NCBI RefSeq assembly: GCF_958299795.1
Contig: NC_133209.1
Span: 928,501 to 992,500, forward strand
Origin: Porites lutea
Taxonomy: Eukaryota > Cnidaria > Anthozoa > Scleractinia > Poritidae
DNA: 64,000 nucleotides
Direction: 5' to 3'
In this document: positions 1 through 64,000 of the stretch, piece after piece
Numbering within the stretch: position 1 is the first letter of the stretch
How the letters are laid out: the number at the start of each line of letters is the position of its first letter
The notes under the pieces: generated by a model
Told to the model about the DNA's origin: nothing
Databases searched by the model: none
Seen by the model: the letters and a program-made list of their open reading frames with translations, nothing else
Program-made: the position numbers and the translations under genes

Positions 1-155
1 GTCCCTTTGGTGTCCTTATTAAAGAAGTTTGACTGTAATTATACTCACGCAAGGCTTCTCTGACAACTAACTTCGAGAATTTTACGTGTTATATCTGTTA
101 TTGCTTTATAAAGAGCTCAGTATAATTAGCCTTTTTCGCTGTTTTCTTGTGACAG
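1..155. other. Intron end of an unidentified gene
   Basis: The first 40 bases resemble the end of a transposon family seen again near 4686-4861 (a GTCC..TCCTTATTAA motif followed by a GACTGTA-type end). The stretch then ends in a pyrimidine-rich tract and a GACAG acceptor at 151-155. It is read here as the tail of an intron whose upstream exons lie outside the window. Confidence 0.4.
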
Positions 156-298
156 AAGCTCGGGGCGAGATTCAGAATTTCGTGCACAACTTTCTTGAAA
201 ATCCGAGTCAGGAAGGGCCTGGGCACCAATCAGATGAAGAACCCGAGGAGCTGAATGTAGAAGTTGTGAAAGAGGAGCAGATGGTTACATCTACATAG
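156..298 (+). CDS. Last exon of an unidentified gene, acidic C-terminus
   Basis: The exon starts after the acceptor at 154-155 and stays open to a TAG at 296-298. It encodes about 47 residues, beginning ARGEIQNFVHNFLENP and ending in a very acidic tail with motifs such as SDEEPEEL and VVKEEQ. The two leading bases belong to a codon split with the missing upstream exon. I do not recognise the family. The acidic, low-complexity tail suggests the C-terminus of a soluble or cytosolic-tail region, but that is inference. The Mutator-like element at 420 lies just downstream, possibly in or close to the 3' UTR. Confidence 0.5.
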
Positions 299-410
299 GC
301 ACGCAATGCGTACTTACGCTAGCTGAGGAAACGACTTAGATGCAAGGAACAAACAAATTAAAAGGCGTAGATTGTAACTACCATAGTAAAAAGATAAGTT
401 TAGTGAGGTC

Positions 411-1781
411 CTCTTTGATCAACCTCGTCCCCAGGGCTTTTCCCTTAAAAAATGGGTGGGGCGGGAAAAAGGCCCTGGCATCGGCTGGTCAAGTGTCCCC
501 TCGTACACCCTAAAAACCTGGGTGTAATAAATTAGCGCTATGTGAAAAGCCAAAATTATGCGTAACCTCACAGCGCGCGACCTTGGGCGGCCTTTTATAT
601 CTCTTGACGATTAACGAAAAGTTTTACAAGGTTTCCTTTTTGTCACAGATACTGGCTATGGTAATTTTTTGCTTTCCTCCGATTTCTATGAAGAGGACGG
701 GGAGTGGTAACATTTGTAAAACTTCCTTTATAGAGCGATATAAATGACAAACAAGCTATCGTACATGCATAAAGTTCACCGGAAAAGTTCGTTTTCGCGA
801 CTTCTTTTGATATTTTATTTTATTTCTTGCGAAGTAGACCGCCATACACAACCTAGTTCCATTCACCTTAACTCTCAGCCATATCATCATAGCGATACGC
901 TTTGGTTTAGACTTATCTTGTATGACTGTATTTTTAAAAAATTCATTGACCTCTGCGAGACTTGACCGAAACCGGAAACCGCGCATGAATAGTCTCTGGC
1001 AACCAGGCAGTATCAAACGACTGGTAACAAAGAAAAACTTGGGTCCATTTAAAATTGACATAGCTGTAGTTGATTCCAATCGATCGGTCAATCTTCCCTT
1101 TAATATAAGGAAAATCCTTTGTACTTATCCTCGGAAGAGAAAATATATAAGAGATCTTCAAATGTTTCAGATCGGCGACCTGTCATCCTTCCTTGCTGGA
1201 GGGCTGACTTGCATCCGGCGCGGAGATTTGTTTGTTTCATGGTCGGGTTAGAAGACCAGATTCCATAAAGCATTTTGATGAACAATTCTATTTCAATTAA
1301 GTTCAATTTGTTTAAATTCACTGCAGATCCTAGAGGCAAAGGCCCGCATTTTTGTTTGACATTGGACAAAATCACTTTCCGCTTGATGATCGTAAGCAAT
1401 TCCACAGTCGCGATGAATTTCAGTCGAAGTACTACTCGATAACAGCTTGTCTCAGCTCTGAAGCATTTGACATATTTTGTACGTGACAACGTAGATTCGG
1501 TACGCCCTTTCATAAACTTGTAGCATTTGAATAATACACAATTAAATGGATCTTAAGCTTTTGAATCGCACAGACGCGAAAATATTGACATACAGTTTGC
1601 GATATTATTATTTTCCATTGTTGCTCCGTTCGACTTCTGTCAGCGCAAAACCAGCGGGTTGCATATAAATTAGCTTCTCAGGAATATTTAGGCTGTACTC
1701 GTGACCAGCCGATGCCAGGGCCTTTTCCCGCCCCACCCATTTTTTAAGGGAAAAGCCCTGGGGACGAGGTTGCTCTTTGAT
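411..1781. mobile_element. Non-autonomous Mutator-like DNA transposon, 1353 bp, with 9-bp target duplication
   Basis: The element spans 420-1772. Its ends are near-perfect terminal inverted repeats of about 72 bp beginning CAACCTCGTCCCCAGGGC; the two arms differ by one base in an A run and little else. It is flanked on both sides by the same 9-bp sequence CTCTTTGAT (411-419 and 1773-1781). A 9-bp duplication with long inverted repeats is typical of the Mutator/MULE superfamily. The interior has only short open frames with no transposase motif that I can see, so it is probably mobilised in trans. The close match of the arms and the intact duplication suggest a fairly recent insertion. Confidence 0.85.
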
Positions 1782-2370
1782 CAAACTAACAAGTTAATAG
1801 TCTTAAGTAGAAACGTGATAGAAAACGTTGACGTTGTCTGAACTAAAATATGACTCAAACCCTCTCAGTGTAAGGTTTTGTTTTCAAGCGTTTGTTATAT
1901 TTTCTCAAGTGTGTCGATAGACGAACCTTTTCTAAAATAGTTATTAATATAATATTATTCTTTCATTACACCTTTCCCCCATGAAAACTAGATGATATTT
2001 TTTTAGCTCTGTAAAATTTCGCCACAAATAATTCATTCGTGGCATTCGTTTGATGATTATTTATTTTATATATAATACACACAGACTTTTATATTACTTC
2101 CTTATTACAGTTCTATTTTTATAGTACCCTACTATGTGCATTATAAGGCCAATAAATAAACAACGTTTTTTTTTTTTTAACCTGTCTTGCTGGGATTCGC
2201 TCTAACATCTGGGATTTTCACCTCGCATGCTAAAATGAGACGGTCTAGGACCAGTGCCTTTTCTAGGTTATGGGCGTCACTTTAAGGACGTTCCAGTAAT
2301 CAGTTTCCTGTTATTTCATGATCCGTTAACAGGACATTAAGACTACCTAAGGAAGCTCTTTGCACTGCAC
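1782..2370. other. LDH 3' UTR and intergenic spacer
   Basis: No coding signal is seen. On the minus strand an AATAAA (plus-strand 2060-2065) lies about 300 bases past the LDH stop and is a reasonable polyadenylation signal for that gene. A T-tract lies near 2167-2179. Confidence 0.4.
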
Positions 2371-8737
<6,367 letters not shown>

Positions 8738-10485
8738 GGCAGTAGCAGATCAGTGTTTATTTTTAACCTGGGCTGTATGAAATAAGTCTAGTTAATCTGA
8801 TGGGCACTTTATATACCCTTCATAAATTAGTTATGGCGTGCAAAGAAAGTCGTGTCCGATAGCCTGGGGCTAATGGATTTTGCAATCGGGCTAGTGAACC
8901 CTGTTCTTAACTTGCCCAAAGGGCAAGTGTTTTTTTGGGGGAAATTCAAAATACAGAAGGACTGTAATCAATGCTACTCATCAAAAAATTTTGAGGGCTA
9001 CTTTAAAGACACTTCGGCTCGTAGATACTAGCAACAACTTGCCCGAATGGCTAGCCGTAAAACCAACTTTCTTTGCACCCTGTGCTATTAAAAGTTTAAA
9101 CGTCCAAATTAGATTTTCTTATCCGGATAAGTTTACTACTGTCCAGAAAAATGTCATTTCTTCACAGACATTATATCGCTTAAAGTGGCCCGCCTGCGTG
9201 CCAGTGTATCTTGATAAACACATGAACTGTCATAAACCTACCTGAGATGGTGTTTCAACGATTTAATATTGGATCTCACAGGCAGCTTTTCAGTAAAATA
9301 ACGAACCAAAGCTTTTCGTTAAAATATAATCAAGATTCTTCAGTCTCCTGCATGCAGATTTATGAAACCCGGAAGAAATAAAATCAAACGCGGCAAACGT
9401 CTACAGGATTCCAGCGGCCTGAAAACGCAGCTGTCACGTTGACAGCTAGCTTTTGAAAGAAAACAAAACAGCTAGCCATTGTATTTGCTAACCCCTTTTC
9501 TGGGGGGCAAAGTCCCTTCTTTGGTCTGTACTTCACAACAACAAAAAACTGCTCTTATTCCGCGAATTTAAAATCCTTAACTAGATGTCTGTCACCGCAT
9601 AAATTCCCTGCCGTTGTTTACAAGGAAGTGGGTACACTCAGAGAACAAATTATGTAATCAAGATTAAATTACTGCCTCCCACCAAAGTTTCTGTTAAGCC
9701 ATGTATTGTTCAAGAAAACATTGAACATTGGAATTCGGCAGCACACTGTCAACCGCATGAAAACTGAACAAATTCAAAACTAAACACTGCTGAACAGAGA
9801 AAGCGAACATATGTTTACATTAGCAGCATCAACTGCTCAAAGTGACGGTGCTGTGTGGTAGCCATCAACTGTTTGACGCCAAGGCAACAAACTGAGAACA
9901 CTGTATTTCCGACAATAAAATATGAACATCATACCTAATGTGTTTGTCCACCCCAAATGGATGTTGTATTTGTGATGGCGATGCTTTTAAAAAATGCAAA
10001 TTCTAGCCGGCCGCCTTCATCAAAGTTTGGCCTCAAATATAAAAATATGCACTCACCTGCGCTGTCACAGTTCAAGGGCGTGACAATTAGCTGCAAAAGT
10101 CATGCAATCCACAGGCTTCGATTTCTATTGCAGCTATAAGGGGAACGCTCAAAATCGGCGACTGTTTTGTGTGATAAAAATGTTCTTTTCTCATTGAAAA
10201 TTATGTCTGGTTTCCGTGGTGTCTATTTTGAAGGGCGATGAGAGAAGAATTATTGGTTTCTCTTCAGCAACCGCGTAAGATCTGGTAACGAAGTGACAAA
10301 GTCAGCGGTAGCTCCCATGAGAAGCAGATGGTTGATGCAAGCAGAGCAAGCCAGGAAGTGAGGCGCTCACCGGTTTTTTTGCTGCATCGCATCGACTAGT
10401 CCTTGCAGCTTTATAGTGTTTTTCTTGTTTCTCCTTTGGTCCATTTCTCCCAACACTTGACAGCCTTTAGTGATATTTTAAAGTC
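8738..10485. other. Divergent intergenic region between LDH and TMEM33
   Basis: No coding exon or RNA gene is recognised. It must hold the LDH promoter on the left and the TMEM33 promoter and 5' UTR on the right. The short open frames here show no family similarity that I can see. Confidence 0.4.
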
Positions 10486-13400
10486 ATGCCTCCACAAGAA
10501 AACGAAACTGCAGATACTGCGACGAGCAGTCAAACCGAAAGCGATACGTCACCGCCGGCCAGCCCTAACTGGGCTGCGCTTAGAGTAAGTATGAAATATT
10601 TATTTTATAGTATCGTAAAATCAAACAAATGTGTCAAAATTACAAAGCTTAAGTTAACTGTTTACTCTACAGAACTATTCCGGTACTTTTTTTTACTGAA
10701 TTTTGCCCGCAATTTCGATGGATGCGAAGAGGCGGCTTTGTTTCATTTAAACTTTTAAAACTTGGGTGATAACAATATTATTTTTCTTTGATATCTGCTG
10801 TCATTGAAATTCGACCAAATTATTTTTCTCTTTAATCAGCATTAACTTCACTTTGCAGGGACAAACTTGTCACGAACAAGCATGGTAATTTTTTTTTCGA
10901 TTGCGTGATAACGTGATCGATCGTCGGTTGTTTCTTACGCGTACAATTGCACATAAAATCACTGTCTGTGTCATCATATTATCTGTTTTATGCAAACTTC
11001 AGCATTTCAAAGTGTCAGTTGTTACGAAAACTGATCGAATGCGAAGTTTGACATTAACTGTATATATTTTTTGTATTTTATAATGGAAAAAGTAATGACT
11101 TTTGGTGGTTTTAGTGCTGTATTCTTTTTCTCAAGTGTGCTATTTTATAAAAAATAATGACCTTGTTTTTTTTATCTAGCACTATAGTTCATGTTTCTGT
11201 TTTCGATTAGAGAGCTAAAGCTACTGAGACGCATAGTACTTATAATTGACGACAATTTACGAAAGTAAATCATGGGGAGTTTGCTTGTCAGAGTCCCACT
11301 AGGGAAATAAATTTATTAGTCTTTGTCTTTAACTCAGTTTTTCCCTATTGAACATATTGCCATTAAGCCAAATCATTAATTTTTTATAGTTCTAAGGAAA
11401 CCCTATTTTAACAACTAAATTTAGCAGATCCTGAATAAACTTTGGGTCGACTGTAAGGCTGATTTCTAAAATGGGTTAATTTTTACAGGCATTGTGTTAT
11501 TGTTACTGATAGTAAGCTATCATCGTAAAAGACTGTATAGTGGAAAGGTGTACTGCTACCAAGAGCAACCAATGAAAACCCCTGTATGTTAAGTGATGTT
11601 CCTGAATAAGCCACAAAGATAACATTATGGTGTATTGAAAATTGATTAATTTGGAAGAAGTACTTTGACTTTATTGAGGCTGACTTTTCCATCCCCCTTT
11701 TGCAAAAATTATTATCCTCTAAAATATTTTTTCTGTGCATCTAGTATTGAGACATGGAATGAAATATCTACTATTGGCCACATTTAATGGTCTTAATGGG
11801 ATATTAGTTGAGGAAAAATATATATGATATTACCATCATCTATCACCTTTTATTGACTTCTTACGAGGTGACAGATTTAGTCCAGTTTGATTGGGTGTTC
11901 TTGTTAATCCTAAAATAAAATCAAGATACATTGTATTTTTTAAGTCTAATAGGCAATGCTCAATTTTGTATCACTCCTTCCAATCTCAAAAGAGAGGGCG
12001 GTTACTCAGAGAACAGCATAGTGCTTAACTACTCTACAGCCGGCTATGAAGCAGTTCTCTCTAAAAATTATTTTCGTGGTTTAACAAATGTATGTTGTAT
12101 TAATTGCAGAGATATCTTTTGGACAACAAGATTGATTCAGCATTATGGCTCACAAGAGTATTTACCATCATAAGTGCAATTCTTTATTTGCTGCCATTCT
12201 TTAGGTATGCCTGTTTTCCTCTTGAATTTTAAAGTGACAGCAGAAAAAAATACCAGTATCATTTTCTGGCAAAATATTGAGTTTTATTAAATGCATACAG
12301 TGATTGTACTGCTCAGTAGCTGTCAACTGAATTATCAACCCACATGTTATTTTTACAGCATGAAAAACAGCGGTGCTGGAACTTTCATAAGAAACTGCAC
12401 CTTAACACTCTTTAAATCACAGGCTTAAGACTCCCATTCACCAGTACTTTTTGATTTATTATAAACAAAGCAATGTTTGCATAAAAAAGAAAGGGTGGTA
12501 TTACATTTTGACCTTGGAAAGTTGACTCAAAGTCAGAAGTCTTTTAAAAAATCTCATGTAAGCAAACTCCTTTGAAGTGTTTCTATTGACCTTTGATTTA
12601 TTTATTTCCTATGATTATTGATGCTTTTTTCCTCTAGCCCCATGTTTAGCTATAACTGCTATAAGAGAGCTCTAATAAGTTCAGCGGCGACGTCAGCGTT
12701 AAGGTTGCACCAAAGGCTTCCAGTAAGTACATCAACGTTATCATCATCATCATTGCTTTATCATTATGTTTGCCATTTTCTTACGACTACAAAATTTTTC
12801 TTGTTGAACCTGGACAACCATGCAAAATGCACTTAAATGGTCATGTATTATAGGTGATTAAACATGGATCCATATAATAGTGCCTTGTTCCCAGCACCTA
12901 TCTCTCGCTCACCTATTTGAGCCACCCAATTGTCCTGGATAAAATTGAATTTTGATCTTTTCTGTGCTTTTGTATGGAATTTAGTCCATTTTCCCCCAAG
13001 ATTTGAATTTTTTAAAACATAGAACCATTTCTGGGCATTTTTGCATGTATTTTATCACTCTTTTTCGTCATCCCATTACACTTTCCTCATTACAGCCATC
13101 TTCTACTTGTACAACAGCCTTGTGCCTAAGTGACCATTATAGAGGTTTGATGATATTTGAATCAAATCAGAATAAATTTTGTTTTTTGGTCTGATCCTGT
13201 AACTATTTAAATTCAGTTTTTAAGTAATCCTCTCAGACTTAGTTCTTTGTTTACAGTGTGTTTACATTATGTCATTTTCATTTTCTTTCTTTATTTTCAT
13301 TTATTTGCAGAGATTCCAGTTTTCAAGGGAATATTTGGGATTGTTATTTGCTGAAGACAGCTGTCATTACCTTCTCTTCAGTGTTATGTTTATCAGCTCT

Positions 13401-15927
13401 CATCCAGTTACAAGTATCCTTTTTATTTAATTCAGAAAAGAGATAAAGTTGAAAAAAGATGCTTGCAGCTAAGTTGTATTAATTTGTCCTCCTTTTTAGG
13501 TCCAAGTGTGACTTTGGTTTTAACACATTTCCAGTTCACTACATAATGGGTACCTGGAAAAACACATCAGTTACTAGTATTAATCTTTCAGATTTTCCTT
13601 TCAAATTTTGTTGTGTTTTGATGAGGGAATCTGACATAACATAACAAACATGATGCCCAAATTTTCAGCCTGTCTCTGCTGTCTGGATGTCGGATGAAAG
13701 ACTAGTGAAAGGATATAGCTTTTCAAAATTATTTGAAAGATTTTTGGCAATTAATATTAATGGATCCAAACCACCATCATAGAAAGGATTTCCTTTGTTT
13801 CTTTTCATGAAGTGTTGATGAGTTAAAAAACAGAAATATCAAGGGTAAGTTAAGCAACATGTTTCATGCAGCCCTTGAATTGGTTAGCTGAGACACTGAC
13901 GTCTGACTGTTTTTATAAAATTTTACATTCTTATCTCAGTTTTTCCTTGACAACACATTTCTTCTGCAGTTATCTTAATTCCTGTTGCATTGTTTGCTCT
14001 TCTCCATACTGTGTCATTTACTAAAAAGTTACTAGATGTAAGTGGATTTACCATTTACCCTATAAATTCAGAGAGACAGAACTCATCACTCTTGATTCTT
14101 CTGGAAGATTTTTCCTAGCCTGTTCCAAGCCTGAAGATATTAGGGAAGGCAAATTAAGAATACTAGAGTAAAAGTTATGTGGTCGCTGAAGAGAGACGAT
14201 GCTTGCTCGCTTTTTCACCACTCATTTGCTTTTTTGCTCGTCTGCACTGACTGAATTATGCAGTACAATGACCCACACTTAACTCTTTTGTTGAGAATGT
14301 TTTCCTACCACCTCCCCTATAAGGATGCTTTGGGGACAAGAAGGAAAATTTGGGAATTTAAGAGAAAAAAAAACCTTTCTAGAGTTTGCAGTAAAGAAGA
14401 GTGGTTGCAAGATCTTCCCTTTTAGTAATATAAGTTATTTTTACATTATATAATTTTTTTACTTTAATAGATTCTTGGAAGTGGTGGTATGCTAAACATG
14501 TCACTTGTGAGGTAAAAACTCCTTTTTGTGTTTAAATTTAGTGTCCTTAATTTGGCCAATCAGGTTCAATTTTCCTTCTTTCATTGACCAGTCCTCAAAG
14601 ATAGAGTCAATACTCAAAGAATTACTGGAGAGGCGTCAGTTTAAGAGAAGTGTCCATTATCAGAGATCTTTGTGCATTCATCATTTCACAAGACTGGGGC
14701 AAAGAAACAAATCTGAGTTCCAAATCTCACAAGTCCAGCTGGGTGCTCTGTGCTCTGACCACTGAGCTATGGAAGAGCTTTGCATCATTCTTGTTATTTT
14801 TGTCTGTAGGTCAGCTCAAACAGCTATTCAGAAAGTACAGACGCATCAGCAAGGACTTCTGAGGTTCATTGCCTGTACAGAGATCATGTTAATGCCTGCT
14901 GTTGTTTTAATGATGTTGAGGTAGGTATGTCATTGTTTGAAGAAGCTCTGCTGGGGTAAAATTCCAGCAGGCGACATGACCTTGAAATAGGACGTAAGAC
15001 TAGATGAAATGGCAAATATAAATGACATAAAGGTAAATTGAATACCGACAGGGACATGGCCTAACTCCTCAAAAGTGAAATGACCATTTTTGACATTCAT
15101 ACAAGGGACATATGTACCAACCCCCGCCCCCCCCCCCCCAACCACACAAGGGGGCCCCTTTTAAGCACTTGCCACTGGCTGGTCTGTGGTGTTACCGCTG
15201 TTAAGTCAAGTCATTCAATTGCGTATTTTTAACAAATTTTGATTGCTATGAAAGTTTATGGTGCTGCTGCTATGTTTGTTATTCTAAATAGTGATGAAAT
15301 TTGATGAAGAAGACTACGGATCAATCTAGGTTTCTGGGAAACTGCCTACCTAACCCTCCCCTAAGCCAACATTTTGCCCTAAGTCAGAAGTAAGTGATAA
15401 TGCTGGCTTAGGGGAGGGGTAGGTGGGCAGCTTCCCAGTTTTCCTACTTCTTTTTTTTCGTTTCAGTGGTCAAGTCGGCATTATCATTCCATTTGTTTAC
15501 TATCGATTTCTTGGACTCAGATATGCGTCCAGACGAAACCCTTACACCAGGTTTGTAGATGACATGAAAATAATAGAGTAATAATGCAAGTGTTGTTTAC
15601 AGGGGCCCATTAAATGTATTATCCAATCAGATTACAGGAAATGTTTAAAATGGCCTGGAAGTCACTGTAGTAAACCCTATAATAACATTGCTTGCGATTA
15701 GTTAGCAATTATGTGCATACAGTTTTGATCATTCAGACTCGAGTTAAAAAGCTGTTGATTTTTTCTGCAGGCATCTATTTGGTGAACTAAGGCAATCAGT
15801 TCAACAGCTTGTAAGTCATCCTCGCTGTCCTGGTTTCTTACATTCGCTGGTGTTCAGAGTCACTGCCTTCATTGCAAATCTGGCTCCTCCAGTGATGACA
15901 GCACCACCACCTCAGGCTTCTTCATAA
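10486..15927 (+). CDS. TMEM33: TMEM33 / Kr-h2 family ER and nuclear-pore membrane protein, nine exons
   Basis: Exons: 10486-10584, 12110-12204, 12638-12722, 13311-13413, 13970-14037, 14471-14511, 14810-14920, 15467-15550, 15771-15927; 843 nt, 280 aa. The family (animal TMEM33, yeast Pom33/Per33) is a multi-pass protein of the ER membrane and nuclear envelope, linked to tubule shaping and stress signalling. Seen here: NKIDSALWLTRVFTI at the first membrane segment, the family hallmark SALRLHQRLP at 84-93, AEDSCHYLLFS, FTKKLLD, HQQGLLRFIACTEI and SRRNPYTR. The C-terminus NLAPPV matches the vertebrate end, with extra residues after it. Human TMEM33 is 247 aa; the extra length is mostly a Ser/Thr/Pro-rich N-terminus encoded by exon 1. 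All introns are GT-AG with closed phases. The ATG follows a plausible 5' UTR and is the first in frame. Confidence 0.95.
14690..14785 (-). repeat. Decayed tRNA-like SINE head
   Basis: On the minus strand the stretch contains CATAGCTCAGTGGTCAGAGC, which fits a tRNA D-arm/A box. The expected B box is badly degraded. It lies in the sixth intron of TMEM33, a few dozen bases from exon 7. Confidence 0.45.
15333..15438. mobile_element. Short fold-back MITE
   Basis: Left arm CTGGGAAACTGCCTACCTAA and right arm TAGGTGGGCAGCTTCCCAG pair along about 40 bases, including the inner CTCCCCTAAGCCA. The loop is about 25 bases. It lies 30 bases upstream of a TMEM33 exon. Confidence 0.65.
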
Positions 15928-18545
15928 TCTTGAAAATAATATAATACATGTATTATTGAATAAGCTGTTCCTTAAATATTCATCAACTAAGTTAAGGATG
16001 CTTTCAATTATTAGTCAGAAGTGGCTGGTCAGGTCCGCGGCCAGTCACTATTTTTTAGGACTGTCCAGCACCAGATCAGTCTATTTCTAAAAAAGTAGGC
16101 AGGTCAGTAATTTCTTTTTGTCTGGCCAGTCAGTCTGACTATTGAAGCTTCCTAACTGATAAAATCATTGAAAAATAAGAAGGCATTATGCACTTGCCTT
16201 GATTTTGCAGGTTGTAAATGATGTAGTACAATACTTGGTTACATTTTTTTACATTTTGTGTACACTGTAAATGGCCTGCCGAATGGTTAATATGGAAGTT
16301 ACTCTCCAAATTATTGTCAATGTTGTGGTTAGTGTTATCCTTAAATCAAATTGTTCTTCCCTTGTTTGAAAGTCATCATTGGTATTATAAGTAACTTTGC
16401 CCAAAGAGAAAGGGAAATAATATTCGAGTCAAGGATAAAATTGAACCACCACGTCCACAAAAATTGTCCAACAGTGTCAGAGTTTTAAGATAGGAACATT
16501 GTCATAAACAGCATTTTTAGTTCATAGTGTTGAAATGAATGCTATGTCTTTTGTTCTTGTAAACATTCTGAGTAAACTAATAAATAATTTATTTATCAGT
16601 CCAAATCATTAGCAATGTCCTAACCCATGTTAATGCTACCACCCAATGTAAAGCATCTCTACAGTACTGGGTAGGAGAATAATTTTCACCCAGGAAGTTT
16701 CAGCCTGCTAAAGGATCTTTGTGGATAACATTTTATTTGGTTTTTACCCTTTCTCCAGCTGTGTTTTATTTGAAATGACAAATGTAGTTGTTATTATTTA
16801 TACATGCTGTATTTGAAAGTTTCATTAAATAGAAAACAGATTTGAAAACATTTTCCTTATTTTGAGATCTCAAAAACAGGTTGTATAAATTTTTTTCCAT
16901 ATTATGGTATTGAATTCTTTAGCCTGTGTGGCTGGTGGTTTTTTGGGTGAGATTTTCATTTGTAGATCATATTTATACAGCCCCACAAGGTCAAACAAAA
17001 AAAAAACGATGCCTTCTCTCCTTGCCCCTCCCCTGCCCCCCATTTTTTTTCTGGTTCGACCTCAGTTCAGCTTTCGTGTGGTTTATCTCTTACTTTATGA
17101 ACCACAAAAGAAAAAACAAACAAAAAAAAAAACCCACCAGCTATGCAGGCTATGAACTCTAAGACAAAAGTAAAACTTAAACTTGTAATGAGAATTTCAA
17201 GCTAAATGAAGCTTTAGGCAGACCATAGCTTGCACCATTGTTTTGTTTTTCTTTTTGCTGTAAGAGTACTTATTCTTTAAGTGTTTTGTATTAAATTCAT
17301 TTTTAACCTCAACCTCACCCAAACTTGATTCTCCTGACTGGATTTTGGAGTTTTTAAGGTGGAACTCACTGACCCAGAGAGTAAGGGGTGATCACTGTTT
17401 AAAAACCCCTATCTTTTCATTGGCAAGTTCAACAAACCTGTTAGAAACAATACCAACACAACTCAGTGGAGGGAATAAAGGTAATAGATAAATAAGGGTT
17501 AATATGTGGAGGTTACTGTGGGTGACAAAATGACTTGAAGATTTCCTATGCAACACAACAGTACAAAAGGACTGCCAATCACTTTGCTGTAATCTGTGGA
17601 AAATGAATGACCACTGTCTTGTAGTTATCCATAATCCCAACATTTGGAAAAATAACTATATTTTGCAAATAAAATATTACCCAGCTGACATATTTTTCCA
17701 TTATAGGCAAGAATATATTCTTTAAAAAGATTGTTCTGACTTTATTTCATCAGTCTTTATTGTCTTAAAAGGAAACAACATTGCTTTGTAACAAAGCAGC
17801 AAAACCAACAAGAACTTTAATAAGGTAGTTCAACACTATTACTTGGTAGTCTTCCAAAAATATATATAAATTTATCAAACTTTTTAAAAGGCAGTTTCTG
17901 CTTGGTTGCTGTCCCTGCATCTCCTCTCCAGACTGTGCTTATCAAGAGAAAACCTGTTTTTACTCATGACAAAATTGACAGTGATTTGATTGTCTCTAAG
18001 TGAGAGCACTTTTGGAAAGAACAACAGTACTGCTTTAACTATGTACAGTTGTCAGTATGATATGAACCTGACAAGTAAACAATGAACATCATGTGGAAAG
18101 ACGTGCAAATGCCAGCGTACTTGTAAGAATCATTCTTGCATGAATTTTGACGTGGACTATGCTGATGTGGGCTGCTAACATGTAACACAAATAGTTCCTT
18201 TTCTTTGAAGCTCAGGTAAAAAAGAAGGAACAACAGTATTTCTCTTTTTTTCTCCTTTGTCCTCCCCATCAAATAAGTTCCCAGCCACAACAACAAACTA
18301 GAATTCATCTTGTGTGGAGGTATGAGGATGCTTAAACTTTGTTTTGGAATTACCCTATGAACAGATCAGAGAGCCTCTGTTTGAAGGGTATTATGAAATG
18401 AGAGTAGATGGAAATTAGAAGGCACAGATATTGTCCTATTTGATAAGTGTTAAGTGAAGTTATTTGCCAGGAACAGACAACTAGCACAAGATGCAACTTC
18501 TTTCAAGAGAGTTGACCAAAATTTTTATTCCAAGTGTAAGTTTTA
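15928..18545. other. Convergent intergenic region between TMEM33 and the POLDIP3-like gene
   Basis: No exon is recognised. It contains the TMEM33 3' UTR and spacer, with simple-sequence patches (A-rich near 17110-17140, C-rich near 17025-17042). The POLDIP3-like gene has an AATAAA on its own strand at 18524-18529, only 17 bases past its stop. Confidence 0.4.
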
Positions 18546-19748
18546 TCAAATCTTGACTTTGAAAACAACTGGCCTTGCAGCCTGTGAGGTACTCTGAGTC
18601 CTGGCACTCATGGTAGACTGGATGGGTGCTCTGTGATTTGCCCCTGCAGAGACACTACTTGGCAGCGGCTTGAGAGTTGATTTTGCCAGGGGTCGCAGAG
18701 GAGCAAGTGGAGCATATCTGGCAGGAGGAGGGGAATATAAAGATGCTGACGGTAATGTGTCTAACTTGCACTCCATGGGTTGGCCATCAAGTTTGCGGTT
18801 ATGATATCTCCTAATCGCCAACAGTGCATCATTTTTCTGTGCATACACTACTTCGGCACATCCCCTACCAAGCATTTTACAGCTCCTCAATCCACCCACT
18901 ACACCAAATAGTTCCTCAACATCTTGTTGAGTAACTGCTGGATGCAGATTGGATACTGTTACCCTTGTGCTTGATGAAGCTACTTCCTCTTTTCCAGGCA
19001 ATGAGGTTTTTCCGCTCTGTGAAGTGTTTGCCCGCAAACTATGATCCAAATTTCCTTCATAAACTCCGTCTCCAAAACTATCTCTGTGTAGCTGAGATAC
19101 ATTTGAGGCATAGATGACGCTCTCTTCAGCTATTTGACTATACAGTGCATGTTCGGCTTCTTTTTGCTTTCTTTTAGCATCTCTCTCTCGCTCTCTTTTA
19201 TAAGCTTCGTTTTGTCTCGCGCGTTTTCTCGTCTCGTGATCTTTTTCTTTCCGCTGTGCATCTTCGTTTTTCGCCGTAATGGTAAGAAATCCTGCAATCA
19301 CATTTGCCTGTCGATCCATGTCCTCTTTACGTCTCTCCACCTTTGCTGTAATGCGGATGGAATCTCCCATCATTGTGGCCATGCGATCAGGAGGTACCTC
19401 CTGTCGAGCAGTAACTTGAATATTACCACCAGCAGAAAGTGTCAGTGACCGATTTTGTTGGTGTAACTTTTGCCTTTGTTCCTTTCTACGCTCCTCAAGC
19501 AAAGAAATTGACCGTACAAGAGGCTTATTCTGGCTTTTCTTCGTGGCGATTTTTTGTCTTGCATCAACCATATTTCCTCCCTGCGTCTTTCTACTGTTTC
19601 TTGGACCTTGGTTCGTCACCCTACTTGTTTGAGATAGATTTGTCCGCAAATCTCTCGTTCTTTTCGGATTTTTTAACCCCCCAGTTCCTACGCCAACTTT
19701 TCTCCCACTCTGTAACGTTTTACCGTTTCGACTTTTCTTACTATACAT
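18546..19748 (-). CDS. POLDIP3: POLDIP3/SKAR-like RNA-binding protein, intronless
   Basis: A single uninterrupted frame encodes 400 aa. In vertebrates POLDIP3 (SKAR, PDIP46) binds the exon-junction/TREX machinery and S6 kinase and links splicing to mRNA export and translation. Seen here: a basic N-terminus with the family phrase VDARQKI at 61-67, a strongly charged Arg/Lys/Glu helix at about 136-200, one RRM at about 261-329 (RNP2 VTVSNL, RNP1-like GCAEVVYA, then NRKLDGQPMECKL), a Ser/Pro-rich tail, and a C-terminus FKVKI that parallels the vertebrate FKIKL. The RRM phrase SNLHPAVTQQDVEELF is close to the vertebrate one. Vertebrate POLDIP3 is multi-exon, so a coding region with no intron is notable. 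It lies head to head with the SH2 adaptor gene; the start codons are 317 bases apart. Confidence 0.88.
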   Translation of the reverse strand: MYSKKSRNGKTLQSGRKVGVGTGGLKNPKRTRDLRTNLSQTSRVTNQGPRNSRKTQGGNMVDARQKIATKKSQNKPLVRSISLLEERRKEQRQKLHQQNRSLTLSAGGNIQVTARQEVPPDRMATMMGDSIRITAKVERRKEDMDRQANVIAGFLTITAKNEDAQRKEKDHETRKRARQNEAYKRERERDAKRKQKEAEHALYSQIAEESVIYASNVSQLHRDSFGDGVYEGNLDHSLRANTSQSGKTSLPGKEEVASSSTRVTVSNLHPAVTQQDVEELFGVVGGLRSCKMLGRGCAEVVYAQKNDALLAIRRYHNRKLDGQPMECKLDTLPSASLYSPPPARYAPLAPLRPLAKSTLKPLPSSVSAGANHRAPIQSTMSARTQSTSQAARPVVFKVKI

Positions 19749-20065
19749 GTTGAAACTTGCGACTCCCCCACCGATACGTTGATATTTTGACGATTCTGTT
19801 CTTCAGAACACGAGAGAGGAAAACGCGCAGGGAATATAAAAGAAGTTTCTATTGGATAATTTTGACCAATAAAATGCTGTCTTACATGAGAGTCCTTTCG
19901 TTGTGCCCGCAAGCAAATTCCTAGCGGCTTTGTTAAGAGTGATAGCGTCATGTAAGCATGAAATTGTTTACGAATATGAAAGAGTCATAGGCTATTTCCA
20001 GTAACAAGAATGAAAGCTTCCTTTGATCTGTTTATTTTTCAACCAGTGCTTGCTGTAAGAGCATC
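19749..20065. promoter_or_regulatory. Head-to-head promoter region
   Basis: These 317 bases separate the start codons of two divergent genes (POLDIP3-like to the left, SH2 adaptor to the right) and must hold both 5' UTRs and promoters. No TATA box stands out. A GCGTCATG motif near 19945 is a weak CRE-like site. Shared control is inferred from spacing only. Confidence 0.45.
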
Positions 20066-23000
20066 ATGACGGATCTACTGACTCTACTGGCAAACAGAAC
20101 AAATACACATTGTCCTCCACTCACCACACCAACCGTCAAAGATGACGTGGTGGGATGCTCGTACACAAATTGGGCATACGCTGTGTTTGCAGCAGTTGCG
20201 TTAATTATTGCGGCAATACCATTTGTTGCCTTTATTTGCTACGTGCAGAGGCGAGTGAAGAATAAACATCGAGCAAGAGCTCTTGCACGCAGTACCAGTT
20301 ATGAGAGCTCTGGTGCATATCCATACCAGGTTGGTTTAATAACATTACAACCTTGTGTAGAGCACTTCCTGCATTGATTTTAAAGAGCAGTCGGTATTTA
20401 TGTTCAAGAAGAGATTCATCAGTGCTAGTTGCATCAAAAGTAAAAACCTCCAGCCCTTCTATAGCTTCTTGATTCCAAGGGGAAGTGGGGTGCTGTCAGC
20501 GGTACATCTTTGTGCCTGAGTTAAAAGATACAGCCCTTTCCTTAAAAAAATACCATAGTACTCTTAAAAGTTAAGCTTTTAGCCTTGTAGTCAGGAAAAG
20601 TCATGCTCCAGGTTTTCTTTTTAATTGACGGAAGCTAAATGGCCATTTAACAGCTCGCCGTAAATTTGCATAATTATTACAACAGGAGGGGAAAGAAGTG
20701 TTGTCAAGTGGCCAGTACATCAGACTCACAATCCTGGGGTCCCAAGTTCAAGTTCCACTTCAACCTGCTAGCTGGATTTCTTCTTGCTTATCCCAAGTTT
20801 AAAATCACTGTGCGACAAATGCAGACTGCAGACTGGCAGATAAACGAATTAAACATTGTTGTAGAATGCTCTAACAGATTCCCTAAACTAAACTTTTAAA
20901 TGACTTAAACTTTAGGGATAGGGACTCTGTTAAAGCATTCCACAACAAAGTTTTCCTCGTTTACCTGCCAGTCTACAAGTCTGCCAGTCTACAAGTCTGC
21001 AGTCTGCGTTTGTCGCACATCGGCTTAAAATGTCATGCTTGTCATGCTTGTAAATGGCCAACTGGTTGTCTCCTGTCAGTTTTGATTCTTTACCTTGTTA
21101 TTTTGACCAAAAGTTGATCTAGTCATGGATTAATCAACAGTTTATTTTACTCCACTTTGTCTCTCTTCACCCAGGTTTACAAATGGGTACTTGGGACATA
21201 CTGCTGGGGGGTAACCCTGTGATGGATTAGCATCCCGTCCAGGGGGGAGTAGCAATACTCCTAGCTATGCTTCATACTAAGGAAACTGGGATAAGCTCCA
21301 GCCATTTGTGCCTTTGGCTTGTATGCACCTTTACTTTACCTCACTTTACCTTTTTTTTTCAGCCTCTACATGGTGGTGGGCAAGGTAGACTTGCCAATTA
21401 TGGAGCTATAGACAGTGGTACAGAGGAGCGACAAGCTTTAAGATGTGAGTGACACGTAGTGAAGTGAATGCTGAGATTATCATATTTACAACATTTTTTT
21501 AGTTAAAGGAGTAAAACTGCTATTCACAAACAGTGTACGGTCAGATGCTGGTTACTAAAAACAGCCACAAGATTTAGTAATAGATAATTACAGGGCTTTC
21601 AATGAACATTAATATTATACTAGGCGATACCATATGGTGATACCAGAGCAAAAATCAGTGCTCAATTTTGGTGAGTTCAAAACTGAAATAATGTAATGAT
21701 AACATTTGAATGAGCCCCATAACTTTTCATTCAAGACATAGTGTCTCAGTAAATACTTAAAAGAAAATGCAAAGCATAATAATAATTAAGAAAACTATGC
21801 AATTTGTAGTGACAATAAGGTTTGTATGTGTGCCTTATGTAAAGAATACATGATCTATACACAGACAAAATGCCCTTTTTGTTTTAAAAGCCAATTTCTT
21901 TGCTTTGTATGTTTTTTTTGTTTTCAGCACCAAGCCATGCTTCCACAGCAAGTCTGAGTGACAGACAAAGCCATCAAAAGGACACTACAAGTGTGGCATC
22001 AAGTCGGGCAAGCATCATTCCCACCTACGATGATGTTTCTTTGAATCAGCGTAATGCAGCAGCAAATAAAGCTGAGAGGAATGGAGTTAATCAGTCTACT
22101 GGGCCACCACGGAGGTCATCAAGGTCATCACGCTTGTCACTTGATAGTCAGGAAAAATCTGTAGATCAGGGAGGACAGTTTTATGACTCTGTTGATGTCG
22201 TGACAAATATCCCAAAACCCCAGAAACAGGCTGGACCTAAAGATATGCCACCAGCTAAACCACCCAGGCTGCAAGTGCTGTACGATGCAAACTCTGGTAC
22301 ACCCGAAAATCATGTGTACGATGACGTGGAACAGTCTGAACTGGAAGGTAACAAACAACATAACACTCAGCCATCATTAACTGATACATCAGCAGTAGGT
22401 GGGCTCAGTGCCGAACATGAGGATGCTGAACAAGCTGACACTGATGATATTCTAGGAAATGATCATAATATGCACACTGAATCACCAGAGTATGCCACTT
22501 TGGAACCTTTACCAGACACATCACCTAATGATAGTTACCCTACTAATAATTACGCATCTAAAGGTGATCAAGAAAACCTATCAATAAGAGAACAGAAACA
22601 ATGTTTACTGTCAGATGATAAACAGCCAACCGCTGACACAGAGGGCAGCCCTGTTTTGCAAAACAAATATCTTACAGTGCTTCCTCCTACTCCACCCAAA
22701 CAGAATGGAAGTTTGGATGAAAATGCAGGCTTGCTTCAGTCCAATGAAGACTTTGATCAGATGAGTGTGAGTCCACCAGATAAATCAGTTGCCAAGTCAA
22801 GATCTGTAAGTTTGTCTTTTTTTTTACATTTATATTTACATGTGTTGGGTCGGTCAAATCATTAAGATATCACACCAACCGTAAAAATAAAAACAAAGAA
22901 ATAAATGAATAAAATACAGATATATCAAGATATAAAATAATGATATAAAAGTTACTATCATTTAAGAAAAGCTGATAACCTATATTTAAAAGTTTCTAAG

Positions 23001-26000
23001 GAGGCTGATGAAACAATGGCCCCACAGAGGCAATTCCAGTCCACTATAGTTTTTGGTAAAAACGAAAATTTAAAATGTCTTTATTTGCATATCGCACGCA
23101 AAATTTAAATTGATGGCTTCCCCTCGTGCGACTCTCAGAGTGTTAAATTAAATATTTTTTGGCTATCTATATCAATAAGACCATGAGTTACTTTATACGT
23201 AAGTGTTAACCTAGTCTGCCTTCTTCTCATTTCCAGCGTGGCCCACCCTAAGTCTTTAATCATGTCCGTAACACTAACATATCTATTATAATTCTGTGAG
23301 CAGAACCGTGCTGCTTTACCTTGAACCCATTCCAGGGCACTCATATCTTTCTTTAAAAATGGGTCCCAAGCTGCAGTTGCATAATCCAGCTTCAGTCATA
23401 TTAGGATTGTGTATGCACCTTCTTTCACATTCTTTGGACAATTCCAAAGGTTACATTGGTTGTGTTTAAAGAGTAAATCCCTCTGACCTTGTCTTATTCT
23501 TCACTTGACTTAACACTTATAGTCTGCGGGGTTGTCAAAATGCGCCGGCAACTCTCGCTATCACCGGCTACTTTAAGGTTTTTGCCGCCTGTAACCTGGG
23601 AAACACATATCCCTTCTGATATGCATTCCCCTACCTGGGAAACACATATCCCTAGTGAAATGTGTTCCCCCACCTAGGAAACACATATCCCTAGTGATAT
23701 GTGTTCTCCTACCTGGGAAACACATATACCTAGTGATAAGTGTTTCCCCACCCACAGGAAAAAATAACGGATTCCCATTTTTGGATATTTTTGGGTATTT
23801 AAAGAATACCCATAAAAATCCCAAATTTGGCAAAGTGAGACAAGTCCCAACCAGGGAATTCCCAACCAAGTTCCCAGATTGGGACTTGTCTCACTCTTCC
23901 AAATTTGGGATTTTTGTGGGTATTTTTTAAATACCCAAAAATGGGAACCCGTTATTTTTTCCTGTGACCTGGGAAACATATATCCCTAGTAATATGTGTT
24001 CCCCTACCTGGGAAACACATATCCCTAGTGATATGTGTTCCCCCACCTGGGAAACCCGCATCCCTAGCGATATGTGTTCCCCTACCTGGGAAACACATTT
24101 CCCTAGTGATAAGTGTTTCCCCACCTGGGAAACATGTATTCCTAGTAATATGTGTTCCCCTACCTGGGAAACACATATCCCTAGTGAGATGTGTTCCCCC
24201 ACCTGGGAAACACGTATCCCTAGTGATATGTGTTCCCCCACCTGGGAAACACATATCCCTAGTGATATGTGTTCCCCCACCTGGGAAACACGTATCCCTA
24301 GTGATATGTGTTCCCCCACCTGGAACACACCTATCCCTAGTGATACGTGTTCCCCCACCTGGGAAACACGTATCCTTAGTGATATGTGTTCCCCCACCTG
24401 GGAAACATGTATCCCTAGTGATATGTGTTTCCCCACCTGGAAAACACGTATCCCTAGTGATATGTGTTCCCCCACCTGGAAAACACGTATCCCTAGAGAT
24501 ATGTGTTCCCCTACCTGGGAAACACATATCCCTAGTGATATGTGTTCCCCCACCTGGGAAACCCGTATCCCTAGCGATATGTGTTCCCCTACCTGGGAAA
24601 CACATATCCCTAGTGATATGTGTTCCCCCACCTGGAACACACCTATCCCTAGTGATACGTGTTCCCCCACCTGGGAAACACGTATCCTTAGTGATATGTG
24701 TTCCCCCACCTGGGAAACATGTATCCCTAGTGATATGTGTTTCCCCACCTGGAAAACACGTATCCCTAGTGATATGTGTTCCCCCACCTGGGAAACACGT
24801 ATCCCTAGAGATATGTGTTCCCCTACCTGGGAAACACATATCCCTAGTGATATGTGTTCCCCCACCTGGGAAACCCGTATCCCTAGCGATATGTGTTCCC
24901 CTACCTGGGAAACACATATCCCTAGTGAGATGTGTTCCCCCACCTGGGAAACACGTATCCCTAATAATATGTGTTCCCCCACCTGGGAAACACGTATCCC
25001 TAGTGATATGTGTTCCCCCACCGGGGAAACACGTATCCCTACTAATATGTGTTCCCTTACCTGGGAAACACATATCCCTAGTGATATGTGTTCCCCCACC
25101 TGGGAAACACGTATATCCCTAGTGATATGTGTTTCCCTACCTGGGAAACACGTATCCCTAGTGATATATGTTTCCCTACCTGGGAAACACATATCCCTAG
25201 TGATAGGTGTTCCCCCACCTGGGAAACACGTATGCCTAGTGATATGTGTTCCCCCACCTGGGAAACACGTATCCCTAGTGATATGTGTTTCCCCACCTGG
25301 GAAACACGTATCCCTAGTGATATGTGTTCCCCTACCTGGGAAACATGTATCCCTAGTGATATGTGTTTCCCTACCTGGGTAACACATATTCCTAGTGATA
25401 TGTGTTCCCCCACCTGGAAAACACGTATCCCTAGTGATATGTGTTCCCCTACCTGGGAAACACATATCCTTAGTGATATGTGTTCCCCCACCTGGGAAAC
25501 ACGTATCCCTAGTGATATGTGTTCCCCCACCTGGGAAACACATATCCCCAGTGATATGTGTTCCCCCACCTGGGAAACACGTATCCCTAGTGATATGTGT
25601 TCCCCTTCCTGGGAAACACATATCCCTAGTGATATGTGTTCCCCCACCTGGGAAACACGTACCCCTAGTGATATATGTTCCCTTACCTGGTAAACACGTA
25701 TCCCTAGTGATATGTGTTCCCCCACCTGGGAAACACGTATCCCTAGTGATATGTGTTTCCCTACCTGGGACACACTTATCCTTAGTGATATGTGTTCCCT
25801 TCCTGGGAAACAGATATCCCTAGTGATATGTGTTCCCCCACCTGGGAAACACGTATGCCTAGTGATATGTGTTCCCCTACCTAGGAAATACATATCTCTG
25901 GTGATATGTGTTCCTGCACCTGGGAAACACCTATCTCTAGTGATATGTGTTCCCCTACCTGGGAAACACATATCCCTAGTGATATGTGTTCCCCCACTTG

Positions 26001-28433
26001 GGAAACACATATTCCTATCTGGGAAATACATATCCCCTACCGGCCCCGCCGGGAAACACATGCTGGTCACTTTCTCTTAATCTCCTACTACTTAAAATCG
26101 TTTTGACGACCTTGGTCTGATACGTTTATGAAAAGAGTAATATTTTTGTAGGAAGCCTTAAAGCTTAAAGTTTATACTTAGATATTAATGTCATACAACT
26201 GTTTGAGCTATCTGTAGGAAACAGCAAAAACCCCAACTTTCAAAGAAGGGGAGGAGGAGGGGTGTTAATCGCTTTCTTCTCTGAAGTTTCTTTATTTGAG
26301 GGCAGTGTCAGAACAATTTTGTCACTTATGGAAGTCACAACAGTTGAGCATAATAATATTATTATTATTATTATAATGCTTGTAGAGGACTAGCCCAAAG
26401 GGACTATACAGTTACATGTTTTCTAACTTTGAGTATGCAGAGCGAAAACATATATATAGTAGATTTGATTCTTATTTTAATTGCAGTATTTTGAAGAATT
26501 GTTACTTGGAAAAGTGAGGAACATGCCTGCAAATAAAAGGAATGGGACATTTCTTGTTCGAGATTCTGTTTCATCTGCTGGTTCAAAGGTGAGGTGCAAT
26601 TTACAGCAGTAATTTACTGAAATATATCAAAGCAAACAAACAAACAACAAAGGAGAACAATCTGTCGTGTGGAAGCAACTTCTCTGTGGATCTATCTTTA
26701 TGTTATTACTCGTAGTTCCTTTAAAGTAGAAAGCAGTGCATTAGTTATTTTTTGTGTGTTTTTTGCAGGTTCTGACTTTGTACTGCTGGAAACCAGACTC
26801 AAACAAAGAGCTCTATAACTTCAAGGTTAATAAATGGCATGATATTCATCTAGTTGGTCTAGTTTAGTTTTCTTTTAACTCTGAAACAAATACCAATTCA
26901 AGGAACATCCTTAATATAATGAATTGTTTCCTAGAGAGAGTGCGTGTTAAACTATGTTTACCGCTATTGGTACAGTGTATACTGTGTTGTATTCAGGATT
27001 GAAGACCCCATAGAATGGTAAACAAAAATTTAAGGGAAGAAAGGAGAGTTACATTCGTGCATTCAACTCTCTGTGACAAAAGGGTGGGACCAGCAATAGG
27101 GGTCCAAAGGGGTGTGTCTACCTTATAGAAAGTCAAATTAAATAACAAAAGATGGGAGCGACCAGCTCAGATGTCCTTTTTATAGACTAGGTGTCTATGA
27201 AGAAAGAGTTACCGGTATAGAGCGTGTTCATTCGTGTTGCTCAGTAGCAGCTGTGCAAATATATGGCAACAAAAGAAAGCGTTTACGTAAGAAAAGAGTC
27301 AAACTTCCATGGCACTGGTTTGGGACACCAACATCGCGCACATAATGTCATGTGAAAAGGCTCTATATAAGCTTTGTGGCTGTGTACTGCTGCTGTAAAG
27401 GGAAGGATTTCCAAAGAGTTTGATCATGGATAGATTGTAGAAGTCCGGCATATGAGACTGATCGGAAGAGTGTATCATTTGCTTGGAATCTGACCGTTGT
27501 TTCTGAGAGTTTGTTCTCTCTGTCTGGGTGAATTCAGAGTCGACAGGAAATTTTCAAATTTTATTCTCGGGATGGAAATGAATGCAGTTTCCAGTACAAT
27601 GGAAGTGTAAATTGCTGAAAGTCTAGCAGATTTGTGCGTCATTTTGTACGTTTTGGCTGCAATATGCCACATGTGAGAGAATGTAAAGATTGTTTGAATG
27701 GGTTCAGAGGTGGTAACACTTTACAATGTATTATTAATGACTTATAGCCCATTTTGATCGATTTAATGTTTTTGTTTTCAGGTTTCTTTAACAGAAGATG
27801 GAGAAATTTACCTTCATAAGAGTTCAAGAAAGTTTTCAGAATTAAGCGAACTTTTGGAATTTCTGAGGTGAGAACCAGTAATCCTTGTACAAATTAATTC
27901 AGTCAACTCTCTCACAGACGGACATCTGTAGGACCGGCACTTAATGTATCCGTCTTAGAAAGGTGTTTATCTTGTAGAGTGTTTGATGAAAGGAGTAAAG
28001 TAAGGCAGGCAACAACTCTAGGTGTCCGTTTTAGTCTCCGTTTTAGAGGTGTCAGTTAAGAGGGCGTTGACTTTAATTTTTTCGGTGTGATTCGCTGGAA
28101 GTGAGAGTGAACTTACGATTTTGCTAAACTTTCCGTATTGCACCCTAACTTGTTAAAACAGTCCATGAGAACAAAACGATTTAGTTTCGGACGAGTTTCC
28201 TTCCGAGTGACTTGATCTTTATACACCAAAGAGTATTTATAACTTAAATAAAGCCCTACTCTTTAAATTTAAACTCAGAAAAGACAACTTCTACATTACT
28301 TTTTGAGACTTTAAGGTTAAAATGCACTCCTAGTTTAAAATCTGATCAACACTTTTTTCGTCTTTTTATTTTTTATTTTAGGAAAGACAAAGATATGCTT
28401 CCTTGTGTCTTAACAACTCAGGTCTTCCAATAA
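20066..28433 (+). CDS. Single-pass membrane adaptor with tyrosine motifs and C-terminal SH2 domain, seven exons
   Basis: Exons: 20066-20329, 21363-21444, 21928-22805, 26487-26588, 26769-26825, 27782-27867, 28382-28433; 1521 nt, 506 aa, all phases closed. No signal peptide; a roughly 35-residue N-terminus with one NRT glycosylation site precedes a membrane helix at 36-60 and a basic stop-transfer segment (QRRVKNKHRARALAR). The long tail has YxxI/V/L sites at Y101 (YGAI), Y149 (YDDV), Y201 (YDSV), Y246 (YDDV), Y304 (YATL) and Y363 (YLTV), and an SH3-ligand motif PPAKPPR at 223-229. Residues about 409-506 form an SH2 domain: GTFLVRDS with the phosphate-binding Arg433, then LYNFKV, GEIYLHKSSRKF and ELLEFLRKD. 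The first helix of the SH2 looks short. Layout resembles LAT/PAG-type adaptors, but those lack an SH2. I know no named family with this order, so no symbol is given. Function as a kinase-dependent membrane scaffold is inferred. Confidence 0.88.
20690..21345 (+). repeat. SINE-like element split by a MITE
   Basis: A tRNA-like head (CATCAGACTCACAATCCTG, then CCAAGTTCAAGTTCC as a degenerate B box) lies at about 20700-20765. A body with GTGATGGATTAGCATCCCGT and GGAAACTGGGATAAGCTCC lies at about 21170-21290; this resembles a module found in many animal SINEs. The fold-back MITE at 20810-21018 interrupts the two parts. Whether both parts belong to one SINE is inferred. Confidence 0.4.
20810..21018. 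mobile_element. Fold-back MITE, copy 2 (family of 3241-3441)
   Basis: Ends GTGCGACAAATGCAGACTGC and GCAGTCTGCGTTTGTCGCAC are inverted repeats, and the inner GACTGGCAGATAAACGAA pairs with the right arm through CTGCCAGTCTAC. The interior matches the copy in the LDH intron. It lies in intron 1 of the SH2 adaptor. Confidence 0.75.
23125..23480 (-). mobile_element. LINE fragment, C-terminal part of the reverse-transcriptase ORF
   Basis: On the minus strand the translation reads NCPKNVKEGAYTILI, then an in-frame stop, then LKLDYATAAWDPF and LEWVQGKAARF, SVTDMIKDLGWATLE. This is the thumb region after the RT domain in CR1/jockey-like non-LTR elements, where the usual phrase is RPKLEYA..AWDP. It is a 5'-truncated dead copy in intron 3 of the SH2 adaptor. 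Confidence 0.75.
23595..26062. repeat. Minisatellite of about 60 hairpin-forming 39-bp units
   Basis: The unit runs CCTGGGAAACACATATCC followed by CTAGTGATATGTGTTCCCC and a short C-rich joint, 39 bases in all. Within each unit GGGAAACACATATC pairs with GATATGTGTTCCC across the loop CCTAGT, so every unit can fold into a hairpin with about 13 base pairs. The units vary at a few positions (ACA/ACG, CCCC/CTCC). Because 39 is divisible by three and the unit has no stop in several frames, long artificial open frames run through both strands. The array is within intron 3 of the SH2 adaptor and is interrupted once, at 23753-23966. Confidence 0.92.
23753..23966. mobile_element. 214-bp fold-back element inside the minisatellite
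   Basis: CACAGGAAAAAATAACGG on the left pairs with CCGTTATTTTTTCCTGTG on the right, and the arms stay complementary inward for about 90 bases (including AATTTGG and GTGAGACAAGTCCCAA). The loop is about 35 bases. It sits between the first few 39-bp units and the rest of the array. Confidence 0.75.
26352..26376. repeat. ATT microsatellite
   Basis: A short run of ATT/TAA triplets about 110 bases upstream of exon 4 of the SH2 adaptor. Confidence 0.6.
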
Positions 28434-31400
28434 TCAGCGTGGTGTTATTTAGTTAGAGTTTACTTTGTACGGAACAACTTCTCGCCACTTTTGCATAGAG
28501 TAAGAAAGTAGCCTCTGCTGGCATGTTTCTTAGATTATCAAAGAACGAAATATATCACTAGTTCAACCGAGAACGATATGATTTAAGTCATGGGACAAGT
28601 CTTTAAGCGCTTAGCTAGCGAGAATTTAGCGCCACTCAAAGTTAAATTCATTTGATTTAATTCAAGTGGATTTTTTCAGTGGGTTTCTTTTTTTGTAAAA
28701 TACCCAAGCTTTTGCACGTGAAAAGTAAAAGAAAATTTTCACTTCGTATACTTTGATAACAATTTTGTAAATATAGAATGAAAAAACTAGCATAAGACAG
28801 TAAATATGTAAGTTATTAGTTACTTTAGTCAAACTTATAGTTATATATATAACCTGTCCCATAAGTTGATAAGAACGGCGCGAGAATCACAACGGGGCGA
28901 AAATAGGTGGTGTGGGAAGGAAAAAGCGGGGGCAGAGCGGACCTTCATCTCATTCGTTCTGTTTTTTTTCCTTTCTTTCTTTGTTTCATTTCTTTTCTTT
29001 TTGTTTGTTGCTGCGTTTTGTACTTCGCGCCGGCCTCACAATCCTATCTCTACAGGCAAGAGAGATTGAGCTTTTGCCACAGGCCACAGTAGTAATGCGA
29101 TAGAACGGAGGCAATGGAAACATAGTTAATTATTCATCAGTTTTAATGACGCTTATTATCAATCGTTTACACTCCACACTAAAATAGGCGCCAAAATGGC
29201 TGAAAAACTATAGCATTTGGAAAGCCCGCAAGTTTATAGGGCTGTTTAAACGTAGCAATTATGAACAGAATGACTGGTTCATATAGACGCTGTGTAACAA
29301 ACAACATTAATTGAACAAAGGTATGATGCATTAAAATTCAGGTGTGAAACTTAAGCAGTGTTCTTGACCACGTACAGAATCTCTAAAGAGGCAGCCTGTA
29401 AACCAGCGATAAAATGCAGACTTCCGGAAAAAACGTAACCAACCAAATACTCTGCAGTCCGCATTTTGCCTTTAGTCTGCAGTCTGCATTTTACGTAAGT
29501 AGCCACAAGGAGGGGAAAAACGAGGGTGAATTCTATTTAGGTCCCAGGGCCCTCTGGTCCCCCGAACGGAGAAGAAGACAGTTTGAAAAAACTGTGGTAT
29601 TTATCATCTGATCAGGCGTGTTTTCTTATTTACGAAATTTACGGAAAGTGTCTGGTATCCCACCAAATTTTAAAGTAACATTAGTAATTTTTTTTAAAAG
29701 TGCTTGAGTATAAGAATACTGTAATTTTATTCCATATATTTCTGTCTAGACAACAAGAGCTGATAGTGTACCGGATGGGCAATTTTTAGAAATGATTCAA
29801 TTAGGCACGTTTGGGAGCCTTATCAGCAATTTGGGTGAAACGGGAAGATAACCCTAAAAATAGGAAGAATCTTTGAATCAAAAAAGTAACGCAAATCCTG
29901 TCGAGGAAAAAAAACAACCACTCATAGTGACAATCAACGTCAAATAACTGTGGCCAGATTTTCTTCCTTGTCACATAAAAAAAATCATTTTTAACTTTGC
30001 AAGGTAATAAAGCCCAAGTTATTAAAATGTCTGAGTTTGTCTTAAAATAAATCTAGCTTTATCTTACCATAAAACTAAGTTATTAATTAAGTTTCTAAAT
30101 GTTTCTTAGATTGCACGTAAACTCTGTTCACGTTTGTGGGATCAAATCTCTGTTTTGTAGACTAACTGTCAACTTCTAAGCAGCGTTCACCATCTGTTAA
30201 GAGTTTAAATTTACATAACCTGGCAGTTTTTTGATAACATTGAGTTTAATTAATTTTAAAAGAAATTTGGTCGGAAAATTGAAACTAATATAATTTTTCT
30301 CGCAAGTGAGCATCTGGCTTGTTTCGGGGTTTTGTTCCTCGTAATTCCAAAATTTGCAAGAATTAATTTTCCATAGGGGTTCTTGAGAAAAAAAGTCTGA
30401 GAAAGGTCACACGGAAAAAAGGTTAGTTCTGTTTAGCTACTGGCTCTGTTTTGTCTAACTGCAGATCAGGAAATGTTTTAATGCTCGAGTGTTTACCCCG
30501 GAAAGTATGCAATTATAGTTTTCGCAACATCTTTGGCTCTGCCACTGCTCACACTCGAGGTGTTTTGACTAAAAATTCCCTACAACGATTCTTTTAAGGT
30601 TTTTTGTTCGCTCAACTGATGTATTTAAGTTGTCAGAGCGATATAAGTAAATAATTGGTAGAATCTAATCACCTGAAATTTTGACTTTTTGTATTTCAGT
30701 GTTGCGCTAAATACAATTAAAAGTTGATAAGACAACATATACACATATATATATAAATACGTATGCCGTTTTGGCATACAGCGTCGATACAGCGAGAAAC
30801 TTGTTACAAACGAGATTACGATTATCGCGTGTTATTTTCAGTAAACTCTTTACTGACACCAGCAAAAATCGATAGTAGAAAGCATTGTGACATTCAGATG
30901 GTAACCCTGCAGAATGAATATGGTAGTATGAGACTAAATTGGACTTGGAATTGCCGTGAACGTTTGAGTAAAAAATCGATACATACCAACTTTTTAAAGA
31001 CCCAGACGATTGACGAAGATTCAAAAAGATTTAAAGCTGTAAAAAATTATCTCGAAAAAAAATAGTACTGAACAAACAAAACCACAAGATTACAACTTTC
31101 ACTTAGAATAGCCTGCGTAGCAGGCGGTTGGAAGTAGTGGGCGAAACAGAGAACGGGCAAGCGCGAGGGAGACACGCGAGGGGTCTCCTTCTCTCGCGCG
31201 CGTTTTTTTTTTGGGCTAACTTAGAAAAGTACCTCACACATACACAAAATTTTCACAGGAATCCTCGTAAAATAACACGGCTTCGGACGTACGGTAGTTG
31301 CTTTGAATGAGATGCATGCATTTTAAGGTCTTCACAAACGAGTATTCATTTCAGGGTCTGATTAAGGTGATTCGACATGTTAACCCGACATACGTTGAAA

Positions 31401-34400
31401 AAAGTGTAGGTTTGAATCATTTTTCTGCACCAATATTAACCATTGTCCTGCTCAATAAGGGAAGTTGTCATTTCATCGAAGTAACATTATATGAACCTCT
31501 TTCATCAGTGGCAAATAATATAGTAGGTATGAATAGCCATGATGGAAACTGATTTAATCTTGAGCAAGTCGCGCCGACGTTTTCAAATCCTTTAAGTTTG
31601 TCTTAGGCCATCCCCCCCTTTTTTTTTTCGCTTAGCGTCGAATGCATTTCCTGATATTGGGTCGGTCGGTCGGATTGAAAAAAAAGGCTAAAAAAAATCA
31701 CAGCAAGTCTTGGAATAGGAGGCCCTGGTACCCTGGGACGACATTTAAAGTCAACTTTCACATAACTGGAGTAACAAAATGTACAATTTGCTGTAAAAAA
31801 ATGTTCCTGTTTTTTTCTATGCTGTTACTATGATCATTTTTCAGATAGATTAAAAGAATTATTCCAAATGATAAATGGTTGAACTACATCATCACTTTTT
31901 TTTTTTGAAAATGCCAAAAATTTGGGTCGGTGGGACGACGCTAAACGGAGAAAAATAAGAGGGGTGGCCTTAGACAAGACTTCTAACTGATTCAGGTTGT
32001 CGCTTACTATCTTTAAGAAGTCACTTGATTTTGAATCATTTCCTAATTCGGAGCAGTTAGTTTTTTTACATTAATTTTTTTTTTGCTTTTTTTTAAATAT
32101 ATAGTTCTTATATATTTTGACCAAAGAGCGACTTAAGAACTCCCCCACCTAATTCATCGAGGAAAACGCTGTGTGCAACTGCAAGCATGCCAGAGTTACA
32201 AAACCTGACTTTGCTGGATAATATTTGAATTTGCGTTTGCAATCAGCACCAGGCAACTGACAAAGAAGGGGTTGTTGCTTATGCACTTATCAAGAAATAT
32301 TTTGTGGAAATTAGCGCAAAACAAAAGAAACAGCATTCAGTTCTAGCCTCCTCAAGCTCGTTAAGACGAACGACGCGAAGGGAATCATGGGAAGGGAAAA
32401 GCCCGCAGCCGCAATCTCTGAACACGTTTATTAAACAGTGCAAACAACGCAAATCACAAGTTTGGCGGCAGTTTCGATTTCAATCTCGCCAAGGGCAAAA
32501 GTTTTTGTTTGGTTTTAAGGTCCCTAATTTCCGTCCCAACAACGAGTTTTCTAGCAGGGTTTATTAATTTTGTGTTCATTTTCTTTTTCTGGTCTGTAAA
32601 AAGTTCTCGAATATTTGAGTATTTGCTTTAACTTAAGGCCGGGAAGGTTTCACTGTGGTTTTCCAAACACTCATCCCCAAGCACATACTCAGAAAAGCAC
32701 TAAACACTAAACAGAAAACCAAAACCATTTGTCTCCAACCAAGAAACTTGTATTCAAATGGTTTTTTACCTCGTCCGTGATCATAAAGGGATATGATAAA
32801 TAATTTTACTTTGACAGACAAGGACAATGAATTCTCATCAGATTACTGCTGTCATCGTTTAAGACTAAAAAAACAAGAGTTTGATATTAGAAGGTTTCTC
32901 AGAATCAGATTTTTAAAATAATGTGACATTTTAAAAAATGTCAGACTGTCCGTCATTGTAAATCAAAAGAAGCATTCGTTTAAAGAAAGATTATTCTCAC
33001 GACAATTGTGTCAAAACAGGGCACTTTTTTTTAACTTTGTGACTGAAATAATGTACTTTTTGTCGGAAAAAAGCGACTTTGCTGTCTTTGCTGTTGTGAA
33101 GGCAATGCGTTGTTGGGTCTAGGAATCTTAATGTCCTAGTGCTGGAGAAATAAATCAAGTTTTAAGGAACATCGATTCGTTAGGTCAAAAGAAAAACTCA
33201 AAATAAATTACAAAACAAATGAAAATTTTTGAATCCGAGCAGAGAACACAAATATAAACGTCTTTGTTCTACTTTACAGTTTATCTGGTGAATATCGTGC
33301 CCAGCAAGACGCATACGATCTATTTCATGCTAAATATTTTGAGAACAGATCTCTCAGATTATCTCATAGTGAATCGAGGCCTAAAAAATAATTGATTTCC
33401 GTGGATAACTGACATGCTGCCTTCTAAGAACTAATTGAGTTATCAGTAGAAATGTATTATTGACCAAATGGGAGGTCAAGACTATAATGGGCCCAAAAAA
33501 ATTAACGGGAAAGAATAACATGGCCAAAGTAACAATTTGTTAGTTGCATTTCACTTTTGGAAAGTATATTGGTTTATTGGTTACGAAGCCTTCATTGTCC
33601 TTGTTTGCTGATCATTTTTTCGTACTATGTTTCTTAGTTTCTTAGTTTCTTAGTTTTTTTTGTTTTGTTTTGTAGTTTTTCCTATGGTTTTCTTGCCAAA
33701 GAAAAGCCCGCTGCGGAAATAGCTACAATTTATTAGTTCATGGCCGCGTGTGGCCAATGACATCGCCGCAGGATTTGTACTATAGTTCTGCCGCGCTGGC
33801 CTCACACCATGAAATAAAAGCCGTAATTTTTTTCTTTAGGGATCTCCAACGTGGGCAGTTTCATGTAATCGTTATTTAAGCCGACAGTTAGTATTTCATC
33901 TGCTACTATAATTATTGTAAGCATGACATTGCCATTATTAATTGTTGACGTTCTCTTGCGTCAGTCAGGCGGTCTCCCTCACTTTCTGTAATTCAAATAG
34001 TCAACGGCATTAAGACGACAATTGCCCTCGTGCCTTAGGAGACGAAATAACCATTCGAAACCTGGGCTTAAATTGCCTGAAGGTGGTGAGCACTTAAGAA
34101 CTACTTCAAAATTCCTCACTTTATTAAAGACTGATTCCGCAGTTCCCCACCAAGAGAAAAGGAGCCAGTATTAAGAAGGGGAACTTCTTGTTATTGCATT
34201 TTCGAGGTTACTTGTCACTTTTTTTAATTGGTAGGTATAACTAAGAGAACTGTCTATAATATTTGCGAGTTTTAGGATGAAGAAAAACATGAAGTGAATT
34301 TTCTATTTCATTTATTTTTTTATAATTTACTACAGCTCACCTAAGAGAAGGATATTTAACAGAGGTATTGAGAAGGAGAAAAATGTACAGGTTCAGGACA

Positions 34401-35136
34401 CCGATGAGATAACTATGATATGAACATAATCAAACTGAGCATAAAGTTGGGTCCAGCTTAGAATTTCTAGGCAATTCTTTTTTTATTAGACCGAGCTATA
34501 ACTGCTCGTTCCAAAGAGTCGATGTTATGCTAGGACGCTTTCCTAACTGAAAGTTTATGGCGGCAAGTCAAAGCTCAAAAACTTTTGAAATTACCGCTCG
34601 AAAGCGTTTGCTTGAATCCGTCTCAAAATCAGGCACAAATTGAACGTTTATCTTAAGACTCCTAGCTGGCGTTGTAAACGATAATTGACCGTTCAAGAAA
34701 CTTATATCACATTTTATCCAGAGACAAGAACCGCTCTTCAGAGTCGAAACCCCGGGTGGATTAATTCTTATGATGAGCTATACGGGGAGGTTCCGCTTGA
34801 AAAGAGTACCAAGTTTTTTGAGGGTTATGGAACGATATGGATTCCATGAGTCGAAGTATATGAAAGGGTAGGGAAATTTGTCATTTCGTTATTTAAAAAG
34901 GCTTTTAATCACCAGAATAAACACATCTTATGGCTGTGGAAATGACAAGGAAAGTTCCTGTCCTCCTGATTTATTCACATTAAAAATACGCATCAGATAC
35001 AGCACTTACATACAGAATTCTTTCAAATTTATTTACTGGATATGTTTGATTAGTTAAAGGATATGTTTGCTTCATCTTTGTAGATCACAACTAGTACTGA
35101 CTTTCCTCTTAACCGTCAGAAACGGCCAAGTCCATC
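28434..35136. other. Gene-free stretch between the SH2 adaptor and the GPCR
   Basis: About 6.7 kb in which I find no exon with family similarity. It holds the 3' UTR of the SH2 adaptor, T-rich and CT-rich low-complexity patches (28960-29005, 33635-33670), a fragment with the TIR phrase AGCCTGCGTAGCAGGCGG near 31110 that recurs at 59143, and the MITE at 31602-31976. Open frames of 60-105 codons near 30763, 31307 and 32304 have no recognisable domain. Confidence 0.4.
31602..31976. mobile_element. MITE with GTCTTAGGCCA ends
   Basis: The left end GTCTTAGGCCATCCCCCC followed by a T-tract and CGCTTAGCGTCG pairs with the right end CGACGCTAAACGGAG followed by GGGGTGGCCTTAGAC. The phrase TTGGGTCGGT occurs near both ends in the same orientation. 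Length is about 375 bp, with no coding capacity. Confidence 0.6.
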
Positions 35137-36099
35137 ATGGTTGCCCAGAGTGTCACGTGGCTTGTCCTTTACAGCTGCCTTGCTGTGTTTACCATCATCG
35201 GCAATTCACTCTCTATAGCAGTGTTTCTTAAGAACTCAAGACTACGACGCATGCGCACGAGCATGCTACTTATCAACCTAGCAGTTGCTGACCTGCTCGT
35301 GGGCGCGGTTGCTGTCCCAATGTACATGGTGTTTCAATGGCCTCAAAGCAAACTAGCGCAATCCCCAAGCTTCCACATAAGTTACGACGCTATTGATATA
35401 CTTACTGGCTTTGCTTCGCTGTTTGGCTTGTCAGTAATAGGACTGGAGCGTGCTTTTTCAGTATTTTGGCCTCACAGGCACAGAACCGCGGGAAAACTAC
35501 CATATTTCGCAGCTGTTGTCTTGTGCTGGCTCCTTTCATCTCTGCAAGTCCTACTGCGCGTTCTAACACAAAAAAACATCGTGGAATTCAGGATTTTCTT
35601 CTACAACATGATGATCGCGCTTTCCCTCGTTCTTGTTGTAATGCTCTCTACTTATACCGCAGTCTGGTATAAAGTGCGGGCTCGTCAAAACGAGCTTCGC
35701 AAGCGAAGTAAGCGGAGGTATATTCGAGAATCAGTTGAAAGAGAGCGGAAACTTATTCTAACATTAGCAATAGTTACAGGTGTTTTTTTGATAACTTGGC
35801 TTCCTTTTCACGTTCTCAACATCTTCGTGTTTTTTGGCATAAAGTGTCGACCAAACAAACTCTCGGTTTTCCTGAATCTAATACGCGCAGTCAAACTTCT
35901 TCATTACAGTAATTCGTTCATGAATCTTATCATCTACAGCTTTAGGTTCCCTGACTTTCGGCGAACTCTTTGTTGTTTTTTTGGAAGGAACTTGCGAGTG
36001 CACCCAGTACAATCAAACGTAATTGGAGCGATGAGTTCGCTGAACACGAACAATCAAAGTCCTTTGGAAACGGAAGGAGCAAGTAAGGTTTTTCAATGA
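35137..36099 (+). CDS. Intronless rhodopsin-family (class A) G-protein-coupled receptor
   Basis: A single exon encodes 320 aa with seven hydrophobic segments. Class A marks: GNS with Asn23 (1.50), LAVADLL with Asp52 (2.50), ITWLPFH at 219-225 (TM6 CWxP-like), and NLIIY at 263-267 in place of NPxxY. The DRY box is ERA at 104-106. I see no Cys at the top of TM3 and none in the short second extracellular loop, so the usual disulphide appears absent. That combination is known in the melanocortin/EDG/cannabinoid/adenosine (MECA) group, which has large cnidarian expansions. The N-terminus is very short and has no glycosylation site. The third intracellular loop is basic (KRSKRRYIRESVERER). The ligand cannot be told. 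The first ATG is used; it lies directly before TM1. Confidence 0.92.
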   Translation: MVAQSVTWLVLYSCLAVFTIIGNSLSIAVFLKNSRLRRMRTSMLLINLAVADLLVGAVAVPMYMVFQWPQSKLAQSPSFHISYDAIDILTGFASLFGLSVIGLERAFSVFWPHRHRTAGKLPYFAAVVLCWLLSSLQVLLRVLTQKNIVEFRIFFYNMMIALSLVLVVMLSTYTAVWYKVRARQNELRKRSKRRYIRESVERERKLILTLAIVTGVFLITWLPFHVLNIFVFFGIKCRPNKLSVFLNLIRAVKLLHYSNSFMNLIIYSFRFPDFRRTLCCFFGRNLRVHPVQSNVIGAMSSLNTNNQSPLETEGASKVFQ

Positions 36100-36159
36100 T
36101 TCTTCAAATTCGCCATGCCGGTGTATCCTTCACAGGCGCTTCCAGAGACGAATAACTAA

Positions 36160-36380
36160 GAAGGGTTTCCAAAAGTCAGAACTGGCCGGCCAGACGATTA
36201 TCGGGACCCGTCATTTTGACAATGAAATAGGCTTTTCCCAAGAGTTTTTGCTGAAAAATCATCTCCTTCGTACGTACTATTTTAGGATTTGATTGATCGG
36301 GCTGGATAGTTTTGATTAAAAGTTAATACTCAAGGTGGGAATGGTTTAGTCGGTCAGTTCTGACAAAAGGAAAGCGTCCT
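36160..36380. mobile_element. MITE with AAAAGTCAGAACTGGCC ends, copy 1
   Basis: Left end GGTTTCCAAAAGTCAGAACT and right end AGTTCTGACAAAAGGAAAGC are inverted repeats of about 35 bases. The interior shares GAAATAGGC and AGTTTTGAT phrases with the copy at 44548-44756. It lies just past the GPCR stop codon, so it may be in its 3' UTR. Confidence 0.6.
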
Positions 36381-36889
36381 AAAACAAGCGAAGCGCGGGG
36401 CATCATGGGAAGAGGAAGGAAGGCGGGCGAAGCTTAAGAGCGAAGCCCCTGTCGCTAACCGTTATCATCGCACCGTACTTTGCGCAAGGTGCCAAGAGAG
36501 ACGTGTGGGAGTTTGGGTACAAAAAAGTCCAAGGGTACTTTCCATTTTGCCAAAACAAACAGTCCGAAGCCAGTGGAATTATCAAGAGAAAATGGAACGA
36601 CACTGTTCGATTAAAACAAAAAATCCAATCAGAAGTGATCCATTTGCGTTTCGACCGAAATTTTCATTACTGGTTAGCAAAGTAGGACTGAAAACGATAA
36701 TTTTTGGGAATGAACGGCACGTTTGTGTCAGATACGACCGACTAGCCAAGGAGAACTACCTAGCGGAAAATTTCTACGTGGAACGAAGCGTTCCATTTAT
36801 TTCTCGACCAAAATTTCAGAAATTCCGAAAACTTTGGCGTAATAGAAAATACCCGAAGTTTTCGATGATAATATTGTAAATGTTATGTC

Positions 36890-37880
36890 TTGAAATGAAA
36901 GTAAAATTTACATTGGTTGAGGTGGAGGATAGTTCTTTGCGACTTTTTTTATAATTTTGCAGGAAAAACCACAAATATGGCGATTCTCGGAAAACGACAT
37001 TTCTATAGTCTGGAAACTCTTTCTTTTTATTTGGAACATCAGCAAACACTATTTTTAGGTCTATTTAGACCAAAAATCAACACAGATGAAATTTCAATTT
37101 TTGGACTAAACCCATGGATTAACCAACTCTTTTGGAAAAATCACAAATATGGCGACTCTGGGAAAACGACTATTCGGGAAAAACTTAGACCAAAAGCAAA
37201 CGCAATTTCTAGTGTTTTCTAGGTGCATTTTTACCAAAAACCAAGAAAGATAAAATTTTAATTTGCCATTTAAACTCATATGTTAACCCCTTTGGAAAAA
37301 TCACAAATATGGTGATTCTTGAAAAACGACATTTTTATAGTCTGGAAACCCTTTCTTTCTATCTAGAACAAAAAGAAACATAACTTCTAGGTCCATTTTT
37401 ACCAAAAACCTTGAAAAATAAAATTTCAATTTTTCGGCTAAAACTATGGGTTAACCCCTTCAGAAAAATTATGAATACGGCAACTCTGGAAAAACAACAT
37501 GTTTCTAGTCTGGAAAGGCGCCTTTCTTTCTATTTTGAACGAAACAATCACTATTTCAAGGTCCATTTAGACTAAAAAACAGAGAAAGATAAAATTTCAA
37601 TTTTTTGGACCAAAACTATGGGTTAACCCCTTTGGAAAAATCACAAATATGGCGACTCTGTAAAATCGACTTCTTTACAGTTTTGAAAGCCCTTTTTCTG
37701 TCTAAGGAACACTATTTCTAGGTCTGTTTAGAGGAAGAACAGAGAAAGATAAAATGACAATTTTTTGGAATAAAACCATAAGTTAGCCCCTTTGGACAAA
37801 TCACAAATATGGCGACCTTGAAAATTGATATTTTTATAGTCTAAAAAGCCTTTCTTTTCATTTAGAACATCAGAAAATAC
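36890..37880. repeat. Tandem array of about six diverged 165-bp units
   Basis: The anchor AATCACAAATATGGCGACTC or a variant recurs near 36966, 37138, 37298, 37467, 37640 and 37798, a period of 157-171 bases. Each unit also contains a TCTGGAAA..CCTTTCTTT phrase, TAGGTC(C/T)ATTTA and ATGGGTTAACC. Units have diverged by substitutions and small indels, so this is an old array. No coding role is seen. Confidence 0.8.
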
Positions 37881-38149
37881 AGTACGGTATAGTACATGCT
37901 ATTGTCATTGTGTTGGTTTGAAGAACTCTAGGCATAATTTTTTCTGAATATATCATGCACAAACTAACCACACAGACCTAGATAAAAATTGCAAATTTAT
38001 TTTCTTTCATTCTTAACATCATGTATGTTTTCTACTGCGGTTATTTCTGATCGCGTGGCAGTGACTAGCAATTTTTTTCTTCAATTATCACATCCGCTTT
38101 ACTTCCAAGTATGTTTCCATATAAAATATACAAGGTAATTACACTTGAC

Positions 38150-38640
38150 TCTTCAAAGTCAATATAAATATTGTCAGATATAAATCTGTGAAAAGAAAAT
38201 TGAATAAGGAAATAGAGAAAATAATAACAATACAATAAATTGGCGGCCATGAAAAAAGAATAGAATAAGAAAATAACGACAATGTAATCCGTTCAATGCA
38301 ATAATTATTAAATAATTTGAAATTTGTGGTACACAATACATAATTGTCAGCTATAAATCTGTGAAAAGAGCAAAGATCGAATAAGAAAATAGAAAAAATA
38401 ATAAAAACACTATAAAATAATAATTGAAATTGGTGGTGAACAATAATATTGTTATGTATAAATCTGTGAAGAGAGTATTGAATAAGAAAATAGAGAAAAT
38501 TAATCACAACACAATTAAATAACTTGAAATTGGTGGTGAACAATAATATTGTCAGATATAAAACTGTCAAAAAGTATAGAATGAGAAAATAGGGAAAATA
38601 ATGACAACGCAATTAAATAATATTATGAAATTGCTGATTA
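38150..38640. repeat. AT-rich tandem repeat, about 103-bp units
   Basis: The phrase TTGTCAGATATAAATCTGTG (with variants) recurs near 38171, 38343, 38448 and 38550, each followed by AATAAG/GAAAATAG-type sequence. Spacing is 172, 105 and 102 bases, so one unit is longer. It abuts the stop codon of the 102-aa gene and probably lies in its 3' UTR or just past it. Confidence 0.7.
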
Positions 38641-38663
38641 ACATTGAGGGAGAAGATATGACT

Positions 38664-40283
38664 TTAATCATCTGGTTTCTTAAGGAGTGTTTCCCGTATG
38701 GCCTTCATTGTCAACTCATATTGCTTGTGATCATGGTCTGTCTTAATGCTGTTTTGTTCTTCGTCTTCATCACTATCGTCAGAATCCTGGAACACAAAAA
38801 GATATCTCATTGAGTGAAACTTAAATAACTGGGACAACCAATCTGGAAAAGTGACTATGGGCATGCGATGGCTGTTAAGCAGATGTGTCCTATTTTAGTG
38901 GCCCAAATTCAATTGTAAAACTTCTCAGCCCGCAAGACTTCCTTTGCTGTAAACGGTTGAGTGATTTAAGACCATTGGTCATCTAATAAAAAACCTAAGT
39001 TAATTGGTAACAGTGACTATTATTTGACATCCTGTGCATAGGATTCATCATCAGCATCGAAGATAGTGGTTTGTGTTTGTAATACTGAATGAAATGAGTT
39101 TGCTCATGTACACATTACAGAGTTGATCTATCTGACCCCAGGGGTCGGGCAGGGAGGTACTCAACAAAGTTTTATATGGGCAGGCCCACCCCTCCCTGAG
39201 GTTGGACCCCTAATCCTTTTATATACCAACTGTGACAGAAAAGGCATTCCTTTCGAAAACCTTCTATTGATAAGTTTAAATTTATTGTACCCCATTCACA
39301 TGCATACTTTAGAACTTTGTATCCCTTTTTACTGCTGTAGATGATGCATAAATAAATGAATAAATCACAAGAACTTAAAATGAATCGGTTAGCCCCCCCT
39401 TTAAGCCTTCTTTCAGATCAAAATGGAAAAATTCCCTACCCTTCATATACTTCAACCTACCAATCTAGACAATGGATTTGAGAGTGAGTTATATCACGAG
39501 CAGATCATTACTCATCTAAGGAAGTAATAGGTAAGTAAATCAAATTCACTGCGAGGCTGGTAAATATATGTCATTACTGATGTGCTATCAGCTTGTTTGT
39601 TTGTTTGTTTTCTTTTTTTCACATGTAAACTGTTCATTTGGCAAGTGCATCCTTACAAAAAAAGACTCAGCTGAGTTTATAGCTGTCTTGACTCATTCTC
39701 TGCAATATCCTTTTACATTCAACAAAGCTATAATATTACACTTAACCTGAAAATTGAACTTTTCTTGAAGATTTCGGAATCTTCTTGTTTCCAAAATTTT
39801 CTTCAACTGCTCCTGATAAAAACAAGACAAAAAAAAATTTTAAAAAGACAATTTTTTTAAACAGACACAACAAATAAAAGTATTCTACACCTTATTCCAA
39901 AGAATCAGCAAACTTATTTCAAGAGTAGATAGGAAATCAGAAAATTTATTTTAAGAGTAGGTAGGTTCAAACCTTTCACAGTTTCACAAATTTATGTTAG
40001 TTGTTTCTTTAAGATTATTGGGCCTTAATGCCTTGATTTAATCTCAAATTCTTTAGTAATATTGTCTACCTTCTCCAACTGTAATCATCACATTTACTAA
40101 CAAATTTGCTAACTCGGTCAATACAGTGGTGTGGTGGCCACTAGAGCAAATATGTTTTCATACTATTGTTGTATTTGATGGTTGTGGCAAAACAATGCCT
40201 CATGTACATATTTGTCGTATAGCCCCCTATTCCAATTCCATTCTGTGGTCCCTAAACTGTCATACACAAATAACACCATAAAC

Positions 40284-40338
<55 letters not shown>

Positions 40339-41518
40339 TTAATATTAATAACACCATAAATCTAGCATCCGACATGAACACTGACAATGATAGAACTGTA
40401 CAATCAGAGTAAAATCACTGGGTAACAATGTACTGGACATTGCACTAGTAATAGGAGATCAAAAGGTTACCGTCTGTGAACTCAGAAAATTAGCTATTTT
40501 TAGTACCTAAAAACAACACAATTTTCTTCGTAAACTGAATACTACACATAAATGACACTGAGACACTGATTGTTTGGCAAGGCAGGTACATGCAGGGTAA
40601 CCCTCTTACTAGGGTAACCCTACCACTCAGGTAGGGTTACCCTAGCACTAGAGTAACCCTACCTGCCTTGTAAACACGTCATGTAAAAAACGAAAAAATG
40701 TGCGAGTGCTAGGGTGACCCTCCTAGCAAGAGGGTGACCCTCCCTCCTTGTAAACGGGGCCTAAGGGCCATAGAGATATCCAAATAACATTTATTTCAGT
40801 GTCGACAATTAGCTTTTAGCTGAATACCTTGACACTTTAATAAAGTTTATGTATGTATGTATGTATGTATGTATGTATGTATACGCATCGGAGCGCCAAT
40901 CCCCGAAGACCTGGATAATCGGGGATAACCGGGGTGGGGAAATGTTTGTGCATTATTTGACTGGAATGATTTGCCCTCGTGGAGGCAATTTGTCAGCATA
41001 TTTGTGAAAAATGTCAAATCCCCACCCCATGCCCTGCCTCCCCGGCCCCCTAGCCGGCTACACATATCGATAGCTGCATAAAGAACAAAAGATCGATGCT
41101 CCGATTGTCACAAACAGAGGATGGTCTGCTTGTTATCAACAGTCAAAATCTGCAAACAAATCAATCTATGAAGTTAAATCGGTAATCGTTAACAACACAC
41201 CTGAGTATGAAGATATGGAAACTGAGATGAAGGACATTCCAGAGGTTTTGAAGAAGAACGGCTGACAGTATTTTCGTGTTCCTTTTCAATGTTTTTTATA
41301 CGTTTCGTTGAAGTGACCTTGAATTTGTGACAAGATGGTTAGTTCGCGCGGGTGACTTGCACTTAAAACACAAAAAATTACCTACTAGTATTTCTTACCA
41401 TGGGGATCTGTCGAACATCGCTCGAATGCTTTTCTGTTAAGTCAGAATTCGTTCCAGAATCTTCTTCCGCCTCCAATTGCCTCTTATTGCTATATCGAAG
41501 ATCAAACTCACCGTTCAT
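38664..41518 (-). CDS. Small acidic protein of unknown function, three exons
   Basis: Exons: 41399-41518, 39747-39812, 38664-38786; 309 nt, 102 aa. All three junctions are phase 0 with good GT-AG sites (GTAAG, GTTAAG). The N-terminus is MNGEFDLRYSNKRQLEAEED. A basic amphipathic middle EQLKKILETRRFRNLQEKFN is followed by a very acidic run DSDDSDEDEE and a helix-prone end YELTMKAIRETLLKK. I do not recognise the family. The model rests on splice sites, frame closure and protein-like composition. The start is the first ATG upstream of the donor with an open frame. It lies head to head with the nicotinamidase gene. Confidence 0.6.
39123..39310. repeat. Likely MITE fragment in the second intron of the 102-aa gene
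   Basis: GAGGTACTCAACAAAGTT, TTATATGGGCAGGC and TTTTATATACCAACTGTGAC phrases look like a degraded dispersed element rather than unique sequence. Ends are not clear. Confidence 0.35.
40283..40348. repeat. AAT microsatellite
   Basis: About 19 copies of AAT/ATA, followed by a few ATT-containing variants. It lies in the first intron of the 102-aa gene. Confidence 0.95.
40568..40765. repeat. Dispersed repeat with iterated GGGTAACCCT / GGGTGACCCT
   Basis: The phrase AGGGTAACCCT and its inverted forms recur at least seven times. The end GACCCTCCCTCCTTGTAAAC resembles the middle TACCTGCCTTGTAAAC, so it looks like two half-elements. It is intronic, with no coding capacity. Confidence 0.5.
40848..40882. 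repeat. GTAT microsatellite
   Basis: About eight tandem GTAT copies in the first intron of the 102-aa gene. Confidence 0.95.
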
Positions 41519-41684
41519 TATCTCACCGCTTCAGCTTCCTGCGACGTCAATATCCTTTCCCTCAAAAAGGACTGGGAACCACCAGACAAGAGCCTGTGCC
41601 AATAATGGATAACAATAGCCTGCCAACATTTGCCAACATTGGCCTCAGGAAAACCCCAGCAAATCCTGTGACGTAACGGGAAAC
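41519..41684. promoter_or_regulatory. Bidirectional promoter region, 166 bp
   Basis: These 166 bases separate the start codons of the 102-aa protein gene (left) and the nicotinamidase (right). A CRE-like TGACGTAA lies at 41669-41676. A short repeat, GCCAACATT, occurs twice near 41622. Shared control is inferred from the very short distance. Confidence 0.5.
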
Positions 41685-44600
41685 ATGTCTCTTCTAGAAA
41701 GAGTTAGTCACTTCTTTGACAAATACAGGCAAAACGATGGAAAAGGAGAGCATATTTTAAAGTTATTAAGACAGAACATTTCCTCCTCTTTTAAGAAGTC
41801 TTCTATAGGTAAGTGAACGTAACTAATTGAGCTTAAAATTGCCCGGTGTTTTTAAGCACCGGTCATCATCACATGTTCATAGCATGCATAATACGACTTT
41901 CGTCTAACGTTTTTAACTTTACATTTTTTGGTTATTGCAGTGAAGTATACGAAGTATCAAGAAGTTCCGGAAGATGAATTCAGTGGTTGGTTGAGCCTGC
42001 TCTTTGAGGAACATGGTTTAGAGCGGTTAACGACAGAGCAAACAGAAGATATTAGACAGCAATTCTGTGTTTGCTTGGTCAGTAGTGCGAGAAATTTCGA
42101 GTTCTTAAGCTTTAGAGCTAAGTTTGTCAAGATCGCTGTATATTAGCCAAGTTCCCTTTTGGCTGTTTTTCGTCTCGGTCCATAGAAAAACTTAAAACAG
42201 AACGAGGCCAAAGTGCAGCCATCTTGAACGAACAAGCTTGGTTAATTTTGCATATCTCAAACGTTATCTCTTAGGTAAGCGCACAAAAATTACGCCAGTA
42301 CAAACAACCTCTCACAAGCCTTTGATGATAATTTGCATTTATATACTTTGAGTACGTACAAAATACATGCTAGCAAATTAAATCAATCGTGTAGGCAATA
42401 CACTGTTGACATATTCTCACAAAATTATTTACCCTGTTGATACACATAACCTCTTTGACATTTTGAAGTGCAAACATTAATATTATCTTCCTCTATTAAT
42501 TAGAAAGGTACAAATTTATTTTTAGTCTTGTGGAGTGTTGTAGGGTTCTGTATACATATGGGTCTTAAAAATATTTACGGTATACAGTATATATCTTTGC
42601 TTCCCATTGAAGAAAGTTTGTTTAATATTATACTCCCCCCCCCCCCCCCCACCATCAACTCTCAGTAGTCCTGTTTTCTCAAGAACATACATTCTCCAGT
42701 TAGCTTCTTTACACTCACATGACACAGGGTTGTCAGGATGTTTTGAAGTAGACGGCTGAGTTGTCAAAGTAAGCGGCCAGTCCAGGGATGTTTTTTAAAA
42801 AAAATGCCATCCATAAAGAAATGCTAAGCTAACCTGAGATCAGGCTCTATTTTCGTTTCGCTTTGAAAATTACATTTCGGCGGGCAAGGCGAAACCAATT
42901 TCAGCGGTGGCCATTAGAGAGAATGTATGAGAACCGCTCAAATTGGGCCTGATCTCAGGTTAATTCTAAGCAGAGTAGATGGCCGATACTAACCAAGTTG
43001 GCAGCGATTTTCACCGGCAGCCAGCTACTTTTGACATCCCTGATGACACCTGCCAGTGAAACTGTTTCCTTGCCAGTAGTCTGTGAGTGATATCAGAGGA
43101 AAACATTTCACTATTTGCTTCTAGCAAAACATTGTCCTCTTCTTTGTTTTAATCCATTTAATTATTTGCAGGTGTGATTAAGGTGTCAATAGTGTGTTTA
43201 CATTATACTGTTAATTTGTTTCAGAAAAGAATTGAGGAGAGTTCTTGTGTAGCCTTGTGGGAATATTGGTTAAGACCAGTGAGTATAAAGCTGTTTTTCA
43301 TAGTGTTATAAACTGCACTTCAATTTATAAACTAAGGAACAGGAAAGGATTGTCCCCTCAGACTAAAACATGAGATCTCCACTATGGTGATAACTGCATT
43401 AACCCCTGCACTTCAAAGTGATTTGTTGCTATTTGTCAAAGTATATGAGAAGCTTTTTAATTCATTATTGCAACACTTCATTGTGAATTACATTGCATAC
43501 CTATACACTGTACACTGTGAAAGGTTTGAACTCAGGAGTTATTTCAAAAGTAGGTTGAGTTTGATCGTCTGGGTGAGCGTAGTCCTGAATAGGACTGTTG
43601 TTGTTGACAGTGACTGATGTTTTGGCAACCTGTGCGATAGTCATTTTCAGAGTCAAAGTGAGTTGTATTCAATGATTCAACTCATTTTGACTCTGAAGAT
43701 GACTACCACACAGGTTGTCGAAACGTCAGTCACTGTCAACAACAACAGTCCTATTGAGGACTACGCTCACCCGGACGATCAAACTCAACCTACTTTTGAA
43801 CACTGTACACTATTATCATGATGCATTATGATTTATTATTTGCATACACAAACAATAAAAAAATAGTGGCATAAACCTATAGAGCCATGTAAATGTAACA
43901 AACTGTGGAATTACTGATCAAAGAATTGTCAAATGAATGGTGATAAACAGTCAAAAAAAAAGAATTAGGAAAATACATGTATGGGAGAACTCTTCCTTCA
44001 CTGCTCACAATGGTTCTATGGGCATAGACTTTGTGTTCGTCCTTTGTAGGTTCTCAACCCTATATCAGCTCTGCTTATTGTTGATGTACAAAATGACTTC
44101 ATTAGTGGGTCTCTTGCCTTAAAAAACTGCCCTGCTGGTGAAGATGGTGAAGAAGTTGTATCAGTCATACAAGAGCTGCTGTCAAAAAAGATGTTTAGTG
44201 TTGTCGCCTACTCTTTTGATTGGCATCCATCAGATCATTGCTCCTTTGTTGACAATGTGTCCTTGTACCCGCTGCATTCCTCTAGTCAAGTGACAGCTGA
44301 GAAAGCCAAGGTCTTCGATGTTGTGGTTTATGACAAAATCCCCATCATTGATCAAGTGTTGTGGCCTAGGCACTGTGTAATGAACAGCTGGGGTGCTGAA
44401 CTTCACAAAGATCTCACAGTAAGAAAAATAAAACTATTGGTGACCTAGATGTACCTAATCGAATGGCCTTCAGGGGCTAGTACATATTTATCTTAAGTGG
44501 GGGCCTAAGTTTGTTACCCTTTTTGAAAGAAAGAAGTTTTTTTAGTGAGGATGCTTTCCAAAAGTCAAAACTTGGTGGCCATACAGTTCATTTAGAAAAA

Positions 44601-47263
44601 TGAAATAGGCATTGTTAAGAGTTTTCTCTTAAAAACCCATCAACCCTTTGGAATTATTTGATCTGGCAGAACAGTTTTGATAAAAAGTGAAATTCTCATT
44701 AAAATAGGAACAGATAATTTGGCTGGCCCGCGGTTCTGACAAATGGAAAGTGCTCTTAGTTAATTTGGAGTAGCTACTGAGAGCTTTGACTAGAGCTCTG
44801 ATAAGCAACTTCATGCCCTTTAGGCAGACTGATTTTCGTACATTCAATCCTCTACTAGCCTGCAGTGCAGGTGTTTTCTTTGGGCGCACAAATGTTTTTA
44901 CTATTTCTACTCTCCCCAGTCTTCCACTGTCATAAAATCAAAGATGACGGCTACAATAATATGAACACGAACAAGGTTTCGCCCACACAAAATACACCTG
45001 CACTGCAGGCTAATCCTCTACTTAGAACAGCCACCATTCCACAATGGCTCTCTTCTTGTTGTCCTGGTCTACCAATTTTTAGGCTTTAAACTCTAAAGAG
45101 TGTGGTTTTATGGTGGTTTAAATAACTGAAAAAAATACAAAAAGTATCAATGGAAAAAGTTTCTGGACAGCGCACCTTGCCATCCAGCATTTTTTTCCAT
45201 TTAAACCCTTACAATTTTGTGAGCAATGAAATCTCCCTTTTAAGTCGCTGGTATTTTCTAAGTTGTGTTGGTGTTTTATTGCATAACCATAACAACCAGT
45301 CTTCTCTACAATGACTGCCTACTTTTGTCCCTGAAGGTGGCCATTGTGCAAGTCAGGTTCTGCCGTACTGAGTTAATTTTTTATCTATCCCAGCTAGTCA
45401 TCCTAAAGGTGCCATGGTATTCAGGAGCATAGCGTCCATATATGCACACCGCCTATGCGTACAGCTAAAATCTGGACAAAAGATACCTTTTATTTCCTAA
45501 AAGCATTTTTATCGTTAAATTGCAATGACTGATAACTTTTTCAAGTTATATTGGTGTCTTTACCCATCTGAAGGGTAGACTTCTCGCCCTTGAAACCTCC
45601 TTGATGGCATCACTGTTTTACCCACTGATAGCACAAGAGATAAGAGATAGGTAAAATAAACAACTAAATACGGCACTTTACTTCGTATTTTTTTTGCTAA
45701 AAATGTCCATTTCAGAGACCCTAAATTTAAACATTTTCTGGGGGAGCATGCCCCCAAGCCCCCTAGTTTGAGCCACCTTCAGCCCCCTTATATTTTCTTT
45801 CCTCACATACACCTTCAAACTCTCAGGCAATGCCCCTGGCCATGGCATACAAAGCTCCCCAAAAATAGTTTACTGATATAAGAATCTTTTATAGCCTCCT
45901 TCAGATAAGGACATCACAGTCAAAAAGGGAAAAAATCCTGAAGTGGACTGTTACTCAGCATTTTGGAATAACGGCGACTGTACACAAACATCTTTATTTG
46001 TTGACCTTTTAAAACGTGGAGTGACAGATCTTTATGTGTGTGGATTGGCTTTTGATGTGTGTGTGAAAGAAACATCCATAGATGCTGTTGGACAAGGCTT
46101 CAAGACTCATGTCATTGTGGATGCTTGTAGGGGTGTTGCACCTGAAGGAATTGCAAAAACAAAAGAAGAATTTGTAAAGAATGGAATAGTTTTACTAGAA
46201 TCGGAGAAGGTAAGGGAAATTCAAAACTTTTCTTGTGTGTGTGTTGATACACCCAATGAGTGCACTAAAGGATTGATAAGATAATTAGCCTTGTCATGTG
46301 GTCTCTCAGGAGGCAAGCAGATGATAGAAGCGTCCCCTTCAAGCAGTCATGGTCCACTATTGTATTGTTTATTGTAAACAACAAATTAATTTAAAACTTG
46401 TTATGTATGTGATCATAATTGTTTGCTTGAACGATAACAACTGGAGATATCCTTAAATGTTATAAGTAGTGGTGCCAAACTTGTTCCTTATAATTTTTTG
46501 CTTGATATCCAACAATATTGGTGGCTTTCTGATGATCAAATTACATTGATTTTATCCCATCAATCCTTACATGCGTAGAAAGGTGAAGGGTATCCTGATA
46601 AGGTAGACCTATAATTTTGGTTTATAGCTCTTATGGTGTTCGTCACTACATTATTTTCTGCTCTAGAATAACAAAAATTGAATGAAGGGATTAGGGACCT
46701 CTTTTCATCTGGCCTAGTCAGTTTAGTGTTATTGTTTTTTGGGGGGGAGGAAAATGCTTTTCCTGTTTAGGGTCCTTTAGAGTTGTCACTAAGATTTCAA
46801 GGTGCCAGTTATAAGAAGTTCCTTTGGTTTATTTCGTCTTTGTCTCAGATGATTGAATTACAGTGTGACCACTCCGACTGGGGCACTTGGAAGGAGATTA
46901 TCCAATCACAACATTCTCAAATTTTTTTGGCAAATGGACCAATAAAATTCAAGGTTCAACTATGCAACCATTGAAAACTTTAAACTGTTTGAACTTACCT
47001 GACCTCTCAGGAAAGAGCACTCAAATTCATGAATGCTATTGGTCTATTTGCAAAAAACCTTAAGAATCTTTTGTTTTCAAAAAACGTTGTGATTGGATAA
47101 TCTTCTTCCAAGTGCCCTGTTTCGAGAAGTGGCACTGTAAAAGTAAATATATTATAACAAAAATAATAATCTGCCAGCGACCTTAATTTTGTTGTTGTTC
47201 TTGTTTATACTTTTCCTACCACAGGTGAAAGATGCATTGAGAGATAAGAAAGAAATAATGTGA
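41685..47263 (+). CDS. Naam: Nicotinamidase (isochorismatase family), six exons
   Basis: Exons: 41685-41808, 41941-42077, 43225-43278, 44050-44418, 45910-46209, 47225-47263; 1023 nt, 340 aa. The enzyme hydrolyses nicotinamide to nicotinic acid in the NAD salvage route. Key residues: Asp117 (IVDVQNDF), Lys234 (VKKG) and Cys279 (AFDVCVKET) form the expected triad; Asp162, His164 (DWHPSDH) and His213 (WPRHCV) are the metal ligands. HKDLT and KNPEVD..YSAFWNN follow the insect Naam sequence closely. Residues 1-105 match the place of the N-terminal EF-hand-like region of Drosophila Naam but with no clear calcium loop. Exon 5 must begin at the second AG (45908-45909), because the first (45903-45904) would break the frame. 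Introns carry several MITEs. Vertebrates lack this enzyme. Confidence 0.93.
42830..42962. mobile_element. MITE with TAACCTGAGATCAGGC ends
   Basis: Left end TAACCTGAGATCAGGC and right end GCCTGATCTCAGGTTA are perfect inverted repeats of 16 bases around a 101-base core. The right half (GAGAGAATGTATGAGAACCG and onward) recurs as a partial copy at about 58083-58140. It lies in intron 2 of the nicotinamidase gene. Confidence 0.75.
43543..43800. mobile_element. Long near-perfect fold-back MITE, 258 bp
   Basis: TTCAAAAGTAGGTTGAGTTT on the left pairs with its complement on the right, and pairing continues for about 120 bases per arm through GTAGTCCT, GTTGTTGTTGACAGTGACTG and AGTCAAAGTGAGTTG. The loop is about 13 bases. 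It lies in intron 3 of the nicotinamidase gene. Confidence 0.85.
44548..44756. mobile_element. MITE with AAAAGTCA..TTCTGAC ends, copy 2
   Basis: Left end AGGATGCTTTCCAAAAGTCA and right end TTCTGACAAATGGAAAGTGC are inverted repeats, and the interior resembles the copy at 36160-36380. It lies in intron 4 of the nicotinamidase gene. Confidence 0.6.
44858..45012. mobile_element. MITE with TAGCCTGCAGTGCAGG ends
   Basis: TAGCCTGCAGTGCAGGTGTT on the left pairs with ACACCTGCACTGCAGGCTA on the right, and inner GGGCG/CGCCC also pair. A similar TIR pattern (AGCCTGCGTAGCAGGCGG) occurs near 31110 and at 59143-59230. Confidence 0.65.
46858..47141. mobile_element. MITE with TTACAGTG ends and long inverted arms
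   Basis: TTACAGTGTGACCACT and GGGCACTTGGAAGGAGATTA on the left pair with TAATCTTCTTCCAAGTGCCC and AGTGGCACTGTAA on the right. The arms pair with gaps over more than 100 bases. It lies about 80 bases before the last exon of the nicotinamidase gene. Confidence 0.7.
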
Positions 47264-48390
47264 TGTATTGTTTTTCTGGAAATGACACAGCAGTACAGTG
47301 TAGCCATTTTTGTCAAAAAAGAGGCATAAACTATTCTAAATTATCTAAATGTTGTTTCAAAAATTGTGTTGAAACATAATGAATTTTATCTAAGTATATT
47401 GCACATACATTTTTAACATAATAATATTATATTTTTGTGAAGTCATTTGTATGTGATTAACCAGCCAAATTCAGTCTTGGATGTAAATTAATCACAGTGA
47501 AGTGGCTTCAAGCAGTTGGGTTATTTTTGTTAGTGCCCTTCTTCTTCAATACAAGTAGTTCTCCATTTGTAGGAAAATTTCGCAGGTGGTAAATTTTGTA
47601 ATTTTTCAGTTTTATTTATGATCTGAAAAATAATACAGTGAAACCTGTATTAAGCGGACACCCTCAGGGAAAGCTGTGGTGTCCGCTTAATACAGGGTGT
47701 CTGCCTAATACAGGTTTCAATAGATAACGACATATGAATGTCAAATGCCATTCAAATGAACAGTGGAAAGAGACTATGACGATATACGTTTGAATGAATT
47801 TCTTTATCAAAGTGGACCAATTAATCATGGTACCTTAAACATAGATTGCAACTCAAATGTGACGAAATCAGATGAGTGAAAAAAGCTCTATGCAAACAAA
47901 ACGAAATAGAAAACAATACTGCACTGGGAAACTAATCAAATAAGTTCGTCAAGTCACGTTTTTTAATGTAAAAATTGAAAAATTTGTGGGTGACAATTCG
48001 AGGCAATCTTTAGCATTTCTGGTGTCTGGCATGTTGTGTGGTGGAATTTAATTACGAGTGTCCGTTTAATACAGGTTGGCAACAATAGAAATAACCATTT
48101 CAGGTACTTTTTAGGTGTCCACATCTGCTTAACTCACTGTATTGAGCATAACTTCCTGCAAAGACATTTATTCGGAGGTTGCAATTCCTTTTACGTATAT
48201 TATAGAATAGAGAAAGTGACTCTGAGGTTTAAGTGAAACACTGTCATAGTTTGTGCCTTTTAACCATACAAGTGTGAGTAAAATGTTTGGTGTTTGTGTA
48301 ATGCAATGTCAGAAAAACATTGCTGTATAATTACAATGATGTGAGGAAATAAGATTGATAATTGATTGATTGGTGAAATAAATGATAACT
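47264..48390. other. Convergent spacer between nicotinamidase and polymerase mu
   Basis: It contains two 3' UTRs and the mariner-type MITE at 47635-48143. No coding exon is seen. Confidence 0.45.
47635..48143. mobile_element. Mariner/pogo-type MITE with GTCCGCTTAATACAGG motifs
   Basis: The left end TACAGTGAAACCTGTATTAA, then GCGGACACC, pairs with the right end GGTGTCCACATCTGCTTAA, then CTCACTGTA. Internal copies of TCCG(C/T)TTAATACAGG are at about 47684 and 48060. TA flanks with CAGTG..CACTG ends fit the pogo branch of Tc1/mariner. Confidence 0.6.
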
Positions 48391-57712
<9,322 letters not shown>

Positions 57713-57740
57713 TTTGCTCCTCATTGAGTCGTTTCCAGTG

Positions 57741-58257
57741 CCCGCGCTATCAGGGCGCCCCTCGATTAAGCGCCGGGGCGCTTATTTAATTTTCCCTGCC
57801 TAATAGGAGCGGCGCTTATTTCAACTTTCGGTAAAACAATGAGGGGAATACAGAGACAATTAAGTGAGGCGCGCACTCAGTACACAATTTAGTAAAAAAA
57901 TATGCACACCTCGTTTACTACAATAGAACTTTAGAACTCACGAGTTGGTCGAGTCGAGGTCTCATTTCTCAAGCGATGGGCAAGTACTTCATGGCTGACT
58001 GTCGCGTATATGGCATTCAGCCATGAAGTACTTGCCAAGTGATGTCAAGCGCCGTAACAAAGGTGGCGCCTTAGTTTGTTAGCGGTAGCCGTTAGAGAGA
58101 ATGTATGAGAACCGCTCAAATTGGGCCTGATCTCAGGTTAGTTAATATTCAAATTAGCACCGCGGCGCTTAATCGAGAGCGACTCTTATTAAATTATTTT
58201 TGGTAAAAAGGCAGCGCTTATTCGAGAGCGGCGTTTAATCGATCATTTACGGTAATC
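57741..58257. mobile_element. DNA element with TCGATTAAGCGCC ends, carrying nested repeats
   Basis: CTCGATTAAGCGCC and GGCGCTTATTTAAT on the left correspond in inverted order to GCGCTTATTCGAGAGC and GGCGTTTAATCGATC on the right. Inside it are the hairpin GGCAAGTACTTCATGGCTGA with its complement (57979-58036) and a partial copy of the CCTGAGATCAGG family (58083-58140). It lies just upstream of the polymerase mu start. Confidence 0.5.
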
Positions 58258-59142
58258 TCAGTCAAACTTTTAACACAAATGTGTTTTGTATCTGCATTGT
58301 GAATAGAGAGAAGTGTGAACGTCACGTTACCATGGTAGCCCTTTTTCTGAATGACAACAAAACCAACGACGACGACGACGGCAAGGAGAACGGTAAAAAA
58401 TAATATGTTTATATTAATTAACAACAACTTTGCACGTGTATCACGTTATTTTGTACATTTCTTTGCCGTCGTTGCACCACTATGACATGAAACTTCCTAA
58501 TTTCACGGGCCCGCTTAATTTCTTTATTCTAAACTTAGATAACGATAGATTCGATCCCAAAGAAATTTTCGCCAACATTTGCCGAATTAAAAGAAACTGA
58601 ATACGATCGGTGAAGTTTGAATGCAGTGCGAATAGACTTTTTTACATGTTGATATACCAAAATTGTAAAAGCAAAAATTTATGGCCGCGACTATCCTATC
58701 CCCCTAGTTAACATTGGTTTTTCTCCAATCGAAATTCCCACCTTTTAGATGGTTATTTTAGATGCTTTTTTCATCAAGTTTAGGAAATCTATCATTTACC
58801 CTTATCTTGGATTCGACTTATCAAAAAGAGCTCCATCCTTGTTTCTTATTATTGGAGTCGGCTTAAGGATTGTAAACTGGACCACAGATACCAAGGTACA
58901 CTTTAAGTCTACTTAAAGACCCTTTAACGTTGTGAAAATGGACTTACAATTGTATTGAAGTAGTGTATATTCTATTAGGAAGAAGAAAAATATTGGCAAA
59001 AGATTTTCGGACATGCTGGTAAATGCATGTTAATGATGAAAACCATAAAATCTCGGCTAGTACCCTTGTAGGCTCGATCTCCCAGCGCGCGCTCATTTCC
59101 CGAACAGCGGCTGGTAATCGAGCCTACTAGTACGCTAGAAGG

Positions 59143-59230
59143 TAGCCTGCGTGGCAGGCGGTTTTTTGGTGTCCCTTACTTTACGAAACACGAACAAAAA
59201 ACACACCACAAAACCGCCTGCTACGCAGCT
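59143..59230. mobile_element. Short MITE with GTAGCCTGCGTGGCAGGCGG ends
   Basis: GTAGCCTGCGTGGCAGGCGG on the left pairs with CCGCCTGCTACGCAGC on the right; the inner TTTTTTGGTGT pairs with ACACCACAAAA. Length is about 85 bp. Confidence 0.65.
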
Positions 59231-60204
59231 AGACGAAGGGAGTGGTCACTGTCCACCGTCACAACCCTTGGACGAACCAATTGTGAGCTCTTAAAAAAAA
59301 ACCACTGAAAATGGTAGGATTACGGCTGTCTCATATTGCGTAATTGGGCGTTCTGCTTCATTCTTCCTTGTTGACTGGAAGAGGAAGTGTGGAGAACTCC
59401 TACTACTGTTTGAAAAAGGGAATGAGGATGGCGTACCTTTCATAGGTACGTGTTAGTGTAGTTGGAGTGGTGACCCTTTTAGGTAACCCACATAAACTAC
59501 TCGATATAGGAATCTCCCGGGGGTTCGACTCCTATAATTAAGGCACAGGGATGATCGCCGGGAAACAAGAATTGAAACCCAAAATGAGACCAATCTAGAC
59601 GTGGCCCAGGCTTTATTTTGATATTGAAGCATCATGGGTAAAAAAATCTGGTTATCTATTCATCCCAGGAAATTTTGGTTCTGACAAAATCGTCCGTACG
59701 GAGTACGTACTTACGTCCACCCCTTCATGTAAGCCGGATTGAAATTTTGCAGTTCAGGTAACCAAACTTTTAGAGAAAAAACAACAACAACAAAGCTGAC
59801 TTAGTTTTAATGTCTATATTAACATGGATAACAGTGGAAGAGCCAATTTCGTCGTAAGAATAACATGTAAATTTTATGGCGGCGGTAAGAAAATGACAAA
59901 TGCTAAGGCTCCCACGGTCAGAATGAGTGGCAGCGAACAAAAAAGTGAACAAGGACACATACAACATTTCCTCCATAAAACGTGTAACTAGGACGTTTCT
60001 GGAAGCCACGTTGTAGTCGTACAAAACAACGGCAAAGAAATGTACAATAAAAGCGTGCAAAGTTATTTTTTTGCTAACTGGAAGAAAAAGTGCGCGTCAC
60101 GTCAGGATTCAAGAAAAAAAAACACAGTACCAAGACTGCTCGTATCAAGATAATTGATGAACTGTTGTTTAACCTAGACAAAGACAGGGTGTCAGGCATG
60201 GTTC

Positions 60205-60733
60205 TACAGTCGACTCCCGATAACTCGAACCCTCGCTAACTCGAACCTCGCGCCAACTCGAACCAATTTTCGTTTCCCCTCAGGTCATTTTCTATATAAT
60301 TTTACCCTCGATAACTCGAACCATGTTTTGAGCCCTTAAAAAGTCGGGGAAAAAGCCGTATACTGGCGTCCGAAACATTCAATTTTGGATTTTCTATTGA
60401 CGTGTTTTAGGAGTATAGTTTACTAGTGGAAGCTGATGTTGATTGTCACAGGCTAACGTGAAGTAGTTTTTCTTCTCAGAACAGTAAAACACTTGCTCTA
60501 TATAGGCTATCTTTTGTTACGTTACGTTCTGATTTATAATCTAGAAGTATCTTTTAAATTTTTACGTGACATTTCTACAATTAAATGTGATTAAAATGTT
60601 CACTGTGCAGTTAAAACTGTTTTTTACCTTACTGTCGGCTATTTTCTTCAAACGTCCGATAACTCGAACTCCCGATAACTCGAACCTTTTTTCGATTTCC
60701 CTTGAAGGTTCGAATTATCGGAAGTCGACTGTA
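60205..60733. mobile_element. Mariner/pogo-type non-autonomous element in the LINE
   Basis: The element is 60207-60731 with inverted ends CAGTCGACTCCCGATAACTC and ATTATCGGAAGTCGACTG, flanked by TA on both sides. The subterminal motif CGATAACTCGAAC is iterated at both ends. Removing it and one TA joins the LINE frame without a break. The interior has no transposase. Confidence 0.85.
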
Positions 60734-60820
60734 GTCTATTATCGAAGGGCGTTCGACATGGTTGATCACGAACTTTTGTTAAGAAAATTAAATGTGTATG
60801 GCGTTGCTAACCAGAAGCTC

Positions 60821-61021
60821 AATTGACCACTCCAGAAAATACCATTACATACCATAATGCTCCTTGTTTGTCACCCCAAAATTTTGCATAAGCATTGTTT
60901 TCAGTTTCTCTTGGAGCCATTTTAACTCCCAAGAGAAACTGAAGACAATGCTTATGCAAATTTTCGGGGTTTCAAACAAAGAGCATCATAGTATGTTACG
61001 GTATTTCTGGAGTGGTCAATT
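60821..61021. mobile_element. Palindromic MITE in the LINE
   Basis: GACCACTCCAGAAAATACC on the left pairs with GGTATTTCTGGAGTGGTC on the right. The central GTTTCTCTTGG/CCAAGAGAAAC arms also pair closely. AATT flanks both ends. Confidence 0.8.
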
Positions 61022-61362
61022 AGTGTCGCTCATATCTATGGAGCAGAAAACAAGTGGTTCATGTACGAGGAAAAGAGTCGGGTGAGGCGATGTTAAGGCA
61101 TTTGGTCCCGCAAGGGAGTATTATTGGACCGCTGTTCTTTATCCTAATCATTAACGATTTGCCCTTACATGTTAGTGCAGATATAGATCTTTACGCAGAT
61201 GATGCGACTTTGTCGGCTTCAGCAGATGTGAAAAACTTGGCCCATCTAGACCTGTCACTAAATAAATCTGTCAGAGAAATTCAAGCCTGGGCCAGCGCTA
61301 ACAAACTGCCTATAACTCCAGAAAATGTAGGTTCTTACTCGCGGGTTTTTACTGTACTATAA

Positions 61363-63103
61363 TGTAGGGGTACAGATTTTGAAAGAGTCGAGGTACAAAG
61401 GACGTTGAGTTGAACAGTTTATTCCTGAGCTTCTTAGTTCTTCTAGGTTCCAAGATTTTTCAAGCTTTTTTAAGCCAACAAAGTGGTTGTATTTATACTA
61501 AACTATTAAGTTAAGTAGTTTCTAAGAAATGTCAATAGTATTCTTATGCTTAAAAATAGGTGTTAGGAGGTGGTACAACTGATAAAACAAAAGATACTGA
61601 ATTAAGTTGAATTCAGCTGCGTGTAGAAAAAATTTGCAAAACTGAAAATATTTCTATAGCCAAATTCTTATACAAGAAGCTAAAGCGATGGTTTGAAAGA
61701 AAGCAAATTTTGCTAAGATTCTGTCGAAAGAAATTTTTGTTTGAAAGTAAGAAAGTAAGTGAATTTTAGCTGAAGATAGCCCAACTGAGAACAAAGGACT
61801 AAAAAGGTTTTAGGTCGCGTGGCCCCAACAAGATTTTAATGAGATAAGAAAATCTGATTATGATTCAAGTTTGGAAGCCAAAGTGAGAACTAACTTCAGG
61901 TTTAAATAAACAAACTTCGTTAGCAGGAAACGCTTATTTTCCCATTCCACAGCTGAATACATCTACCGAGGGAAGTAATTATTCCTATCTTTCGAACTTG
62001 TATCTGTGATTCTTAAATAAGCTTGAGGAGGTGTTTCTTAACCTCTGTTAAACCTTTAATTGTGAAAGACTTAAAATACACTTAACCGTGCGTCCAACTT
62101 CTATTTTTCATTGATCCCAACACCAAAGAAGTCGGTGCAAAAATCTTTTAGCAGAGGACGTAACTGACCAGCAAAGGTTTGCTAGTAAAAACTAAAGTGT
62201 GTCCAGCTGTTCTGACAGCTTGTAAACACCATCCTTTGTCCCTTAACAAAAGATATTTGAGATATGGTGGAACTTTTGACTTCCGAACCGACCTAAAATA
62301 AAGTTATTTATGTATCATATATCCCTGAATAAAGTTAAAATTTCCAACACTGAAATAAATGGAATAAACTGAATAAATATTAATCATTACGAAGAGAAGC
62401 GCATGCAATGAAGCAGACTGAGCAAAATGTACCCTAACAATAATGCGGTGATTTTTTTAAACATCTATTCTACAATCTTTTTATACCTAGACACTGTAAA
62501 TAGTTGTTTAATGTTTTCGTTAGTATAGATATCATATACTTGTAGGATTGTGTTTTGAGGGCCACAAGTTTATTAGCCTTGGGCTATTTAGTGTTACTCT
62601 CGTTAAATAAAGTCATTATTATTATCATTATTATTAGGTGCAAAGTTTCTTTGGCTAATTAGACCTACTGATTTGTTTTGGCTGTTTTTTTTGGTTGCCT
62701 TCGCCGCTTAGCATTACACTATTTTACATTTTATATTTTGTCTGAGTAAACTATATATATATTAACGAGAGCTTCGCTTTTAGCCCTGGCCAAATCTATT
62801 TATTAGTACAAGAACAGGAAACTGCATATAAGAGCTATGATGCCTTTAAATTCTAGAGATGACAACAAATGCTGTCTTCATCTTAGTTTGGTTTCATTGC
62901 GTTCGGCCCTAACTAATACCTCTATTGGTCCAATGAGACCAAAATCTGCAATTTATACTCCTAAGCGAGGAGAAGCTATGTACATTGTCTACTAGGTGCC
63001 TCGGGCCGTCTGTATCTGCTCAAAATGTGCAATTTTCTACCGAATTTACAAAAGGCAAATTGGACAGATTGTTTCTTGCACTGACGTTCTGAAAAGACTG
63101 ACT
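61363..63103. other. Intergenic repeat-rich DNA
   Basis: No gene seen. The stretch at about 62545-62636 (GAGGGCCACAAGTTTATTAG, then CTCGTTAAATAAAGT and an ATT-type tail) looks like the 3' end of a LINE. Confidence 0.4.
62520..62636 (+). repeat. LINE 3' end with ATT-type tail
   Basis: A short non-coding segment with AATAAAG followed by ATTATTATTATCATTATTATTA. The triplet tail is typical of CR1-like LINE 3' ends. It is probably a 5'-truncated copy. Confidence 0.5.
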
Positions 63104-63941
63104 AGTAGTGATGTCCAAGCAGAATTAGCCGAATTTTGGGGAGTAAAAGTAGAGAGAAAAATTTAATAAATAGCTCATGAATAAAATGCGCGGGAAATGT
63201 CTTCATTTGTGTGGAATAACTAGGGTATAATAAAACATCAACTTGTTAAAACTGCAAAACGATTCGAGGCTTGTCATAATCACGCGTTCAAAGCACAATT
63301 GTGAGTAGTCATAGAGGGTCAGAATTAAGCCCCGTTGGTGGATAGGTAAGGATAGTTTAGGGACAGCTAAGGATAGTTTAGGGACAGTCTATGACGTCAC
63401 GTGACGTGCGTTCCTCCATACTAATAAGGGTCTCCCCACATACTAATAACTGTCTTCCTGCGTACTAATTTAGTGCCTTCCTCCATATATAATTATATGC
63501 TCTTAAATGTTACATTGTTTTTGTTCTCATTTAAAGCTGTATTTCTGCAACATATGTAGTGTCTCGTTCTGAATTTGATGGTAGTCATTGATTAAAGTCT
63601 GTTCGTCATAAATTTTGAATCAAGCAGTCTGTTACAGCGAATATAACTGGCACAATTGTGTTTTGAACGCGTGATTCTTACAAGCCTTGAATCGTTTTGA
63701 CAAGCTGACCTGTTAGCAGTCCCTAGTTATTCCACATAAATTAAGACATGCTTCGTGATCCTTTCGTTCTGTTTTGACATGTTGATATTTTAACATGCCC
63801 TAATTCTTCTACCTAAATTAAGGTAGAAAAGGTAAGGTTATTTCCCTTGCGTTTTATTCATGAGCTATTTATTAAATTTCACTCTCTACTTTTACTCCCC
63901 AAAAATTCGGCTGATTCTGCTTGGACATCACTACTCTGACT
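63098..63941. mobile_element. Terminal-inverted-repeat DNA transposon, 832 bp, long arms
   Basis: The element spans 63104-63935, with inverted ends AGTAGTGATGTCCAAGCAGA and TCTGCTTGGACATCACTACT. The arms stay similar for roughly 200 bases each (GGGGAGTAAAAGTAGAGAG, ATTTAATAAATAGCTCATGA). It is flanked by CTGACT on both sides; an 8-bp duplication CTGACTAG is also possible if the ends are shifted by two bases, which would suit the hAT superfamily. The core contains the 20-base phrase TAAGGATAGTTTAGGGACAG twice in tandem. No transposase is seen. Confidence 0.8.
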
Positions 63942-64000
63942 AGGAGTCCAACCTAACTTTGCGGCTTCCCAAACATCGCTTCTAAGCCTTTCCTTGTCAA

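Follow-up and report, generated by a model that had tools for sequence, protein, structure and literature searches.

Does the interval 20066-28433 (+) of the window (the whole 64-kb stretch of DNA that was analysed) encode a single protein that is anchored in the membrane, offers tyrosines for phosphorylation and also carries an SH2 domain? From the predicted gene model it appears that it does: one gene would give a membrane-anchored scaffold with phosphorylatable tyrosines and an SH2 domain of its own. The reading that we favour, with a probability of roughly 0.6, is that of a single-pass membrane docking protein with a cytoplasmic C-terminus, whose front resembles LAT and whose back resembles SLP-76/BLNK.

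Gene model, membrane helix and tyrosine tail

The gene has seven exons on the plus strand, with GT donors, AG acceptors preceded by pyrimidine tracts, and intron phases of 0, 1, 0, 0, 0 and 2. They form one continuous frame of 506 codons plus a stop, in agreement with the preliminary description of the locus, which had proposed seven exons and a 506-aa product. In the predicted protein a short N-terminus leads into one strong membrane helix, which is followed by a tyrosine-rich tail of 348 aa and, at the C-terminus, an SH2 domain. Exon 1 (20066-20329, +) provides the start codon, the short N-terminus, the helix and a basic stretch, as seen from its open reading frame and hydropathy. Exon 2 (21363-21444, +) is delimited by its AG/GT sites, the model frame being the only stop-free one of the three forward frames, and exon 3 (21928-22805, +), stop-free in frame and marked by its codon preference, holds the tyrosine- and proline-containing tail. 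The SH2 domain is spread over the last four exons, all on the plus strand: Pfam and PDB alignments identify the alpha-A helix, the AB loop and beta-B with FLVR in exon 4 (26487-26588), beta-C and beta-D (YNFK) in exon 5 (26769-26825), and beta-E/F and alpha-B in exon 6 (27782-27867), while the PDB alignment to GRB10 places the C-terminal strand (LPCVLT) and the stop in exon 7 (28382-28433).

Codon preference, trained on three other genes of the same window, gave the full model +97 bits in frame, compared to +31 and +1 for its two alternative frames, nearly all of the signal coming from exons 1 to 3. Exon 3 alone scored +65.5 bits and has no stop in frame, whereas its alternative frames are broken by 10 and 39 stops. 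Exons 1-3 are clearly coding. Codon preference is weak in the SH2 exons (+8.6 bits), and SH2 homology in both Pfam and PDB alignments runs across junctions 4/5, 5/6 and 6/7, which supports these three splices. At the other end, the gene is well bounded: an in-frame stop at 20024 lies 42 bases 5' of the start codon, and about 320 bases separate this start codon from where a divergent open reading frame (18546-19802, -) has its first ATG. This divergent frame encodes an RRM protein (PF00076, E = 2.2e-9), which we take to be POLDIP3-like; it and the adaptor gene are arranged head to head and probably share a promoter region.

The N-terminus of about 35 residues has no domains and contains one sequon, N10-R-T, in exon 1. 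It is followed by the membrane helix (residues 36-58; 20171-20239, +), where mean hydropathy peaks at 2.87 over residues 40-58. All windows above 1.6 belong to one block, with starts at residues 33-46, as expected from the one helix already described. Seven basic residues lie directly C-terminal to it. C58 is the single cysteine of the helix region, and the whole protein lacks CxxC. A Pfam match of the helix to the ATP-synthase I chain (E = 0.038, below the cut-off) was dismissed, and a search of exons 1-3 against the PDB gave no match.

Seven of the 12 tail tyrosines lie in YxxI/L/V sites, compared to 1.6 expected in shuffled sequences (P = 2e-4). Six of them had been listed before and were found again (Y101, Y149, Y201, Y246, Y304 and Y363); Y87QPL is a seventh. 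Three follow the pattern YD[DS]V, namely Y149-DDV (22026-22037, +), Y201-DSV (22182-22193, +) and Y246-DDV (22317-22328, +). For the broader class Y[DE][DESTN][ILVP], 0.14 sites are expected in shuffles (P = 3e-4, a generous value given that the class was picked after the sites were seen). The SH3-ligand motif mentioned in the preliminary description is present as PPAKPPR, a class II-like sequence at residues 223-229 (22248-22268, +), and is accompanied by a second SH3-ligand-like motif, PPTPPK, near residue 368. No YxN (GRB2 sites) occurs in the predicted protein, so that nothing points to the GRB2-type docking known from LAT. As judged from their residues, the three YDxV sites would fit an NCK-type or a Src-type (group I) SH2 domain, possibly the protein's own.

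The SH2 domain and its candidate ligands

The C-terminal SH2 domain with an intact FLVR arginine was recovered by domain search: residues 424-487 match PF00017 with E = 7.9e-8 (32.7 bits vs a cut-off of 21), although the match starts only at profile position 18. FLVR occupies residues 430-433, and its arginine, R433, is encoded at 26559-26561 in exon 4. The best sequence matches in the PDB were GRB10 (29.4 bits), HCK (27.4) and ABL2 (26.5), scores of such similar strength that we assign the domain to no family. The SH2 domains of SLP-76/BLNK were not among the best 60 PDB matches. In the phmmer alignment to HCK, F460 takes the beta-D5 position and K461 beta-D6. The AB loop has about six extra residues, and the canonical Trp motif of the first strand, W-x-x-G-x-I, is absent exactly at the join of exons 3 and 4.

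That an SH2 fold would be predicted, as had been anticipated, was borne out in part. A single-sequence AlphaFold (AF2) model shows helix, strands, helix and strand in SH2 order, and all 50 of the 50 Foldseek matches listed for it bear an SH2 domain; the model is nevertheless weak (mean pLDDT 57.9) and shows no first SH2 strand, and the Foldseek E-values, from 0.008 to 0.12, make these matches supporting evidence only. No second SH2 copy was found by tblastn elsewhere in the 64-kb window. No relatives were returned when the SH2 domain was searched against GTDB genomes and phages, or when it and the tail were searched against viral contigs, which for an animal gene is uninformative.

In the docking protein that we propose, the tail tyrosines would become phosphorylated once a receptor nearby or a Src/Syk-type kinase is active. 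SH2 proteins of group I or of the NCK type would then dock on the phosphorylated YDxV sites, and SH3 proteins on the proline motifs. For the protein's own SH2 domain, the phosphotyrosine partner would be a receptor, another copy alongside or the tail of the same chain, and this contact would hold or cluster the scaffold at the membrane. SH2 domains with a Src-family-like Phe at beta-D5 usually prefer polar-polar-hydrophobic sites, and in Songyang's classes this Phe reportedly predicts a preference for motifs of the YDxV type. From F460 and the type of motif in the tail we infer that the SH2 domain and the YDxV sites may suit each other, the residue at beta-D5 being one that defines SH2 classes (PMC7337045).

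Who would read these sites is a separate matter. The preliminary description had suggested that the protein, once phosphorylated, could cross-link itself or its neighbours. This is possible and gains some support from the Phe at beta-D5 and the three YD[DS]V sites, but the SH2 domain of NCK is recruited through the YDxV motif too (PMC3507883), and NCK is an equally good candidate reader. The protein could be a platform on which NCK-type adaptors dock, with an SH2 domain that serves only to target it to an activated receptor and does not bind the protein's tail. With three motifs of the NCK-recruiting type (PMC3507883), SH3 ligands at hand and no YxN sites for GRB2, this is a serious possibility, if short of even odds; what speaks against it is that F460 should give the protein's own SH2 domain a taste for the same kind of motif. 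The platform is a sub-case of the docking protein that we favour rather than its competitor. That the tail is a real ligand of the protein's own SH2 domain we propose only tentatively.

The proposed join between exons 3 and 4

The docking protein exists as one chain only if exon 3, ending at 22805, is spliced to exon 4, starting at 26487. This is the weak link of the model, yet one that on the sequence signals around it we consider probable. The predicted intron 3 (22806-26486, +) is 3.68 kb long and consists mostly of tandem repeats, a 39-bp minisatellite at 23594-23752 and 23967-26017 whose main block (23967-26017) has about 53 copies of the unit. Since the length of its unit is divisible by three, the minisatellite keeps several frames open over long stretches, and this is not evidence of coding. 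In the same intron, 23138-23395 (-) looks by eye like a C-terminal fragment of a LINE reverse transcriptase; Pfam gave no support.

Two products could have been joined wrongly here. Exons 1-3 would then form a plain LAT/LAX-like transmembrane adaptor ending in intron 3, and exons 4-7 would belong to another transcript or be spliced to an exon that we did not recognise. The long, repeat-filled intron would suit such a case. Reading through from exon 3, moreover, leads to a stop at 22863 and then to three AATAAA at 22886-22908, which makes a shorter isoform without the SH2 domain possible, and the loss of the first-strand motif precisely at the junction counts against the join. The signals at the junction itself argue the other way. 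The donor of exon 3 (TCT/GTAAGT) conforms to the consensus, the acceptor (TTTTAATTGCAG) is good, and both sides of the intron are in phase 0. An in-frame stop at 26478, 9 bases 5' of exon 4, with neither a start codon nor an open frame ahead, means that exon 4 needs an upstream exon; a limited scan of intron 3 revealed no other partner exon and no candidate micro-exon for the missing SH2 strand. Lastly, R407, the next-to-last codon of exon 3 and six residues N-terminal to the LLL of alpha-A, presumably sits at the alpha-A2 position of Src (by-eye alignment to the Src sequence), so that exon 3 would contribute to the domain encoded by the exons that follow. On these grounds we favour the join and regard two separate products as unlikely.

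Some features would suggest a degenerate SH2 domain, a structural or phosphorylation-independent module that no longer binds phosphotyrosine: the canonical first strand is absent, the AB loop is enlarged and the model is weak in its N-terminal half, but the FLVR arginine R433 and the beta-D6 lysine K461 are retained, as probably is the alpha-A2 arginine R407, and homology runs to the last strand, which leaves this explanation improbable.

Relation to known adaptors

A membrane docking protein with its own SH2 domain recalls two kinds of adaptors. What defines transmembrane adaptors is a short ectodomain, a single helix and a long tail with several tyrosine motifs (PMC2803307). In the predicted protein we find the short ectodomain, the one helix and the tyrosine tail of these TRAPs (LAT, LIME, LAX, NTAL, PAG, SIT and TRIM). 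TRAPs, however, are not known to carry an SH2 domain or any other recognisable domain besides the helix and the motifs. Because of its C-terminal SH2 domain we therefore call the protein TRAP-like and do not file it as a TRAP. It also lacks the juxtamembrane CxxC palmitoylation motif of LAT, LIME, NTAL and PAG, as do LAX, SIT and TRIM, which are without palmitoylation sites (PMC2803307). LAT has GRB2-type YxN docking, which is not found here.

In SLP-76, BLNK and CLNK, tyrosine sites, a proline motif and a C-terminal SH2 domain follow each other in the same order as in the predicted protein. These adaptors are cytosolic and have other N-termini (SAM in SLP-76), whereas the predicted protein has a strong membrane helix at residues 36-58. 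The proteins that gave the best SH2 sequence matches (GRB7/10/14, the Src family and ABL) do not span the membrane either. An intracellular SH2 domain in a membrane protein is seen in a protocadherin-TM-SH2 protein of Choanoeca perplexa (PMC6040629). The likeness ends at the N-terminus, which there has a protocadherin domain and here is a domain-free stretch of about 35 residues. Given this precedent, an SH2 domain in a membrane protein is a category already known, and what would be new is the present combination. In the literature on transmembrane SH2 adaptors and on cnidarian adaptors we found no direct precedent, and it is plausible that the order helix, tyrosines, SH2 has no named family.

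In lymphocytes, the roles of LAT (membrane tyrosine scaffold) and SLP-76 (SH2 reader with tyrosines of its own) sit on separate proteins, which in vertebrate T-cell-receptor signalling are joined by a third adaptor, Gads. The locus could represent an early-animal adaptor family that unites both roles and polymerises through contacts between its own SH2 domain and pYDxV sites, with no bridging adaptor, although we find this a rather doubtful extension of the docking protein. If true, a single protein with both halves would be an alternative way to build phosphotyrosine clusters at the membrane, and would make it easy to test whether one SH2 domain and several matching sites carried by a single chain are enough for clustering. 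Should orthologs be widespread in early animals, they would bear on the origin of such adaptor systems.

Other features were recorded along the window. A lactate/malate dehydrogenase exon (PF02866) lies at 5082-5468 (-). Downstream of the adaptor gene, one open frame at 35113-36096 (+) encodes a rhodopsin-family GPCR (PF00001, E = 7.4e-26), and 44050-46281 (+) holds an isochorismatase-domain gene of at least two exons, presumably nicotinamidase-like. Possible exons at 53862-57781 (-), which we assume to be DNA polymerase mu/TdT-like, include an HHH_8 match at 53862-54116 (E = 4e-4, below the cut-off), and a reverse transcriptase fragment (PF00078) is found at 61024-61359 (+).
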